Shown here: one piece after another, positions 1-64,000 of the stretch
Position numbering within the stretch: the first letter of the stretch is position 1
How the letters are laid out: the number at the start of each line of letters is the position of its first letter
Source: Streptomyces sp. NBC_00659
GTDB lineage: Bacteria > Actinomycetota > Actinomycetes > Streptomycetales > Streptomycetaceae
Reading direction: 5' to 3'
Length of the DNA: 64,000 nucleotides
Assembly (NCBI RefSeq): GCF_036226925.1
Contig: NZ_CP109031.1
Span: 5,766,001-5,830,000, forward strand
Made by a program: the position numbers and the translations under genes
Notes under the pieces: model-generated
Told to the model about the DNA's origin: nothing
The model's input: only the letters and a program-made list of their open reading frames with translations
Database searches by the model: none

Positions 1-1
1 T

Positions 2-55
2 GAAGTGGAGAGGCGGTCTGCCATGCCGACCCGCAAGTCGGCCAACACGACCTGA
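2..55 (+). CDS. C-terminal end of an unidentified upstream gene (partial)
   Basis: The first bases read in one frame as a short tail ending in SAMPTRKSANTT and a TGA. About 15 of 17 codons end in G or C, as expected for a real reading frame in this genome. The gene would start upstream of the window. It is too short to assign a family, and chance cannot be excluded. The roughly 240 bases after it contain no gene I can support. Confidence 0.35.
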   Translation, partial: EVERRSAMPTRKSANTT

Positions 56-295
56 CAGCATGGTGACTGGGCAGTCCCGTACCAGCCGGCCGATTGCAGG
101 TGGGCTTCGAGCACGAAGGGCCTACCGCCGCAGAAGCCCCCGCTCCCGGCATCCGGGATCGGAGGCTTCGCTCCTGGCGGATCTGTGGAATCCGGGGGAT
201 CAGCCCTTCAGAGCGGCCGAGAGGGTCATCGGAGCCACCCGGCCGTACGGTCATCAGCCCCCGACGCTCCTGCAGAACCGGCGGATGCCCCAGGC

Positions 296-592
296 TCAGA
301 GCCGGTCGTCGCGCACCACGTCCAGGTCCGTGAAGGTCGGCATCCCGTCGCAGAGCGCCACCATCTCCTGGAAGATCTGCTCGGTCTCCGGCATCTTCGA
401 GTTCTTCATCGCTTCCTCGTACGACGGGAACTCCACGATCTCCACGAAGTGGTTCGCGTCGGAGCGGTCCTTGCCGATGACTCCACGCGTCGCGGTCCGT
501 TTGCCGTTGGTCTTCTCGACCCAGGTGTCCATCAGCTGGTTCATCTCGTCGAACCGACTGGTTCTGCCCTCAATCAGCTGTACGAAAGTCAT
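296..592 (-). CDS. Small conserved protein, likely dimeric alpha/beta-barrel fold
   Basis: A 98-residue cytosolic protein beginning MTFVQLIEGR and containing HFVEIVEFPSYEEAMKNS. The alternation of short beta strands with amphipathic helices and the VEIVEFPSYEEAM segment resemble the ferredoxin-like dimeric barrel (ABM/EthD-type) proteins. I infer that fold from pattern only and cannot name a substrate. The start is supported by GGAGG six bases before the ATG. It stands alone, downstream of the SDR gene on the same strand but separated by about 200 bases that include a 4x16-bp tandem repeat. No catalytic residues can be pointed to. Confidence 0.6.
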   Translation of the reverse strand: MTFVQLIEGRTSRFDEMNQLMDTWVEKTNGKRTATRGVIGKDRSDANHFVEIVEFPSYEEAMKNSKMPETEQIFQEMVALCDGMPTFTDLDVVRDDRL

Positions 593-732
593 GGCGCCGC
601 CTCCGGCTCTCGCTCCGGTCGAATCATCTCAATCCTCCCACCGGAGGGGCGGCACCACCCACTGCACGATCATCGCGAGCGCCCGTCCCGAGCCTCCCGA
701 GCCTCCTGCGGCCCACTCGATCCGCTCTGCCA

Positions 733-796
733 GGGCCTCGCGTCACCGGGGCCTCGCGTCACCGGGCCCCCACGTCACCGGGGCCTCGCTTCACTG
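733..796. repeat. Tandem repeat, 4 x 16 bp, overlapping the SDR stop codon
   Basis: Four consecutive 16-base units: two identical copies of gggcctcgcgtcaccg (733-748, 749-764), then ggcccccacgtcaccg (765-780) and gggcctcgcttcactg (781-796). The last unit contains the stop codon of the leftward SDR gene. Read on the minus strand, every unit carries a TGA. Confidence 0.9.
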
Positions 797-1564
797 AGGT
801 CCGTACTTCCGCCCGGTCTTCGACGAGATCCCGCCCAGCAGCGCACGCGGCGTCACCTTCACCACGCCCATCAGCACCTTGTAGCGCGGGTCCGGGATCG
901 ACAGGGTCCTTCCGCGGGCCAGATCGGCGAGGGCCGCCGCGACCAGCTTGTCGGCGTCCAGCCACATCCAGTTCGGGATGTTGTCCGTGCCCATGCCGGC
1001 CCGCTCGTGGAACTCGGTGCGCACGAAGCCCGGAGCCAGCGCCATCAGCCGCACCCCGCTGCCCGCGAGGTCCTTCGCCGCGCCCTGCGTGAACTGCACG
1101 ACCCACGCCTTCGACGCCCCGTACGTACCCCGCGGCACGAACGCCGCGACCGACGCCACGTTGACGACGCCGCCCCGGCCGCGCTCCCGCATTGCCTCGG
1201 TCGCCGCCGACGTCAGCCGGAGCACCGCCTCGCAGTGCACCTTGAGCATCTTCAGCTCGTCCGCCATCGACACGTCCAGATAGCGGCCCTTGTTGCCGAA
1301 GCCGGCGTTGTTGACCAGCAGGTCGACCGGGCTCTTGCGGTCGGACAGACGGGCGGCGACCTCCTCGATGCCCTCGTCCGTCGCCAGGTCCGCGGTGAGC
1401 ACCTCCGCCTCGATGCCGTGCCGGTCGTGCAGCTCGGTCGCCTGCTCGCGCAGCCGCTTCGTGTCCCGCGCCACCAGCACGAGGTTGTGCCCGTCCGCCG
1501 CGAGCCGCCGCGCGAAGGCGGCACCGATCCCCGCGGTCGATCCCGTAATCAGAGCCGTTGTCAT
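791..1564 (-). CDS. Short-chain dehydrogenase/reductase (SDR)
   Basis: A 257-residue classical SDR, presumably an NAD(P)(H)-dependent oxidoreductase in the cytosol. The Rossmann motif TGSTAGIG is at residues 7-14, NNAG at 85-88, the catalytic Ser at 138 (NVASVAAF), and the YxxxK pair at Tyr148/Lys152 (YGASK). Length is normal for the family. The start chosen is the ATG just before TALITG; the frame stays open about 46 codons further upstream, but that stretch is low-complexity and lies before the conserved first strand. The C-terminus runs into a 16-bp tandem repeat. Substrate cannot be predicted; the YGASKAW and MALAPGFVRTEF segments resemble the DltE/YqjQ-like general SDRs. Confidence 0.9.
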   Translation of the reverse strand: MTTALITGSTAGIGAAFARRLAADGHNLVLVARDTKRLREQATELHDRHGIEAEVLTADLATDEGIEEVAARLSDRKSPVDLLVNNAGFGNKGRYLDVSMADELKMLKVHCEAVLRLTSAATEAMRERGRGGVVNVASVAAFVPRGTYGASKAWVVQFTQGAAKDLAGSGVRLMALAPGFVRTEFHERAGMGTDNIPNWMWLDADKLVAAALADLARGRTLSIPDPRYKVLMGVVKVTPRALLGGISSKTGRKYGPQ

Positions 1565-1738
1565 GGCGCAAGGGTAGTGACCGGCCGCGCCCCCCGCCCC
1601 CGGTGCAGCAGACCGCGGGCGCCCCCGGTGCAGCCGGCCGCCCGCCCGCGCTCCGTACGTGCCTCGCACCAGGCCCCACTTACGCGAGCACACCGTGAAC
1701 ACGGCACGGACATCGCCGCCGACGGTGCCCGAGCCGCC

Positions 1739-2407
1739 CTATCCGCCGTACTTCGCCACGTACTCCCGCGCGTCCGCCAGCGACTCCGGGTGCAGGGCCT
1801 CGCCCGCCGCCAACAGCCTCGGCAGCAGCGTCCGTTCGGTCGTCGAGGCGCGGAACTGGACGGCGACGGTGACATCGTGGCCGGGCCGGTGCACGATCTC
1901 GACCGGGTCCCCGGAGCGGATCTCGCCGGGCTCGATCACCCGCAGATACGCGCCCGGCGCACCCCGGTGCGTGAACCGTCTGACCCAGCCCTTCTCACCG
2001 AGGTGCTCCTGGAAGGTGCGGCACGGGATGCGCCCGCAGGTGACCTCCAGGACGAGGCCGGAACCCATCCGCCAGCGCTCACCGATCAGCGCGCCGGACA
2101 CGTCGAGCCCCAGCGTCGTGAGGTTCTCGCCGAACCCGCCGTTCGGCAGCGTCCGGCCCAGCTCACGCTCCCAGTCGTCGAGGTCCTCGCGCGCCACCGC
2201 GTACACCGCCTGGTCGTCACCGCCGTGATGGCGCAGGTGGCACACGGTGTCCCCGGCCAGCCCGCTTCCGCCGGTCCCCTTGAGCCCCGGCGCCGTCACG
2301 CGGACGGGACCGTCGACCGGCCGCTTGTCGATGCCGGTCACCCCCTCCGGCTGGTCCGTGTACGCGACGGCCCGTGCCCGGCCCAGGTTCACTGACAGAA
2401 GCTTCAT
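1739..2407 (-). CDS. MOSC domain protein
   Basis: A 222-residue MOSC-domain protein of the YiiM type. MOSC domains bind the molybdenum cofactor or transfer sulfur, and YiiM-like members act in reduction of N-hydroxylated compounds. Visible features are the HHGGDDQAVYA segment (60-70), NGGFGENLT (89-97) and the conserved cysteine Cys129 in CGRIPCRTF, expected to contact the Mo or carry sulfur. Length fits a single MOSC domain plus a short C-terminal helix. It is divergent from the LysR regulator, with only about 80 bases between the starts, so the two may share control. The natural substrate is not inferable. Confidence 0.88.
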   Translation of the reverse strand: MKLLSVNLGRARAVAYTDQPEGVTGIDKRPVDGPVRVTAPGLKGTGGSGLAGDTVCHLRHHGGDDQAVYAVAREDLDDWERELGRTLPNGGFGENLTTLGLDVSGALIGERWRMGSGLVLEVTCGRIPCRTFQEHLGEKGWVRRFTHRGAPGAYLRVIEPGEIRSGDPVEIVHRPGHDVTVAVQFRASTTERTLLPRLLAAGEALHPESLADAREYVAKYGG

Positions 2408-2486
2408 GCCATCAAGCTAGGCGATACAGGTCAAAGCGTCGACGTGATATTCGGCGCCGCACCCAAGACACGCTTATGCTCCAAGG

Positions 2487-3383
2487 ATGATCGAGGCTCG
2501 TCATCTCCGCGTTCTGCGCGCCGTCGCCACCACCGGATCCTTCTCGGCGGCAGGCCGTGAGCTGGGCTGCACCCAGCCCGCCGTCAGCCAGCAGATGAAG
2601 GCCCTGGAGTCCTCCGTGGGCACCCCGCTGCTCGTCAGGACGGGCCGCGAGATGCGCCTCACCCAGGCGGGTGAGGCTCTGGTCAAGCACGCGGCGAGCA
2701 TCCTGGCCGGCCTCACGGCGGCGGAGGAGGAGGTCGCCGCGATCGCCGGGCTGCGGGCGGGCCGCGTCCGGCTGGTCTCCTTCCCCAGCGGCAGTTCCAC
2801 CCTCGTTCCCACGGCCCTCGCCGCGCTGCGCGCGGCACACCCGGGCACCCGTGTCTCCCTGGAGGAGGCCGAACCGCCCGAGTCCGTCGAGAAGCTCAGG
2901 GCCGGTGACTGCGACATCGCGCTCGCCTTCCGCTACGAGAGCGCTCCGGGCGCCGAGGAATGGGACGACCTCGTCGTACGGCCCCTGCTGATGGACCGGC
3001 TTGTCGGCCTGGTGCCCGAGCGCCACCCGCTCGCGCGCGCGGAGTCCGTCGCGATCGGCGAGTTCGCCAATGAGTCGTGGATCGCGGGCTGCCCGCGCTG
3101 CCGCGGCCAGCTCGTCGAGGTCTGCCGCGGTGCCGGTTTCGAGCCCCGCATCGACTTCGCCACCGACGACTATCCGGCGGTGGTGGGGCTCGTGGGCGCG
3201 GGACTCGGCGTCGCCGTCCTGCCGGAACTCGCGATCGAGTCCGTACGTCCGAAGGGGGCCCGGACCGTGACGGTGGAGCCCGCGGTGCGCCGCGAGATCG
3301 TCGCCCTCACCCTCCCCGACCTCGCCGAGGTGCCGGCGGTGGCCGCGACGCTGGACCGGCTGGCGCAGGCGGCGGCCCGCTAG
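2487..3383 (+). CDS. LysR-family transcriptional regulator
   Basis: A 298-residue LTTR. The N-terminal winged helix-turn-helix spans about residues 3-62 (HLRVLRAVATTGSFSAAG, TQPAVSQQ). The effector-binding periplasmic-binding-protein-like domain follows from about residue 90, with the usual hinge pattern. It starts at the ATG a few bases after an AAGG. It is divergent from the MOSC gene, the arrangement in which LTTRs often control their neighbour, so control of the MOSC gene is a reasonable inference, but no effector can be named. A run of 19-bp tandem repeats lies about 50 bases downstream. Confidence 0.9.
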   Translation: MIEARHLRVLRAVATTGSFSAAGRELGCTQPAVSQQMKALESSVGTPLLVRTGREMRLTQAGEALVKHAASILAGLTAAEEEVAAIAGLRAGRVRLVSFPSGSSTLVPTALAALRAAHPGTRVSLEEAEPPESVEKLRAGDCDIALAFRYESAPGAEEWDDLVVRPLLMDRLVGLVPERHPLARAESVAIGEFANESWIAGCPRCRGQLVEVCRGAGFEPRIDFATDDYPAVVGLVGAGLGVAVLPELAIESVRPKGARTVTVEPAVRREIVALTLPDLAEVPAVAATLDRLAQAAAR

Positions 3384-3431
3384 CGGTCTGCCCGCCGGGG
3401 AGCCGGGCCGTCACGGACGGGCTCAACTCCT

Positions 3432-3508
3432 CCGGTGTTTCCCCGCGCGTCCGGTGTTTCCCCGCGCGTCCGGTGTTTCCCCGCACGTCCTGTGTTCCCC
3501 GCACGCGT
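3432..3508. repeat. Tandem repeat, about 4 x 19 bp, downstream of the LysR gene
   Basis: Units ccggtgtttccccgcgcgt at 3432-3450 and 3451-3469, a one-base variant at 3470-3488, and a degenerate fourth copy to about 3508. It sits between the LysR stop and the convergent whiD gene. No coding frame through it looks real, and it is followed by GTACG-rich sequence to about 3620. Confidence 0.85.
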
Positions 3509-3630
3509 CGTGCGCGTCTCCTCGTACGCGTCGTACGCGCCTCCGGTTCGTGCGCACAGGCCTGCGTACCCCCGTACCTCCGACCTGTACGTACGCAACT
3601 TGTACGCACCTTCAGAGCAGAAACGTTCCT

Positions 3631-3960
3631 TCAGGTGTTCGAGGCGGAAGCGTTTCCTGTGGCCGCCGCCGAGACCAGTCGGTTGCGTGCCCGTCCCATG
3701 AGCTCTTCACGCTCGTCCTCGGTCAGTCCGCCCCATACGCCGTACGGTTCGCGCACCGCGAGCGCGTGTGCCGCGCACTCCGCGCGTACCGGGCATCTCA
3801 TGCAGACCTCTTTGGCCGAGTTCTCACGAGCGCTCCGTGCCGCACCACGCTCGCCCTCCGGGTGGAAGAAGAGCGAGCTGTCGACCCCTCGGCAGGCCGC
3901 GAGGAGCTGCCAGTCCCAGAGGTCCGCGTTCGGACCGGGAAGGCGGGAGAAATCTGCCAT
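3631..3960 (-). CDS. whiD: WhiD, WhiB-like [4Fe-4S] developmental regulator
   Basis: A 109-residue Wbl protein. Four cysteines that ligate a [4Fe-4S] cluster are at residues 23, 53, 56 and 62 (EVCMRCPVRAEC), followed by the GVWGG turn (74-78) and a basic C-terminal segment. In Streptomyces, WhiD acts with the principal sigma factor and is needed for spore septation and maturation. The call as WhiD rather than another Wbl rests on its start MADFSRLPG and its position directly divergent from bldM, the known whiD-bldM order. An upstream in-frame ATG 42 bases earlier is rejected because AGGGGAC precedes the chosen start and known WhiD begins MADF. The GAACTC-like tail is short and variable in the family. 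Confidence 0.95.
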   Translation of the reverse strand: MADFSRLPGPNADLWDWQLLAACRGVDSSLFFHPEGERGAARSARENSAKEVCMRCPVRAECAAHALAVREPYGVWGGLTEDEREELMGRARNRLVSAAATGNASASNT

Positions 3961-4349
3961 TGCGTGTCCCCTTGCTGCCGTTCTGGGCTGCTCTGTGCCC
4001 ACCGACCGTACATCTACGATCTAAGGAGATGAAAATATGACTCATTGCGAATCTAGTCTCAGACACCAGCAAATGGGAAGAAAACAGGCTGAATGGGGCA
4101 TGGGTTGTGATGAAACGTTGAGGGTCGGCGCGCATGTCTCCAACGTGTCTGCGCCCTCACGTACAGTGCCGATGACGGCCGGCTGCCCCGTAACTCTTTC
4201 GAGTGACCATCGTTGAGATGGCTGAGGCGGTTGAAGGAACAAGCGCTCGGGTAGGCGGTCATATCCGCCTGCGAGTGTCGACCGCACAGGTGACGATTCG
4301 TAACAGCCTGGAGGCTCAAGGTGACGCGCATCAGCTGCGGAGGACGGTC
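3961..4349. promoter_or_regulatory. Divergent whiD/bldM intergenic control region
   Basis: About 390 bases without a coding sequence between the start codons of whiD (leftward) and bldM (rightward). It is markedly AT-richer than its surroundings around 4020-4100. It contains the bldM SigmaBldN-type promoter (separate entry). Promoters for whiD must lie in the left half, but I see no single convincing hexamer pair there. Confidence 0.7.
4189..4216 (+). promoter_or_regulatory. bldMp1-type promoter recognised by SigmaBldN
   Basis: CGTAAC at 4189-4194 and CGTTGA at 4211-4216, separated by 16 bases. This matches the -35/-10 pair I recall for the SigmaBldN-dependent bldM promoter of Streptomyces coelicolor. 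Transcription would begin near 4223, giving a leader of about 127 bases before the bldM start. The region TGACCATCGTTGA also resembles half-sites of a BldD box, which I regard as weak. Confidence 0.8.
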
Positions 4350-4961
4350 ATGACATCCGTCCTCGTCTGCGACGACTCCCCGCTTGCCCGAGAGGCGCTC
4401 CGCCGTGCGGTCGCGACCGTGCCCGGTGTCGAGCGCGTGACGACGGCGGCCAACGGCGAGGAAGTCCTCCGCCGCTGGGGAGCCGACCGTTCGGATTTGA
4501 TTCTGATGGACGTACGTATGCCCGGATTGGGCGGCGTGGAGACGGTCAGGCGGCTGCTGTCCGCCGACCCCGGTGCGCGCATCATCATGCTCACCGTGGC
4601 CGAGGACCTGGACGGTGTGGCGCTCGCCGTCGCCGCCGGCGCCCGCGGCTATCTCCACAAGGATGCCTCGCGTGCGGAACTGCGCGCCACGGTGACCCAG
4701 GCGCTCGCCGACCCGACGTGGCGGCTCGCGCCGCGCAGACTGCGTTCGGCGGAGATGGGCGCCGCGCCCACGCTCACCGCGCGGGAGATCCAGGTGCTCG
4801 AAGGAATGAGCCACGGACGCTCCAACGCGGAGATCGGCCGTGAGCTGTTCCTCTCCGAGGACACGGTCAAGACCCACGCACGGCGGCTCTTCAAGAAGCT
4901 CGGCGCCTCGGACCGGGCGCACGCGGTCGCGCTCGGATTCCGGTGGGGCCTGGTTCGCTGA
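4350..4961 (+). CDS. bldM: BldM, NarL/FixJ-type response regulator of development
   Basis: A 203-residue orphan response regulator. Receiver domain residues 1-120: acidic pair Asp8/Asp9, phospho-acceptor position Asp54 (LMDVRMPG), Thr82 and Lys104 (LHKDA). A LuxR-type helix-turn-helix lies at about 140-200 (LTAREIQVLEGMSHG, FLSEDTVKTHARRLF). In Streptomyces, BldM homodimers activate early aerial-growth genes and BldM-WhiI heterodimers activate sporulation genes. The known protein works without phosphorylation even though the aspartate is present. The start is the ATG preceded by GGAGG; the frame extends upstream, but that part contains the promoter. Identity is supported by the whiD neighbour and the SigmaBldN-type promoter. 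Confidence 0.96.
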   Translation: MTSVLVCDDSPLAREALRRAVATVPGVERVTTAANGEEVLRRWGADRSDLILMDVRMPGLGGVETVRRLLSADPGARIIMLTVAEDLDGVALAVAAGARGYLHKDASRAELRATVTQALADPTWRLAPRRLRSAEMGAAPTLTAREIQVLEGMSHGRSNAEIGRELFLSEDTVKTHARRLFKKLGASDRAHAVALGFRWGLVR

Positions 4962-5393
4962 GGGGTGGCCCGTGGTCCGGGGTGGATCGGCGCGTGCCGT
5001 CCGACGCGCCGCGTCGCACGGCAAAGGGCCGTCCTCGTACGAGGCGTGTCCGCGCGGTCCGGCGACGCGGCGAGGTGTGTTCGCTGCCGTCGCGCGCCCG
5101 CCGGGGACCACGGGAGAGCCCTTGGGCGAACCGCCTCGCGGGTACGACGGCAGTAGTCCCTGCCCGCCGGACGGCGGGCAGGGCCGGTGCCTCGGAGAGA
5201 GCCTCCTCGGTGTCCGGACTCCGTTTCCCGGCGGATGCCGCATCCTTGAGGTGTGGAGTTCCTTGGGGACAAGTCGGTCGAGCGGGAGGGGAGGGCGCAG
5301 GAGATGAGTTCCGGCGCACCTGCTCATAACGCTTCGGTGCACAACTATGGACGCGGTGCCACGGACAGGACGACGTCGAGGCACCATGGACCG
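4962..5393. other. bldM-shbA intergenic region
   Basis: About 430 bases. It holds the hairpin at 5158-5183 and presumably the shbA promoter. The final 90 bases (5304-5393) are open in the shbA frame and could be an N-terminal extension of that protein. No other gene is supported. Confidence 0.6.
5158..5183 (+). terminator. Hairpin terminator after bldM
   Basis: A perfect 11-bp stem, ccctgcccgcc/ggcgggcaggg, with a 4-base loop, about 200 bases after the bldM stop. It lacks a T-run, as is common in Streptomyces terminators. Confidence 0.65.
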
Positions 5394-5969
5394 ATGCGTG
5401 AAGACGAGACGACGGGGATCGGTGCGCTCGTCCTTCGCGCGGTCGACGGCGACGAACAGGCCACGCACGACCTGCTCGCCCACGTACACCCGCTCGCGCT
5501 GCGTTACTGCCGCGCCCGTCTGTCCCGGCTCCCGGGGGACGCGCGGCACTTCGTGGAGGACCTGGCGCAGGAGGTCTGTGTCGCGGTGCTCCTCGCGCTG
5601 CCGCGCTACAAGGACACCGGGCGCCCGTTCGAGGCGTTTGTGTTCGCGATCGCCGCGCACAAGGTCGCCGACCTCCAGCGTGCCGCGATGCGCCATCCGG
5701 GGTCCACGGTCGTCCCGTCCGACGAGATGCCGGAGCGGCCCGACGACTCCCTCGGTCCCGAGGAGCGCGCGCTGCTCAGCAGTGACGCCGAATGGGCGAA
5801 GAAACTCATGGCCAACCTCCCCGAGAACCAGCGCGAGCTGCTCCTTCTGCGCATCGCGGTGGGCCTCACGGCGGAGGAGACCGGCCAGATGCTGGGCATG
5901 TCACCGGGTGCCGTCCGGGTGGCCCAGCACCGTGCGCTCAGCCGGCTGCGGGCGCTGGCGGAGCAGTAG
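5394..5969 (+). CDS. shbA: ShbA-type ECF sigma factor
   Basis: A 191-residue ECF sigma factor from the start chosen here. Region 2 covers about residues 20-90 ([32 protein letters not shown]) and region 4 about 135-190 ([21 protein letters not shown] with a helix-turn-helix ending [14 protein letters not shown]). In Streptomyces the sigma factor between bldM and guaB, ShbA, drives expression of the principal sigma factor hrdB. I assign the name from this position and sequence. No anti-sigma gene is adjacent. An upstream ATG at 5304 behind GGGAGGGGAGG would add 30 low-complexity residues; I prefer the later start because ECF proteins usually begin just before region 2, but the choice is not certain. 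Confidence 0.88.
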
Positions 5970-7923
<1,954 letters not shown>

Positions 7924-7974
7924 TCGTCCGTACAGCTGAACGGTCTTCCACACGCGCGTCGAGACCCGCCACGA

Positions 7975-8003
7975 GGGCGGCCCCGGAGTTTCCGGGGCCG
8001 CCC
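7975..8003 (+). terminator. Terminator hairpin after guaB
   Basis: A perfect 13-bp stem, gggcggccccgga/tccggggccgccc, with a 3-base loop, followed by TTGT. It lies between guaB and guaB3 and would attenuate or end the guaB transcript. Confidence 0.8.
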
Positions 8004-8061
8004 TTGTCGTGGGCGTCGGGGATACTGGGAGGCGCAGAAGCGAAGAGGGAAAGGCCACAAC

Positions 8062-9186
8062 GTGACTGAGATCGAGATCGGGCGCGGCAAGCGCGGCCGC
8101 CGGGCGTACGCCTTCGACGACATCGCCGTCGTCCCGAGCCGCCGTACGCGGGACCCGAAGGAGGTCTCGATCGCCTGGCAGATCGACGCGTACCGCTTCG
8201 AGCTGCCCTTCCTGGCCGCCCCCATGGACTCGGTCGTCTCCCCGGCCACCGCGATCCGTATCGGCGAGCTGGGCGGCCTGGGCGTCCTGAACCTGGAAGG
8301 CCTCTGGACGCGGTACGACGACCCGCAGCCGCTGCTGGACGAGATCGCCGGTATGGACTCGGAGACCGCGACCCGCCGTCTCCAGGAGATCTACGCGGCT
8401 CCCATCAAGGAGGAGCTGATCGGGCAGCGCATAAAGGAGGTGCGCGACTCGGGAGTCGTCACCGCCGCCGCCCTCTCCCCGCAGCGCACGGCGCAGTTCT
8501 CCAAGGCCGTCGTCGACGCGGGTGTGGACATCTTCGTCATCCGCGGTACGACGGTGTCGGCCGAGCACGTCTCCGGTGCCGCCGAGCCGCTGAACCTGAA
8601 GCAGTTCATCTACGAGCTCGACGTCCCGGTGATCGTCGGCGGCTGTGCCACGTACACCGCGGCGCTGCACCTGATGCGCACCGGCGCGGCAGGTGTCCTG
8701 GTCGGTTTCGGCGGCGGTGCCGCGCACACCACGCGCAACGTGCTGGGCATCCAGGTCCCGATGGCCACCGCCGTCGCGGACGTCGCCGCGGCCCGCCGCG
8801 ACTACATGGACGAGTCCGGCGGCCGGTACGTGCACGTCATCGCCGACGGCGGTGTGGGCTGGTCCGGCGACCTCCCCAAGGCCATCGCCTGCGGCGCCGA
8901 CTCCGTGATGATGGGCTCCCCGCTCGCGCGCGCCACCGACGCGCCCGGCCGCGGCAACCACTGGGGCATGGAGGCGGTGAACGAGGAGCTGCCGCGCGGC
9001 AAGAAGGTCGACCTCGGCACCGTCGGCACGATCGAGGAGATCCTCACCGGTCCGTCGCACATCCCGGACGGCTCGATGAACATCTTCGGCGCCCTCCGCC
9101 GCGCCATGGCCACGACCGGCTACAGCGAGCTCAAGGAGTTCCAGCGCGTCGAGGTGACGGTCGCGGACTCGCAGCACAAGCGGTAG
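8062..9186 (+). CDS. guaB3: GuaB3, IMP dehydrogenase/GMP reductase-family paralogue
   Basis: A 374-residue protein of the IMPDH/GMPR barrel superfamily with no CBS insertion. It starts with GTG. The barrel ends in the phosphate-binding GGVGWSGDLPKA segment. The catalytic cysteine loop of true IMP dehydrogenases is not visible; the corresponding region reads VIRGTTVSAEHVSG. This matches the conserved actinobacterial GuaB3, whose enzymatic role differs from GuaB2 and is poorly settled. It directly follows guaB on the same strand with a terminator hairpin between them, as in mycobacteria where guaB2, guaB3 and a ChoD-type oxidase are neighbours; a homologue of that oxidase is also in this window. 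Confidence 0.93.
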   Translation: MTEIEIGRGKRGRRAYAFDDIAVVPSRRTRDPKEVSIAWQIDAYRFELPFLAAPMDSVVSPATAIRIGELGGLGVLNLEGLWTRYDDPQPLLDEIAGMDSETATRRLQEIYAAPIKEELIGQRIKEVRDSGVVTAAALSPQRTAQFSKAVVDAGVDIFVIRGTTVSAEHVSGAAEPLNLKQFIYELDVPVIVGGCATYTAALHLMRTGAAGVLVGFGGGAAHTTRNVLGIQVPMATAVADVAAARRDYMDESGGRYVHVIADGGVGWSGDLPKAIACGADSVMMGSPLARATDAPGRGNHWGMEAVNEELPRGKKVDLGTVGTIEEILTGPSHIPDGSMNIFGALRRAMATTGYSELKEFQRVEVTVADSQHKR

Positions 9187-9217
9187 CCACCACGGCTTCA
9201 CCAGCGCTCACGTCTGT

Positions 9218-9260
9218 ACGTGAGAAGGGCCCCACCGAGTCGGTGGGGCCCTTCTCACGT
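9218..9260. terminator. Bidirectional terminator between guaB3 and a convergent gene
   Basis: A perfect 20-bp stem (9218-9237 with 9241-9260) and a 3-base loop agt. The stem base reads gagaagggcccc on one side, giving a cttctc run 3' of the hairpin on both strands. It sits between two converging genes. Confidence 0.92.
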
Positions 9261-9309
9261 GTTCGGGTCCTGCCGGCCGTTCATGAGCGGGAACAGCCGG
9301 ACCGGTATC

Positions 9310-9909
9310 TCAGTGGCTGTGCCCGGTCTTGCGGGCGCTCTGGAACGCCACGTAGGCCGCGATCGCGAAGAAGACGAAGGTCAGCGGGTCGGACCCGTCC
9401 TTCCATGCCTGCTGGACCACGTCGAAGTGGTCGAAGAAGATCGTGCTGAAGCCGAGGCCGGTTTCGTCGGCGCCGATCATGGCCGTGCCGATGAGCTGAC
9501 CGAGGTAGATCCCGGCGACGGAGACGATCACGCTGACGACCGGGAGCGTCTGGTTGCGGCCGCCGATGCGGCCCGCGGCGATGCCGACGAGGAAGCCGAC
9601 ACCGACGGCGGCGTAGCCGATCTCGTGCTTGGTGAGGCCGATGATCAGGCCGTACAGGATCGCGGAGACCACACCGGCGCCGATGGCGGCGACGACGCCG
9701 AGCGCGAAGTTGCCCTGCGCCGGGGCGGCCGGGGCGACGGGCGCGACCGGGAAGCCCGGCTGGGGCGCGCCCTGCGGGAAGGCCTGCTGCGGGACGGGCG
9801 GCTGGTCGGTCGGCGCGGCGGGCGCGGCGGCAGCGGCGGGCGCGGGCGCGTCCGTGGCGTACGGGTTGTTGTCGACCGGTGGTCCGGACGGCGGCGTGGA
9901 CTGGCTCAT
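9310..9909 (-). CDS. Membrane protein with Pro/Ala-rich N-terminus
   Basis: A 199-residue protein of unknown function. Residues 1-75 are a cytoplasmic, Pro/Ala/Gln-rich, disordered segment (MSQSTPPSGPPVDNNPYA). About four hydrophobic segments follow, for example FALGVVAAIGAGVVSAILYG and AAVGVGFLVGIAAGRIGG, then a C-terminal helix with FVFFAIAAYVAFQS. The start was moved 29 codons downstream of the longest frame because GGGGGGAA precedes this ATG. Conserved neighbourhood beside guaB3 is all that hints at a role. Confidence 0.8.
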   Translation of the reverse strand: MSQSTPPSGPPVDNNPYATDAPAPAAAAAPAAPTDQPPVPQQAFPQGAPQPGFPVAPVAPAAPAQGNFALGVVAAIGAGVVSAILYGLIIGLTKHEIGYAAVGVGFLVGIAAGRIGGRNQTLPVVSVIVSVAGIYLGQLIGTAMIGADETGLGFSTIFFDHFDVVQQAWKDGSDPLTFVFFAIAAYVAFQSARKTGHSH

Positions 9910-10060
9910 GTGGTTCCCCCCAGGGATGCGGGCGCACTGTCGGTGTGCGCGTGGAGTGTCGCCGCACACCTGTCGGCGCCCGGGGCATGGGCGCACGCGT
10001 GTGCGAGAGCTGCCGCAGATTAGCAGGGGGGAGTGACAATCGGTGAGGTAATTCCCCGGC

Positions 10061-11269
10061 TCAGAGCCGGTGTGCCGCTCCCGTCGGGGTCGCCCCCCTT
10101 GTGTCCAGGAGAAGTTGGGCTTTCACCGACAGGCCTTGCAGGTCGTAGGTGCGGTGCTGCTGGAGCAGGATCGTCAGGTCGGCGTCGGCCGCGGCCTCGT
10201 AGAGGGAGTCCGCGCGCGGTACGGGCCGCCCGAGGACGCTCCAGGCCGGCACGTGCGGGTCGTGATAGCTGACGGCCGCGCCGAGTTCCATCAGCCGTAC
10301 GGCGATCTCGTGGGCGGGGGAGCCCTGTTGGTCGGCGATGTCGGCCTTGTAGGTGACGCCGAGGAGGAGCACCCGCGCGGCCCGGGCGGACTTCCCGTGC
10401 TCGTTGAGCAGCGCGGCGGCGCGCTGGATGACGTACTGGGGCATGTGGTTGTTGACCTGCCGGGCCAGTTCGACCATCCGCAGCGGGCGTCCGGAGGGGC
10501 CGCCGAGGTCCTGGGCGATCCCGTGGCCGCCGACTCCCGGGCCGGGCCGGAACGCCTGGAACCCGAACGGCTTGGTCTCCGCGCAGCGGATGACGTCCCA
10601 CAGGTCGACGCCCAGGTCGTGGCAGAGCACGGCCATCTCGTTGACGAGCGCGATGTTGACGTGCCGGAAGTTGGTCTCCAGGACCTGCACGGTCTCCGCC
10701 TCGCGGGGGCCCCGCGCGCGGACGACCTTGTCGGTGAGCCGGCCGTAGAACGCGGCTGCCGACTCGGTGCACGCGGGGGTGAGACCGCCGATGACCTTCG
10801 GTGTCCCGGCGGGGGTGACGTCGCGGTTGCCGGGGTCGACCCGGCTGGGTGAGTACGCGAGGTGGAAATCGCGCCCGGCGCGCAGCCCGGAACCGGTTTC
10901 GAGGAGCGGGCGGAGGAACGCCTCGGTGGTGCCGGGGTGCACGGGTGATTCCAGGATGACCGTGGTGTGCGGGCGCAGCCGTGCGGCCAGGGCGCGGGCC
11001 GCCGACTCCACCTGGCCGAGGTCCAGGGCGCCGTCCGCGCCCCGTGGGGTCGGTGCGCAGATGACGGCGGTGCGGACACGGCCCAGCTCGGCCGGGTTCG
11101 TGGCCGGCCGGAAGCCGCCCGCGAGCATCCGGCGCAGCTCCGCGGGGGTGAGGGAGCCGCCTTCCGGCCCGGTTCTGTAGCCGAGGGTGGAGATGCCGGC
11201 GGCGACGGCGGCCTGGGCCAGGGGCAGGCCTAGGTGACCGAGTCCGATGACGGCGAGGTCTGCGGGCAT
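10061..11269 (-). CDS. Nucleotide-sugar dehydrogenase homologue lacking catalytic Cys and Glu
   Basis: A 402-residue protein of the UDP-glucose/UDP-ManNAc dehydrogenase family. The N-terminal NAD-binding domain begins VIGLGHLGLPLA (8-19), the central helical domain carries FRHVNIALVNEM (201-212), and a C-terminal UDP-binding Rossmann domain starts near LLLGVTYKADIADQQGSP. Known members oxidise a nucleotide sugar twice through a Cys thiohemiacetal. Here the motif usually written GVGGHCIPVDP reads GVGGHGIAQDL, so Gly250 occupies the Cys position. YSPERVDPG reads YSPSRVDPG, so Ser142 replaces the usual Glu. The rest of the fold is intact and there is no frameshift. It may be a non-catalytic or altered-function homologue. 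GGAAGG precedes the ATG. It is divergent from glpD. Confidence 0.85.
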   Translation of the reverse strand: MPADLAVIGLGHLGLPLAQAAVAAGISTLGYRTGPEGGSLTPAELRRMLAGGFRPATNPAELGRVRTAVICAPTPRGADGALDLGQVESAARALAARLRPHTTVILESPVHPGTTEAFLRPLLETGSGLRAGRDFHLAYSPSRVDPGNRDVTPAGTPKVIGGLTPACTESAAAFYGRLTDKVVRARGPREAETVQVLETNFRHVNIALVNEMAVLCHDLGVDLWDVIRCAETKPFGFQAFRPGPGVGGHGIAQDLGGPSGRPLRMVELARQVNNHMPQYVIQRAAALLNEHGKSARAARVLLLGVTYKADIADQQGSPAHEIAVRLMELGAAVSYHDPHVPAWSVLGRPVPRADSLYEAAADADLTILLQQHRTYDLQGLSVKAQLLLDTRGATPTGAAHRL

Positions 11270-11319
11270 GGAGTGGGCCGTCCTTCCCAGTAACCGATGT
11301 GGGACAGGTGCGCAAGCCC

Positions 11320-11328
11320 TGTGGACAG
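11320..11328 (-). promoter_or_regulatory. DnaA-box-like site (left)
   Basis: TGTGGACAG, whose reverse complement CTGTCCACA differs by one base from the Streptomyces DnaA box TTGTCCACA. It is paired with a perfect, oppositely oriented box 87 bases away in the same divergent promoter region. Confidence 0.45.
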
Positions 11329-11414
11329 GACGGGCGAGAGCAATGTCAGACTAGGAGTAAATATGACCGATTTGCGGGATTGATCGATCAAGATTCCTTG
11401 CGCGTCGCCCAGAG

Positions 11415-11423
11415 TTGTCCACA
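11415..11423 (+). promoter_or_regulatory. DnaA box (right), exact TTGTCCACA
   Basis: Exact match to the preferred Streptomyces DnaA box, between the divergent nucleotide-sugar dehydrogenase homologue and glpD, about 115 bases upstream of the glpD start. Confidence 0.5.
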
Positions 11424-11539
11424 GGCCGAGGACGGACGGTGGCCGATGAGGGGAGAGACGGTCAGACTTTGGGCAGGGGGGATGTGAGCCGGGCGTCGCC
11501 GGACGGTGCGGCCAGCGCGACCTACAGCGGGAGGCAGCG

Positions 11540-13246
11540 GTGAGGACAGCGACACTGGGGCCGGCGGAGCGCGCCGAGTCACTGGCGGGAATGGCCGAGC
11601 GTGAGCTGGACGTGCTGGTCGTGGGCGCGGGCGTGGTCGGCGCGGGCACCGCGCTGGACGCCGCGACGCGCGGTCTGTCCACCGGCCTGGTCGAGGCGCG
11701 TGACTGGGCGTCGGGCACGTCGAGCAGATCCAGCAAGCTGATCCACGGCGGCCTGCGGTATCTGGAGATGCTCGACTTCGCGCTCGTCCGCGAGGCGCTG
11801 AAGGAGCGCGGCCTGCTCCTCGAGCGGCTCGCGCCGCACCTGGTCAAGCCGGTCCCGTTCCTCTACCCCCTCCAGCACAAGGGCTGGGAGCGGCTGTACG
11901 CGGGCTCCGGCGTCGCGTTGTACGACGCCATGTCGATGGCCCGCGGTCACGGCCGCGGCCTGCCCCCGCATCGCCATCTGAGCCGCCGCCACGCCCTGCG
12001 CGTCGCACCGGCGCTGAAGAGGGACGCGCTGATCGGCGCCCTGCAGTACTACGACGCCCAGATGGACGACGCCCGCTATGTGGCGACCCTGGTGCGCACG
12101 GCCGCTTCGTACGGTGCGAAGGTCGCCAACCGTGCGCGGGTCGCCGGATTCCTGCGCGAGGGCGAGCGGGTGGTCGGGGCCAGGGTGCGCGACGTCGAGG
12201 GCGGCGGCGAGTACGAGGTCCGCGCCCGCCAGATCGTCAACGCCACCGGCGTGTGGACCGACGACACCCAGGCCATGGTCGGGGAGCGGGGCCAGTTCCA
12301 CGTCCGGGCGTCCAAGGGCATCCATCTGGTCGTGCCGAAGGACCGGATCCACTCCTCGACGGGCCTGATCCTGCGCACCGAGAAGTCCGTGCTGTTCGTG
12401 ATCCCCTGGGGCCGCCACTGGATCATCGGCACCACCGACACCGACTGGGACCTGGACAAGGCGCATCCGGCCGCGTCCAGCGCGGACATCGACTATCTGC
12501 TGGAGCATGTGAACTCGGTGCTCTCCGTGCCGCTCACCCGTGACGACGTCGAGGGGGTGTACGCGGGGCTGCGGCCGCTGCTGGCCGGGGAGTCGGACGC
12601 CACCAGCAAGCTGTCGCGCGAGCACACCGTGGCCCACCCGGTGCCCGGACTCGTGGTCGTGGCCGGCGGCAAGTACACGACCTACCGGGTGATGGCCAAG
12701 GACGCGGTCGACGCGGCGGTGCACGGCCTCGACCAGCGGGTCGCCGAATGCGTCACCGAGGACACCCCGCTGCTCGGCGCCGAGGGGTACCGGGCGCTGT
12801 GGAACGCGCGAGCGCGGATCGCGGCGCGCACCGGCATCCATGTGGCGCGTGTGGAGCATCTGTTGAACCGGTACGGGGCGCTCGCCGAGGAGCTCCTCGA
12901 CCTCATCGCGGCGGACCCGTCCCTCGGCGCTCCCCTGCTGGCCGCCGAGGACTACCTCCGGGCCGAGATCGTCTACGCCGCCTCGCACGAGGGCGCCCGT
13001 CACCTGGACGACGTCCTGACCCGGCGTACCCGCATCTCCATCGAGACCTTCGACCGGGGCACCCGCAGCGCCCGTGAGGCCGCCGAGTTGATGGCCCCGG
13101 TCCTCGGCTGGGACAAGGACCAGATCGAGCGCGAGGTGGAGCACTACGAGAAGCGGGTCGAGGCCGAACGGGAGTCCCAGCGCCAGCCGGACGACCTGAC
13201 GGCGGACGCGGCCCGGCTGGGAGCGCCGGACATCGTGCCGTTCTGA
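11540..13246 (+). CDS. glpD: Aerobic glycerol-3-phosphate dehydrogenase
   Basis: A 568-residue FAD enzyme that oxidises sn-glycerol 3-phosphate to dihydroxyacetone phosphate and passes electrons to the quinone pool at the membrane. The FAD-binding VVGAGVVGAG is at about residues 26-35, with TSSRSSKLIHGGLRYLE characteristic of GlpD/GlpA, WGRHWIIGTTDTDWD in the substrate domain, and a C-terminal helical cap (DDVLTRRTRI). Length is normal. The GTG start is preceded by GGGAGG. No glpF or glpK is adjacent, so the gene stands alone, divergent from the sugar dehydrogenase homologue. Confidence 0.96.
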   Translation: MRTATLGPAERAESLAGMAERELDVLVVGAGVVGAGTALDAATRGLSTGLVEARDWASGTSSRSSKLIHGGLRYLEMLDFALVREALKERGLLLERLAPHLVKPVPFLYPLQHKGWERLYAGSGVALYDAMSMARGHGRGLPPHRHLSRRHALRVAPALKRDALIGALQYYDAQMDDARYVATLVRTAASYGAKVANRARVAGFLREGERVVGARVRDVEGGGEYEVRARQIVNATGVWTDDTQAMVGERGQFHVRASKGIHLVVPKDRIHSSTGLILRTEKSVLFVIPWGRHWIIGTTDTDWDLDKAHPAASSADIDYLLEHVNSVLSVPLTRDDVEGVYAGLRPLLAGESDATSKLSREHTVAHPVPGLVVVAGGKYTTYRVMAKDAVDAAVHGLDQRVAECVTEDTPLLGAEGYRALWNARARIAARTGIHVARVEHLLNRYGALAEELLDLIAADPSLGAPLLAAEDYLRAEIVYAASHEGARHLDDVLTRRTRISIETFDRGTRSAREAAELMAPVLGWDKDQIEREVEHYEKRVEAERESQRQPDDLTADAARLGAPDIVPF

Positions 13247-13361
13247 CCGCCGCTTCCCGCCCATCTCCTTCGAACGGGTGCCGTGAGCCGGGCTCTTGAG
13301 GTGCCGCCAAGAACCGTGGCACCGCGTGGACCTGCCGGTCGAGCGACTGTCCCCGGTGGAA

Positions 13362-13409
13362 CCGCAAACAGTTCTTCGCGAAGAGGTCTTTGCGAAGAAC
13401 TGTTTGCGG
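13362..13409. promoter_or_regulatory. 18-bp perfect inverted repeat, operator of the ArsR-MFS operon
   Basis: Arms ccgcaaacagttcttcgc (13362-13379) and its exact reverse complement (13392-13409), with a 12-base spacer, ending 15 bases before the regulator start. Inside it lies the 10-bp palindrome cttcgcgaag. Its size, symmetry and position over the promoter fit autorepression by the adjacent ArsR-type protein. Confidence 0.88.
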
Positions 13410-13424
13410 TCTAGAGTGCGCGAT

Positions 13425-14090
13425 ATGACTGACACGAGTGCGGGGCCGGATGGTCCGAAGGCTGAAGCGGACGCGGTCGTTCTGGATGCCAAGGGGCTGC
13501 GTGCCCTGGCGCACCCGGTGCGCGTGGAGTTGGTCGGGCTGCTGCGGAAGTACGGCCCGTCGACGGCTACCCGCCTTGCGGAGCGGCTCGGCGTGAACTC
13601 CGGCACGGCCAGCTACCACCTGCGCCAGCTCGGCGCGGCCGGCTTCGTCGAGGAGGACACGGAACGCGGCAACGCGCGAGAGCGCTGGTGGCGTTCGTTG
13701 CATCAGATGACGGAACTCAATGATCCGGAGCTTGCCGAGCGCGAGCCCGAGGCCGTCCAGGCCTTCCTGCAGTCCGTCGCCGCCACCAACACCCTTCGCA
13801 CACAGCGGGCGATCAACGAGCTCCAGACGATGCCCGATGCGTGGCGGGGCACCTTCGACATGAGCGACTGGGCCTTGCGGCTCACGCCCGAGGAAACCGC
13901 CACCCTGCGCCAGGAGTTGCGGGCAGTCGTCGCCCGCTACCGGAGAGATACGCCGGACGCGGCGGCGAAAGCCCCGGAGGGAGCCGAGCGGGTCGCCGTC
14001 ATCACGCACCTCCTGCCGGAGCTGGATACGCCCGCCGCGTCGGAGGCGCACGCCGGCCCGCAGACGGTGACAGGAACGGAGACGTCATGA
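13425..14090 (+). CDS. ArsR-family winged-helix repressor (MFS-linked)
   Basis: A 221-residue regulator. The winged helix spans residues 20-100: GLRALAHPVRVELVGLLRKY, then the recognition region LGVNSGTASYHLRQL. The long C-terminal helical portion (about 110 residues) is typical of the ArsR subgroup paired with efflux pumps rather than of metal sensors, and no metal-binding Cys motif is present. Its stop overlaps the start of the MFS gene (ATGA), so the two are translationally coupled. The perfect inverted repeat just upstream suggests autoregulation. The start is the ATG after the inverted repeat; a longer frame would run through the operator. Confidence 0.92.
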   Translation: MTDTSAGPDGPKAEADAVVLDAKGLRALAHPVRVELVGLLRKYGPSTATRLAERLGVNSGTASYHLRQLGAAGFVEEDTERGNARERWWRSLHQMTELNDPELAEREPEAVQAFLQSVAATNTLRTQRAINELQTMPDAWRGTFDMSDWALRLTPEETATLRQELRAVVARYRRDTPDAAAKAPEGAERVAVITHLLPELDTPAASEAHAGPQTVTGTETS

Positions 14091-15424
14091 GGGAAGACGT
14101 CTCCGGCGCCGCCGGCATACCCGGCAAGCGGTCCTTACGACCGCTCGGCGGGGTCCTGGCGGCCATGGCCGTGTCGCTGACCGGTACCAGGGTCGCTGCC
14201 GTCGCGCTGCCCTGGTTCGTGCTCGTCACGACCGGCAGCGCCACCCAGACCGGACTGGTCGCCTTCTGTCAGATGACTCCCTACGTGGCGGTCAAGGCGT
14301 TCACCGGGCCGCTGGTGGACCGGATCGGCCCGCGGGCCGTTTCCTGGACCACTGATCTGGCCAGCGCAAGCGCCGCCGCTGCGGTTCCCCTGTTCCACGC
14401 CCTGGACCTGCTCTCCTTTCCGCTCCTGCTGGCCCTGGTCGCGCTGATCGGCGCGGTCCGCGGCCCCGGCGACCTGGCCAAGGAGGTCATGGTCCCGGAA
14501 GCCGCCGAGCTCGGCCGGGTGCCGTTGGAGCGGGCCGCCGGTCTGTCGGGCGTGACCGAGCGGCTCGCCTCCACCATCGGCCCGGCGGCCGGCGGCTCGT
14601 TGGTGGCGCTGCTCGGCCCCATGACAGGACTGGTCGTCAACGCGGGCTGCTTCACTCTCGGATCGTTGATCATCGGAGTGGCACTGCCTCGTGGGGTGGG
14701 CCATGCGGTCAAGGAAGCCCCGCCGCGGGCCGGCGAGACGGAACCGGGTTACTGGCGACGTTTCGCCGAGGGCTTCGCCTTCCTGCGTGGCGAGCCGTTG
14801 ATGCTGACTGTCATCGTCATGGTCGGGGTCACCAACCTGCTGGACGCGGGGTTCGGCACGGTGCTCATGCCCGTCTGGGCCAGGGAATCCGGCAACGGGC
14901 CGGCCGCGATCGGCCTGATGGGCAGCGTGACGGGAGCCGCGGCGGTCGCGGGGAGTCTGATCGCCGCGATGGCAGCACACCGGCTGCGGCGCCGGGTGGT
15001 GTTCTTCACCGGGTTCCTGGTGGCCGGGGCGCCGAGGTTCCTGATTCTCGCCTCCGATGCTCCCTCGGGAGCGGTACTGGCCGTGTTCGCCGTCAGTGGA
15101 TTCGGGTCGGGCTTCCTCAACCCGGTGCTGGGGGCCATCCTTTTCGAGCGAGTGCCGCGCCGGATGCTGGGCCGGGTCAACGCGCTCGGTGATTCGCTGG
15201 CCTGGGCCGGTATCCCTCTCGGTGGACTGATCGTCGGAGCGGCGGTGGCCTCCGTCGGACTTGCGCCGGTGCTGCTTGCAAGCGGGGCTGCGTACTTCCT
15301 CACCACGAACCTGACCGGGCTGCGGCCGGAATGGCGCGAGATGGACCGTGGGGGTGGGCGAGGTGCCCCGGAACCACAACCCGAGGATGCCGCTCAGCCG
15401 GCCGGTGCGAATCTCCCGACATGA
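14087..15424 (+). CDS. MFS efflux transporter
   Basis: A 445-residue major facilitator with about 10-12 membrane segments, for example AAMAVSLTGTRVAAVALPWF near the start and VLAVFAVSGFGSGFLNPVLG in the second half. The DRIGPRAV loop corresponds to motif A between TM2 and TM3. It resembles the MFS_3 (enterobactin exporter/macrolide efflux) branch, so drug or small-molecule export is likely but the substrate is unknown. It starts inside the stop of the ArsR gene and must be co-transcribed and de-repressed with it. The last 30 residues are hydrophilic and probably disordered. Confidence 0.92.
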   Translation: MREDVSGAAGIPGKRSLRPLGGVLAAMAVSLTGTRVAAVALPWFVLVTTGSATQTGLVAFCQMTPYVAVKAFTGPLVDRIGPRAVSWTTDLASASAAAAVPLFHALDLLSFPLLLALVALIGAVRGPGDLAKEVMVPEAAELGRVPLERAAGLSGVTERLASTIGPAAGGSLVALLGPMTGLVVNAGCFTLGSLIIGVALPRGVGHAVKEAPPRAGETEPGYWRRFAEGFAFLRGEPLMLTVIVMVGVTNLLDAGFGTVLMPVWARESGNGPAAIGLMGSVTGAAAVAGSLIAAMAAHRLRRRVVFFTGFLVAGAPRFLILASDAPSGAVLAVFAVSGFGSGFLNPVLGAILFERVPRRMLGRVNALGDSLAWAGIPLGGLIVGAAVASVGLAPVLLASGAAYFLTTNLTGLRPEWREMDRGGGRGAPEPQPEDAAQPAGANLPT

Positions 15425-15589
15425 CGTCGGTCGTAGGACTCCGGCTCCGTGGCGGGAACCCGCACCTGCCGGCGGCGAATTCCACGGCCTCTCCGGGCAG
15501 CTCTGTTCGGCTGCGGCTGGTGACACGGTTCCTGCCGGCATCCCGTCTTCGCCCGCGGCCCGGCCGTTCCACGGGGTGCGGGGAAAGAA

Positions 15590-15900
15590 CTCGGCGGCGA
15601 GCAGGTCCGGTTCGAGCGTCGGGTCCGTGACCCCGTCCGTGTTCACCCGGAAGGTGAGGACACGGCGACCGCCGACGGTGGCCGCGCTGCGCACGTAGCT
15701 GCCGGAGATCCGGCCGTTGTGCCCCCACACCGTGGTGCCGCACGGCAGCTTCACCGGGAACGGCCCCATGCCGTACGAGCCTTGTGCGGCCCGGGTGTCG
15801 AGCATGTCGCGCAGCCAGTGCGAGGGGTGCAGTCCGCCGTCGAGCAGGGCCGCGCAGAAGCGGTTCAGGTCGGCCGGTGTACGGCCGCGGGAGGGCCTTC
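15590..15900 (-). pseudogene. C-terminal relic of a serine hydrolase (DD-carboxypeptidase/beta-lactamase family)
   Basis: Read leftward, the stretch encodes GRTPADLNRFCAALLDGG, then GSYGMGPFPVKLPCGTTVWG and HNGRISGSYVRS, ending near DLLAAEFF. This is the C-terminal third of Streptomyces serine hydrolases of the beta-lactamase/D-Ala-D-Ala carboxypeptidase family; WGHNG corresponds to the HxG box of the active site. The N-terminal part with the SxxK nucleophile is missing: upstream sequence is the kinase promoter and coding region. There is no start codon context, and the frame runs on past the normal C-terminus without a stop. I read it as a decayed 5'-truncated gene. Boundaries are approximate. 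Confidence 0.65.
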
Positions 15901-16021
15901 GGCGGGGTCCGGACGTCTCACTGGCTGAGCTGTTGCGGTTCCAGGGGCCCCCAGGGCGCCGGGCACTTGTCGGGTAGGGGACAATGGAGGCTCTGTCAGG
16001 GCGGGTTGCATGAGGGGACGC

Positions 16022-18100
16022 ATGTCGGAGGCAGAGCGGGTGGGAGCACCCCGTCAGGACAAGAGCGATCGTCTCCTCGCCGGGCGGTACCGGCTGGGGG
16101 ATGTTCTCGGCCGCGGCGGCATGGGCACGGTGTGGCGCGCCGAGGACGAGACCCTGGGCCGTACGGTCGCCGTGAAGGAGCTGCGGTTCCCGTCGGCCAT
16201 CGACGAGGACGAGAAGCGCCGGCTGATCACGCGCACGCTGCGGGAGGCCAAGGCCATCGCGCGGATCCGCAACAACGGCGCGGTGACGGTCTTCGACGTG
16301 GTCGACGAGGACAACCGGCCGTGGATCGTCATGGAACTCATCGAGGGCAAGTCCCTCGCCGAGGCCATCCGTGAGGACGGGCTGCTCACGCCGAAGCGCG
16401 CCGCCGAGGTGGGTCTCGCCATCCTCGACGTGCTGCGGTCGGCGCACCGTGAGGGCATCCTGCACCGGGACGTGAAGCCGTCGAACGTGCTGATCGACCA
16501 TGACGGCCGGGTCGTGCTCACCGACTTCGGCATCGCCCAGGTGGAGGGCGACCCGTCCATCACCTCGACCGGCATGCTCGTCGGCGCGCCCTCCTACATC
16601 TCGCCGGAGCGGGCGCGCGGTCACAAGCCCGGCCCCGCGGCCGACCTGTGGTCGCTGGGCGGTCTGCTGTACGCGTCGGTCGAAGGCGTGCCGCCCTACG
16701 ACAAGGGCTCCGCGATCGCGACGCTCACCGCGGTGATGACCGAGCCGGTCGAACAGCCCAAGAACGCGGGCCCGCTGGAGAACGTGATCTACGGCCTGCT
16801 CGCGAAGGATCCCGAGCAGCGGCTCGACGAAGCGGGCGCCCGGGCCATGCTCAACGAGGTACTGCGCGAGACCGAGTCCGAGAAGAGCCTGCCGGAGCCG
16901 CCGGACGCGACGAAGGTCGTGGCGATGCCGCCGCTGCCGGAGGAACCGGCGCGGCTGCGCGGGGCCCTGCGGTCGGTGCGCAAGGCCGCGACCGCGGCCG
17001 GGGCCGCCACGGCGGCGGCCACCTCGGCGGCGGCCTCCCGCGCCAAGACGGCGGGCGGCTCGGGCTCCGACCCGGCGGAGGGAGCGGCCAGGACGGCCTC
17101 CCCGCGCACGAGTCCGGGGTCCGGCGCGGCGGCCGGTGGCGCCTCCGGGGCGACCGCCGCGGCGAGTCCGTCCGTGCCGGTACAGCCGAGCGGTCCCGGC
17201 GGCAAGCCGGTGAACTCCGGTTCGGCCGCAGGCGGCGGAGCCGCGGGTACGCGCGGCGGTTCGGGGTCCGGATGGCCGGTGGCACCCGAGCGCCCGGTCC
17301 GCCCGGCGCCGAAGGCCTCGCTCACGGATGTCGTGCCGCTGCGCACCCTGGTGATCATCGCGGTCGTCGTGGCGCTGGTCGTGGTCGGCACCGTGCTGGC
17401 CCTCACCTTCGGCGGCGGGGACGACGACGGCGCCAAGGGCGGCACCGGCGCCAAGGCGACCGCCTCCAGCGGAGCGGCCGCGGGCAGCGGGAAGAGCGGC
17501 GACGACAGCAAGAGCGACGCCAAGGACAAGAGCGACACCTCGCACACCGACAGCGGCGACACGTCGGGCTCCGGCTCGGACGACTCCTCGGACACCTCGG
17601 GCACGGACACCAGCAAGAGCGACTCGGCCGGTTCGAGCGGCGACGGCAAGGAGTCGGGCTCGGGTTCCGCCTCCGTGACGACGTACAAGAGCGGCCAGGG
17701 CTTCTCGATCGGGCTGCCGAAGGGGTGGGCGTACAAGTCCCAGGACGAAGCGGGAGCCAGGTTCACCGGTCCCGACGGACAGAAGCTCCTCGTCGGCTGG
17801 ACGTCGACGCCCAAGGACGACCCGGTCGCGGACTGGAACAACCAGGAGCGCGGCATGGTGCGCCCCCAGTACAAGAAGATCGTCATAGAGAGCGTGAGCT
17901 ACCGAGGCTGGAACACGGCCGACTGGGAGTTCACCTATGTGGACGGCGGCACGAAGTTCCACTCGATCGACCGGGGTTTCGTGGTGAACGCGCATCAGGG
18001 CTACGCGCTGATGTACACGGCCAAGGACTCCGCGTGGAACAGCGCGCTGCGCAAGAGCACCTGGGCCACGCTGACCGAGACGTTCCAGCCGAAGTCATGA
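16022..18100 (+). CDS. Membrane Ser/Thr protein kinase 1
   Basis: A 692-residue transmembrane Hanks-type kinase. The kinase domain covers about residues 15-275, with glycine loop GRGGMGTVW, AVKE lysine, HRDVKPSN catalytic loop, DFG, and an activation segment TSTGMLVGAPSYISPER with a TxTG-like pair. A long Ala/Ser/Gly-rich linker leads to a membrane helix at about 440-463 (IIAVVVALVVVGTVLALTF). A Ser/Asp-rich extracellular stalk follows, then a C-terminal domain beginning GFSIGLPKGW and containing ADWEFTYVDG. That extracellular domain recurs in the other kinases of this cluster. GAGGGGAC precedes the chosen ATG. It is the first of five tandem genes. Confidence 0.95.
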   Translation: MSEAERVGAPRQDKSDRLLAGRYRLGDVLGRGGMGTVWRAEDETLGRTVAVKELRFPSAIDEDEKRRLITRTLREAKAIARIRNNGAVTVFDVVDEDNRPWIVMELIEGKSLAEAIREDGLLTPKRAAEVGLAILDVLRSAHREGILHRDVKPSNVLIDHDGRVVLTDFGIAQVEGDPSITSTGMLVGAPSYISPERARGHKPGPAADLWSLGGLLYASVEGVPPYDKGSAIATLTAVMTEPVEQPKNAGPLENVIYGLLAKDPEQRLDEAGARAMLNEVLRETESEKSLPEPPDATKVVAMPPLPEEPARLRGALRSVRKAATAAGAATAAATSAAASRAKTAGGSGSDPAEGAARTASPRTSPGSGAAAGGASGATAAASPSVPVQPSGPGGKPVNSGSAAGGGAAGTRGGSGSGWPVAPERPVRPAPKASLTDVVPLRTLVIIAVVVALVVVGTVLALTFGGGDDDGAKGGTGAKATASSGAAAGSGKSGDDSKSDAKDKSDTSHTDSGDTSGSGSDDSSDTSGTDTSKSDSAGSSGDGKESGSGSASVTTYKSGQGFSIGLPKGWAYKSQDEAGARFTGPDGQKLLVGWTSTPKDDPVADWNNQERGMVRPQYKKIVIESVSYRGWNTADWEFTYVDGGTKFHSIDRGFVVNAHQGYALMYTAKDSAWNSALRKSTWATLTETFQPKS

Positions 18101-18267
18101 CGTACCGCCGGCCGAGGTGACGTTCCGCGACGAACGGAGCCCGAGATCTCGCATCACCGCTCTGCGGGTTGCCTCGGGCACGTATCGTGAGTGGTTGCGG
18201 ACCGAACGAAGCCACAACGGAACGCACGGCGAACGGAATTGACCAACCGGTCGGCTGGGGGAGCATC

Positions 18268-21200
18268 GTGGACGACTACGCGGGACGGGTACTGGCCGAC
18301 CGCTACCGCCTGCCCCTGCCGCCGTCCGACGAGTACGAACTCGCCGAGAGCCGGGCCTTCGACACCTACAGCGGGCAGGAAGTCCTGGTACGGCAGGTGC
18401 CGTTGCCCGAGGTCGTCGAGGCCGAGGTGCTCGACGCGGACGGGTTGCCCGAGGGGTTCGTGGCCCGGGACGGCGGGGTGCGGCGGGCGTCCTCCCGCAC
18501 CACCCGGCGGCCCACCGAACCGGCGGTGCTGCGCGCGATCGACGCGGCGCAGGCCGCCGCGCGGATCCCGGACCATCCCCGGCTCGACCAGGTCTTCGAC
18601 GTGTTCGCCGAGGGCGGGTCGCTGTGGATCGTCAGCGAGTCGGTGCCCGCGAGGCCGCTGGCCGCACTGCTCGCCGAGAAGCCGCTCAGCCCCTACCGCG
18701 CCGCGGAGGTGGCGGCCGACGTCCTCACCGCGCTGCGGGTCCTGCACGCGCACGGCTGGGTGCACCGGAACATCACCGCGCGCACGGTGCTCGTCTGCGA
18801 CGACGGCCGCGTCCTGCTCACCGGACTGGCGGCCGGGGCCGCGGAAGAGGCGCTGTGCGGGTACGACCCGGTCCCCGCGCCGGAGGACGACTTCACGACC
18901 GGTCACGGATCCGGCCTCCGCGCCGGGCAGCCCGGTGACGCCGGTCCGGCCGGGACGGGCGCTCCTTCGGGTGCCGCCGGAGGCGGGCAGGGCGCCGCGG
19001 GCGGACGGGGACCCGTCGCCGGTGCCGGATTCGGCGGCGGCGCGCGCGGTGTCGCCGTGGCGGCCACGAGCGGCGCGGACGCCGAGGCGGCCCGGCGGGC
19101 GGCGATCGAGGCCCGCGCGGAGCAGGGAACGCCGGTTCCGGGGGCGCCGGTCCCCGGGGCACCCGTGGCGGGCCGGGGACCGCGTGCCCTCGAAGCGGGC
19201 GGTCCGGCGGGTCCGGGCCGTCCACCAGGTACGGCCGGGGCGGACGGCGGACCGGAGACGGGCGGGCAGGCGGAGGACGCCGGGGACGACATCCGCGCCG
19301 CCCGCGCCGGAGCCATCGCCGCGTACCGCGCCGGAGCGCGTGCCGCCGCCCGCGTACAGGGGGAGCACCGGGGCGACCCGCTCGCCCTGCCGGCACCCCG
19401 GCCCTCGGCACCCGGCGAGCAGACCGGCCAGGACAGCCGGTACGGCACCCCGCACTCCCCGCAGGCCCAGGCCCACAACTCGCCGCAACTGCCCGGCCAG
19501 GGCGGCCGGCAGCACCCGACCGGCGCGCCCCCCGGCCAGATAGCCGACCCGTACGGAGTCGGCGGCACCGGCAGGTACGGAGTCCAGCCGCCGGCTGCCG
19601 GAGCCTTCGGCGGGAACGACGGCCCGGCCCGCCCCACACTGCCCTCGGGATCGGGATCGGGATCGGGATCGGGACAGGGACCGGCGCTGGGCCCGGGCGG
19701 CAGGCCGGCGCCGGGTGACACGGTGTACGGCCGTTCCACGTTCGCGCCCGGACAGGACCCCTACGGCACCGGGCACGGCGGCCGCCCGGGCGTTCCCGCC
19801 CCCGGACGGCCCTTCGGCGGCGAGCGGGTCGCGGACGACGGCCGGCGCACCGGCGGATTCCAGGCGCCCGGCGACACCCGGGTACCCGTGCCTCCCGGCG
19901 GATTCACCGACCCCGGACACACCCGCACGCCCGGCGTCCCCCCGGCCTCCGGTCACGTCCCGGTGCCCGGCACTCCGCAGAACCTCGCCCCCGCCCCGCA
20001 CCCCTCCGGCCGCCCCGGCGGTGGCTGGGGCGATCTGGTCGCCGGGGCTCCGCCGCGCCGGGGTCCCGCCACCGCGCTCGCGGCCGATCGGGCCCGGCAG
20101 GCGCGGATGGCCGTGGTCGGGCCGGTCACCGAGCGCTGGGCGCCCGAGCAGGCCGGACCGGTGCACGAGAACTGGCAGTTGGCGGCCCCGATCGGACCGG
20201 CGACCGACCTGTGGGCGCTGGGCGCGCTGCTCTTCCGTGCCGTGCAGGGACACGCTCCCTACCCGGAGGAGAGCACCGCCGAGCTGGTCCAGCTGGTGTG
20301 CGCGGAGCCGCCCGCGTTCGCCGAGGAGTGCGGGCCGCTGCGGCCCGTCGTCGAATCGCTGCTGCGCCAGGACCCCACGGAGCGGCTCGACTTCGAGGAA
20401 CTGCGCGGCTGGCTGCGGTCGTTGGTGCGGTCCGCGCCGGAGCCCGAGGCGGGGGCGCACGTCGTGCCCGCACCGCCCGTCGACCCGAGCCGGCTGCCGA
20501 TCGTACGGCGCCGGGGCGAGCTCGTCCGCAGGCGTCGCGCCGGACTGCCCGCGACCAGCCCGCACGCCCGCCACAAGCGGGCCAGGCGGGAGAACACGGC
20601 GGGTCCCCGACGGCTGGGCCGGAACCTGCTCCTGCTCGTCCTGCTCCTGCTGGCCGCCGCGGTCACGTACGCGGTCGTCTTCATGCCCAAGGCGGACCGG
20701 AGCGGCACCGACGACGGGCGCACCGGCGCCGCCGGACAGGCCGGCCCCGCCACACAGTCCGGTGGCGACCCGACCGCGAGCAACGCGCCCGGCTCCGACC
20801 AGGCCTCGCCGGACCCCGGCAGGAGCCCCTCGGGGAAGTCCAGTTCGACCTCCTCGCACACCACCGCCGATCCCGGCGTCGCCGACGGGTTCACCCTCCG
20901 CAAGGACCCCGAGGGATTCCAGGTCGCCGTGGCGAGCGGCTGGACGCGTTCGCCGAAGAACGGCAGCGGCCAGGTCGTCTACTCCCAGGGGGACTTCGAG
21001 CTCATCCTCGTACCCGGGCGGGACGGCACGGCCACGTACGGCAGCGACCCGATGACCTACCAGCGGGAGAGCGAGAAGGAGTTGCAGCCCTTCCGGGACT
21101 CGACCTGGGCGACCTCCAGCGGGATGCGGCGGATCGACGTGGGCGGCAAGGTGATGGCCGAGGGCCAGTTCACCTGGCAGGACTCCGCGGGGCATTCGCT

Positions 21201-21333
21201 CTATGTGCGCAACCTCGCGATCCTCCTCGCCGGGCACTACCACGTGGTCCAGGTGCGCGGCCCGGACGCCGAGCGCGACGAGGTCTCGCGGCTGTACGAG
21301 CAGGCGTCGTCGACGTACCAAGTCAGCCGCTGA
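18268..21333 (+). CDS. Giant membrane pseudokinase with activation-segment insertion
   Basis: A 1021-residue protein starting at the GTG after GGGGGA. Residues 10-200 and 610-720 together make a degenerate Hanks kinase fold. The glycine loop is absent (RLPLPPSDEY), the ATP lysine is Arg42 (VLVRQ), HRD is HRN (166-168) and DFG is TGL (185-187), yet RWAPEQ, TDLWALGALLF and the terminal Arg (ERLDFEELRGWL) remain. About 400 Gly/Pro-rich disordered residues are inserted between the DFG and APE positions. A membrane helix lies at about 784-806. The extracellular domain starts GFQVAVASGW and has a FTWQD motif like its neighbours' WEFTW. It cannot catalyse phosphotransfer by the usual chemistry, so a scaffold or kinase regulator is inferred. 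Confidence 0.9.
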   Translation: MDDYAGRVLADRYRLPLPPSDEYELAESRAFDTYSGQEVLVRQVPLPEVVEAEVLDADGLPEGFVARDGGVRRASSRTTRRPTEPAVLRAIDAAQAAARIPDHPRLDQVFDVFAEGGSLWIVSESVPARPLAALLAEKPLSPYRAAEVAADVLTALRVLHAHGWVHRNITARTVLVCDDGRVLLTGLAAGAAEEALCGYDPVPAPEDDFTTGHGSGLRAGQPGDAGPAGTGAPSGAAGGGQGAAGGRGPVAGAGFGGGARGVAVAATSGADAEAARRAAIEARAEQGTPVPGAPVPGAPVAGRGPRALEAGGPAGPGRPPGTAGADGGPETGGQAEDAGDDIRAARAGAIAAYRAGARAAARVQGEHRGDPLALPAPRPSAPGEQTGQDSRYGTPHSPQAQAHNSPQLPGQGGRQHPTGAPPGQIADPYGVGGTGRYGVQPPAAGAFGGNDGPARPTLPSGSGSGSGSGQGPALGPGGRPAPGDTVYGRSTFAPGQDPYGTGHGGRPGVPAPGRPFGGERVADDGRRTGGFQAPGDTRVPVPPGGFTDPGHTRTPGVPPASGHVPVPGTPQNLAPAPHPSGRPGGGWGDLVAGAPPRRGPATALAADRARQARMAVVGPVTERWAPEQAGPVHENWQLAAPIGPATDLWALGALLFRAVQGHAPYPEESTAELVQLVCAEPPAFAEECGPLRPVVESLLRQDPTERLDFEELRGWLRSLVRSAPEPEAGAHVVPAPPVDPSRLPIVRRRGELVRRRRAGLPATSPHARHKRARRENTAGPRRLGRNLLLLVLLLLAAAVTYAVVFMPKADRSGTDDGRTGAAGQAGPATQSGGDPTASNAPGSDQASPDPGRSPSGKSSSTSSHTTADPGVADGFTLRKDPEGFQVAVASGWTRSPKNGSGQVVYSQGDFELILVPGRDGTATYGSDPMTYQRESEKELQPFRDSTWATSSGMRRIDVGGKVMAEGQFTWQDSAGHSLYVRNLAILLAGHYHVVQVRGPDAERDEVSRLYEQASSTYQVSR
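19647..19679 (+). repeat. In-frame ggatcg microrepeat in the pseudokinase insertion
   Basis: Five near-perfect 6-base units (gggatc) encoding alternating Gly-Ser within the disordered insertion. Likely length-variable between strains. Confidence 0.7.
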
Positions 21334-21512
21334 GCAACCCTTTTGCGTGCCGCACCCCGCGTTCGGGCAGGCGGGAGCCGCTGAACACCAAACGGTTCCC
21401 TTCCGTACAAGGAAGGGACAACCGTCACAGTGCGGTCTCCGTACACCCCCGCTTGTTCCCAGGGTGGTCACCGCTCCTTAGTCTGACCCTGTCAAGACCA
21501 TTGCGGGGAAAC

Positions 21513-23168
21513 GTGAATCAGATGCAGGGCCTGCTCCTCGCGGGCCGCTACCGGCTTGTCGAATCCATCGGCAGCGGTGGCATGGGCCGGGTTTGGCGTG
21601 CCCACGATGAGGTGCTGCACCGCGCCGTCGCGGTCAAGGAGCTGACAGCCGCGCTGTACGTCGCCGAGAGCGAGCGGGCCCGGCTGCTCGCCCGGACCCA
21701 CGCCGAGGCGCGGGCCGCCGCCCGGATCAACCACTCGGCCGTCGTCACCATCCATGACGTGCTGGAACACGACAACCGGCCGTGGATCGTCATGGAGCTG
21801 GTGGAGGGCAACTCGCTGGCCGACGAGGTCAAGGAGCAGGGGCGCCTCGAACCGGCCGAGGCCGCACGGATCGGGCTGTGGGTGCTGCGCGCGCTGCGCG
21901 CTGCGCACGCCGCCGGTGTGCTGCACCGGGACGTGAAGCCGGGCAACGTCCTGCTCTCGCCCGACCGCCGTGTCCTGCTCACCGACTTCGGGATCGCGCA
22001 GGTCGAGGGCGATACGACGATCACGCGCACCGGCGAGATCGTCGGCTCCGTCGACTACCTCGCGCCCGAGCGGGTGCGCGGCCACGACCCCGGTCCGGCC
22101 TCCGACCTCTGGGCCCTCGGGGCCATGCTGTACACCGCGGTGGAGGGCCGGTCGCCGTTCCGCCGCACGTCGCCGCTGTCGACGATGCAGGCCGTGGTGG
22201 ACGAGGAGCTCACGCCTCCGCAGTACGCCGGCGTGGTGGAGCCCGTCATCACCGCGCTGCTCCGCAAGGACCCCGCGGGCCGTCCCGGCCCGCAGGAGGC
22301 CGAGGAGATGCTCGCCGAGGCCGCGGAGGGCCGCCGGCCGAGGACGGCACAGGCGTACGTGCCGACAAGACAGACGTCGTACGACTTCACGGAGACGGGT
22401 ACCGGCACCGGCACCGGCACCGGTACCGGTACCCGCGCGCAGACGGCCCCCACCACGCCGTATCCGCCGGTGACGATCGAGCCCGTGCCCGCGCCCGCGC
22501 CGTCGAAGCGGCATCGCCTGCGTACGTTCGCCCTGGTCGTCGCCTTCGCGGCGCTCGTCGGCGGGGGTGTCGCGGTCACGCTGCAGCACTTCGGCCCGGG
22601 CGGCAGCCCCGGCGGCTCAGCCTCCGCGTCGTCGACCCGGAGCGCCGACGCCAAGCCGAGCGACAAGCCGACCGGCACGAGCGGTCAGGGGGCGGTTGCC
22701 GCCGGTTGGGAGCGGCACAACGAGGCGGGCTTCAGCATCTCCCTGCCCAAGGGGTGGAAGTCGTCCGTCTCCATCGACCAGGACGGCCTCCGGCAGGTCG
22801 ACTACTCACCCGACAAGGGCAAGCACCTCGTACGGGTCGCCGTCGACACCGCGCCGGACTTCAGCACCTCGTACGACCACATGAGCGCCCTGGACGAGAA
22901 CCTCTCGGAGCGGTTGCGGGACTACAGGCAACTGCTCCTCAAGGAGGAGCTGTTCCGGGACCATCCGGGTGCCCGCTGGGAGTACACGTGGGACGCCCTG
23001 GCCAAGGACGCGCCGCACTACTTCCCGGGGCCCTACCGCGCGATCGACGTCGGGTACATGAAGAGCGACGGCACCGAGTACGCCGTCTACGAGTCCTCGC
23101 CGGCCGCCGAATGGACCGCCACCAAAAAGCAGTTCGACACGATCCTGCGGAGCTTCCAGGAAGGCTGA
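21513..23168 (+). CDS. Membrane Ser/Thr protein kinase 2
   Basis: A 551-residue kinase. Kinase domain about residues 11-265: GSGGMGRVW, AVKELTA, HRDVKPGN, DFG, and activation segment TRTGEIVGSVDYLAPER. A Thr/Gly microrepeat (GTGTGTGT) and Pro-rich linker precede the membrane helix at about 337-357 (FALVVAFAALVGGGVAVTL). The outer domain starts GFSISLPKGWKSS and includes ARWEYTWDAL, homologous to the one in kinase 1. All catalytic residues are present. I use the GTG after GCGGGGAAAC; an ATG nine bases later is equally possible. About 180 bases separate it from the pseudokinase, so it may have its own promoter. Confidence 0.94.
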   Translation: MNQMQGLLLAGRYRLVESIGSGGMGRVWRAHDEVLHRAVAVKELTAALYVAESERARLLARTHAEARAAARINHSAVVTIHDVLEHDNRPWIVMELVEGNSLADEVKEQGRLEPAEAARIGLWVLRALRAAHAAGVLHRDVKPGNVLLSPDRRVLLTDFGIAQVEGDTTITRTGEIVGSVDYLAPERVRGHDPGPASDLWALGAMLYTAVEGRSPFRRTSPLSTMQAVVDEELTPPQYAGVVEPVITALLRKDPAGRPGPQEAEEMLAEAAEGRRPRTAQAYVPTRQTSYDFTETGTGTGTGTGTGTRAQTAPTTPYPPVTIEPVPAPAPSKRHRLRTFALVVAFAALVGGGVAVTLQHFGPGGSPGGSASASSTRSADAKPSDKPTGTSGQGAVAAGWERHNEAGFSISLPKGWKSSVSIDQDGLRQVDYSPDKGKHLVRVAVDTAPDFSTSYDHMSALDENLSERLRDYRQLLLKEELFRDHPGARWEYTWDALAKDAPHYFPGPYRAIDVGYMKSDGTEYAVYESSPAAEWTATKKQFDTILRSFQEG

Positions 23169-23189
23169 TCCGGGCTTGAGCTCCCTGGA

Positions 23190-23223
23190 GTGTGCCGCCG
23201 GACGTCCTGGGGCGGCGGCACAC
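23190..23223 (+). terminator. Terminator hairpin between kinases 2 and 3
   Basis: 11-bp stem gtgtgccgccg/cggcggcacac with a 12-base loop, followed by TTGG, starting about 20 bases after the kinase 2 stop. Confidence 0.7.
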
Positions 23224-23276
23224 TTGGCCGGTCGCCGCCACGGAGGGGGTCCGTCCGGTGGGGCATGATGAGACCC

Positions 23277-24932
23277 ATGGGGACCGAGGGGGAGAACGTC
23301 CGCGTGATCGCGGGCCGTTACCGGCTGGATGCCAGGATCGGCCGGGGCGGCATGGGCGTCGTCTGGCGTGCCACCGACCAACTGCTCGGCCGCCGGGTCG
23401 CGGTGAAGGAGCTGGCCCTCGACGACTCGCTCTCGGCGGAGGAGTCCCGGCTCCAGCGCGACCGCACCCTGCGCGAGGCACGGGCCGTCGCCCAGCTCCA
23501 CCACCCGCACATCATCGTCGTCCACGATGTCGTCGAGGACGACGAACGCCCGTACATCGTCATGGAGTTGATCGACGGCGGCTCGCTCGCCGAACGGATC
23601 TCCGCGAACGGGCCGGTCGATGCGCGCGAGGCCGCCCGCATCGGCATCGACCTGCTCGGAGCGCTGCGCCGCGCGCACGAGGCGGGCGTCCTGCACCGCG
23701 ACCTCAAGCCCGCCAACGTCCTCGTCGAGGCGGGCACCGACCGCATCGTGCTCACCGACTTCGGGATCGCCCAGGTCGCGGGCGCGACGACGCTCACGGA
23801 GACCGGCGCGTTCGTCGGCTCGCCCGAGTACACCGCGCCCGAACGGATGGCCGGGGCACGGACCGGCCCCGAGTCCGACCTGTGGTCGCTCGGCGCGCTG
23901 CTGTGCACGGTGCTGAGCGGGGCGTCACCCTTCCGGCGCGACTCGCTCGGCGGCATTCTGCACGCGGTCGTCGTCGACGAGATCCGTCCGCCGGCCCAGG
24001 CCGCGCCGCTGCTGCCCGTCGTACGCGGGCTGCTGGAGCGCGACCCGGAGCGGCGGCTCGACGCGGCGGAGGCGGAGCGGATGCTGCGCGCCTTCCGGGA
24101 CACCGGCCGTACGCCGCGGCTGCTGGTCCCGTACACGCCGACGCGGCGGGACGTACCCCATGTGTCCCTGCGCAGATCCGCGCCCGAGGCGTCGGGGACC
24201 TCCGCCACCACCGTGACCGACACCCCGCCCCGGCAGTCCACGCGCAGCCTCCTCGTCGCCGCGGCGCTGGTCGCCGCGATGGCCGGCGCGGGGGTGTCCG
24301 CGGCCGCGCTGCTGATGGGCGGCGGCGGAGACGGCAGGCCGGCCTCGTCGAGTGCGCCGGGCACGCCCCGGGCACCGAGCACCTCCTCCACCTCGTCCCC
24401 GGCGTCCGGCACACCGTCGGCCCCGACCCGTGGCGCCGGCCCCACCGTCACGGTGACCAGCCACCGCACTCCGTCCGCCACCGCCCGCACGGCGCCCTCG
24501 GGCTACCGCGTCGCGGCGGATCCGAACGGCTTCTCGCTCGCCGTGCCCGACGGCTTCACGCGCGATCCGCAGGGCGAGCGGATCTTCTACATGTCATCGG
24601 GGGACGTCTTCCGCATCGGCATCAAGGTGACCGATCCGGTGACCGGGGGTCCGCTGGGCGTGATGCGGCGGGCGGACGCCGACGGGCCCTCCAGCAATCC
24701 CGGCTACCGCGACGGCAGGGTCGCGCGGACGGTGCACGAAGGACACACCGCCGCCCTGTGGGAGTTCACCTGGGACGGCTTCACCGCTGCGGAGGGGCCA
24801 CGGCACACCTACGACCTGTGCTGGGAGGAGGGTGGCCGGATGTACGACGTCTGGGTCTCCGCGCCGGTGAGCCGGGTGACGCAGGCCAAGGAGTACTTCG
24901 ACGTGGCGGTGGACACCTTCGCGGTCTCGTGA
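23277..24932 (+). CDS. Membrane Ser/Thr protein kinase 3
   Basis: A 551-residue kinase. Kinase domain about residues 12-270: GRGGMGVVW, AVKELAL, HRDLKPAN, DFG, and TETGAFVGSPEYTAPER. A membrane helix lies at about 322-345 (LLVAAALVAAMAGAGVSAAA) and a Ser/Thr/Pro-rich stalk follows. The outer domain begins GFSLAVPDGFTRD and contains ALWEFTWDGF; a cysteine (DLCWEEGG) sits in it. Upstream in-frame ATGs at 23265 and 23268 are possible, since GGTGGGG lies just before them; I take the ATG before GTEGEN because the kinase fold begins shortly after. It is separated from kinase 2 by a terminator, so it is probably transcribed independently. Confidence 0.93.
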   Translation: MGTEGENVRVIAGRYRLDARIGRGGMGVVWRATDQLLGRRVAVKELALDDSLSAEESRLQRDRTLREARAVAQLHHPHIIVVHDVVEDDERPYIVMELIDGGSLAERISANGPVDAREAARIGIDLLGALRRAHEAGVLHRDLKPANVLVEAGTDRIVLTDFGIAQVAGATTLTETGAFVGSPEYTAPERMAGARTGPESDLWSLGALLCTVLSGASPFRRDSLGGILHAVVVDEIRPPAQAAPLLPVVRGLLERDPERRLDAAEAERMLRAFRDTGRTPRLLVPYTPTRRDVPHVSLRRSAPEASGTSATTVTDTPPRQSTRSLLVAAALVAAMAGAGVSAAALLMGGGGDGRPASSSAPGTPRAPSTSSTSSPASGTPSAPTRGAGPTVTVTSHRTPSATARTAPSGYRVAADPNGFSLAVPDGFTRDPQGERIFYMSSGDVFRIGIKVTDPVTGGPLGVMRRADADGPSSNPGYRDGRVARTVHEGHTAALWEFTWDGFTAAEGPRHTYDLCWEEGGRMYDVWVSAPVSRVTQAKEYFDVAVDTFAVS

Positions 24933-25039
24933 CGGAGCGATTCCGTAAACGGGAGATAAGGGATGCCCGCGTCACGGGTCTGTGACCGGTGGGCGCAGAG
25001 GCTGGATGACGTGGCGCCCGCCGCGATACAGATGGACAC

Positions 25040-26842
25040 ATGAGCGACAACGGGGGAGTCCCTCGCGGGGGCGACGAGCCGACGAGTTTCAGTCTGCGAC
25101 CACCGAGACCTGTGACGCGGGAGCGGCAGCCGGGGGCCGCGGTGCCGGGGCAGCCGACGGAGGGCCAGGGGCACGTCCGGCACCCGGGGGGCGTGGGGCC
25201 CGGCCGGCAGCCGGAGGTTCCGGTCGCCGTGCCCTTCCCGGGCAATCCTTATGCCACGCCCGACATCACCGTCCCGGACCGGGCGGGGTCCTCGGCGCCG
25301 GCGCCCTCGGGCGAACCGGGGGCGGGCCGGCTCGTCGCCGGGCGCTACCGCCTGCTCGCCAAGCTGGGGCACGGCGGCATGGGCACGGTGTGGCGGGCCA
25401 TGGACGAGACCGTGGACCGCGAGGTCGCCGTCAAGGAACCGCGTGTCCCGGACCATCTTCCCGAGCGTGAACGGGCCAACGCCTACGAGCGGATGCGGCG
25501 CGAGGCACGCGCGGCGGCGCGGCTCGACCATCCCGCCGTGGTGAACGTCCACGACGTCGCCGTCGTGGACGGGCAGCCCTGGATCGTCATGGAACTGGTG
25601 CGGGGCCGCTCGCTCGGCGACGCACTCAGGGAGGGCACCCTCGGCAGCCGCGAGGCCGCGCGCATCGGCCTGGAGGTCCTCGGTGCCCTGGAGGCGGCGC
25701 ACGCGGCGGGCGTCCTGCACCGAGACGTCAAGCCCGACAACGTGCTCCTCGGGCCGCACGACCGCGTCGTGCTCACCGACTTCGGCATCGCCCGGATCGA
25801 GGGCGACACGAACCTGACGGACACCGGCGGCTTCGTCGGCTCGCCCGAGTACATCGCCCCGGAGCGGGTGCTGGGAGTACGCCCCGGTCCCGCCTCCGAC
25901 CTCTGGTCGCTCGGCGTGGTGCTCTACGCCGCCACCGAGGGCGTCTCACCGTTCCGGCGCAGCAACACGCCCGCCACGCTCCAGTCGGTCCTCAACGCGA
26001 CACCGGCCGCGCCCGCCTCCGCGGGTGCCCCGCTCGCGGAGGCGATCAACGGGCTGCTCGCCAAGGAACCGTCCCACCGTCCACCGGCGGCCGAGGTCCG
26101 GCGCCTCCTGGAGGAGGCCGTACGGCCACCCGCCCCCGCGCCGACACAGGTCACGCGGATGGAGGGCGTCGCGGGCCCGGACGGAACCCCGGTGCCCGGT
26201 GGCGGGGGCATCCGTATCGGCCGCAAGGCCCTGATCGGCCTCGTGGCAGCGGTCGCCGCCGTGGTCGTCGCGGCCGCGTCGACGGCGTACGTGGTGATCG
26301 CGGACCCGTTCGCCGGTCCGCTGCCGGACGGCTGGCGCAAGCGGCACGTGGCCGACGTCGCCGCGACGCTGGCGGTGCCCGCCGAGTACCAGGAGGGGAC
26401 ACCGGACCGGACGTCGGACAAGGAGCACTGGGTCGGGTACACCGACTGGAGCGGGAGCATCTGGATCGAGCTGCACCTCTACAGGAAGTCCGAAGACGCC
26501 AACAAGAAGATCAAGGACTCGGCGCGGGCCGAAATGTACGCGGAAGACGATGGGTTCAAGGCGAGCGGCTCGTACTACCTGAGTATGCCCGCGGGCCCGA
26601 GGACGACCCCGGACGCCAAGGCGACGTACCACGACAGGGAGTCCGCCGAGAACACGGTGGTCTACACGAGCACCGACACCCAGAACCCCCGCCCTCGCGA
26701 ACTCAGGCTCTTCTACTACAAGTCGAAGGCGGGCGACATGTACAAGCTCACGATCAGCTATCCGGGCAAGGGAGACTTCACCGCGCGGGGCCGTGAGGTC
26801 GCCGACGCGGCGATCGCGAACCTGGACATCGACAAACCGTGA
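25040..26842 (+). CDS. Membrane Ser/Thr protein kinase 4
   Basis: A 600-residue kinase with a 95-residue Pro/Gly-rich N-terminal extension before the kinase domain (about 98-360): GHGGMGTVW, AVKEPRV, HRDVKPDN, DFG, and TDTGGFVGSPEYIAPER. The membrane helix is at about 394-416 (LIGLVAAVAAVVVAAASTAYVV). The outer domain (GWRKRHVADVAATLAVPAEY onward) is more diverged than in its neighbours: it keeps the LxVPxxY start but lacks a clear WEFTW motif. It contains a high Lys/Glu stretch (EDANKKIKDSARAEMY), unusual here. It is the last gene of the cluster. Signal sensed is unknown; cell-wall or peptidoglycan fragments would be a guess by analogy with PknB. Confidence 0.93.
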   Translation: MSDNGGVPRGGDEPTSFSLRPPRPVTRERQPGAAVPGQPTEGQGHVRHPGGVGPGRQPEVPVAVPFPGNPYATPDITVPDRAGSSAPAPSGEPGAGRLVAGRYRLLAKLGHGGMGTVWRAMDETVDREVAVKEPRVPDHLPERERANAYERMRREARAAARLDHPAVVNVHDVAVVDGQPWIVMELVRGRSLGDALREGTLGSREAARIGLEVLGALEAAHAAGVLHRDVKPDNVLLGPHDRVVLTDFGIARIEGDTNLTDTGGFVGSPEYIAPERVLGVRPGPASDLWSLGVVLYAATEGVSPFRRSNTPATLQSVLNATPAAPASAGAPLAEAINGLLAKEPSHRPPAAEVRRLLEEAVRPPAPAPTQVTRMEGVAGPDGTPVPGGGGIRIGRKALIGLVAAVAAVVVAAASTAYVVIADPFAGPLPDGWRKRHVADVAATLAVPAEYQEGTPDRTSDKEHWVGYTDWSGSIWIELHLYRKSEDANKKIKDSARAEMYAEDDGFKASGSYYLSMPAGPRTTPDAKATYHDRESAENTVVYTSTDTQNPRPRELRLFYYKSKAGDMYKLTISYPGKGDFTARGREVADAAIANLDIDKP

Positions 26843-26894
26843 GAACCGATCCGCTGGTGATCGTCGGACGGACAACCCCCTGATCAGCGCATTT

Positions 26895-26916
26895 ACTGCC
26901 AGTGATCACTGGCAGT
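26895..26916. promoter_or_regulatory. 22-bp perfect palindrome upstream of the SSADH gene
   Basis: actgccagtg/atcactggcagt is fully self-complementary with no loop, 71 bases before the dehydrogenase start and 52 bases after the kinase 4 stop. The absence of a loop argues for a dimeric repressor operator rather than a terminator. Confidence 0.75.
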
Positions 26917-26987
26917 GTGTGAGCACTCCGTGAAAGGCCATTACCGACGGGTACCCAAAGGGGGCGCGTAGGCATACTCTGCGGCTC

Positions 26988-28676
26988 ATGACGGACTCGC
27001 AGGCCGCGGAGCAGGCCACGGACAGCACCGGCGCCGATGAGACGGCCGGTACCGACGCGACGGCCGGCGCGGCCGACGCGACCGCCGCCCTCGGCACCAA
27101 CCCCCTCGCCCCCGCCCCGGCCGGCGCGCGTACCGCCGCCGATGTCGTCACCCCCGAGCTCGTCGCGCAGCTCACCAAGGGCGTGACCGGTTCGGGGCGG
27201 ACCGCCAACCACACGCCGTTCACCGGCGAGAAGCTCGCCGACGTGCCCGAGTCCACCCCCGAGGACGTCGAGAAGGCCTTCGAGCGGGCCCGTGCCGCAC
27301 AGGGCGCGTGGGCGGCCACTCCGGTACGGCGGCGCGCCGCCGTTCTGCTCCGCTTCCACGACCTCGTGCTCGCCCGGCAGGCCGAGGTCCTGGACCTCAT
27401 CCAGCTGGAGACCGGCAAGGCCCGGCTGCACGCCCACGAAGAGGTCCAGGCCGTCCTGGTCGCGGCGCGGCACTACGGACTCAAGGCGCCTTCCTATCTG
27501 CGCCCCAAGCGCCACGCGGGCGCGATGCCCACCCTCACCAAGGTCACCGAGCTGCGTCACCCGCGTGGTGTCGTCGGGCAGATCGCGCCCTGGAACTACC
27601 CGCTGGAGCTGTCGGTCGGCGACGCGCTGCCGGCCTTCGTCGCGGGCAACGCGGTCGTCATGAAGCCCGACACCGAGACCTGCCTCACCGCCCTGTGGGC
27701 GCGTGACCTGCTCGTCGAGGCCGGGCTGCCCGCCGAGATCTTCCAGGTCGTCATCGGTGACGGGCCGGTCGTCGGACCCGAGGTGGTCAGGCACGCCGAC
27801 TACGTCTCCTTCACGGGGTCGACCCGGACCGGCCGCGAGGTCGCGCAGGGCGCGGCCGCCCGTCTCGTCGGCGTCTCCCTCGAACTCGGCGGCAAGAACG
27901 CCATGGTGGTCCTGGAGGACGCCGACCTCGACAAGGCCGCCGCCGGCGCCGTCCGCGCCTGCTTCTCCTCCGCCGGCCAACTCTGCATCTCCATCGAGCG
28001 GTTGTACGTCCACGAGTCCATAGCCGACGCGTTCACCGAGCGGTTCGCCGCCCGGACCAGGGCGATACGGCTCGGCACGTCCCTCGCGTACGGGGCGGAC
28101 ATGGGATCCCTGGTCGGGGAGCGGCAGCTGGAGACCGTGACGCGGCACGTCGAGGAAGCCGTCGCCAAGGGGGCCAGGGTCGTCGCGGGCGGTGTCGCCC
28201 GGCCCGACATCGGCCCGTACTTCTACGAGCCCACCATCCTCGACGGGGTCGAGGCCCCGATGGCCGTCTGCGCCGAGGAGACGTTCGGTCCCGTCGTCTC
28301 CATCTACCGGTTCACGACCGAGGACGAGGTCGTCGAGCGCGCCAACTCCACCTCGTACGGCCTCAACTCCTCCGTCTGGACGAAGGACGGCCGGCGCGGT
28401 CGCGCGATCGCGGCCCGGCTGCGGACCGGCACGGTGAACGTCAACGAGGGGTACGCGCCCGCGTACGGCAGCGTCCAGTCGCCCATGGGTGGCATGAAGG
28501 ACTCCGGCCTCGGCCGCCGGCACGGCTCCGAGGGCATCCTCAAGTACACCGAGGCGCAGACCGTCGCCCACCAGAGACTGCTGCCGATGGCGCCGTCCCT
28601 GGGCATGGACGACGAGAAGTACGCGGCGTTCATGAGCCGGAGCCTGAAGGTCATGAAGGCGATCCGCCTGCGGTAG
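26988..28676 (+). CDS. gabD: Succinate-semialdehyde dehydrogenase
   Basis: A 562-residue aldehyde dehydrogenase that would oxidise succinic semialdehyde to succinate with NAD(P)+, in GABA or polyamine breakdown. The catalytic Cys333 is in SSAGQLCISIERL and the general base Glu299 in LELGGKN; GSTRTGREV forms the cofactor loop. The first 60 residues are an Ala/Thr/Asp-rich extension not needed for the fold. Overall sequence (KVTELRHPRGVVGQIAPWNY) matches the GabD2/SSADH subgroup. The GMC oxidoreductase begins 83 bases downstream and may be co-transcribed. A palindromic operator candidate lies upstream. Confidence 0.92.
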   Translation: MTDSQAAEQATDSTGADETAGTDATAGAADATAALGTNPLAPAPAGARTAADVVTPELVAQLTKGVTGSGRTANHTPFTGEKLADVPESTPEDVEKAFERARAAQGAWAATPVRRRAAVLLRFHDLVLARQAEVLDLIQLETGKARLHAHEEVQAVLVAARHYGLKAPSYLRPKRHAGAMPTLTKVTELRHPRGVVGQIAPWNYPLELSVGDALPAFVAGNAVVMKPDTETCLTALWARDLLVEAGLPAEIFQVVIGDGPVVGPEVVRHADYVSFTGSTRTGREVAQGAAARLVGVSLELGGKNAMVVLEDADLDKAAAGAVRACFSSAGQLCISIERLYVHESIADAFTERFAARTRAIRLGTSLAYGADMGSLVGERQLETVTRHVEEAVAKGARVVAGGVARPDIGPYFYEPTILDGVEAPMAVCAEETFGPVVSIYRFTTEDEVVERANSTSYGLNSSVWTKDGRRGRAIAARLRTGTVNVNEGYAPAYGSVQSPMGGMKDSGLGRRHGSEGILKYTEAQTVAHQRLLPMAPSLGMDDEKYAAFMSRSLKVMKAIRLR

Positions 28677-28759
28677 GGGCCGGCGCCCTTCGCGGGTCCT
28701 CGCCAACGGTCCACGGTTCTCAAACAGTTCTCAAACGGTCTCGACGAGGAGAGCGGCAC

Positions 28760-30568
28760 GTGTCACAGGAGAGCTCTGTCCAGGAACAGCCGGACGAGGG
28801 AACGTACGACTACGACGTCGTCGTCGTCGGCTCCGGCTTCGGCGGCTCCGTCACCGCCCTGCGGCTGACGGAGAAGGGGTACCGCGTGGGTGTCCTCGAA
28901 GCCGGCCGACGCTTCACCCGCGACACGCTCCCCAAGAACTCCTGGGACATCAGGAACTACCTCTGGGCGCCGCGGCTCGGCATGTACGGAATCCAGCGCA
29001 TCCATCTGCTGGGCAATGTGATGGTGCTGGCGGGCGCGGGAGTGGGCGGCGGTTCGCTCAACTACGCCAACACCCTCTACGTACCGCCGAAGCCGTTCTT
29101 CGAGGACCCGCAGTGGAAGGACATCACCGACTGGGAGGAGGAGCTGAAGCCGTACTACGACCAGGCCCGGCGCATGCTGGGTGTGCGGCTCAACCCGACC
29201 ATGACCCCGTCGGACGTCCACCTCAAGGCCGCCGCGGAGCGCATGGGGGTCGGCGACACCTTCCACATGGCGCCGGTCGGCGTCTTCTTCGGCGACGGAC
29301 AGGACGCGGACGGCTCCGCCGGTGCGAAGCCCGGCGAGGAGGTCGCCGACCCGTATTTCGGGGGCGTCGGGCCCTCGCGCAAGGCCTGCACCGAATGCGG
29401 CGAGTGCATGACCGGCTGCCGCCACGGCGCCAAGAACACCCTCAACGAGAACTATCTCCACCTCGCCGAGAAGGCGGGTGCCGTCGTCCATCCCATGACG
29501 ACCGTCGTGTCCGTCACCGACGACTCGCGGGGCGGTTACGCCGTCCGGACCCTCCCGACGGACAACCGGCGCAAGGGCCCGGGGCGGACGTTCACCGCGC
29601 GCCGGGTCGTTCTCGCGGCCGGCACCTACGGCACCCAGACGCTGCTGCACCGCATGAAGGCCGGCGGTCAGCTGCCGTACCTGTCGAAGAGGCTGGGCGA
29701 GCTGACCCGCACCAACTCCGAGGCCCTGGTGGGCGCCCAGACCGACGACCGCCGCTACCGCAAGGCGCACGGGACACCCAAGGCCGACTTCACCCAGGGT
29801 GTGGCCATCACGTCCTCGATCCACCCGGACGAGAACACCCACATCGAACCCGTGCGCTACGGCAAGGGCTCCAATGCCATGGGCGGCATGTCGATCCTCC
29901 AAGTCCCCTATGCCGAGGGCTCGTCGAGGGTGGCCGGGTGGCTCGTCAACGCGGCCCGGCATCCGCTGCTGACGCTCCGGTCGCTCTCCAACCGCCGCTG
30001 GTCCGAGCACACCATCATCGGGCTGGTGATGCAGTCGCTCGACAACTCCCTGACGACGTATCTCAAGCCCAAGGGCGCGGGCAAGGGGCTGTTGACGGCA
30101 CGTCAGGGACACGGCGCGCCCAACCCCAAGCAGATCGAGGCCGCTTCGCGCGCCGCCTCCGTCCTCGCCGAGGAGATCAACGGTTTCCCGGGCAGCAACG
30201 TCGGCGAGCTGATGGGCACCCCGCTGACCGCCCACTTCCTCGGCGGCTGTCCGATCGGCGCCGGTGCCGAGGAGGGCGTCATCGACCCCTACCACCGGCT
30301 CTACGGCCACCCCGGCATCTCCGTGGTCGACGGCGCCGCGGTCTCCGCGAACCTCGGCGTCAATCCGTCGCTCACCATCACCGCGCAGGCCGAGCGGGCC
30401 ATGTCGTTCTGGCCCAACAAGGGCGAGGCCGATCCGCGTCCGGCGCCGGGAGCCTCGTACGAGCGTCTCAAGGCGGTGGCGCCGGGGCGTCCCGCCGTTC
30501 CCGCGGACGCGTTCGGCGCGCTGCGGCTGCCGTTCCTGGGCATGCCGGCGATGCCGCCGAAACCGTAG
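28760..30568 (+). CDS. GMC-type FAD oxidoreductase, ChoD-like, with CxxCxxCxxxC cluster
   Basis: A 602-residue flavoprotein starting with GTG. The FAD-binding VVGSGFGGS is near residues 22-30, a GAGVGGGSLNYA segment follows, and the C-terminal FAD/active-site part reads AHFLGGCPIG and NPSLTITAQAE. It resembles the mycobacterial ChoD (annotated cholesterol oxidase) rather than secreted Streptomyces cholesterol oxidases, and has no signal peptide. Cysteines 210, 213, 216 and 220 (CTECGECMTGC) form a pattern like a [4Fe-4S] ferredoxin site, which is unexpected for a simple GMC oxidase. Substrate is unknown; a sterol is only one possibility. It is downstream of gabD and lies in the same neighbourhood as guaB2/guaB3, as in mycobacteria. 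Confidence 0.85.
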   Translation: MSQESSVQEQPDEGTYDYDVVVVGSGFGGSVTALRLTEKGYRVGVLEAGRRFTRDTLPKNSWDIRNYLWAPRLGMYGIQRIHLLGNVMVLAGAGVGGGSLNYANTLYVPPKPFFEDPQWKDITDWEEELKPYYDQARRMLGVRLNPTMTPSDVHLKAAAERMGVGDTFHMAPVGVFFGDGQDADGSAGAKPGEEVADPYFGGVGPSRKACTECGECMTGCRHGAKNTLNENYLHLAEKAGAVVHPMTTVVSVTDDSRGGYAVRTLPTDNRRKGPGRTFTARRVVLAAGTYGTQTLLHRMKAGGQLPYLSKRLGELTRTNSEALVGAQTDDRRYRKAHGTPKADFTQGVAITSSIHPDENTHIEPVRYGKGSNAMGGMSILQVPYAEGSSRVAGWLVNAARHPLLTLRSLSNRRWSEHTIIGLVMQSLDNSLTTYLKPKGAGKGLLTARQGHGAPNPKQIEAASRAASVLAEEINGFPGSNVGELMGTPLTAHFLGGCPIGAGAEEGVIDPYHRLYGHPGISVVDGAAVSANLGVNPSLTITAQAERAMSFWPNKGEADPRPAPGASYERLKAVAPGRPAVPADAFGALRLPFLGMPAMPPKP

Positions 30569-30650
30569 CCGTAGCCGTAGCCCGGGACCCGGCCCCGCAG
30601 GGCTGGGACCAGGCCCCATAGAGCCGGGAGCCGGCAGCCGACCCGTACAA

Positions 30651-30698
30651 CGAAGAGAAGGACCTGCGCCCCCCTCCGAGCGCAGGTCCTTCTCTTCG
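30651..30698. terminator. Strong bidirectional terminator
   Basis: 19-bp perfect stem cgaagagaaggacctgcgc with its complement, 10-base loop, between the GMC gene and the convergent surface-protein gene. A cttctcttcg run follows the hairpin on both strands. Confidence 0.92.
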
Positions 30699-30739
30699 TA
30701 TGTGACCGACGACCGCGTCAGTCGTGCCGTGCCGTGGTG

Positions 30740-31732
30740 TTACGCGCTCGCGCCGGCCTTGCGGCGACGGACGACGACCAGCGCACCGGCACCGGCGACG
30801 ACGGCGATACCGCCGGCGAGGCCGATCATCGGCAGCGCGGAGCTGGAGCCCGTCTCGGCGAGGCTGCCGTCGACCTGCGGCGTGTTGCTCTTGTCGGCCG
30901 GCTTGTCCGAGACCGGAACCTTGCCACCACCCTGCGGCTTGGTGCCGTCGGTGTCCGTGCCGGCCGCGACGATCTGGAACTTGTACGCGACCTCGCCGTA
31001 GCCGACGCACTCCGAGTCGGCGTCGCCGTAGATGCTGGCGCCGAGGGAGAAGCCGACGCCGACCGGGGCGCTGGACTTCACGTTGATGCGGAGCGGGAAG
31101 TCGACCTCGTAGTCGGGCTTGAGCTCGTCGGTGTAGCCGACGTAGCCGACCGCGTCACCGTCGTCGTCGAGGTCCTCCCAGACCTTGTCGTCCGGGTTGT
31201 ACGCCTGGAGCTGGACCTGCTTGCTCTTGAACATGTCCTCGCCGTTCTTGTCGGGCGACGCGCCCGCGAAGAAGCCGAGGTCAGTCAGGGTGGAGTCGGA
31301 TTTGTTCAGGACGTCCAGGGAGAACTTGTGCCATCCGCTGCCCGCCGCGATCTTGCCGGGCAGACCGTTGATGGAGACCTGGACCTTGGACTCCGAGCAG
31401 TCGGAGGGCTCGGGCTCGGGGGACTCCTCCGGCTCGGACTCCGATGCGGAGACGCTCGGCGCGGGCGCCGACTCCGACGTGGAGGTGCTCGGCGCGGGCG
31501 CCGACGCGGAAGAGGACGCGGAGGCGGAGGCGGAGGCGGAGGCCGACGCCGGGTCGGTCGGCCCGGCCGACTCGCTCTGACTCGGCTTGGCCGACTCGGG
31601 TGCCGACTCGGACACGCTCGCACTCGGGGACGGGCTTTCTTCCGCGAACGCGGCCGGCGCGACCGACAGCAACGCGAGCGGTGCTATGACAGCCGTCGCG
31701 GCCGCAGTGGCCATGGCACGGCGAAGCTTCAT
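30740..31732 (-). CDS. Sortase-anchored surface protein (LAETG)
   Basis: A 330-residue secreted wall protein. The signal peptide spans about residues 1-36 (MKLRRAMATAAATAVIAPLA ending AAFAEE). A long Ser/Ala/Pro/Glu-rich stalk covers about 37-125. A globular beta-rich domain of about 150 residues follows, holding two cysteines (SDCSES and SECVG) that could form a disulfide. The C-terminus has LAETG at about 291-295, a hydrophobic helix and RRRK, the sorting signal of class E sortases used for Streptomyces chaplins and other surface proteins. The start is the ATG at MKLRR; the frame upstream is not signal-like. Function of the globular domain is unknown. No sortase gene is adjacent. Confidence 0.9.
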   Translation of the reverse strand: MKLRRAMATAAATAVIAPLALLSVAPAAFAEESPSPSASVSESAPESAKPSQSESAGPTDPASASASASASASSSASAPAPSTSTSESAPAPSVSASESEPEESPEPEPSDCSESKVQVSINGLPGKIAAGSGWHKFSLDVLNKSDSTLTDLGFFAGASPDKNGEDMFKSKQVQLQAYNPDDKVWEDLDDDGDAVGYVGYTDELKPDYEVDFPLRINVKSSAPVGVGFSLGASIYGDADSECVGYGEVAYKFQIVAAGTDTDGTKPQGGGKVPVSDKPADKSNTPQVDGSLAETGSSSALPMIGLAGGIAVVAGAGALVVVRRRKAGASA

Positions 31733-32479
31733 GAAGACCTCGGTGATCCTGTGCGCCGTGAACTCGCGGCGCGAATATGGAGTTTGGGGATGGTCCTCCG
31801 CGTGTGGACACGGATGTGACCGTTGGTTCTGCAGGTGAGACAGGCCGGGTCCGGGAATGGTTGTGCTGTATCTCACGGAATTCTTATGTGGGCCGGGTCA
31901 CATCGGCGTACGGCTCGCGTCCGTCCGTTCGAGACGCCCGGAAAGGGAACTGTCCGTCCGGGCGCGCAGGGTGACGGAGCGGCAGGTTTCCCGCACTGAC
32001 GTCTCCGTGCCCCGGCGTCCGCGCTCCGGGCACGGCGAAGGGCCCCGCGGACACGTGTCCGCGGGGCCCTTCTTCACGGCAGCACCGGCGTCAGGGCGGC
32101 ACCGGTGCCTCGAAGCGGCGTCGGGGGTTGCGCCGCCGTCGACGGGAGTGGCCGCCGGTCCGCGCTGCGGCGCACGAGGGCGCGCACGTGACGACGGCCT
32201 GAACAGGTTCCGTCGGACGGCCCCGGGCGTCCCCGGGGCCGACCGTTCTCTTGAGTGACCGGGCTGCTGTCCCCTGCCGTCCGGTCACACGACCTGGAGC
32301 GAGGTCCCACGACGCACGGCACGATCCGTACGTCTCATCGCTCCAGTGAAGCCACGCGTGGTTCTTCCGGGCCCGCCCCTGGCTGACACGGACACCAGAA
32401 GAAACGAAGTCCGCGGTACCCCGGATACGCGCCGTACGGGTGAGGGGGAATGCGTACGTGTGTACGCCGGGTGCGGGTC
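31733..32479. other. Long intergenic region with an orphan palindromic terminator
   Basis: About 750 bases between the starts of the surface-protein gene (leftward) and the end of the chorismate mutase gene. The first 150 bases are comparatively AT-rich and should hold the surface-protein promoter. A 34-bp perfect palindrome at 32038-32071 looks like a terminator but follows no recognised gene. The remainder, 32072-32479, shows no credible coding frame. Confidence 0.6.
32038..32071 (+). terminator. 34-bp perfect palindrome, terminator-like
   Basis: aagggccccgcggacac followed directly by its exact reverse complement. On the plus strand it continues cttcttc, more T-rich than on the minus strand, which favours termination of a rightward transcript beginning somewhere in 31860-32000. 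Alternatively it ends the chorismate mutase mRNA after a 400-base 3' UTR. Confidence 0.7.
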
Positions 32480-32764
32480 TCAGATCCGGCCGCGGCACAG
32501 TTCGAGCAGGGTCATGGCCAGCGAGGTGCCGGGCTTGCCGAGCGCGTCCCGGTAGTGGCCGAGGATCTCCATCTCGCGGGAGAGGTTCACCCGGCGGCCG
32601 CCGGACGTGATCCGGGCCTCCTGGATCACGGCCGATACGGCCATCCGTTCCTGCACGAGACCGATGATCCGGTCGTCCAGGGCGTCGATGCGCTCACGGG
32701 CACCGGTGATCACATCGGCGGCCTCGTCGGTGCGGGCGCCGGTCTTGTCGAGTACGTCGGCCAT
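32480..32764 (-). CDS. Chorismate mutase (AroQ class)
   Basis: A 94-residue all-helical AroQ-type chorismate mutase, converting chorismate to prephenate for Phe and Tyr synthesis. The first helix [20 protein letters not shown] carries the active-site Arg, and [31 protein letters not shown] and LLELCRGRI complete the three-helix monomer. Length is usual for the small actinobacterial form. It is divergent from guaA, the conserved Streptomyces arrangement. Its 5' leader contains a leaderless Phe/Tyr-rich peptide and two hairpins that look like a transcription attenuator (separate entries). Confidence 0.93.
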
Positions 32765-32821
32765 GGTGGGGCTCCTCGGTGGAAGGGGTGCCCCGGAGCG
32801 ACCCGGCCCGGAAACGGCAGA

Positions 32822-32848
32822 CGCCCCGGGCCTTGTCGGCCCGGGGCG
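32822..32848 (-). terminator. Attenuator terminator hairpin ahead of chorismate mutase
   Basis: 11-bp perfect stem cgccccgggcc/ggcccggggcg with 5-base loop, 58-84 bases upstream of the chorismate mutase start and about 25 bases past the stop codon of the leader peptide. The 5' arm (GGGCCG in the transcript) can alternatively pair with CGGCCC in the upstream hairpin. Confidence 0.7.
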
Positions 32849-32872
32849 CCTGGGAAGTCGCTTGTCAGTTGC

Positions 32873-32944
32873 TCAAGCAGCACGACCATGGCAGCCGGTG
32901 GGCCGGTTGCCATAGGTAAACAGGAAGGTCGTGTGCGTGAGCAT
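32873..32944 (-). CDS. Putative Phe/Tyr leader peptide of chorismate mutase
   Basis: A 23-codon open frame starting [12 protein letters not shown] and ending CHGRAA, 108 bases upstream of the chorismate mutase start on the same strand. Three of five codons in FLFTY encode Phe or Tyr, the end products downstream of chorismate mutase, and two of them are the TTT and TAT codons that are rare in this genome. No ribosome-binding site precedes it. Instead a CATACT -10 element ends six bases before the ATG, so it is probably a leaderless mRNA start. The hairpin at 32888-32913 begins at the Tyr codon. The frame is open further upstream, but that is a by-product of GC content. Not experimentally known to me. 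Confidence 0.6.
32888..32913 (-). promoter_or_regulatory. Pause/anti-attenuator hairpin overlapping leader codons
   Basis: atggca/tgccat outer stem plus CCGG/CCGG inner pairing around a 4-base loop. In the RNA its 5' base coincides with the Tyr codon of the leader peptide, so a ribosome stalled on the FLFTY codons would prevent it from forming. Confidence 0.5.
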
Positions 32945-32950
32945 GACGGC

Positions 32951-32980
32951 AGTATGCACGCCCGCCGCGGCGCCGGCCAA
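32951..32980 (-). promoter_or_regulatory. Promoter of the chorismate mutase leader
   Basis: Leftward TTGGCC (32975-32980), an 18-base spacer, and CATACT (32951-32956). The leader ATG begins seven bases after the -10, consistent with initiation at its A. Confidence 0.5.
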
Positions 32981-33127
32981 GACGGTTCGGATGGTGAGAC
33001 CGGCGTCCGAAACCGCGCGGGTGCCGGGCCCGCCGCGGCCCCCGAAACCCCGCGGGCGCCAGGCCCGCCGCGGCCCCCGGTAGAATCGGCCGTACACACC
33101 CTTTTGCTCACCGCCGGAAGGCAGACC

Positions 33128-34708
33128 GTGCCAGAAGCGTCCCCCGCCGCCCCCGACACCGTCCTGGTCGTCGACTTCGGTGCGCAGTACGCCCAGCTCA
33201 TCGCCCGTCGCGTCCGTGAGGCCCGGGTCTACAGCGAGATCGTGCCGAGCACCATGCCGGTCCAGGAGATGCTCGCCAAGAACCCGGCCGCGATCATCCT
33301 CTCCGGCGGTCCCTCGTCGGTGTACGCGGAGGGCGCCCCGCGCCTGGACCGCGCGCTCTTCGAGGCGGGCGTCCCCGTCTTCGGCATGTGCTACGGCTTC
33401 CAGCTGATGGCGACGACCCTCGGTGGCACGGTCGACAACTCCGGAGCCCGCGAGTACGGCCGTACGCCGCTGCACGTCTCGAAGTCCGGCTCCACCCTGT
33501 TCGAGGGCACCCCGGACGAGCAGCCGGTGTGGATGTCGCACGGCGACGCCTGCTCCGCCGCCCCCGAGGGCTTCACCGTCACGGCCTCCACGGACGTCGT
33601 CCCGGTCGCCGCCTTCGAGAACGACGAGAAGAAGCTCTACGGCGTCCAGTACCACCCCGAGGTCATGCACTCCACGCACGGCCAGCAGGTGCTGGAGCAC
33701 TTCCTGTACCGCGGCGCGGGCATCACCCCGACCTGGACCACCGGCAACGTCATCGACGAGCAGGTCGCCCTCATCCGCGAGCAGGTCGGCACCAAGCGCG
33801 CCATCTGCGGTCTGTCCGGCGGAGTGGACTCCGCGGTCGCCGCGGCCCTCGTCCAGAAGGCCATCGGCTCCCAGCTCACCTGTGTGTACGTCGACCACGG
33901 TCTGATGCGCCAGGGCGAGACCGAGCAGGTCGAGAAGGACTTCGTCGCCGCGACCGGCGTCCAGCTCAAGGTCGTGGACGCGGAGGAGCGCTTCCTCACC
34001 GCGCTCAAGGGTGTCTCGGACCCCGAGGAGAAGCGGAAGATCATCGGGCGCGAGTTCATCCGCGTCTTCGAGCAGGCCCAGGCGGAGATCATCGCCGAGG
34101 CCGCCGAGGGCGAGGACGTCGCGTTCCTGGTCCAGGGCACGCTCTACCCGGACGTCGTCGAGTCCGGCGGCGGCACCGGCACCGCCAACATCAAGTCCCA
34201 CCACAACGTGGGCGGTCTCCCCGAGGACCTGGAGTTCCAGCTCGTCGAGCCGCTGCGCCAGCTGTTCAAGGACGAGGTCCGGATGGTCGGACAGGAACTC
34301 GGCCTGCCCGACGAGATCGTCCAGCGCCAGCCGTTCCCCGGCCCCGGCCTCGGCATCCGGATCGTCGGCGAGGTGACCAAGGAGCGTCTCGACCTGCTCC
34401 GCGCCGCCGACGCCATCGCCCGCGAGGAGCTGACCGCCGCCGGTCTCGACCGGGAGATCTGGCAGTGCCCGGTCGTCCTGCTCGCCGACGTGCGCAGCGT
34501 GGGCGTCCAGGGCGACGGCCGCACGTACGGCCACCCGATCGTCCTCCGTCCGGTGTCCAGCGAGGACGCCATGACGGCCGACTGGTCGCGGCTGCCGTAC
34601 GACGTCCTGGCGAAGATCTCGACCCGGATCACGAACGAGGTCGCGGACGTCAACCGCGTCGTGCTCGACGTGACGAGCAAGCCCCCGGGCACCATCGAGT
34701 GGGAGTAG
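33128..34708 (+). CDS. guaA: GMP synthase (glutamine-hydrolysing)
   Basis: A 526-residue bifunctional enzyme that amidates XMP to GMP. The N-terminal class I glutamine amidotransferase domain has nucleophile Cys88 in GMCYGFQLM and His/Glu in QYHPEV. The ATP-pyrophosphatase P-loop is [10 protein letters not shown], and the C-terminal dimerisation domain ends [18 protein letters not shown]. Length and motifs are complete. It starts at the GTG preceded by GGAAGG; the frame is open far upstream but without conserved sequence. It is divergent from chorismate mutase and completes the guanine nucleotide branch begun by guaB in the same window. Confidence 0.98.
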
Positions 34709-34716
34709 TCCCCCCG

Positions 34717-34743
34717 GGGTCACTCCCCCTGGGGGAGTGACCC
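34717..34743 (+). terminator. Terminator hairpin after guaA
   Basis: 12-bp perfect stem gggtcactcccc/ggggagtgaccc with 3-base loop, nine bases after the guaA stop, in the gap before the convergent oxidase-like gene. Confidence 0.85.
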
Positions 34744-34749
34744 TCCCCC

Positions 34750-35220
34750 TCAGGTCCGCTTGAGCGTGCGCACCGGCGCGCCGGGCTTCCAGACCTGGAC
34801 GACCAGATACGTGTCGTCCTCGACATAGGTCCGTGTGACCTCCGTCAGCTCGGTGCGGAAGAGGTGGAACGGCTCCGGCGGTTCCACCTCTTTCACGTAC
34901 GCGGCCTTGGCGGGGACGCCGTCGCCCACCTCGACCGCCCGCCCGCTGATCCGTACGTCGCCGCCGCCCATGTCGGTACCCGCTCCGGGGTTGGTCTGGA
35001 GCGCGAAGCGCGGGTCGCGGCGCAGGTCGAGCGCCTTGAGGGAGTCCGGCATCATGCCGAGCCACAGCTCGCCGTCCAGGAAGCGCACCTCGATGCCGGA
35101 GGTGCGGGGCGAGCCGTCCTTGCGGAGGGTCGCGAGGACGTGGTGGGTGAAGGCGCCGAAGCGCTGTTCGACGGTGCCGGCGAGGTCCGGTTCGGCGGTG
35201 GAGAGCGCTGCCCAGTTCAT
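34750..35220 (-). CDS. Pyridoxamine 5'-phosphate oxidase-like (FMN/F420-binding split barrel) protein
   Basis: A 156-residue split-beta-barrel protein. The opening strand pair HHVLATLRKDGSPRTSGIEV and ELWLGMMPDSLKALDLRRDP are typical of the PNPOx-like/F420-dependent deazaflavin reductase superfamily in actinobacteria. A short basic end follows. Cofactor (FMN, F420 or heme) cannot be decided from sequence alone. The start is the ATG at MNWAALS; a longer open frame upstream lacks conservation and covers the promoter of the divergent aldolase gene. Convergent with guaA, whose terminator separates them. Confidence 0.88.
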   Translation of the reverse strand: MNWAALSTAEPDLAGTVEQRFGAFTHHVLATLRKDGSPRTSGIEVRFLDGELWLGMMPDSLKALDLRRDPRFALQTNPGAGTDMGGGDVRISGRAVEVGDGVPAKAAYVKEVEPPEPFHLFRTELTEVTRTYVEDDTYLVVQVWKPGAPVRTLKRT

Positions 35221-35374
35221 GCGGCGAGTCTGCCGCGTATACCCGACGTCTCCTGTCGGGTATTGCCTGTGTCCCCCGGCGTTCCACATTTTTCTCTCAC
35301 GGAACACCCCTGTTCTCCTGCGCTGACCCCGGGTAACTTCCGCTCGTACCGAACACGCCAGTGCTGGAGGACAT

Positions 35375-36169
35375 ATGCACGGGCCCACTCCGCCGCTGCC
35401 CCGCCCCACCGACCAGCTCCGCTTCGCCATGCCGCCGATGCACGAGTCGACGGACGACGAACGGCGGCACCGCAAGGAGCGGCTGGCCGGCGCGCTGCGG
35501 CTGTTCGGACGGCTCGGCTTCGAGGACGGCGTCTCGGGACACATCACGGCACGCGACCCGGAGTACAGCGACTGCTTCTGGGTCAATCCGTTCGGCATGC
35601 CGTTCAAGCACGTCACCGTCGGCGACCTGGTCATGGTCAACGGGGAGGGCCAGGTGATCGAGGGCCGCTACCACGTGAACCAGGCCGCGTTCACCGTGCA
35701 CTCCCAGGTCCACGCGGCCCGCCCCGACGTCGTCGCCGTCGCCCACTGCCACTCCGTGCACGGCCGCGCCCTCGCCGCCCTCGGCGACCTGCTCGACCCG
35801 ATCACCCAGGAGAGCTGTGCCTTCTACGAGGACCACGCTCTGTACGACGCCTACACCGGGGTCAATGTCGACGCCGAGGAAGGCCGCAGGATCGCGTCCG
35901 CGCTGGGCAGCCGCAAGGCGCTGGTGCTGCGCAACCACGGGCTGCTGACCGTCGGGGACTCGGTGGACGCGGCGGCTTGGTGGTTCCTGTCCATGGAGCG
36001 GTCGAGCCAGGTCCAGCTCACCGCGAAGGCCGCGGGCCGGCCCCTCCTCATCGACCACAAGCAGGCGGTCGCCACCCGCGAACAGCTCGGCGGCGACCTG
36101 GTGGCGTGGATCAACTACCAGCCGTTGTGGCAGGACATCAGCCGCAGCGAACCCGATCTTCTCAGCTAG
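35375..36169 (+). CDS. Class II aldolase/adducin family protein
   Basis: A 264-residue protein of the class II aldolase fold. Zinc-ligand histidines appear in AHCHSVHGRAL and a third in RNHGLLTVG, and FGRLGFEDGVSGHITAR forms the N-terminal segment. Known members cleave or isomerise sugar phosphates such as fuculose 1-phosphate; this branch (long N-terminus with Pro-rich start and WFLSMERSSQVQL) is widespread in actinobacteria with no settled substrate. The ATG is preceded by GGAGG. No kinase or isomerase gene for a sugar pathway adjoins it. Confidence 0.88.
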   Translation: MHGPTPPLPRPTDQLRFAMPPMHESTDDERRHRKERLAGALRLFGRLGFEDGVSGHITARDPEYSDCFWVNPFGMPFKHVTVGDLVMVNGEGQVIEGRYHVNQAAFTVHSQVHAARPDVVAVAHCHSVHGRALAALGDLLDPITQESCAFYEDHALYDAYTGVNVDAEEGRRIASALGSRKALVLRNHGLLTVGDSVDAAAWWFLSMERSSQVQLTAKAAGRPLLIDHKQAVATREQLGGDLVAWINYQPLWQDISRSEPDLLS

Positions 36170-36226
36170 CGAGGCCCTGGGGCGGAGGCCCCGGGGTGGG
36201 AGCCCTGGAGTGGGCGGCCCTGGAGG

Positions 36227-37132
36227 TCAGGGCCGGAAACCCCGCAGGACGGCCGCCTTCGTCAGGGCGAACTCCTCGTCCGTCAGGACGCCGTCGCGGT
36301 GCAGCTCGCCCAACTCCCGCAGCCGGCGCAGCAGTACGTCGTGATGGTCGGACGGCGCCGGCACCGCCGGCACCACTGGCACCACTGGCTTCGGCCGGGG
36401 CCGCTCCGTATACGCCCCGGTGCGGGTGGAGGGATGCGGCAGCCGGGCCGTGACCGCGGTGGCGACCAGCGCGGTGAGCAGGTCGCGGCGGGTGCTGCCC
36501 CACAGGTCGAGGGCGTACGGGTCCTTCTCGGGCGGCAGTTCGGAGAGGACCGCCTCGCCCGTCACGAAACGCAGGAAACCGTCCCCGTAACCGGAGTTGG
36601 GCAGCCATTCGACCCGCACGAGGTCGCCCAGGTCGATGATCCGGGGCCCCGTCGCCCGCTTGCCCCGGTCCGAGGTGTCCGCCCAGTCGATGCGTACCCG
36701 CGTCCCGTCGAAGGAGACCGTGCCGTCGCTGGACCGGACGGACACCGGGACGGGCGGCCCCGTGAGCAGATACGTCGTCGCCGCTTCCTTGGGGACCTGG
36801 TCCAGGAGCAGCGCGCGGCGGATCTCCTCGGCCACGTACGCGGCCACTCCGGAACGGTCCCTGCCGACCGACAGGTTGTAGGGGTCCGCCGCCTCGGGCA
36901 GCCGGCCCCCGGTCGCCTGGAGCAGCGGGTCGGCGCCCTCGCGCAGCCGCAACCGAAGGCGGCCGCGCTTGCGTTCGGGTTCGTGGACGACACCCGACAC
37001 CGCCTCCAGAGGAACGGCGATCTCCCCGTACGTCTGCCGGAACAGCGGTACGGTTCGGTGCAGTCCCGGCGTGATCCTGACCGTGCTGCCGTCGAAGGCC
37101 CAGGTTCCGTCGCGCTGGATGATCTCGGCCAT
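36227..37132 (-). CDS. DUF4429 protein with C-terminal SHOCT domain
   Basis: A 301-residue cytosolic protein. Two copies of a PH-like DUF4429 unit are visible: residues 1-95 beginning MAEIIQRDGTWAFDGSTVRI, and about 130-225 with DGTVSFDGTRVRIDWADTSD. The shared DGxxxFDGxxVRI motif marks the duplication. A Pro/Val-rich linker leads to a SHOCT motif at the C-terminus (LLRRLRELGELHRDGVLTDE), a short helical module usually found at protein ends and linked to oligomerisation. Function is unknown. The C-terminus lies close to a run of gccccgg-rich repeat sequence (36170-36225). Confidence 0.88.
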   Translation of the reverse strand: MAEIIQRDGTWAFDGSTVRITPGLHRTVPLFRQTYGEIAVPLEAVSGVVHEPERKRGRLRLRLREGADPLLQATGGRLPEAADPYNLSVGRDRSGVAAYVAEEIRRALLLDQVPKEAATTYLLTGPPVPVSVRSSDGTVSFDGTRVRIDWADTSDRGKRATGPRIIDLGDLVRVEWLPNSGYGDGFLRFVTGEAVLSELPPEKDPYALDLWGSTRRDLLTALVATAVTARLPHPSTRTGAYTERPRPKPVVPVVPAVPAPSDHHDVLLRRLRELGELHRDGVLTDEEFALTKAAVLRGFRP

Positions 37133-37328
37133 GGACGAATTCTCGCAGTCGGGTCAACAAGGGGTCGCTGGTTTCGCCCGCGCTGAGCCGACCTGACGCA
37201 TGCGCGCGGTGTTCCGTACGGCACAATTCGCTGTCGTCACAAGAGAGTTGCCGGGGTGGGCGTGGGGCAGCCGGGCGTTCGTGGCATACCGGCTGTACGG
37301 AGTTTTTTTCTGGCGCGGGAAGGCGGCA

Positions 37329-38696
37329 GTGAGCGTGGCGGTGCAGGAGACGAGACACGGTGCGGGGCACGGTGCCGGGCCGGGGTCGGGATCGGGCACC
37401 GTGCGCAGCGGTGGCCCCGGTGGCGGTCCGGGCGCGGAGCAGGGCGGGGGACCGGGCGGGCACGAGGGCGGCTGCACGTGCGGGGACTGCCCGCACGGGG
37501 CGCGTACGGGGCACCGGCGGGCCGTCGCCGCGTTCCTCGCCAAGCGCGACGCGCTGGCGGCCGGGCAGGGGCTGCCCGCCGGTGTCGCGCACTCCGCCTC
37601 GGCGTCCCGGCAGTGGGTGTCCGACGAACTCACCCAGTCCGCGGACCTCGTCGCCGAACGCGGCCGCCTCGAGGGCGAGGCATGGCTGGGCCGGCTGTGG
37701 CGGTACACCGCGTCCACCGTCTGGGCCGCCGTCGTCGTCCTCCTGCTCGTGCAGGCGCTCACCGCGATCGGGGCCGGCTGGACGGCGGCGCGGACGGCGG
37801 GGCTGCTCGCCGCGGTCGTCCTGGCCGGACTCCTGACCGGGGCGGCCTGGCTGCACCGGACGCGGGGCGGGGCTCTCGCGCCGGTCATCGGCGAGGACAA
37901 CCGGCTCTCCACCTCCCGCGCGGTGGCCACCGGCTGGGTGCTGCTCGTGGTGTACGCGGTGCTCGTGCTGGTGGGGCAGCTCGCGGCGGCCTCCGCACAC
38001 GGCCGCCGGGACGAACTCATCGCCGGGCTCGAACTCGCCCGGGCCGCCGGTGTCGTGACCGTCGTCGCGGTGGTCTGCGGGGTCGCCGTGCTGGTGCGGC
38101 GGGTGGTCGGGCTGAGGGTGCTCGGGCAGCGGCTGCAGAAGGTCCGCGCGGACCGGCCTCGGGCCGCGGACCTGCTGACCGACGACTCCGGGCGGGGCGG
38201 CTTCGCCGACATCCAGTACGTCGTGATCAGCGGGGTCGCTCTCGTCTTCGCGGCGGTGCGGCTGGCTCGTCGGCCGTCGCAGTTGCCCGATCTTCCGTGG
38301 GGGCTGGCCCTGTTGGTGCTGGTGTCGGCCGCGACCTATCTCGCCGGGAAGTACGCCGAGGGCGGGCGGCCGGTGATCCTCTCCGTGGTCCGGTCCCGTG
38401 AGGCGGGCGATCTGGACGCTCCCATTCGCACCGGGGACGACATCGAGATCCGGGGTGCCGGGTTCGTGCCGCCCGGGGCGCAGACCGCTGACCGGCTGTC
38501 ACGGATGGTCGTGCGGATCGGGGCGGTGCATGTGCATGTGCCGTTGGTCCCGGTGTCCGGGGGGTTCAGCAATCCCACGGACGCCGTACTGACGGTGCCT
38601 GTGCCGGTGGATGTGGAACCGGGGCGGGTGGAGGTGCAGGTGGTCACCGTGGCGGGGGTGGAGACGAACCGGTACGAGATCGACGTGACCGACTGA
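37329..38696 (+). CDS. Multi-pass membrane protein with extracytoplasmic beta domain
   Basis: A 455-residue protein from the GTG after GGGAAGG; an upstream ATG at 37200 would add 43 unconserved residues. A Gly-rich N-terminus contains CTCGDCPHG, a CxCxxC arrangement that could bind metal. About five hydrophobic segments follow (for example YTASTVWAAVVVLLLVQAL and AVATGWVLLVVYAVLVLVGQ). The last about 110 residues are beta-rich (DDIEIRGAGFVPPGAQ, VVRIGAVHVHVPLVPV), resembling an IPT/TIG-like immunoglobulin fold. Function unknown. No operon partner. Confidence 0.75.
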   Translation: MSVAVQETRHGAGHGAGPGSGSGTVRSGGPGGGPGAEQGGGPGGHEGGCTCGDCPHGARTGHRRAVAAFLAKRDALAAGQGLPAGVAHSASASRQWVSDELTQSADLVAERGRLEGEAWLGRLWRYTASTVWAAVVVLLLVQALTAIGAGWTAARTAGLLAAVVLAGLLTGAAWLHRTRGGALAPVIGEDNRLSTSRAVATGWVLLVVYAVLVLVGQLAAASAHGRRDELIAGLELARAAGVVTVVAVVCGVAVLVRRVVGLRVLGQRLQKVRADRPRAADLLTDDSGRGGFADIQYVVISGVALVFAAVRLARRPSQLPDLPWGLALLVLVSAATYLAGKYAEGGRPVILSVVRSREAGDLDAPIRTGDDIEIRGAGFVPPGAQTADRLSRMVVRIGAVHVHVPLVPVSGGFSNPTDAVLTVPVPVDVEPGRVEVQVVTVAGVETNRYEIDVTD

Positions 38697-39154
38697 GGGT
38701 TCGCTGCGTGGTCGCTTGCGCTGGCGTCTGCGGGTCTCGGTCCGGTGGGTGGGTCGGGGCCGTGCCGGTACATCCGCCCGTCGCCGTTGGATCAGACGTG
38801 GGTTTTCCGGGGAGCCGCTGCTCGATCCGGACGTAAGCGACGGGCATCTGATGTACCGGCACGGCCCCTCCCGCCGAATCCCGACTGCAGGCGTGCGGTG
38901 GCTTGTGCCGTCCCTCACGGGCTTGATTTTCAGCCCCTCCGGCGTTTGAGGAGCGGGGTCTGGGGCGGAGCCCCGGGGTGGGACGGGTAGGGGCGGCGGG
39001 GGCGAAAGTCGCCTGTGGCTGTGCCAGGGGAGGCAGCGGGGCATTCCGAGAGGTAGGGCCCGGAAAAGGTTCCGTCGGGTGAGTCGGGGAACCGATTCGT
39101 ACGTATGGTCTGTTGAGTGGCCAACGGCACGCGGGTGAGAGGTGGCGGAGAGCG
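38697..39154. other. Intergenic region rich in dispersed hairpin repeats
   Basis: About 460 bases without a gene. It contains a long hairpin at 38756-38868 and, at about 38930-38985, sequence (cagcccctccggcgtttgag, then a gggg...cccc hairpin) of a kind I recall as recurrent between Streptomyces genes. The DoxX promoter should lie in the last 60 bases. Confidence 0.65.
38756..38868. repeat. Long imperfect inverted repeat (REP-like hairpin)
   Basis: Outer arms ggggccgtgccggtacatc (38756-38774) and its exact complement (38850-38868), inner arms gcccgtcgc (38776-38784) and complement (38837-38845), giving a 28-bp stem with a one- versus four-base interruption and a 52-base loop. Confidence 0.8.
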
Positions 39155-39679
39155 ATGACTCACGGTATGCGGACGGATACTCACACCCGGTATCCGGGGG
39201 AGCGGCGGGACTGGCGGGAGACCGCGACCCACTACGCCCTGTTGCCGCTGCGGATCTTCCTGGGCGTCACCTTCATCTACGCGGGCCTCGACAAACTGAC
39301 GGACAGCGCCTTCATGAAGGCCTCCGGATCGGGCTCGATCGGCGACATGATGCGCACGGTGCGTGACTCCTCCGCCATACCGGCCCTCGTCGACCTGTCC
39401 CTGAAGAACCCCGTCGGCTTCGGCTATGCCATCGCGTTCGGTGAGCTGGCCGTCGGCATAGGCACCCTGATCGGACTGCTGGCCCGCCTCGCCGCGTTCG
39501 GCGGCGCGCTCATCTCGCTCAGCCTGTGGCTGACCGTGAGCTGGGCCTCCGACCCGTACTACTTCGGCAACGACCTCCCGTACCTGTTCTGCTGGACACC
39601 CCTCGTACTGGCCGGGGCGTCCTACTGGTCACTGGACGCCGTGATCAGGCGCCGACGCCGGCCACAGTCCGGCTACTGA
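39155..39679 (+). CDS. DoxX-family membrane protein
   Basis: A 174-residue integral membrane protein of the DoxX family, with about four helices: YALLPLRIFLGVTFIYAGLD, then GFGYAIAFGELAVGIGTLIG, RLAAFGGALISLSLWLTVSW and PYLFCWTPLVLAGASYWSLD. The FIYAGLDKL motif in the first helix is typical. DoxX proteins are quinone- or thiol-linked membrane proteins (thiosulfate:quinone oxidoreductase subunits, or MRC partners of superoxide dismutase in mycobacteria); the role here is not inferable. The ATG follows GGCGGAG. The C-terminus is very Arg-rich. Confidence 0.88.
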   Translation: MTHGMRTDTHTRYPGERRDWRETATHYALLPLRIFLGVTFIYAGLDKLTDSAFMKASGSGSIGDMMRTVRDSSAIPALVDLSLKNPVGFGYAIAFGELAVGIGTLIGLLARLAAFGGALISLSLWLTVSWASDPYYFGNDLPYLFCWTPLVLAGASYWSLDAVIRRRRRPQSGY

Positions 39680-39743
39680 GGCCCGGCGACGGTCCGGCCA
39701 CCGGGTGCGGGCAGGAACACGTCGCTCCCGGTGGTTCAGGGCC

Positions 39744-39968
39744 CTAGGAGTTCACGTTCCGCGGCCTACGGTTCGTACGGCGTCTGCGGACGGCGTGGTT
39801 CACGGACGCCACGGCGCCCGCCAGGCAGAGGCCGACGACAACGACGGGGATGATGGCGAACCACTCGGTGTCCCACCAGCCCCCCGCGTCTCCGGCGTAG
39901 GCGATGCCCCCGGCGGTGAGGAAGAGGCCCACCACCAGCTTTCCCGGCTGGAACTCATGACGTGGCAC
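39744..39968 (-). CDS. Small two-helix membrane protein of the PspC operon
   Basis: A 74-residue protein with two hydrophobic helices (LVVGLFLTAGGIAYAGDAGG and FAIIPVVVVGLCLAGAVASV) and a basic tail. Its start overlaps the end of the PspC-LiaF gene by 14 bases, so the two are translationally coupled. Probably an accessory of that envelope-stress protein; no individual function is known to me. Confidence 0.8.
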   Translation of the reverse strand: MPRHEFQPGKLVVGLFLTAGGIAYAGDAGGWWDTEWFAIIPVVVVGLCLAGAVASVNHAVRRRRTNRRPRNVNS

Positions 39969-41337
39969 GGGCCACCTCCGCCTGGCCGACTCCGACCTGG
40001 AGGTCGAGGTCGAAGGTGCCGCCGTCCTTGCCGCCTGTCGCCGGCGACAGGGTCACCTGCTTGTGCTTGCCCGGTTCCACGTCCACGTCCTTCTTGTCGT
40101 CACCCGGCAGCTGGATGTCTCCGACGCCCACCTCGACGGTCAGCCGCACGGTCGCGTCCTTGGGGACGATCACCTTCAGCCGGCCCGCGCGCACCTCGGC
40201 GTTCGTCCGCACCGTCTGTCCCCCGGCGAGGTCGACCCGGCTGAGGTCGAGGGTGCCCACGCCCGTGCCCAGGTCGTAGCTCGTCCGGACGTCGGCCGCG
40301 GTCGCCGGTGCCCATTCCGTCCGCACCCAGTGCGTGTCGATGTCCTTCGGCAGGGCCGAGGAGGCCGCGAGGAGCCCGGCCGTGATCACCGCCAGGAAGA
40401 CCGTTCCCGCGCCCGTGCGACCGCGGAACGAGCTCACGGCGATCCCCAGGCCGAACACGATGAGCGCGGCGGCAAGTCCGGCCTGGAGGCTGGTGCCGAG
40501 CACCCGGTCGTGCCACTTCAAGCCCGTGGTCAGGCCGCCCGCCAGGAGGGCGAGCAGGAAGACACGGCCGCCTATGGGACGAGGGCCGCGCTGTCCGCGC
40601 TCCCGTTCCGTGCGCGGGACGGCGCGGGAGGTGCCGCGGGCGATGTTGAGCGCGGCCGCGACATCGCGGTCCAGGGTCTCCGAGGGACCCCACATATAGC
40701 CGGTGCCGCCGACGTGCGAACCGTCCTTGACGATCGGTTCGCGCCACCAGGAGGGATAGGAGTCGGGGACGGGCGGGGCCTTCGCCTCCGGCGGGGCGTC
40801 GGCGGCGGCCTGCGCGGCCAGGGGGTCCGGGTCGGCGGCGCCGCGGTTCCGCGACCAGTAGCCCGCGCCCGCCAGCAGCAGGGACAGGACGACCGCGAAC
40901 GTCAGCACGCTGCCGTTCTTGAGCATGGACAGGAACACTCCGCAGCCGACCAGCGCGAAGAGCACGGCGGTCAGAGCGGGGCCGTCGACCCGGCCGGTGA
41001 GCAGCTTGCGGACCTCGTTCTCCTCCTCGTCGTCGTACGGGACGAAGAGCCAGGCGAAGCCGTAGAAGATGAGGCCGATGCCGCCGGTCGCGGCGAGCAC
41101 CGCGAGCACGATGCGGAAGATCACCGGGTCCATGTCGCACTGCCGGCCGAGCCCGGCGCACACCCCGCCGAGCATCTTCTGCCGACGGTCGCGCCGGAAC
41201 CCGCGCGGCAGCCCGGAGGACGGGTCGGCGCCGGCGTCCGCCGGCCGTGCCGCGGCCGCTTCCCCGTGGGCGCGCGGCTCGTCACCCGGAGCGGTGCCGG
41301 GATCCGGCCCCGCCGCCGCGTGCTGCTGATCTGTCAT
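39955..41337 (-). CDS. PspC-domain protein with LiaF-like C-terminus
   Basis: A 460-residue membrane protein. A charged N-terminus of 55 residues precedes the PspC domain (about 55-125; KMLGGVCAGLGRQCDMDPVI, IFYGFAWLFVPYDD). Several more membrane helices follow (about 140-300). The C-terminal 110 residues (TSYDLGTGVGTLDLSRVDLA, VGVGDIQLPG, VGVGQAEV) repeat a beta-strand unit typical of LiaF-like/DUF1707-2154 domains. LiaF proteins restrain a sensor kinase in cell-envelope stress systems. It is divergent from a PspC-containing histidine kinase, which fits a LiaFSR-type module. Start at ATG of MTDQQH. Confidence 0.9.
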   Translation of the reverse strand: MTDQQHAAAGPDPGTAPGDEPRAHGEAAAARPADAGADPSSGLPRGFRRDRRQKMLGGVCAGLGRQCDMDPVIFRIVLAVLAATGGIGLIFYGFAWLFVPYDDEEENEVRKLLTGRVDGPALTAVLFALVGCGVFLSMLKNGSVLTFAVVLSLLLAGAGYWSRNRGAADPDPLAAQAAADAPPEAKAPPVPDSYPSWWREPIVKDGSHVGGTGYMWGPSETLDRDVAAALNIARGTSRAVPRTERERGQRGPRPIGGRVFLLALLAGGLTTGLKWHDRVLGTSLQAGLAAALIVFGLGIAVSSFRGRTGAGTVFLAVITAGLLAASSALPKDIDTHWVRTEWAPATAADVRTSYDLGTGVGTLDLSRVDLAGGQTVRTNAEVRAGRLKVIVPKDATVRLTVEVGVGDIQLPGDDKKDVDVEPGKHKQVTLSPATGGKDGGTFDLDLQVGVGQAEVARATS

Positions 41338-41513
41338 GCGTCCATGGTGACGGGCGGGACGGCGCGGCGGCAGTCGGGATGACCCTGGCCGAACCCTGAT
41401 ATCCGCCCGGAGGGGAGGGCGGGGACTGTTCGAACGGCGATTCCTGAAGATCAGGGGAGTTTCGGGGGCCGACCCTGATGCTCCGGTACGCCGGGCGTGT
41501 GACGATCGATGGC

Positions 41514-42803
41514 ATGCCGGAAGCCGCAGCCATGCCCGCCGACGACCCGCGGCCCCCGCGCAAGCTCTACCGAAGCAGCGACGGACGCTGGCTCGGGGGC
41601 GTCGCGCGAGGGCTCGCCGGGCATCTCGGGCTGCCCGTGGTCTGGGTGCGGCTGGTGTTCGTCGGACTGTTCATGGCGGACGGGCTGGGCGCGCTCCTGT
41701 ATGCCGCGTTCTGGTTCTTCGTGCCCCTCGGCGTCGGCGGCGTCGGCTCCGGCCGCACGCCGGCGTTCACCACCGAGACCTCGCCCGACGGCCGCCGCAG
41801 ACTGGTGGCCCGCAAGCCGGACAAGGGCCAGATCGTCGCGCTTCTCCTCATGGTCGTCGTGGCCATGGTCTTCGTCGGCAACGTGAATCTCGGCGGCGGT
41901 ACGAAGGCGTATCTGTGGCCGACGGTCCTCGTCGGCGCGGGAGTCGCCCTGGTCTGGCGCCAGGCGGACAACGCGCGCCGCGCCCGGTGGGCGGAGGTCG
42001 GCCGCCGTCGCCGTACGCTCTCGCTGCTGCGGTCCGCGGCGGGCGTGCTGCTCGTCACCGCCGGCGTCTCCGGGATCTTCGTCCTCCAGGGCTCCGCGGC
42101 CCACCTCGGCTCGGTGCTCCAGGCGGCGCTCGCGGTCCTCGTCGGCATCGCGCTGCTCGCCGGCCCCTATCTGATCCGGATGACCCAGGACCTCTCCGAG
42201 GAGCGCCTGATGCGCATCCGCGCGCAGGAGCGGGCCGAAGTCGCCGCCCACGTCCACGACTCGGTGCTGCACACCCTGACCCTGATCCAGCGCAACGCGG
42301 AGAACGCGAACGAGGTGCGGCGCCTCGCCCGCGCCCAGGAACGTGATCTGCGGGCCTGGCTCCACAAGCCGGACGGCAGCGGCAAGGACGAGGACGAGGA
42401 GCCCGCCACCCTCGCCGAGGCGGTCCGCGGCCACGCCGCCGAGATCGAGGACAAGCACGGCGTCCCCATCGAGGTCGTCGTCGTGGGCGACTGCCCGCTC
42501 GACGACCGGCTGACCGCGCAGATGCAGGCGGCGAGGGAAGCGATGGTGAACGCGGCCAAGTACGGTGGCGAGGGCGGCGCCGTGCAGGTCTACGCCGAAG
42601 TCGAGGGCAGGACGGTCTTCGTGTCCGTCCGCGACCGCGGCCCAGGCTTCGACCTCGACGCGATACCCGCCGACCGGATGGGCGTCAGAGAATCGATCAT
42701 CGGCCGTATGGAACGCAACGGCGGCACGGCGCGACTGCGCGCGGTGCCGGACGGCGGCACGGAGGTCGAGCTGGAGATGGAGAGGGTGGAGAAAACGTCA
42801 TGA
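41514..42803 (+). CDS. Histidine kinase with N-terminal PspC domain
   Basis: A 429-residue sensor kinase. The PspC domain covers about residues 15-85 (LYRSSDGRWLGGVARGLAGH, FWFFVPLG). Further membrane helices extend to about 220. A HisKA_3-type dimerisation helix contains the phospho-acceptor in AAHVHDSVLHTLTLIQR, and a C-terminal HATPase reads REAMVNAAKYGGEGG and VSVRDRGPGFDLDAIP. It overlaps the response regulator start by four bases (ATGA). Fusing PspC to the kinase itself puts both the sensor and the divergent LiaF-like protein in the same stress module. Alternative starts at 41478 and 41532 exist; none has a strong ribosome site. Confidence 0.92.
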   Translation: MPEAAAMPADDPRPPRKLYRSSDGRWLGGVARGLAGHLGLPVVWVRLVFVGLFMADGLGALLYAAFWFFVPLGVGGVGSGRTPAFTTETSPDGRRRLVARKPDKGQIVALLLMVVVAMVFVGNVNLGGGTKAYLWPTVLVGAGVALVWRQADNARRARWAEVGRRRRTLSLLRSAAGVLLVTAGVSGIFVLQGSAAHLGSVLQAALAVLVGIALLAGPYLIRMTQDLSEERLMRIRAQERAEVAAHVHDSVLHTLTLIQRNAENANEVRRLARAQERDLRAWLHKPDGSGKDEDEEPATLAEAVRGHAAEIEDKHGVPIEVVVVGDCPLDDRLTAQMQAAREAMVNAAKYGGEGGAVQVYAEVEGRTVFVSVRDRGPGFDLDAIPADRMGVRESIIGRMERNGGTARLRAVPDGGTEVELEMERVEKTS

Positions 42804-43564
42804 GCGACACGAACGAGCCTGTGGAGTCCGGCGGTTCGGCCGCGGAGGCCTCCGGTGCCGCCGCATCCGCGGGCGCCGCCCCCGGGGCCGGTGCCGAGGG
42901 CGGGCGCCGGGTGCGCGTGGTGCTCGTGGACGACCACCGCATGTTCCGTACGGGGGTCCAGGCCGAGATCGGGGAGACCGAGCGGACCGGCGTCGAAGTG
43001 GTCGGCGAGGCCGCGGACGTCGACCAGGCGGTCACGGTCATCACGGCCACCCGCCCCGAGGTCGTCCTCCTCGACGTCCACCTTCCCGGCGGCGGCGGTG
43101 TCGAAGTGCTGCGCCGCTGCGCCCCGTTGATGTCCGACGCCGAGCAGCCGGTCCGTTTCCTCGCGCTGTCCGTGTCGGACGCCGCGGAGGACGTGATCGG
43201 CGTGATCCGCGGCGGTGCCCGGGGGTACGTCACCAAGACGATCACCGGCACGGATCTCGTGGACTCCGTCTTCCGCGTCCAGGACGGTGACGCGGTCTTC
43301 TCCCCGCGCCTCGCCGGATTCGTCCTCGACGCCTTCGCCTCCACCGACGCCCCGCCCGTCGACGAGGACATGGACCGCCTCACCCAGCGCGAACGCGAGG
43401 TCCTGCGGCTCATCGCCCGGGGGTACGCGTACAAGGAGATCGCCAAGCAGCTCTTCATCTCCGTCAAGACGGTCGAGTCGCATGTCTCCGCGGTCCTGCG
43501 CAAACTCCAGCTCTCGAACCGGCATGAGCTGACCCGCTGGGCTACGGCGCGACGACTGGTCTGA
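42800..43564 (+). CDS. LuxR/NarL-family response regulator
   Basis: A 254-residue regulator. After a 35-residue Ala/Gly-rich tail, the receiver domain begins VRVVLVDDHRMFRTG, with the phospho-acceptor Asp in VLLDVHLPG and Lys in YVTKTITG. The C-terminal helix-turn-helix reads LTQREREVLRLIARGYAYKE and FISVKTVESHVSAVLRKL. It is translationally coupled to the PspC-histidine kinase and is its cognate partner. By analogy with LiaR it probably regulates the two divergent operons and envelope genes. Confidence 0.95.
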   Translation: MSDTNEPVESGGSAAEASGAAASAGAAPGAGAEGGRRVRVVLVDDHRMFRTGVQAEIGETERTGVEVVGEAADVDQAVTVITATRPEVVLLDVHLPGGGGVEVLRRCAPLMSDAEQPVRFLALSVSDAAEDVIGVIRGGARGYVTKTITGTDLVDSVFRVQDGDAVFSPRLAGFVLDAFASTDAPPVDEDMDRLTQREREVLRLIARGYAYKEIAKQLFISVKTVESHVSAVLRKLQLSNRHELTRWATARRLV

Positions 43565-43600
43565 CGCGGTCCGGCCCGGCTGGAACCGGGACGTGCGGGA

Positions 43601-43626
43601 GCCCCGGGCGACGGACGGCCCGGGGC
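43601..43626. terminator. Terminator between converging regulator and NlpC/P60 genes
   Basis: 9-bp perfect stem gccccgggc/gcccggggc with an 8-base loop, 37 bases after the response regulator stop and 24 bases beyond the convergent hydrolase stop. Confidence 0.7.
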
Positions 43627-43649
43627 CCGCGGCGTCGCCGCTCAGGTGC

Positions 43650-44753
43650 TCACGCGACCCGGGTGGCCCCCGCGAAGGGCATCTCCGTGATCGGGGCCAC
43701 CCGCACCGGCGCCGAAGGATTCGGCGCGTGGATCATCTGGCCGTTGCCGATGTAGAGGCCCACGTGGGTGATGCCCGAGTAGAAGAACACCAGGTCGCCG
43801 GGCTGGAGTTCGGACTGGGCCACCCGCTGGCCGGCGTTGATCTGGGAGTAGGTCGTGCGGGGCAGGGAGACGCCCGCCGAACGGTACGCGGCCTGGGTGA
43901 GCCCGGAACAGTCGAAGGCGTCGGGGCCGGTGGCGCCCCACACGTAGGGGCTGCCGAGTTTCGTGTACGCGTAGGCGACGGCGGCCGCCGCCCGGGAGTT
44001 GGGCGCCGCCACGCTGCCCGCTCCGGCGGCACCGGACGTGCCGGAGGCCCCCGACGCCGCGACGGGGGCCGGATCGCGGGACGCGTCGCGCGAGGCATGC
44101 TGCTGGTCACCCGTGCCGCCTCGCTCCGCGTACTGCGTGCGCTGCTGGGGAGTGAGGCGGTCGAGCAGTCGACGGGCCGCGACGAGCTTCTCGTTGACGG
44201 TCTTCTTGTGCTGCTTCAGCTCGGTCTGCCGCGACTTGAGGGCCGCCAGTTCGATGTGCGCCGCCCCACGCAACTGCTCGAGCTCACGGAGCTGTTTGCG
44301 CACCCCGGCGATCTCTGCCGACTGCCGGGTGCCGACCCGCTCGGCGAGCGCGGCCCCCTCCAGATACTGGTCGGGGCGGTCGGAGAGCGCGAGTTGCACC
44401 ACGGGGTCGAGCCCACCGCTGCGGTACTGCGCCGCGGCCATCGAACCCAGCGCTTCCCGGGCCGAGTTGAGCCGGTCCTCCCGGCGGGCCGCCTCGTCGC
44501 GGAGCTTGCTCAGGTTCGCCTCCGCCTGGCCTGCCTTCTCCTTTGCGCCGTTGTACTTCTCTGTGGCGGCCTCCGCCTCCTCGTACAGCTTGTCGACCTG
44601 GGTCTTCACCTGCGCCGGGGACAGCTGGGGGTCGGCGTGGCCGACCCCGTCGAAGCCGGTGGCCGTCGCCGCGCCCGCGAGGGCGATGGTGACTGCTGTG
44701 CGGGCCGTGTTGCCGCCGACCGAGCGCTGTCTGGCCTTGCGGTGCGCTGCCAC
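43650..44753 (-). CDS. Secreted NlpC/P60 cell-wall endopeptidase 1
   Basis: A 367-residue exported hydrolase. N-terminal signal (MAAHRKARQRS to about residue 40, cleaved near GHADPQ), a coiled-coil region of about 180 residues (VDKLYEEAEAATEKYNGAKE), a linker, and the catalytic NlpC/P60 domain with Cys in DAFDCSGLTQAAY, His in GITHVGLYIG and a third polar residue in MIHAPNP. It cleaves peptide stems of peptidoglycan. I choose the GTG giving MAAHRK because the second hydrolase in this window begins MASHRK; an ATG four codons earlier sits directly on GGAAGG and is less likely. A paralogue lies 2 kb downstream. Confidence 0.92.
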   Translation of the reverse strand: MAAHRKARQRSVGGNTARTAVTIALAGAATATGFDGVGHADPQLSPAQVKTQVDKLYEEAEAATEKYNGAKEKAGQAEANLSKLRDEAARREDRLNSAREALGSMAAAQYRSGGLDPVVQLALSDRPDQYLEGAALAERVGTRQSAEIAGVRKQLRELEQLRGAAHIELAALKSRQTELKQHKKTVNEKLVAARRLLDRLTPQQRTQYAERGGTGDQQHASRDASRDPAPVAASGASGTSGAAGAGSVAAPNSRAAAAVAYAYTKLGSPYVWGATGPDAFDCSGLTQAAYRSAGVSLPRTTYSQINAGQRVAQSELQPGDLVFFYSGITHVGLYIGNGQMIHAPNPSAPVRVAPITEMPFAGATRVA

Positions 44754-45298
44754 GAGGGCCCACATCCTTCCGTGCGACCGCCCTTGAGGTGCGGTCAAGC
44801 GGTGACACGTCCGGCGGCGGCTCGAACAGGGGGAGCGGGCCGCCGCCGGACCTTCTCGGCGGTGGTGTCCGACTGCCGTCCCTGGCCCGGACGGTGGTGG
44901 GGAGCCGGTCACCTGGTGGAGGACGCTAAACCTGGGAGCGAGCTGTTGGTAACGCTATGTGTGGAACTATTGCTATTGGATCGCTGGAAGAATAAATGTG
45001 ACCAAAATTCCGGCCGTACGTCACCGGCTTCACGCAGGGTGATGACCGAAGCGGCGATTCCCGGACCGCCCGCGCGGTGCCGGTGCTATGGCTGACGCGC
45101 GATGGTCCGGTGGCGAGGGAGTGCCGACCGGGGCCGGAGCGTGACGGGGGGCCGGTGGGGCGGGACGGCCCGGGGAACGGGTGGGGCCCTCGCAGGGGGA
45201 GGGCGGTCGGCGGGCAGGGGGTGGGTCCAGGGTGCCTGGTGGGAAGGGGTGGGGCCCGGTCGGGAGTGCCTCAGGGGGTGCGATTAGGCTCCGGCCCC
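44754..45298. other. Upstream region of NlpC/P60 gene 1
   Basis: About 545 bases. Positions 44934-45015 form an AT-rich island unlike the flanks and probably hold promoters of the leftward hydrolase. No c-di-AMP riboswitch signature is visible here, unlike in front of the second hydrolase. The right half (45090-45295) is Gly/Trp-rich if translated and shows no credible gene. Confidence 0.55.
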
Positions 45299-45652
45299 AT
45301 GGACGTACTCATCCATCTCTTCGTCGGCCTGCACATCATCGGCATCGCCGCGCTCCTCGGCGGCTTCCTCACCCAGATGAAGGCGATGGGCAAGGGCACC
45401 GCCCGCTTCGTCCCGGCGATGCTGCACGGCGCGCTGACCATGCTGGTGACCGGTGTCGCCCTGGTCGGGCTCAACCAGGCCGAAGGCGGCACGGTCAACA
45501 CCGTCAAGATCGGTGTGAAGCTGGCCCTGCTGATCGTGATCCTCGGGCTCGTCTATGTGAAGCGGGACGACGAGACGGTGGACAAGCGGCTCTTCGGCCT
45601 GGTCGGGCTGCTGACCGTCGCGAACATCTTCATCGCCGTCCTGTGGACCTGA
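45299..45652 (+). CDS. Small integral membrane protein
   Basis: A 117-residue protein with four hydrophobic helices (FVGLHIIGIAALLGGFLTQM, MLHGALTMLVTGVALVGLNQ, IGVKLALLIVILGLVYVKRD, LFGLVGLLTVANIFIAVLWT). The LFVGLHIIGIAALLGGF start is a conserved family pattern in actinobacteria, but I know of no function. ATG start with GGGGG 12 bases upstream. Convergent with the TDT transporter. Confidence 0.85.
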   Translation: MDVLIHLFVGLHIIGIAALLGGFLTQMKAMGKGTARFVPAMLHGALTMLVTGVALVGLNQAEGGTVNTVKIGVKLALLIVILGLVYVKRDDETVDKRLFGLVGLLTVANIFIAVLWT

Positions 45653-45744
45653 CCGGCTGAGGCGGTCCCGCTCGCCGGGGGCCGGCGGCGGCCCTGACCG
45701 GCGTCCGCTCCGCACGGGCGGACCCGACGGCCGCGTCCCCCCGG

Positions 45745-45828
45745 CACGGTGGACCTGAGGGGCACCGTCACCCCCCGCACAGTGGACCTGAGGGACACTG
45801 TCACCCCCGCACAGTGGACCTGAAGGCG
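45745..45828. repeat. Tandem repeat, about 32 bp x 2.6, overlapping the TDT transporter stop
   Basis: Units at 45745-45777, 45778-45809 and partial 45810-45828, core cagtggacctgagg. Each full unit contains acagtg/cactgt-type inverted arms. The stop codon of the leftward transporter (45801-45803) lies in the second unit and its last codons in the third. Confidence 0.88.
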
Positions 45829-46781
45829 AGAGCGGCGCCCGCGGCCGTCGCGAGCCAGGCCGCCACCGCGATCCACAGCAGCACCTGTCCCGGCCCCTTG
45901 AGCCAGAAGATGTCGAGGGCGGCCGCGACCGCGAGGGTCGCCACCGCCGACATCCCCATCGGGAAGACGGTGGCCCAGCGCCGGACGTCGTACCGCGGGC
46001 GCGGCCACACCACCTCCGCGACGGCCAGGAGGAAGTAGCAGGCGAGGTCGAGCACGAGCAGAGCACCCGTCGTATCGCGCAGGACGCCCTGGTCGTCGTT
46101 GTTCCACAGGTACGGATCCACGTGGTGGGCCGCGACGAGTCCCGCCCCGGCCAGCGCCGAGATGCCCAGCGCGCCGCCCGCGACCCAGTGGTCCCCGGCG
46201 CCCTTCCTCACCTCACCCAGGTCGAAGTACGCGAACGAGAGCACGTAGAGCCCGATCCCCAGCCAGAACAGCACCAGCGCGGTGTGCGCGAGCCAGTCCG
46301 GACCCACGGCGGTGGCGATCGTGGACGCGAGGACCGAGAGCCCCTGGGTGGCCACGCAAACGAGGAACACCTCCCCCGGCATACGGCGCCGCAGCCGCCG
46401 CAGGACGGCCCACAGCAGAACCGGCCAGAGCACGGCCGACAGCGCGAGCAGGGCCTCGGCGAGCTCCTGCCACCCCAGTGTGGAGAACCGGGTGCCGAGC
46501 ACGGCGGTCGCCGCGACCGCGTCGAGCCCGGCGGGTGTACCGGCCCGTCGCGCCCACCGCTCCCGGTCGCCCACCAGCCGGACCGCGAAGTCCGCGGCGA
46601 GCCCGGCCCAGGCGAGCGACGCGAGGACCAGCGCGATCCGGGAGAGTGCCTCGTGGCCGGTCAGGTGCAGCCCGATCGAGATGATGCCGGTGGCCATGAC
46701 GGCGGTTCCGGCGGTGGCCGCCCACCCCGCCCGCCGGGCGCGGAGCGAGGTGCTGTCCGGCATGTCCGGTGCGTCTGACAT
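45801..46781 (-). CDS. TDT-family transporter (tellurite-resistance/dicarboxylate, SLAC1/TehA-like)
   Basis: A 326-residue membrane protein with about ten helices. The first (GWAATAGTAVMATGIISIGL) has the GTGIxS-like pattern of the TDT/SLAC1 family, whose members export C4-dicarboxylates, sulfite or chloride. DLACYFLLAVAEVVWPRPRY and ALDIFWLKGPGQVLLWIAVA form the last helices. Substrate cannot be deduced. The start is MSDAPDMPD, after GAGAAC. The last seven codons and the stop lie in a tandem repeat, so the C-terminus has probably been remodelled by repeat expansion. Confidence 0.85.
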   Translation of the reverse strand: MSDAPDMPDSTSLRARRAGWAATAGTAVMATGIISIGLHLTGHEALSRIALVLASLAWAGLAADFAVRLVGDRERWARRAGTPAGLDAVAATAVLGTRFSTLGWQELAEALLALSAVLWPVLLWAVLRRLRRRMPGEVFLVCVATQGLSVLASTIATAVGPDWLAHTALVLFWLGIGLYVLSFAYFDLGEVRKGAGDHWVAGGALGISALAGAGLVAAHHVDPYLWNNDDQGVLRDTTGALLVLDLACYFLLAVAEVVWPRPRYDVRRWATVFPMGMSAVATLAVAAALDIFWLKGPGQVLLWIAVAAWLATAAGAALAFRSTVRG

Positions 46782-46844
46782 GTTCTCGATGCTAGGGACC
46801 CCGCACCGGGTTGCGGGCGGGCCACGCGCGGGCGGGGACGAAAA

Positions 46845-46890
46845 CGCGGGGCACGCGTGGGGACCGGGAGGCCCCCGTGCGTGCCCCGCG
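46845..46890 (-). terminator. Intrinsic terminator of NlpC/P60 gene 2
   Basis: 12-bp perfect stem cgcggggcacgc/gcgtgccccgcg plus further inner G/C pairing. In the leftward transcript it is followed by TTTTCG. About 20 bases after the hydrolase stop. Confidence 0.88.
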
Positions 46891-46912
46891 AGAGCGGCGC
46901 CCGTGTCCCGGT

Positions 46913-48082
46913 CTACGCCGGGCGCACCACGCTGTGGATCGCGGAGGTGCCGTCGTAGTAGATCGACTCCTCGCGGACGTACGCGCCCGGCTTCGGCGCG
47001 TGGATCATCATGCCGTCGCCGATGTAGAGGCCGACGTGGCTGATGTCGTCGTAGAAGAAGACCAGGTCGCCGGGCCGGGCGTCGGCGAGGGAGACCGTCG
47101 TGCCCGCGTTCACCTGGTCGTAGGTGACGCGCGGGAGGCTGACGCCGGCGGCGTTCCAGGCGGCCTGGGTCAGGCCCGAGCAGTCGTAGGAGTCCGGGCC
47201 GGTGGCGCCCCAGACGTACGGCTTGCCGACCTGCGCGCGGGCGAACGCGAGCGCCTCGGCCGCCTTCGACGAGGAGTCCGTGGCCGTCGATCCCGTCGAC
47301 GACCCGGAGGCCGAGCCGGAAGCCGTGCCGGTCGTCGTGCCGGACGACGACTGCTGCTGGGCGGCCTTCTCGGCGGCGGCCTGCTGCCGTGCCAGTTCCG
47401 CAGCCTTGGCCGCGGCCTGCTCGCGCTTCTTCTTCTCGATCGCCGCCAGCCGCGCCTTTTCCTCGGCGTTCAGTTTCGAGAGCAGGGAGCGGGCCTCGGT
47501 GAGCTTGGCCTGCACCGTGGCCTTGGACGTCTTGAGCGCCTTCTGCGAGGCGGTCAGGGACTCCAGGTTCCGGGTGGCCTCCGCCCGCTTCCTGGTGGTG
47601 GCGGCCTGCTCGGTGACGTAGTCGTCGACGGCCGCCTTCTGGCGGTTCGTCAGACGGCTCATCAGCTGGGTCTGGTCGAAGTAGTCCTGGGGGTCGTCCG
47701 CGAGCAGCAGGGTCGCGGTGTCGGGCGCGGAGGCCCCGGTGCGGTACTGCGCCGCGGCGAACGACCCCAGCTCCTCGCGCGCGGTGTTGAGCTTCTCGGT
47801 GCGCCGGGCGACGTCGTCGAGCAGGGTGTCGACGCGCTCGCGCTGCTCGGCGGTCTTCTCCCGGGTCGCGTTGTACTTGTCCGTGGCCGTCTCGGCCTGG
47901 TGGTAGAGGTCGTCGACCTTCTTCGAGACCGCTTCGATGCTGGGCCGGGGCTCGGCCGAGGGGGCGGCGTTGGCGGTCTGGGAGAGCAGGGCCACGGAGG
48001 TGAGGGCCGCTGTGGCGAGGGCCGGGGTCCGTATGCCTGCGATGCGCGCACCCGTGGGACGCGCTTTGCGGTGTGACGCCAA
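46913..48082 (-). CDS. Secreted NlpC/P60 cell-wall endopeptidase 2
   Basis: A 389-residue exported hydrolase starting at TTG (MASHRKARPTG). Signal peptide to about residue 40 (ANAAPSAEP), a long coiled coil (KKVDDLYHQAETATDKYNAT, KLNAEEKARLAAIEKKKREQ), a Ser/Thr/Gly linker, and the NlpC/P60 domain with Cys in DSYDCSGLTQAAW, His in ISHVGLYIG and MIHAPKP. It is a paralogue of gene 1 with the same architecture. The leader contains a ydaO-type c-di-AMP riboswitch, so expression should respond to cyclic di-AMP, as known for rpfA and other Streptomyces wall hydrolases. Confidence 0.93.
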   Translation of the reverse strand: MASHRKARPTGARIAGIRTPALATAALTSVALLSQTANAAPSAEPRPSIEAVSKKVDDLYHQAETATDKYNATREKTAEQRERVDTLLDDVARRTEKLNTAREELGSFAAAQYRTGASAPDTATLLLADDPQDYFDQTQLMSRLTNRQKAAVDDYVTEQAATTRKRAEATRNLESLTASQKALKTSKATVQAKLTEARSLLSKLNAEEKARLAAIEKKKREQAAAKAAELARQQAAAEKAAQQQSSSGTTTGTASGSASGSSTGSTATDSSSKAAEALAFARAQVGKPYVWGATGPDSYDCSGLTQAAWNAAGVSLPRVTYDQVNAGTTVSLADARPGDLVFFYDDISHVGLYIGDGMMIHAPKPGAYVREESIYYDGTSAIHSVVRPA

Positions 48083-48087
48083 GAGAG

Positions 48088-48300
48088 GCGACTCCTTCCG
48101 TCATCCGCCTACCGAGTTAGCTGTCGGGTTCGGGCGGGTGGTTCCGGAAGGCTGCCCTACGGTCCTTGCCCCACAAGGCGGTTGGACCGATTCACCCCAA
48201 GGTCGGTGGGTCCCCGGCTCCGGGGCCTCGCGGCGTACCGGACTCGGCGGAGGCCGCTCGGCCCGGCGAGGTTCGCCGGTCGCGGTCGAGCGGCCTTCCG
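48088..48300 (-). ncRNA. c-di-AMP (ydaO-yuaA) riboswitch
   Basis: In the leader of NlpC/P60 gene 2 the leftward strand reads, in order, gccgagtccgg (about 48247), ccggggaccca (about 48215), ttggggtgaatcgg (48187-48200), and cgaacccgacagctaac followed by tcggtaggcgg (48105-48130), then the GGAAGGAG ribosome site. These blocks are the hallmark conserved segments of ydaO-type riboswitches in actinobacteria. Boundaries are approximate. Confidence 0.88.
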
Positions 48301-48599
48301 GCACGCTAGCCAACCGGTGTGGCCCGTGTGAAGGTTGATGCGCGATATGTCCGATACATTTTCGTGACCATTGCCGTATGTCCCGCGGGCGCGACCCGCT
48401 CGTCCGACCCGCCGAACGGGCCCCGCTCGCTCCGAACGGCTCGCCGGAGCCGCTCACCGACGGGGTGTCGCGCCGGGTGACCGCTCGGCCGCTTCCGGTC
48501 ACGGGGTGTGAGGGTGTCATGGCCGGAAGGCCGCCTTCCCCGGGGCGTCCGCCGGGACTCTGGTCACACTTGCGGCCGAGTTCTCGAGGTGGCGGCGGG
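48301..48599. other. Intergenic region between riboswitch and pcrA promoter
   Basis: Contains the presumed promoter of the riboswitch-controlled hydrolase around 48340-48375 (AT-rich, direct repeat of cgata) and otherwise no supported feature. Confidence 0.5.
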
Positions 48600-48622
48600 C
48601 TGTCGGTGGGGCGGCCTAGACT
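48600..48622 (+). promoter_or_regulatory. RecA-NDp (PafBC-type) promoter of pcrA
   Basis: CTGTCGGTG (48600-48608), exactly eight bases, then TAGACT (48617-48622). This fits the RecA-independent DNA-damage promoter consensus tTGTCRGtg-N8-TAnnnT except for the weakly conserved first base. The ATG lies nine bases past the -10, so the mRNA has almost no leader. Confidence 0.75.
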
Positions 48623-48631
48623 CGGAGAGCG

Positions 48632-51118
48632 ATGAGCAGCCTCTTTGACGACAGCTTCCTGGCGGACCTCAAGCCCTCCGCGGCTCACGAGGACGAACAC
48701 CCGCCGCCGCCCGAGGACGATCACGTTCCGGAGCCCGTTCCGGACGATCTGTTCGGCGGGAAGTTCGACATGCCGCCGAGCCGGGACGCGTACTACCGCG
48801 ACGGCGCGCCCAGGCCCGCCGTGGACCCGGCGGCCCTGCTGGACGGACTGAACGAGAACCAGCGCGCGGCCGTGGTCCACTCCGGCTCGCCGCTGCTCAT
48901 CGTGGCCGGTGCCGGTTCCGGCAAGACCCGCGTGCTCACCCACCGGATCGCCCATCTGCTCGGCGAGCGGAACGTCCACCCGGGCCAGATCCTCGCGATC
49001 ACCTTCACGAACAAGGCCGCGGGCGAGATGAAGGAGCGCGTCGAGGCGCTCGTGGGCCCGCGCGCCAACGCGATGTGGGTGATGACCTTCCACAGCGCCT
49101 GCGTCCGCATCCTGCGCCGCGAGAGCAAGACGCTCGGTTTCACCTCGTCGTTCTCGATCTACGACGCCGCCGACTCCAAGCGTCTGATGGCGCTCGTCTG
49201 CCGTGATCTCGACCTCGACCCCAAGCGGTTCCCGCCGAAGTCGTTCAGCGCCAAGATCTCGAACCTGAAGAACGAGCTGATCGACGAGGAGGACTTCGCC
49301 GCCCAGGCCTCCGACGGCTTCGAGAAGACCCTCGCCCAGGCGTACGCGATGTACCAGTCGCGGCTGCGCGAGGCCAACGCGCTCGACTTCGACGACCTGA
49401 TCATGACCACGGTCAATCTGCTGCGCGCCTTCCCGGACGTCGCCGAGCACTACCGCCGCCGCTTCCGGCACGTCCTGGTCGACGAGTACCAGGACACGAA
49501 CCACGCGCAGTACGCCCTCGTGCGGGAGCTCGTGGGGACCTCCGAGCACCCCGTGGACGTACCGCCCAGGGAGCACGACCTGGCACCCGCCGAGCTGTGC
49601 GTCGTGGGTGACGCGGACCAGTCGATCTACGCCTTCCGCGGCGCGACCATCCGCAACATCCTCCAGTTCGAGGAGGACTACCCGAACGCGACGACGATCC
49701 TCCTGGAGCAGAACTACCGCTCCACCCAGACGATCCTGTCCGCTGCCAACGCGGTCATCGAGCGCAACGAGTCCCGCCGCCCCAAGAACCTGTGGACCAA
49801 CGCGGGCGCGGGTTCGAACATCACGGGCTACGTCGCGGACACCGAGCACGACGAGGCCCAGTTCGTCGCCGACGAGATAGACCGTCTCTCCGACGCGGGC
49901 GAGGCCAAGGCCGGCGACGTCGCGGTCTTCTACCGCACGAACGCGCAGTCCCGTGTCTTCGAAGAGATCTTCATCCGCGTCGGCCTGCCCTACAAGGTCG
50001 TCGGCGGCGTCCGCTTCTACGAGCGCAAGGAGGTCCGGGACGTCCTCGCGTACCTCAGGGTGCTGTCCAACCCCGAGGACTCCGTCCCGATGCGCCGCAT
50101 CCTGAACGTGCCCAAGCGCGGCATCGGTGACCGCGCCGAGGCGATGATCGACGCCCTCTCGCAGCGCGAGAAGATCAGCTTCCCGGCGGCGCTGCGCCGC
50201 GTCGACGAGGCTTACGGCATGGCCGCGCGCTCCACCAACGCGGTCAAGCGGTTCAACACGCTCATGGAGGACCTCCGCACGATCGTCGAGTCCGGCGCGG
50301 GCCCGGCCACCATCCTGCAGGCGGTCCTCGAACGCACCGGCTATCTCGCCGAGTTGCAGAACTCGACCGACCCGCAGGACGAGACCCGGGTCGAGAACCT
50401 CCAGGAACTCGCCTCCGTGGCCCTGGAGTTCGAGCAGGAGACCGGTGAGGGCGAGAACACGGGCGGACTCGCCGCGTTCCTGGAGCGGGTCGCGCTCGTC
50501 GCCGACTCCGACCAGATCCCGGACGAGGAGGACGGCAACGGCGTCATCACCCTGATGACCCTGCACACCGCCAAGGGCCTCGAATTCCCCGTGGTGTTCC
50601 TGACCGGCATGGAGGACGGCGTCTTCCCGCACATGCGCGCGCTCGGACAGGTCAAGGAACTGGAGGAGGAGCGGCGCCTGGCGTACGTCGGCATCACGCG
50701 CGCGCGGGAGCGGCTCTACCTCACCCGGTCCTCGGTGCGCAGCGCGTGGGGCCAGCCCTCGTACAACCCGCCCTCCCGCTTCCTCGAGGAGATCCCGGCG
50801 ACCCATCTGGACTGGAAGCGCACGGGGGCGACGGCGTCCAGGCCCGCCGGTCCCGTCTCCGGTGTCGCCGCGTCCCTCTCGGCCTCGCGTTCGCGGTCCG
50901 CGGCCTCGGGTGCCTCCGGGTTCGCCACCCGCCGCGGTGCCACCGAGAAGCCGGTGGTCTCGCTGGCCGTCGGGGACCGGGTCACGCACGACCAGTTCGG
51001 CCTCGGCACCGTCGTCGGCGTGAAGGGGACGGGCGCGAACGCGGAGGCGACGGTCGACTTCGGAGAGCCCAAGCCGAAGCGGCTGCTGCTGCGGTACGCG
51101 CCGGTGGAGAAGCTGTAG
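48632..51118 (+). CDS. pcrA: UvrD/PcrA-type ATP-dependent DNA helicase
   Basis: An 828-residue superfamily 1 helicase acting in nucleotide excision repair, replication restart and RecA displacement. After a 70-residue acidic N-terminus, the Q-motif/Walker A reads LNENQRAAVV and GAGSGKTRVLTHRIAHLL. Walker B is VLVDEYQDTN, motif III GDADQSIYAFRGA, motif IV EQNYRST, motif V LMTLHTAKGLEFPVVFL, and motif VI LAYVGITRARERLYL. The C-terminal tail (VGDRVTHDQFGLGTVVGV) is the Tudor-like RNA polymerase-binding domain of PcrA. A damage-type promoter overlaps its start. Convergent with the M23 gene. Confidence 0.97.
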   Translation: MSSLFDDSFLADLKPSAAHEDEHPPPPEDDHVPEPVPDDLFGGKFDMPPSRDAYYRDGAPRPAVDPAALLDGLNENQRAAVVHSGSPLLIVAGAGSGKTRVLTHRIAHLLGERNVHPGQILAITFTNKAAGEMKERVEALVGPRANAMWVMTFHSACVRILRRESKTLGFTSSFSIYDAADSKRLMALVCRDLDLDPKRFPPKSFSAKISNLKNELIDEEDFAAQASDGFEKTLAQAYAMYQSRLREANALDFDDLIMTTVNLLRAFPDVAEHYRRRFRHVLVDEYQDTNHAQYALVRELVGTSEHPVDVPPREHDLAPAELCVVGDADQSIYAFRGATIRNILQFEEDYPNATTILLEQNYRSTQTILSAANAVIERNESRRPKNLWTNAGAGSNITGYVADTEHDEAQFVADEIDRLSDAGEAKAGDVAVFYRTNAQSRVFEEIFIRVGLPYKVVGGVRFYERKEVRDVLAYLRVLSNPEDSVPMRRILNVPKRGIGDRAEAMIDALSQREKISFPAALRRVDEAYGMAARSTNAVKRFNTLMEDLRTIVESGAGPATILQAVLERTGYLAELQNSTDPQDETRVENLQELASVALEFEQETGEGENTGGLAAFLERVALVADSDQIPDEEDGNGVITLMTLHTAKGLEFPVVFLTGMEDGVFPHMRALGQVKELEEERRLAYVGITRARERLYLTRSSVRSAWGQPSYNPPSRFLEEIPATHLDWKRTGATASRPAGPVSGVAASLSASRSRSAASGASGFATRRGATEKPVVSLAVGDRVTHDQFGLGTVVGVKGTGANAEATVDFGEPKPKRLLLRYAPVEKL

Positions 51119-51150
51119 TCCGCGAGACCGTTCGCGTGGACCGGTCGAGG

Positions 51151-51225
51151 GGATCGCGGTGACGGATCGAGGTGACGCCATCCGGGTGACTGATCGCGGT
51201 GACAGATCCGGGTGCCCGATCGCAG
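51151..51225. repeat. Tandem repeat, 13-bp units, downstream of pcrA
   Basis: Degenerate units ggatcgcggtgac, ggatcgaggtgac, gccatccgggtgac, tgatcgcggtgac, agatccgggtgcc and a partial cgatcgcag, starting 32 bases after the pcrA stop. Most units contain a TGA. Confidence 0.8.
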
Positions 51226-51228
51226 GGT

Positions 51229-51254
51229 CCTTGGCCGTCCGGAGACGGCCGAGG
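51229..51254. terminator. Terminator between pcrA and the M23 gene
   Basis: Stem ccttggccgtc/gacggccgagg (11 bp with one G-T) and loop cgga, between the converging genes. Confidence 0.7.
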
Positions 51255-51285
51255 GCCCGCGGTCATGCGGCGTCCGGCCGGGTTC

Positions 51286-52956
51286 TTACGTGGGGTCCAG
51301 GGCGTGGCTGCGCAGCCACGGCAGCGGGTCGATCGCCGAGCCGCCGGCCGGTCGGACCTCGAAGTGCAGGTGCGGGCCGGTCGAGTTGCCGGAGTTCCCG
51401 GAGAAGGCGATCTGATCACCGGCCTTGACGGCGGTGCCGGAGGGGAGCTTGTACGTGGAGAGGTGGCAGTACCACGTCTCGGTGCCGTCCATCCCGGTCA
51501 CGATCATCATGTTGCCGTACGCGCTGTTCCACTGCGTCCGGACGGTGCCGTCGGTCGCGGCCATCACCGGCGTCCCGTAGGAGACGGGGAAGTCGATGCC
51601 CGTGTGCACGGACATCCAGTTGACGCCGGCCTGGCCGAAGTAGGCGCTGAGGCCCTGCTGGGCCACGGGAAGGGCGAACTTCGGACGCAGCCGCTCCTTG
51701 CGGGCCGCCTCCTCCGCCGCCTTCTTCTTCTCCGTCGCCTGCTGGGCCTTGAGGTCGATACGTTCCTGCGTGCGGCTCGCCCGGTCGGCGAAGTCGTCCG
51801 CGCCCGCGGACAGACTCTGGAGCTGGGTGTCCAGCTTGATGTTGGCGGCCGACGGCTTCACCGAGGTGACGTCGGAGGCGCTGGCGGTCGTGTCCTTCGA
51901 GTCGTCCCCGCCGAGGCCGCCGACACCGCCCACGGAGGCGGCGGCGATCCCCGCGACCCCCATCACACAGGCCGAGGGCACTGCGACGGTCAGCAGAGCG
52001 GAACGCTTCGCGGGGCTGCGGCGCCGGGCACGGGACGCACTGCGCGTCGCGGGACGCCGGACCGGGGTGATCTCTTCCATGTCGTCGAGCAGCGGCCTCT
52101 CGCGCCCCTCGTCGTACGGGTCGTAGCCGCCGTCGGGGCCGACCGTGTCCGCGAGGTCCTCGGCCGCGTCGGACTCGTCGTCCTCCGCGGCGAGTTGACC
52201 GTGGGTCGCCTGGTCGAAGGTCGCGGTCGCCTGCTGGTCGAAGGGAACCGGGTCCGACGCGTCGGACACTCCCTCGTACGTCATGTCGAGCTGTGTCAGC
52301 TCGTGGTGGTCGTACGACTCGGACGCCGCCTGCGGCTGTTCGTACGACTCGGTCTGCTGGTGCTCGTAGGACTCGGTCTGAGGGTGCTCGTACGACTCGG
52401 GCTGCGGGTGTTCGTACGCCTGGTACGTGTCCTGGCCGCCGGCGATGTTCCACTGCGTGGCGTCGTACGCGCCCGTTTCCTGCGTCGGCACGGTCCACTG
52501 CTGGGTCCCGTCGAGCGGCTGCTCGGGCTGGAGCCAGCCGTTCGCGTCCCACTGGCCCGAGGCGTCGGGGCCCGGATGCTGCGCGGGGATCCCGGCGTGC
52601 TGCTGATAGCCGTTCGTCCAGGCCGTCGGGTCGTGGGTTCCGGTGCCGTAGGCGGTGTGCTGTGCCGCGTACGGGTCGTAGCTCAGCGGCTGTTGGGCTC
52701 CGGAGTTCCACTGCGTGGCGTCGTACGAGCCGGTGCCGTCCGGCATGGTGCCGAAGAGCGGGTCGCCGGCGAAGTCCGCACCGGAGTAGGCGGCCGCGTT
52801 CGCCCCCGGGTCGGGGGCCGAGCCGGCGTAGTCGCCGTACGCGGTGAAGTCGCCGTACTGGGCTTCTTGCGCGCCGTAGGGCGCGTAGAGCGCCGAGGCG
52901 GCGTCGGAAGCCGGAGCCGGGGGAGTCGCGATCCCCGACGGGTGACGGTCGTTCAC
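51286..52956 (-). CDS. Membrane-anchored M23 (LytM) metallopeptidase
   Basis: A 556-residue protein starting with GTG (after GAGAAG). Residues 1-290 are a Tyr/Gln/Asp/Glu-rich cytoplasmic region with YEHPQxESYE tandem repeats. A basic stretch and a membrane helix (about 324-352; LLTVAVPSACVMGVAGIAAA) follow, then a coiled coil (QERIDLKAQQATEKKKAAEE), and the M23 domain (about 449-556) with zinc ligands in HTGIDFPV and HLHFEV and catalytic His in YCHLSTY. It should cut peptidoglycan cross-bridges or act as an activator. All zinc residues are present, so it looks active. The long repetitive cytoplasmic arm is unusual for M23 proteins and may tether it to cytoplasmic partners. Confidence 0.92.
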   Translation of the reverse strand: MNDRHPSGIATPPAPASDAASALYAPYGAQEAQYGDFTAYGDYAGSAPDPGANAAAYSGADFAGDPLFGTMPDGTGSYDATQWNSGAQQPLSYDPYAAQHTAYGTGTHDPTAWTNGYQQHAGIPAQHPGPDASGQWDANGWLQPEQPLDGTQQWTVPTQETGAYDATQWNIAGGQDTYQAYEHPQPESYEHPQTESYEHQQTESYEQPQAASESYDHHELTQLDMTYEGVSDASDPVPFDQQATATFDQATHGQLAAEDDESDAAEDLADTVGPDGGYDPYDEGRERPLLDDMEEITPVRRPATRSASRARRRSPAKRSALLTVAVPSACVMGVAGIAAASVGGVGGLGGDDSKDTTASASDVTSVKPSAANIKLDTQLQSLSAGADDFADRASRTQERIDLKAQQATEKKKAAEEAARKERLRPKFALPVAQQGLSAYFGQAGVNWMSVHTGIDFPVSYGTPVMAATDGTVRTQWNSAYGNMMIVTGMDGTETWYCHLSTYKLPSGTAVKAGDQIAFSGNSGNSTGPHLHFEVRPAGGSAIDPLPWLRSHALDPT

Positions 52957-53209
52957 CAACTTCTCTTTCGCCTCGACAACAGGGGCTGGCAGAGCAGTGC
53001 GGCGACTGTACCCGGCGGTATGCGGGCGCGACAATCTTCGGCAGGTTTCCCCTCCGCGGGAAACGGGCAATCGGCCGTGTTTCGGGGGAGGGCGGGCAAG
53101 GGTTTGGCCTGGCGTTCGATATCTGTTCGAAAACTTGGGTTGCCGGGAGGGCCGTCGGGCGGCCGTCAGCCCTCCCGACGGCCGCCCTCGGACCGTTCCG
53201 TGCCGCCTC

Positions 53210-54073
53210 TCACGCCACCGTGAGGCCGCCGCTGCGGACCGCGGCGAGGGGCCCCGACATCTCGATGTCGAGTGCCTGCCGGATTCCGGTCGCGACGGCC
53301 GGATGCACGGGCAGCGCGAGATGGCCGACACCGCTCACGCGGACGTTCTGGGCGAGCAGGTCGGGATGCTCGACGCAGGCCGTCTCCAGCGGGTCCATCA
53401 AATGGTCGAGATCGCTCCAGAAGCTGACGAACTGCGTACGGCAGCCCGGAGCGGGGCCGGTCAGTTCCTCGATCACCGCGGAACCGGGGCGCATCTGGCG
53501 GACGATCGGGTGCGCGTTCATCAGGGGCGCGACGCGGGTGCCCGAGTGCGGGGTGCCGAGCGTGACGAGTGTGCGGACGTGGCTGTCGCCGCCGAGGCAC
53601 TGCACGTAATAGCGCGCGATCAGCCCGCCGAGGCTGTGCCCGACGATGTCCACCCGCTCATGGCCCGTGCGCTCGCAGATCTCCTCGATGTGCCGGCCCA
53701 GCAGCTCCGCCGCCGTACGGATGTCGCACGTCAGCGGCGAGTAGTTGAGGGACTCGATGTGCTGCCGGCCGTGCTGGGCGAGATTGCGGCGCAGCAGGAC
53801 GAAGACGGAGCGGTTGTCGATGAAGCCGTGCAGCAGGACGACCGGGGGTTTGGCCTCGGTGGGCAGCGGGGCGGCGACGTCGGGCGAGGGGAGCGGGTGT
53901 CCGGTCCGGCGTTCCTGAGTGATGCCGGAGGGATAGAGGAGGAGGTGCCCGGCGAGGATCGCGAGCTCCAGGGCCGTTGCCTTCAACAGCGTCACCGACA
54001 GCCCTGCCAGTTTCGTGGGAAACAGGCGCTGGCACAGGGGGAGAAGGGGCGACGCAGCCTCGGTGACCTTCAT
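53210..54073 (-). CDS. Alpha/beta-hydrolase, triacylglycerol lipase/esterase-like
   Basis: A 287-residue hydrolase. Nucleophile elbow GHSLGGLIARYYVQ, oxyanion region VVLLHGFIDNRSVF, acid residue in the DHLMDPLETA region and His in GVGHLALPVHP. Similar to the Streptomyces lipase-like esterases (LipA/EstA group) with a membrane-proximal hydrophobic N-terminal segment (LSVTLLKATALELAILAGHL). GGAGG precedes the ATG. Probably membrane-associated or exported. Natural lipid substrate unknown. Confidence 0.9.
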   Translation of the reverse strand: MKVTEAASPLLPLCQRLFPTKLAGLSVTLLKATALELAILAGHLLLYPSGITQERRTGHPLPSPDVAAPLPTEAKPPVVLLHGFIDNRSVFVLLRRNLAQHGRQHIESLNYSPLTCDIRTAAELLGRHIEEICERTGHERVDIVGHSLGGLIARYYVQCLGGDSHVRTLVTLGTPHSGTRVAPLMNAHPIVRQMRPGSAVIEELTGPAPGCRTQFVSFWSDLDHLMDPLETACVEHPDLLAQNVRVSGVGHLALPVHPAVATGIRQALDIEMSGPLAAVRSGGLTVA

Positions 54074-54856
54074 GGCCGACCTCCAGTCGGCACGCGGGAG
54101 GACCACTCCGTCCCCCGTGTGCCCTAGTGGAAAGCCGTGAGGTCGGCGACGGTGGCGGCCGACGGAACGTCCCCGGTGTGGGAGACCGGTGACGCTACGG
54201 AGCGCTCGGCCGAAGGGCGCGGAACACGACGCCGACCCCGGCTCCCCGACGTGCGCCGTGCTGGTGCATCGGCGTCGTGTCGTGGCGTGGAGTCGCCCTC
54301 GTGATTCCCGTGGTCCTGCTGCCCGGCCTCGCTCCCCGCTGTCGTGCCGTCGCCGATGTGCCCCAGCACCACGCCGTCCGCTGACGACGCGAGCGTGCGG
54401 CCACCTGGTCGCGGCTCTTCTTGCGCCTGCTCCGGCCGTGGCCCGAACGCCGCAGGTCCCTGCGGCGCCAGTGCCGCCGTACGGAACCGTGCGCGGCGAA
54501 CTTGTCCCAGTGTGTGATTTCCCCCTCGCTCTCCACCGCGAAACTGCCGCTTGCGGGATGCTGGCGATAACGTTCGTTCACTTCCCGGGCCGAAAGGGCC
54601 CGGGACGCCTGTGCCGCTTGGCGCGATCGGCGATCCGGAGCGATCCGGTGTGGCGAGCGGAAAACCGAGCGATATGTGTCGATGGTCAGTAGTCGGCGCG
54701 GTCGACGGACGCCTGTTGGTGACAACGGGTAGTCAATACTGGTCAGTCGGTGAACCTTCGGCCAGTTGTCGGCCGTCGTCCGGTGGTGGTCGTGGCAGGC
54801 ATGTGCCGGCGGTCCTCGTCGGTGCAGGTGGAAGTAGTCCGTTGATGGAGGCAGTG
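54074..54856. other. Intergenic region between lipase and icmB
   Basis: About 780 bases. A low-confidence basic protein could be encoded leftward at 54195-54581. The right third (54640-54850) is comparatively AT-rich and should contain the icmB promoter. Nothing else is supported. Confidence 0.55.
54195..54581 (-). CDS. Possible small basic protein
   Basis: A 128-codon frame starting [14 protein letters not shown] (GTG). It includes [20 protein letters not shown] and then a very Arg/Lys-rich stretch. The first half looks protein-like, but the second half could be a frame artefact of GC-rich DNA, and no family is recognised. It ends about 120 bases before the lipase start. Confidence 0.3.
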
Positions 54857-55273
<417 letters not shown>

Positions 55274-55758
55274 CCGGGCGCCTGCGCCATCCCGGGTGAC
55301 CGCCGGGTGCCGGGGCCTGCGCCGGCCCGCATGACCGCCGGGCACCTGCGCCGGCCCGCGTGACCGGCAGGTGCCCGCGCTGCTCCCGCGTGAGCGCCGG
55401 GCGCCTGGGCCTGTTTCGGCCCACGTGACTGACTGGCGCCCGCGCTGCTCCGCTCGGGCACCGGTGACCTTCGGCATCTCCAGCGCCGGAGCGGTTCGGC
55501 GCTGGAGAGTTTCGGCCTTGCCGGGTTCTCCGAGCAGACGGGTTCTCCGAGTACTGGGCCCTCCGAGTGCTGGGTTCTCCGGCTCCTCGGGTTCGCCCGG
55601 TTTCTTCGTGTTGCGCGGCGCCCCGGGAGCAGGGCGCGGGCAGCAGGGCTCGGGCAGACCGGGCCGGAACCCGGCCGGGTCCCGGACGCCGTCCGCTCGG
55701 CCCACGGCCAGGGGACGTGCCGAGCCGGGTGGCCTTTCACCGCACGGCCGGAGGGCGG
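55274..55758. repeat. Gene-end degenerate tandem repeats after icmB
   Basis: From 55274 to about 55435 there are about five degenerate units of 26-35 bases (core gccgggcgcctgcgccggcc), each closing with a cgtga or gtga like the icmB stop itself. A second degenerate series (gggttctccgag-like) follows at about 55525-55600. No coding gene is supported in the roughly 485 bases. Confidence 0.65.
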
Positions 55759-57372
55759 TCATGGCGCCGTGAGCTCGGCGGACATGGTCGCTCTCAGCCG
55801 CAGGGTCGTCACGAGCCGCTGGAAGGCCTCGGCCCAGTAGTCGCCGGACCCCGGTGCCGCGTGTTCCGACTCGTCGGGGACCGAGGTGAGCCCTTCGAGC
55901 CGTCCCGCCTCGGCCGGGTCGAGGCAGCGCTCGGCCAGCCCCATCACCCCGCTGAAGCTCCACGGAAAGCTCCCCGCGTCCCGCGCGATGTCGAGCGCGT
56001 CGACCACTGCCCGCCCCAGGCCCCCCGCCCAGGGCACCGCGCAGACCCCGAGCAGCTGGAACGCCTCGGACAGTCCGTGCGTACCGATGAACCCGGCCAC
56101 CCACTCGGCCCGCTCCCCGGCGCCCAGCGTGGCCAGCAGCTTGGCCCGCTCGGCCAGTGACACCGCCCCGGGCCCCCCGGCCTCCGGAGCGGAGGGCGGC
56201 CCGAGGAGTGCCCTCGACCACGCGGGATCGCGCTGCCGCACCGCCGCCCGGCACCACGCCGCATGCAGTTCCCCCTGCCAGCCGTCCGTCACGGGCAGGG
56301 CCACCATCTCCTCCGGCGAACGGCCGCCGAGCCGCTCCCGCCAGGTCGCGAGCGGCGCCGCCTCGACCAGCTGGCCCAGCCACCACGACCGTTCACCTCG
56401 GCCGCCCGGGGGTTTCGGCACCACCCCGTCCCGTTCCATCGCCGCGTCGCACTCGTGCGGCGCCTCGACCGTGATCACCGGTGTCCCCTGTGTACGGTCG
56501 ACGGCCACGCACGAGGCGGCCCTGTCCGCCATCCTCGCGGCGAGCGCGGACCCCGGCAGGGCGGACAGCAGCTCGGCCGCCGTCGCCCGGACGTTGCGGC
56601 TGCGGTCGGCCAGCGCCCGCTCCAGGAACGCCTCGTCCTCGGCGCACAGTCCGGACCGCAGCGAGTCGAGGAACATCAGCCGGTCCTCGGCCCGCTCCGT
56701 CGCCCAGGTCGCCACCAGCAAGGCGCGTCCGGCGGCGGGATCCTTGGCCCGTACCGCCGCCAGAAGGGCGACCCGCTCCGCGAACAGGCCCTCCTGCCAC
56801 AGCCGGTGTATGTCGTCGGCCTCCTCCGGCAGCGCGGCGGCGCCCGACGAGGAGCGCAGCGCGAACCGCCACTCGGGGTTCAGCCGGGCCAGCCACAGCG
56901 CCCGCGGCCCGGCGAAGTCGAGTACGGCGGGCCGCAGGTCCGTGCGCCCCCGGGCCGCGTCGAGGAGTGCCGGAAGGGTCCCCGGGGGCGCGGCGAATCC
57001 GCGCGTGTTCGCCAGGGCCAGCCACTGGGGCAGCAGCTCCATGAGGTCGGGTGCCGTGCCTCTGCGGCCGCCGCCGCCCGCGCCGGGGCGGTCCGCCAGC
57101 AGGGTCGTCAGCCTTCGGGCCGCGGCGGGCGGCAGCGCGGCCCGCGGGTCCGGTGCCGCGGGCTCCGGCCGGGCCGCCGCGCGCGCCGGCCGGATTCCGG
57201 CCCGCCGCCGCACGGTCTCCACGGCCGCCGCGTCCAGCAGCGCGACAGGAGCCTGCTGCCCGGGCCGTTGTCCCGGAAGCGTGCGCCGCTCGGTGCCGAG
57301 CAGCGCCACGGTGACGAGCTCCTCCCAGGAACCGCCGGCGGGCGCGCCCGCCGAAGCCGGTGTTGTGGTCAT
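55759..57372 (-). CDS. DUF5691 protein of a MoxR-VWA system
   Basis: A 537-residue helical protein, Ala/Arg/Leu-rich, with HEAT-like helical pairs (LFLDSLRSGLCAEDEAFLER, ALADRSRNVRATAAELLSAL). It starts WEELVTVALLGTERR, the signature of the DUF5691 family. Members occur next to SWIM proteins and MoxR/VWA genes, as here. Start at MTTTPAS. It lies 150 bases downstream of the SWIM gene on the same strand, so both are probably one transcript. Role probably scaffold or substrate adaptor; this is inference. Confidence 0.85.
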   Translation of the reverse strand: MTTTPASAGAPAGGSWEELVTVALLGTERRTLPGQRPGQQAPVALLDAAAVETVRRRAGIRPARAAARPEPAAPDPRAALPPAAARRLTTLLADRPGAGGGGRRGTAPDLMELLPQWLALANTRGFAAPPGTLPALLDAARGRTDLRPAVLDFAGPRALWLARLNPEWRFALRSSSGAAALPEEADDIHRLWQEGLFAERVALLAAVRAKDPAAGRALLVATWATERAEDRLMFLDSLRSGLCAEDEAFLERALADRSRNVRATAAELLSALPGSALAARMADRAASCVAVDRTQGTPVITVEAPHECDAAMERDGVVPKPPGGRGERSWWLGQLVEAAPLATWRERLGGRSPEEMVALPVTDGWQGELHAAWCRAAVRQRDPAWSRALLGPPSAPEAGGPGAVSLAERAKLLATLGAGERAEWVAGFIGTHGLSEAFQLLGVCAVPWAGGLGRAVVDALDIARDAGSFPWSFSGVMGLAERCLDPAEAGRLEGLTSVPDESEHAAPGSGDYWAEAFQRLVTTLRLRATMSAELTAP

Positions 57373-57525
57373 GGGCGTCCTTTCCGTACGAAGGGCGTCA
57401 GCGGCGGCCGGGCGCCGGGCCGCTGGTCGGGGTGGCGAGGGTGACGAGGTCACCGAAGGCGGCACCTGTGGTGGGGGTGGCATATGTGGTGAGGGGGGTG
57501 CATGTGGCGGGCGTGCCGACCGGGG

Positions 57526-58881
57526 TCAGCACAGCGGCACCGCCTCGCCCTCGCCCTGCGGCCACGCCGTGAGCGGAGTGAAGCCGCGGTGGCCGCACTC
57601 GCCGAAGACCGTGACCGGTGCGCCGCCGGACAGGGCGACCAGGCGCCACAGTTCGGGTCGCGACCGCGAGGAAGGGCTGAGGGGGAGAGCCGACTCCCCG
57701 TCGAAGTCGGCCAGTTGCCAGGAGTCGCCGTCCGGGGCCGGGACGACCCGCTCCAGGGTGACCGGGTACGAGTCCAGCCAGGGGTCGGCGCGCAGCGCTT
57801 CTCCGTAACGGGCGGCCGCCTGGGGCGTGGTCAGCCCCGTCGGCCGTATCGCCGCGGGTGCCGGAGCAGTGAACCGCTCGCCCAGCGCCGCCCGCAGCTG
57901 GCCGGCGCCCGGGTACGCGGACACCTCCGCCTCGAAGGCCAGCCCCACCGGAAGCGCCAGTTCGGGTGCCCGGCCCGCCGCGCCGTAGGAGAGGAGCAGG
58001 GCCGTACGGCCGGACTCGGCGCCGTACAGCCAGATCCTGCGGGTCGTGAGCCGGGCGTCCGCCGTGTCGTACTGCGCGAGGACCAGCCAGCGGTCACGCA
58101 CCGGCGGGCCGTCCGCGGAGCCGGACAGTCCGACGCGGGAACGGACCGTCATGGCCAGGCCGTCCGGCAGCCGCTCGCGCCGCAGCCAGCCCTGGTCGAG
58201 AAGGTGCAGCAACGCGCACTCCTCCAGCAGCCGTACGGGCCAGCCCGGCCCCGACGACGGGATCGCCCCCAACTCCCTTACGCGCGCGGCCAGACCGGGT
58301 GCCTGCGCGTCGACCATCCGGGCCGCCGTCTCCTCCCACATCCCGTACCCCGCCCGCTCGGCGGAGGCGAGGCCGCCGCGCAGCAGGTCCGCCAGCCGCT
58401 GCTCCAGCTCGGCCGCCCCCGCGGTGATCCGCTCGGCCCGCCGCTCGGCCCTGCGCCGCGCCGCCTCGGGATCACCCGGCGAGGCGGCTCCAGATCCCCC
58501 GCCCGCCAGGCTCTTGCCCTCCGCGCGCCTGCGTCTTCCCTCCAGCCACTGGGCGGCCCAGTCCGGTGCCTGCGCGGACGGCACCGCTCCGTCCGCGCCC
58601 GCCCAGAGAAGCAGCAGTCCCAGCGCGTGCTTGCACGGGAACTTCCGGCTCGGACAACTGCACTTGTAAGCGGGACCCGCCGAGTCCGCGATGTCGACGA
58701 CCGTCTGATACGGCTTGCTGCCGCTTCCCCTGCACAGTCCCCATACCGTCCCCTCCTCCGTACTGCCCGCCTCGGACCACGGACCGGCCGCGCCGAGCTT
58801 GCTCCCCGCCTTGCGTGACGCGGCGTCAGGCGCCAGTGCCAGCACCTGATCCGCCGTCCAGCGCACCGCCTGCTGTGTCAT
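57526..58881 (-). CDS. SWIM zinc-finger protein of a MoxR-VWA system
   Basis: A 451-residue protein. The SWIM finger YKCSCPSRKFPCKHALGLLL (about residues 70-90) carries the CxCx(n)CxH zinc ligands, a nucleic-acid or protein binding module. The remainder is helical with WAAQWLEGRRRR and Ala/Arg/Glu segments, then beta-rich C-terminal parts. Its start (MTQQAVRWTADQ) lies exactly seven bases past the TACCTT -10 of a damage-type promoter, so the mRNA is leaderless. It is transcribed with the DUF5691 gene, divergent from the MoxR operon. Confidence 0.9.
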   Translation of the reverse strand: MTQQAVRWTADQVLALAPDAASRKAGSKLGAAGPWSEAGSTEEGTVWGLCRGSGSKPYQTVVDIADSAGPAYKCSCPSRKFPCKHALGLLLLWAGADGAVPSAQAPDWAAQWLEGRRRRAEGKSLAGGGSGAASPGDPEAARRRAERRAERITAGAAELEQRLADLLRGGLASAERAGYGMWEETAARMVDAQAPGLAARVRELGAIPSSGPGWPVRLLEECALLHLLDQGWLRRERLPDGLAMTVRSRVGLSGSADGPPVRDRWLVLAQYDTADARLTTRRIWLYGAESGRTALLLSYGAAGRAPELALPVGLAFEAEVSAYPGAGQLRAALGERFTAPAPAAIRPTGLTTPQAAARYGEALRADPWLDSYPVTLERVVPAPDGDSWQLADFDGESALPLSPSSRSRPELWRLVALSGGAPVTVFGECGHRGFTPLTAWPQGEGEAVPLC

Positions 58882-58888
58882 GCCATCG

Positions 58889-58911
58889 AAGGTAGGACCC
58901 ACCACTGACAA
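58889..58911 (-). promoter_or_regulatory. RecA-NDp (PafBC-type) promoter of the SWIM-DUF5691 operon
   Basis: Leftward TTGTCAGTG, exactly eight bases (gtgggtcc), then TACCTT: a perfect match to the RecA-independent damage promoter consensus TTGTCRGTG-N8-TAnnnT. Seven bases later is the A of the SWIM ATG. Confidence 0.85.
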
Positions 58912-58958
58912 TCGATCCCCGCGAGCGCATTTGTGCAGGTCAGAGCGATTGTCAGTGG
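58902..58958. promoter_or_regulatory. 13-bp inverted repeat joining the two divergent damage promoters
   Basis: Arms ccactgacaatcg (58902-58914) and its exact complement (58946-58958), 31 bases apart. The repeat is the two oppositely oriented TTGTCAGTG boxes plus flanking bases. Confidence 0.9.
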
Positions 58959-58971
58959 CGTGGTGCACGGT
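58949..58971 (+). promoter_or_regulatory. RecA-NDp-like promoter of the MoxR operon
   Basis: Rightward TTGTCAGTG (58949-58957), eight bases, then CACGGT (58966-58971), which keeps the A and final T of TAnnnT. The MoxR ATG is 42 bases past the -10, with GGAGGGGG before it. Confidence 0.65.
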
Positions 58972-59013
58972 GGAACCAGATCCGAACCGGCCGAGCTGGA
59001 GGGGGACCGAGGC

Positions 59014-60159
59014 ATGTCCGTGTCCGTAGAACCGACGTCAGTTGACGCACCCACGGGAGAGAAGGGGCCGAGCCGGCCGAGCGAGGCGCTGCGACCGCAC
59101 GCCGAGCACGCCTTCGCGGCCGAACTCGCCGCGCTCGCCGCGCAGGACGACCGGCCCCGCCCGGAGCGCTGGCTGCTGTCGCCCTGGGCCGTGGCCACCT
59201 ATCTGCTGGGCGGCACACTGCCCGACGGCACCGTGATCACCCCCAAATACGTGGGGCCGCGGCGCATCGTCGAGGTCGCCGTCACCACCCTCGCCACCGA
59301 CCGGGCCCTGCTCCTGCTCGGGGTGCCCGGCACCGCGAAGACCTGGGTGTCCGAGCACCTGGCGGCCGCGGTCAGCGGCGACTCGACCCTGCTCGTGCAG
59401 GGCACGGCCGGCACACCGGAGGAGGCCATCCGGTACGGCTGGAACTACGCGCGGCTGCTAGCGCACGGGCCCAGCCGGGACGCGCTCGTGCCGAGCCCCG
59501 TCATGCGGGCCATGGCCGAGGGCATGACGGCCCGCGTCGAGGAACTCACGCGCGTACCCGCGGACGTGCAGGACAGCCTGATCACGATTCTCTCCGAAAA
59601 GACCTTGCCGATACCGGAGTTGGGCCAGGAGGTGCAGGCCGTCCGCGGGTTCAACCTGATCGCCACGGCCAACGACCGTGACCGCGGGGTCAACGAACTC
59701 TCCAGCGCCCTGCGCCGCCGTTTCAACACGGTGGTGCTGCCGTTGCCGGAGAGCGCCGAGGCCGAGGTCGACATCGTCTCGCGCCGGGTCGACCAGATCG
59801 GCCGGTCCCTCGATCTGCCCGCCGTGCCGGACGGCGTCGACGAGATCCGCCGTGTCGTCACCGTCTTCCGGGAGCTGCGTGACGGGATCACGGCCGACGG
59901 TCGGACGAAGCTGAAGTCGCCGAGCGGCACGCTGTCCACGGCCGAGGCGATCTCCGTCGTCACCAGCGGCCTCGCGCTGGCCGCCCACTTCGGCGACGGC
60001 GTCCTGCGGGCGAGCGACGTCGCGGCCGGCATCCTCGGCGCCGTGGTGCGCGACCCGGCCGCCGACCGCGTCATCTGGCAGGAGTACCTGGAAGCGGTCG
60101 TCCGCGAGCGGGACGGCTGGAAGGACTTCTACCGCGCCTGCCGCGAGGTGAGCGTATGA
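59014..60159 (+). CDS. MoxR-family AAA+ ATPase
   Basis: A 381-residue AAA+ protein of the MoxR type. Walker A is GVPGTAKTW. The usual Walker B LLLDEINR is replaced by ARVEELTR, with Glu-Glu where Asp-Glu is expected. A sensor 1-like VRGFNLIATANDRDRGVNEL and arginine-finger region ALRRRFNTVVLPLP follow. MoxR ATPases act as chaperones that mature or recruit VWA-domain partners. It begins the rightward operon: its stop overlaps the DUF5682 start (ATGA). The upstream start at 58933 is rejected, because it lies inside the promoter. Confidence 0.93.
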   Translation: MSVSVEPTSVDAPTGEKGPSRPSEALRPHAEHAFAAELAALAAQDDRPRPERWLLSPWAVATYLLGGTLPDGTVITPKYVGPRRIVEVAVTTLATDRALLLLGVPGTAKTWVSEHLAAAVSGDSTLLVQGTAGTPEEAIRYGWNYARLLAHGPSRDALVPSPVMRAMAEGMTARVEELTRVPADVQDSLITILSEKTLPIPELGQEVQAVRGFNLIATANDRDRGVNELSSALRRRFNTVVLPLPESAEAEVDIVSRRVDQIGRSLDLPAVPDGVDEIRRVVTVFRELRDGITADGRTKLKSPSGTLSTAEAISVVTSGLALAAHFGDGVLRASDVAAGILGAVVRDPAADRVIWQEYLEAVVRERDGWKDFYRACREVSV

Positions 60160-62921
60160 GCGCCGGGCGGGACGCCGGGCCACCCGGGCAGGGGGGCGGG
60201 GCGATCGTCCGGGATCCGGGGCCGCTGCTGCTCGGTGTGCGGCACCACGGGCCCGGGTCCGCGCGGGCCGTACGGGCGGCGCTGGAGGCGGCGGCACCCC
60301 GGGTCGTGCTCATCGAGGGACCGCCCGAGGCGGACGCCCTCGTCCCGCTGGCCGCCGACAAGGACATGCGGCCGCCCGTGGCGCTCCTCGCCCACGTGGT
60401 GGACGAGCCCGGCCACTCGGCCTTCTGGCCGCTGGCCGAGTTCTCACCGGAGTGGGTGGCGATCCGGTGGGCCCTGGAGCACGGGGTACCGGCCCGCTTC
60501 ATCGACCTTCCGGCCGCCCACACCCTGGCCGGGCGGAGAGAAGGGACGGACCCCGACCGGGACGGGCCGGTGAGCGCCCCCTCCGACACCCCGCCCCCGG
60601 CCGGAGAGCCCGGCGCCCGCGGCCCCGGAGGCGAGCCTGCGCCGGAAGCCGATCGCGGTCTCTCGGACGAGTCCGGCCCTGCGGGAGCTCCCAGCCTCTC
60701 GGATGATCCCGGACCTGCGGGTGATTCTGGACCTGCGGATGGTCCCGGCCCTGCGGGTGATCCCGGACAGCCGGAAGCCGCCGGTGGTTCCGGCTGTTCC
60801 GCCGACGGGACCGCCCTACGGATCGACCCCCTCGCGGTGCTCGCCGAGACGGCCGGTTACGACGATCCGGAGCGCTGGTGGGAGGACGTGGTCGAGCACA
60901 GGGCGGGTGCGGCGGACGACCCGTTCGCTCCGTTCGCCGTGCTGGAGGAGGCCATGGGATCGCTGCGCGAGGCGTACGGGGTCGGCGGACACGACCGGGA
61001 CCTGGTGCGCGAGGCGTACATGCGGCTCCAGATCCGGGCTGCGCAGCGGGAGTTCGGGGACGGCGTGGCCGTGGTGTGCGGGGCCTGGCACGTTCCCGCG
61101 CTGCGGCGGAAGGCCACGGTCGGCGCCGACCGGGCACTCCTCAAGGGGCTGCCCAAGGCCAAGGTCCAGCTGACGTGGGTTCCCTGGACGCACCGCCGGC
61201 TGTCCCGGGCCAGCGGTTACGGAGCGGGCATCGACTCGCCGGGCTGGTACGGGCATCTGTTCAGCGCCCCCGACCGCCCGGTCGAGCGGTGGATGACGAA
61301 GGTGGCCAGGCTGCTGCGCGACGAGGACATGGGCGTGTCGTCGGCCCACGTCATCGAGGCCGTGCGACTGGCCGGGACACTCGCCGCGATGCGCGGTCGC
61401 CCGCTGCCGGGACTGACCGAGACCACCGACGCCGTCCGGGCCGTGATGTGCGAGGGCTCGGACGTCCCCCTGGAACTGGTGCGCGACCGGCTCGTGGTCG
61501 GCGAGGTGCTCGGCGAGGTGCCGGAATCCGCTCCGGCGGTGCCGTTGCAGCGGGACCTCACGCAGGCGCAGCGGCGGCTGCGGCTCAAGCCCGAGGCGCT
61601 GGAACGGGAGATGGAACTCGACCTGCGCAAGGAGACCGACGCGGGGCGCAGCACGCTGTTGCACCGGTTGCGGCTCCTGGGCATCGCGTGGGGCGAGCCC
61701 GCGGTGTCCCGCGGCAGCACGGGAACCTTCCGCGAGACCTGGCGGCTGCGCTGGGAGCCGGAGCTGTCGGTGCGGGTCGCCGAGGCCGGTGTGTGGGGCA
61801 CGACCGTGCTGTCCGCCGCGACGGCCAAGGCCGAGGCGGACGCCGTCGGCGCGCCGTCCCTCGCGGATGTCACGGCCCTCGCCGAGCGCTGCCTGCTCGC
61901 CGAGCTCCCGGAAGCGCTGCCCGTGGTGATGCGGGTGCTCGCCGACCGCGCCGCCCTCGACACGGACGTGGGCCATCTCGCGCAGGCCCTGCCCGCGCTC
62001 GTCCGCTCCCTGCGCTACGGCGACGTACGCGGCACGGACACCCACGCCCTCGCCGATGTCGCGGCAGGCCTCGCCGAACGCGTCTTCGTCGGTCTTCCCC
62101 CGGCCTGCGCCGCCCTCGACAGCGACGCCGCCGAGGAGATGCGCCGCCACCTCGACGCCGTGCACGGGGCCGTGGGGCTGCTGGAGGAGACGACCCAGGG
62201 GGCCGCCGAGTCCGGGGGGATCCGCGGGCGCTGGTACGCGGTGCTGCGGGTGCTCGCGGCTCGGGACACGGTGCCGGGTGTGGTCAGAGGCCGGTCCGTC
62301 CGCCTGCTCCTGGACGAGGGGGAACTGGCGCAGGAGGAGGCCGCCCGGCTCATGGGTCTCGTGCTGTCGCCGGGCACGGAACCCGCGGACGGAGCCGCTT
62401 GGATCGAGGGATTCGTCGGGGGCGGCTCCGGCGGCATGCTGCTCGTGCACGACGAGCGGCTGCTCGCGCTGGTGGACTCGTGGCTGACCGGGGTTCCGGC
62501 GGACGCGTTCACCGATGTGCTGCCGCTGCTGCGCCGGACGTTCTCGGCGTACGAGACGGGGGTGCGCAGGACTCTGGGCGAACTCGTCCGGCGCGGCCCG
62601 GCGCCGCGGGCGAACACCGAGGCAGCCGGCTCGGGCTCCGGCTCCGGCTCCGGCATACCCGGGTTCGCCCCCGACCTCGACACCGGGCGCGCCGACGCCG
62701 TCCTGCCGCTGCTGAGCCTGCTGCTGGGGCTGGCCGATCCCGACGCGGACACCGGCACCGACACCGACGCGGACACCGGCACCGGCGCTTACACCGGCAC
62801 CGGAACCGGCGCGGAGATCGACACCGGCACCGGAACAGGCACCGGCTCCGGCAACGGAACAGGCACCGGAATCAGCACCGGCACCGACATCGACAACGAT
62901 CTTGTGAGGGTGGCTCCATGA
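60156..62921 (+). CDS. DUF5682 protein of a MoxR-VWA system
   Basis: A 921-residue protein with a conserved N-terminus (LLLGVRHHGPGSARAVRAAL and LIEGPPEADALVPLAADKDM), the signature of DUF5682, plus AVVCGAWHVPALRRK further on, reminiscent of the TraB/ChaN-like fold of haem- or metal-binding enzymes. Helical middle (LTQAQRRLRLKPEALEREME). Two low-complexity segments interrupt it: a Pro/Gly/Asp stretch at about 135-210, and a Thr/Gly/Asp tail at about 865-915. It is coupled by ATGA overlaps to both the MoxR gene before it and the VWA gene after it, so the three proteins are made together. Biochemical role unknown. Confidence 0.9.
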   Translation: MSAGRDAGPPGQGGGAIVRDPGPLLLGVRHHGPGSARAVRAALEAAAPRVVLIEGPPEADALVPLAADKDMRPPVALLAHVVDEPGHSAFWPLAEFSPEWVAIRWALEHGVPARFIDLPAAHTLAGRREGTDPDRDGPVSAPSDTPPPAGEPGARGPGGEPAPEADRGLSDESGPAGAPSLSDDPGPAGDSGPADGPGPAGDPGQPEAAGGSGCSADGTALRIDPLAVLAETAGYDDPERWWEDVVEHRAGAADDPFAPFAVLEEAMGSLREAYGVGGHDRDLVREAYMRLQIRAAQREFGDGVAVVCGAWHVPALRRKATVGADRALLKGLPKAKVQLTWVPWTHRRLSRASGYGAGIDSPGWYGHLFSAPDRPVERWMTKVARLLRDEDMGVSSAHVIEAVRLAGTLAAMRGRPLPGLTETTDAVRAVMCEGSDVPLELVRDRLVVGEVLGEVPESAPAVPLQRDLTQAQRRLRLKPEALEREMELDLRKETDAGRSTLLHRLRLLGIAWGEPAVSRGSTGTFRETWRLRWEPELSVRVAEAGVWGTTVLSAATAKAEADAVGAPSLADVTALAERCLLAELPEALPVVMRVLADRAALDTDVGHLAQALPALVRSLRYGDVRGTDTHALADVAAGLAERVFVGLPPACAALDSDAAEEMRRHLDAVHGAVGLLEETTQGAAESGGIRGRWYAVLRVLAARDTVPGVVRGRSVRLLLDEGELAQEEAARLMGLVLSPGTEPADGAAWIEGFVGGGSGGMLLVHDERLLALVDSWLTGVPADAFTDVLPLLRRTFSAYETGVRRTLGELVRRGPAPRANTEAAGSGSGSGSGIPGFAPDLDTGRADAVLPLLSLLLGLADPDADTGTDTDADTGTGAYTGTGTGAEIDTGTGTGTGSGNGTGTGISTGTDIDNDLVRVAP

Positions 62922-64000
62922 CCGAGGTGGCGGCGGGTGCCGGAGACGAGCGGCTGCGGCGATGGCGGCTGGTGCTCGGCGGCGACGAGGCGGACGGCAC
63001 CGGACGCGTGCTCTCAGGCCGGGACGCCGCCATGGACGGGGCGCTGAGCGCGCTCTACGGGAAGGGGAGCGGGGGACGGCCGGGGCGGGACCGCTCGGCG
63101 GGGCTCGGGGCGTCGGCGCCGTCAGTCGCGCGCTGGCTCGGTGACATCCGGACCTACTTCCCCTCCTCCGTCGTCCAGGTGATGCAACGGGACGCCATCG
63201 ACCGGCTCGGGCTCTCCGCCCTGCTCCTGGAGCCCGAGATGCTGGAGGCGGTGGAGGCCGACGTGCATCTGGTGGGCACCCTTCTCTCTCTCAACAAGGC
63301 CATGCCGGAGACGACGAAGGAGACCGCGCGGGCCGTGGTGCGCAAGGTCGTGGAGGACCTGGAGAGGCGGCTCGCCACCCGCACCCGGGCCACGCTCACC
63401 GGCGCCCTCGACCGCAGCGCCCGGATCAGCAGACCCCGCCACCACGACATCGACTGGAACCGCACGATCGCGGCCAACCTCAAGCACTACCTGCCCGAGT
63501 ACCGCACGGTCGTGCCCGAGCGGCTGATCGGCTACGGGCGTGCCTCGCAGTCCGTGAAGAAGGAGGTCATCCTCTGCATCGACCAGTCGGGGTCGATGGC
63601 GGCGTCGGTCGTCTACGCCTCCGTGTTCGGTGCCGTGCTGGCGTCGATGCGGTCCATCGCCACCCGGCTCGTCGTCTTCGACACGGCCGTCGTCGACCTC
63701 ACCGACCAGCTCGACGACCCGGTCGACGTCCTCTTCGGCACCCAGCTCGGCGGCGGCACGGACATCAACCGGGCACTCGCCTACTGCCAGTCGCAGATCA
63801 CCAGACCGGCCGACACGGTCGTCGTCCTCATCAGTGACCTCTACGAGGGCGGGATCCGCAACGAGATGCTGAAGCGGGTCGCGGCGATGAAGTCGTCGGG
63901 GGTCCAGTTCGTGACGCTGCTCGCGCTGTCCGACGAGGGGGCGCCCGCGTACGACCGTGAGCACGCGGCGGCGCTCGCGGCGCTCGACGCTCCGGCATTC
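62918..64000 (+). CDS. VWA-domain protein of a MoxR-VWA system (cut by window end)
   Basis: 361 codons of a protein that continues past the window. The start overlaps the DUF5682 stop (ATGA). A helical N-terminal half (VARWLGDIRTYFPSSVVQVM, ATLTGALDRSARISRPRHHD) is followed by a von Willebrand A domain with the metal-ion adhesion site DQSGSMAAS, Thr in GGGTDINRAL and Asp in VLISDLYEG. These VWA proteins (YehP/CoxE-like) work with MoxR ATPases, which place the VWA partner on a target or metal centre. All three MIDAS elements are intact. Confidence 0.93.
   Translation, partial: MTEVAAGAGDERLRRWRLVLGGDEADGTGRVLSGRDAAMDGALSALYGKGSGGRPGRDRSAGLGASAPSVARWLGDIRTYFPSSVVQVMQRDAIDRLGLSALLLEPEMLEAVEADVHLVGTLLSLNKAMPETTKETARAVVRKVVEDLERRLATRTRATLTGALDRSARISRPRHHDIDWNRTIAANLKHYLPEYRTVVPERLIGYGRASQSVKKEVILCIDQSGSMAASVVYASVFGAVLASMRSIATRLVVFDTAVVDLTDQLDDPVDVLFGTQLGGGTDINRALAYCQSQITRPADTVVVLISDLYEGGIRNEMLKRVAAMKSSGVQFVTLLALSDEGAPAYDREHAAALAALDAPAF

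Follow-up and report, generated by a model that had tools for sequence, protein, structure and literature searches.

Introduction

RecA-NDp/PafBC promoters are known from mycobacteria, and in Streptomyces they were reported earlier for recA and for SCO6735, a gene induced 5-fold by UV (PMC5087735). For S. venezuelae, PMC9380542 (2022) reports that a first search pointed to a lack of conservation of the mycobacterial PafBC motif, and it leaves the question open. MoxR AAA+ ATPases with a CoxE-like VWA partner are found in NorQ/NorD, CoxD/CoxE and RavA/ViaA, probable remodelling chaperones, and MoxR-vWA pairs also form proposed biological-conflict systems (PMC7159879), the ternary ones having extra components. 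In E. coli, a MoxR ATPase is encoded at the yeh locus. Neither DUF5682 nor DUF5691 was found mentioned in the open-access PMC literature; DUF4132 is mentioned there.

Here we analyze a five-gene AAA+/VWA module in a 64-kb stretch of DNA from Streptomyces sp. NBC_00659 (the window). The gap between its SWIM and MoxR genes probably holds two divergent promoters of the RecA-NDp type, which respond to DNA damage. We did not find such a module reported as a RecA-NDp/PafBC target in the open-access PMC literature; neither the module's class assignment and conservation nor the boxed paralogous systems and the LexA/DdrO parallel described below were found there, and they appear to be new as far as that literature goes.

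Results

A sequence-only reading of the window had proposed that SWIM and DUF5691 genes run leftward and MoxR, DUF5682 and VWA genes rightward from a shared gap, and Pfam searches returned the same gene set. The genes and the two predicted promoter sites are:

55759..57372, minus strand: DUF5691 protein, 537 aa, start codon uncertain (Pfam DUF5691, 3.9e-174)
57526..58881, minus strand: SWIM zinc-finger protein, 451 aa (Pfam SWIM, 4.6e-06)
58889..58911, minus strand: predicted SWIM-operon site of the RecA-NDp/PafBC type, TTGTCAGTG-GTGGGTCC-TACCTT, no mismatch
58949..58971, plus strand: predicted MoxR-operon site of the RecA-NDp/PafBC type with a variant -10, TTGTCAGTG-GCGTGGTG-CACGGT
59014..60159, plus strand: MoxR-type AAA+ ATPase, 381 aa (Pfam AAA_5; 40% identity to E. 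coli YehL)
60156..62921, plus strand: DUF5682 protein, 921 aa (Pfam DUF5682; C-terminal helical solenoid)
62918..64000 (window end), plus strand: VWA (CoxE-like) protein (Pfam VWA_CoxE, 1.1e-58), its gene extending past the window to the equivalent of 64081

The gap measures 132 bp (58882-59013), one less than the 133 bp first given, and holds the two inverted boxes that had been described in it. The box TTGTCAGTG lies at 58903-58911 on the minus strand and at 58949-58957 on the plus strand, with no third copy on either strand of the whole 64-kb window; 0.11 copies were expected, and none of 100 shuffles reached two. On the SWIM side, TACCTT is followed by CGATGGC (7 nt) and then by the SWIM ATG at 58881, a perfect box-N8-TAnnnT-N7-ATG arrangement when tested against TTGTCRGTG-N8-TAnnnT, with the exact spacing that the sequence-only reading had claimed. 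This arrangement predicts a leaderless SWIM mRNA. The rightward box, itself perfect, carries CACGGT at the same spacing, again as proposed; this -10 has one mismatch to TAnnnT and takes the form CAnnnT. The MoxR ATG lies 42 nt 3' of CACGGT and is preceded by a GGAGGGGG stretch, and with its start codon at that distance the MoxR mRNA should not be leaderless. On this layout, damage regulation of both half-operons is strongly predicted, and we infer that PafBC binds in the gap and that damage induces transcription from it.

The proteins had been called otherwise uncharacterized, but relatives exist at the E. coli yeh locus. The MoxR proteins of the two loci are homologous, VWA and SWIM proteins are present by annotation, a LexA-box-like sequence stands at the front, and a DUF5682 family match in the E. 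coli genome can be assigned to yehM by position. The window system differs from the yeh locus in having DUF5691 and a divergent layout and in lacking DUF4132, for which Pfam found no gene among the five. Compared with NorQ/NorD, CoxD/CoxE and RavA/ViaA, it shares the MoxR ATPase and the CoxE-like VWA protein but has no metalloenzyme partner among its five genes, and its promoter type is one common to DNA repair genes. The N-terminus of DUF5682 gave a structural match of moderate score to EreA/TIKI-type folds (EreC, HopBA1 and similar); unlike those proteins, it is fused to a helical solenoid and encoded in an AAA+/VWA operon. The motifs GxRHHGPGS, EG and GAWH are invariant in DUF5682.

Alternatively, the module could be a conflict system, anti-phage or abortive, in which damage induction reports phage attack. 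The module shares a MoxR AAA+ protein with a vWA partner and additional components with the ternary conflict systems, folds like the DUF5682 N-terminus occur in effectors, and 40 plasmid records, 4 of them typed as conjugative and one viewed in detail, carry a relative of the MoxR protein. We consider this explanation unlikely. PADLOC returned no match for the five proteins (the VWA protein being cut at the window end), and Pfam showed in them none of the four third components described for ternary systems, VMAP, iSTAND, FtsH and beta-propeller proteins, although its profiles may not cover VMAP. Moreover, DUF5682 was present in 28 of 28 genus members among the matches listed, 27 of them with the core form, and the promoter is conserved. 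The window MoxR protein scored 23.8 bits against the bpMoxR profile, under the cut-off of 27.

We then examined the motif across the 9.66-Mb host genome, which has 117 matches with at most one mismatch, compared with 9 for a reversed control. Thirty of these sites are perfect. Behind them lie recA, radA/sms and xseA, all three above their NCBIfam cut-offs, as well as uvrB, genes for a uracil-DNA glycosylase, an O6-methylguanine methyltransferase (ogt), a RecD2-type HHH protein, an AlkZ-like glycosylase and an ECF sigma factor, and the gene for a YoaA/DinG-like helicase that fell below its cut-off with its first 497 residues compared. In the reading frame assigned to the site, an in-frame start codon follows the -10 by 6-9 nt at 12 of the 30 perfect sites, or 13 when the small first gene of L021 is counted. 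Some perfect sites precede genes without an evident repair role (isochorismatase, trehalose-phosphatase, HPPK), and others, L012, L026 and L027 among them, have no convincing downstream gene. Seven other Streptomyces genomes contain 16 to 40 perfect sites each (reversed control, 0 or 1), while 32 genomes outside the genus contain 0 to 12, with none in 7 of the 32.

The host also encodes PafB and PafC, as two adjacent WYL/WCX proteins near pafA, one of them with HTH_PafC. Of the 75 genomes with DUF5682, 48 were searched with this profile, and all 48 had a match over its cut-off. It also matches 5 of 14 control genomes, in 3 of them above the cut-off, and several times per genome; such a match alone is therefore no proof of PafC. 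The boxes could be real and yet be read by another WYL-family regulator, a reading favored by these multiple matches and by the PafBC response in Streptomyces having been left open in 2022 in PMC9380542. We regard it as quite improbable, because the motif in the window agrees with the RecA-NDp/PafBC motif as published in PMC8223512, the same class of repair genes lies behind it, and the PafB-PafC pair is located near pafA as expected. With the RecA-NDp/PafBC promoters known from mycobacteria and from recA and SCO6735 of Streptomyces, the window promoters share the box, the N8 spacer, the company of repair genes and the PafBC genes and, on the SWIM side, the -10 and the predicted leaderless start. 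They differ in forming a divergent pair within one gap and in the conserved CAnnnT on the MoxR side.

The host genome has two DUF5682 genes, and both DUF5682 systems are boxed. The second cluster reads DUF4132 - 1751 aa - MoxR - DUF5682/VWA fusion - 725 aa, with a perfect box upstream of the DUF4132 gene. Perfect boxes precede both host DUF4132 genes, the second of which is in L226, and two of the three SWIM-family genes, the second boxed one being followed by a DUF7824/DUF7825 gene in L225. At second-type loci elsewhere, with the DUF4132 gene not confirmed at every one, a site with at most one mismatch occurs in 14 of 16, 10 of them perfect. All 14 Streptomyces loci of this set have a site, and both non-Streptomyces ones (L243 and L245) have no box. 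A plasmid of Streptomyces atratus shows the gene order of the second cluster too, its DUF4132 gene having a one-mismatch site ~85 nt upstream.

To follow the promoter pair within the genus, we used the best 80 of 562 confirmed relatives, all from Streptomyces; 2 were dropped for want of a SWIM match to align, leaving 78 usable loci. Being confined to one genus and to the best of the relatives, these named loci are not independent. The sequence-only reading had proposed a scan of other Streptomyces genomes and staked its claim on the layout in orthologous loci; the layout was retained at the locus, with both sides within one mismatch in 78 of 78 (CAnnnT allowed on the MoxR side), and also recurs before the first gene in other families. 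Among these best 80 of 562, the SWIM-side site was perfect in 76 of 78 loci and had one mismatch in 2, with the SWIM start codon 6-7 nt past the -10. Column conservation on this side was 97-100% in the box, 80-96% in the 4 preceding bases and 44-71% at bases 5-14 upstream. A more even class sample comprised 27 genus members with the core system, including the host genome itself, and some of its genomes may be the same strains as named loci. In it, the MoxR side was perfect in 24 of 27 and had one mismatch in 3, and the SWIM side was perfect in 22 of the 23 loci that reached it, with one mismatch in the other. The damage-type layout at the SWIM/MoxR locus is not due to chance.

It could still be that the SWIM-side site alone works, CACGGT being a decayed -10 and MoxR being transcribed from a housekeeping promoter. 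CAnnnT departs from TAnnnT, and with the box TTGTCGGTG it is no commoner in the host genome than GAnnnT (first base C in 9, G in 10, T in 7). However, behind the TTGTCAGTG box CAnnnT ranks second (first base T in 23, C in 17, G in 5 and A in 0, among 100 of the 117 matches), and in the best 80 of 562 relatives the MoxR-side box with CAnnnT was perfect in 76 of 78 loci and had one mismatch in 2, the spacer GTGGTG likewise being kept. Decay of the MoxR-side site is therefore very improbable.

In other families, the gene order where seen is SWIM-DUF5691-MoxR-DUF5682-VWA in a single direction, and in these one-operon families the layout stands before the SWIM start at equal spacing. Among 25 SWIM upstream regions, with YAnnnT allowed, 3 had a perfect site, 7 a site with at most one mismatch and 19 a site with at most two, compared with shuffle expectations for 25 loci of 0.0, 0.005 and 0.115. 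The start codon lies 6-8 nt past the -10 in 18 of the 19 loci with a site; in L125 there was no start codon at the expected place. L107 has a weak site (p 0.06), and the site scores of L124 and L130 were at chance in this test. One of these families has the box CTGTCGGAG or GTGTCGGAG with a CAGACT-like -10, and in genome G189 the sole perfect motif is the SWIM promoter (L116). One palindromic operator, read by a repressor or activator acting locally, would fit the exact inversion of the boxes, with 13-bp arms, and the clustering of start-to-start distances at 45-47, 57-58 and 69-70 in the named loci (best 80 of 562 relatives), but it is most improbable given that the box-to-box distance varies from 36 to 617 among the 74 named loci in which both sides have an exact box, that other families have a single site a constant distance ahead of the start codon, and that each box retains its own -10 in phase.

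Finally, we compared the predicted divergent damage promoters of the window with the upstream regions of more distant relatives. The E. coli K-12 cluster comprises yehF, yehH (a pseudogene), yehI (DUF4132), yehK, yehL, yehM, yehP and yehQ. The window MoxR protein is 40% identical to YehL (226 bits); the second host system, with DUF4132 first and a MoxR protein 46% identical to YehL, is the closer match to this locus. The product of yehF is annotated with PF05406, which we take to be the WGR domain, and yehF is presumably b2115, the gene also called molR. Directly upstream of yehF lies the LexA-box-like AACTGGATAAAATTACAGGG. With one mismatch allowed, the 26-kb yeh stretch is only weakly enriched in the LexA pattern (13 copies versus 7 expected; 13 is reached in 4 of 100 shuffles). 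With 306 nt between yehK and yehL, control by LexA may stop short of yehLMPQ. LexA regulation is listed for molR in PMC4576408, PMC3978071 and PMC11039860.

In Deinococcus taeanensis, a five-gene operon on one plasmid has a -35/-10 recognized by eye and, just downstream, an RDRM-like (DdrO-type) site. It scores 20.3 bits, the next separate site in 15 kb scores 8.2, and 26 of the 36 RDRM training sites fall below it. In D. radiodurans, mitomycin C raises both DRA0166 (DUF4132) and DR2173 (WGR) in an IrrE-dependent manner, as reported in PMC8533742. Upstream of a Rhizobium operon we found neither a PafBC-like nor a LexA box. Taking the presumed LexA regulation of yehF together with the one Deinococcus operon with a DdrO-type site, related modules may be under three unrelated damage regulators.

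Discussion

The regulator expected at the divergent promoters is PafBC, whose genes are present in the host. As single-stranded DNA accumulates, PafBC would let housekeeping RNA polymerase start at the -26 box and -10, switching on both half-operons together; the SWIM-DUF5691 transcript would lack a leader, and that of MoxR-DUF5682-VWA would have a short one. Together the genes would encode a MoxR AAA+/VWA module of the YehL type, joined by a SWIM zinc-finger protein and by two further large proteins in accessory roles. Its MoxR ring and VWA partner might remodel or release proteins at damaged DNA, SWIM and DUF5691 could serve as targeting parts, and DUF5682 could be an enzyme-like or scaffold subunit. 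The module thus probably functions in AAA+/VWA remodelling at damaged DNA.

More tentatively, and with somewhat less than even confidence, we propose that YehL-type MoxR/VWA/DUF5682 modules form a widespread branch of the bacterial DNA-damage response that came independently under the control of PafBC in Actinomycetes, of LexA in enterobacteria and of DdrO in Deinococcus; these AAA+ machines would be induced by damage and would clear or rebuild complexes of protein and DNA. Since related modules lie behind a LexA-box-like site in E. coli and a DdrO-type site in Deinococcus, expression linked to damage may be an ancient feature of the module or one acquired more than once. If related modules are indeed under three unrelated damage regulators, their evolution would argue strongly for a shared role in surviving damage.

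The sites found here provide a candidate list of PafBC targets for a Streptomyces genome, a genus in which PMC9380542 leaves such a response open. Through conserved promoters, a large AAA+/VWA module on which little work has been done is linked to DNA damage, and a few deletions in laboratory strains could test the link. That the five genes lie behind damage-type sites in Streptomyces and related bacteria, and that relatives in unrelated bacteria appear to lie behind quite different ones, suggests that the module has been missed as a contributor to the bacterial response to DNA breakage.

The gap with predicted divergent promoters and neighbouring genes

Between the divergent SWIM and MoxR genes, the MoxR-side spacer (GTGGTG) and the last GT of the -10 element are 94-100% conserved at 58960-58971 and across orthologous loci, more than the PafBC consensus demands. 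The distances separating the inverted boxes (58903-58957 in the window, and orthologous loci) bunch at about 46, 58 and 70 bp, clusters spaced in 12-bp steps. The DUF5682 protein has a C-terminal tail consisting of a low-complexity repeat rich in Thr, Gly and Asp (62740-62900) and a Pro/Gly-rich insert at residues 130-218; model confidence was low for both. By eye, a nearby ORF reads like a cobalamin-binding domain protein:

54857-55273, + strand: ORF, putative cobalamin-binding (methylmalonyl-CoA mutase type) domain protein

Related operons on plasmids

On a Hymenobacter radiodurans plasmid, a homologous operon has an RDRM-like site approximately 190 bp upstream of its SWIM gene:

L229:3759-3775: RDRM-like site, 18.4 bits

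This was the top score in the 15-kb stretch under a GC-rich background model. Plasmid pBSY16_2 of Sinorhizobium sp. RAC02 (L258), typed as conjugative, carries an operon in the order MoxR-DUF5682-DUF4132-VWA.

Boxed genes elsewhere in the host genome

These genes lie in three further host stretches:

L226:6571-9455 (G000:C1:5888000-5902000): small gene and DUF4132-DUF7737 gene (821 aa)
L227:5401-6954: DUF6745 gene (L029) with upstream site
L225:4162-8413 (G000:C1:1832000-1846000): SWIM protein gene and downstream DUF7824/DUF7825 gene

A perfect box precedes the L226 pair, and no MoxR gene was seen adjoining its DUF4132-DUF7737 gene. The site upstream of the DUF6745 gene (L029) matches the one upstream of the SWIM gene of L003 (L225:4162) in all 23 bases. 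These sites lie 7 Mb apart, and their identity could reflect either chance or duplication. The perfect PafBC-type box of the L225 SWIM gene lies 6 nt upstream of its start, and the DUF7824/DUF7825 gene that follows encodes 883 aa. This pair is perhaps a further SWIM system of the damage regulon.
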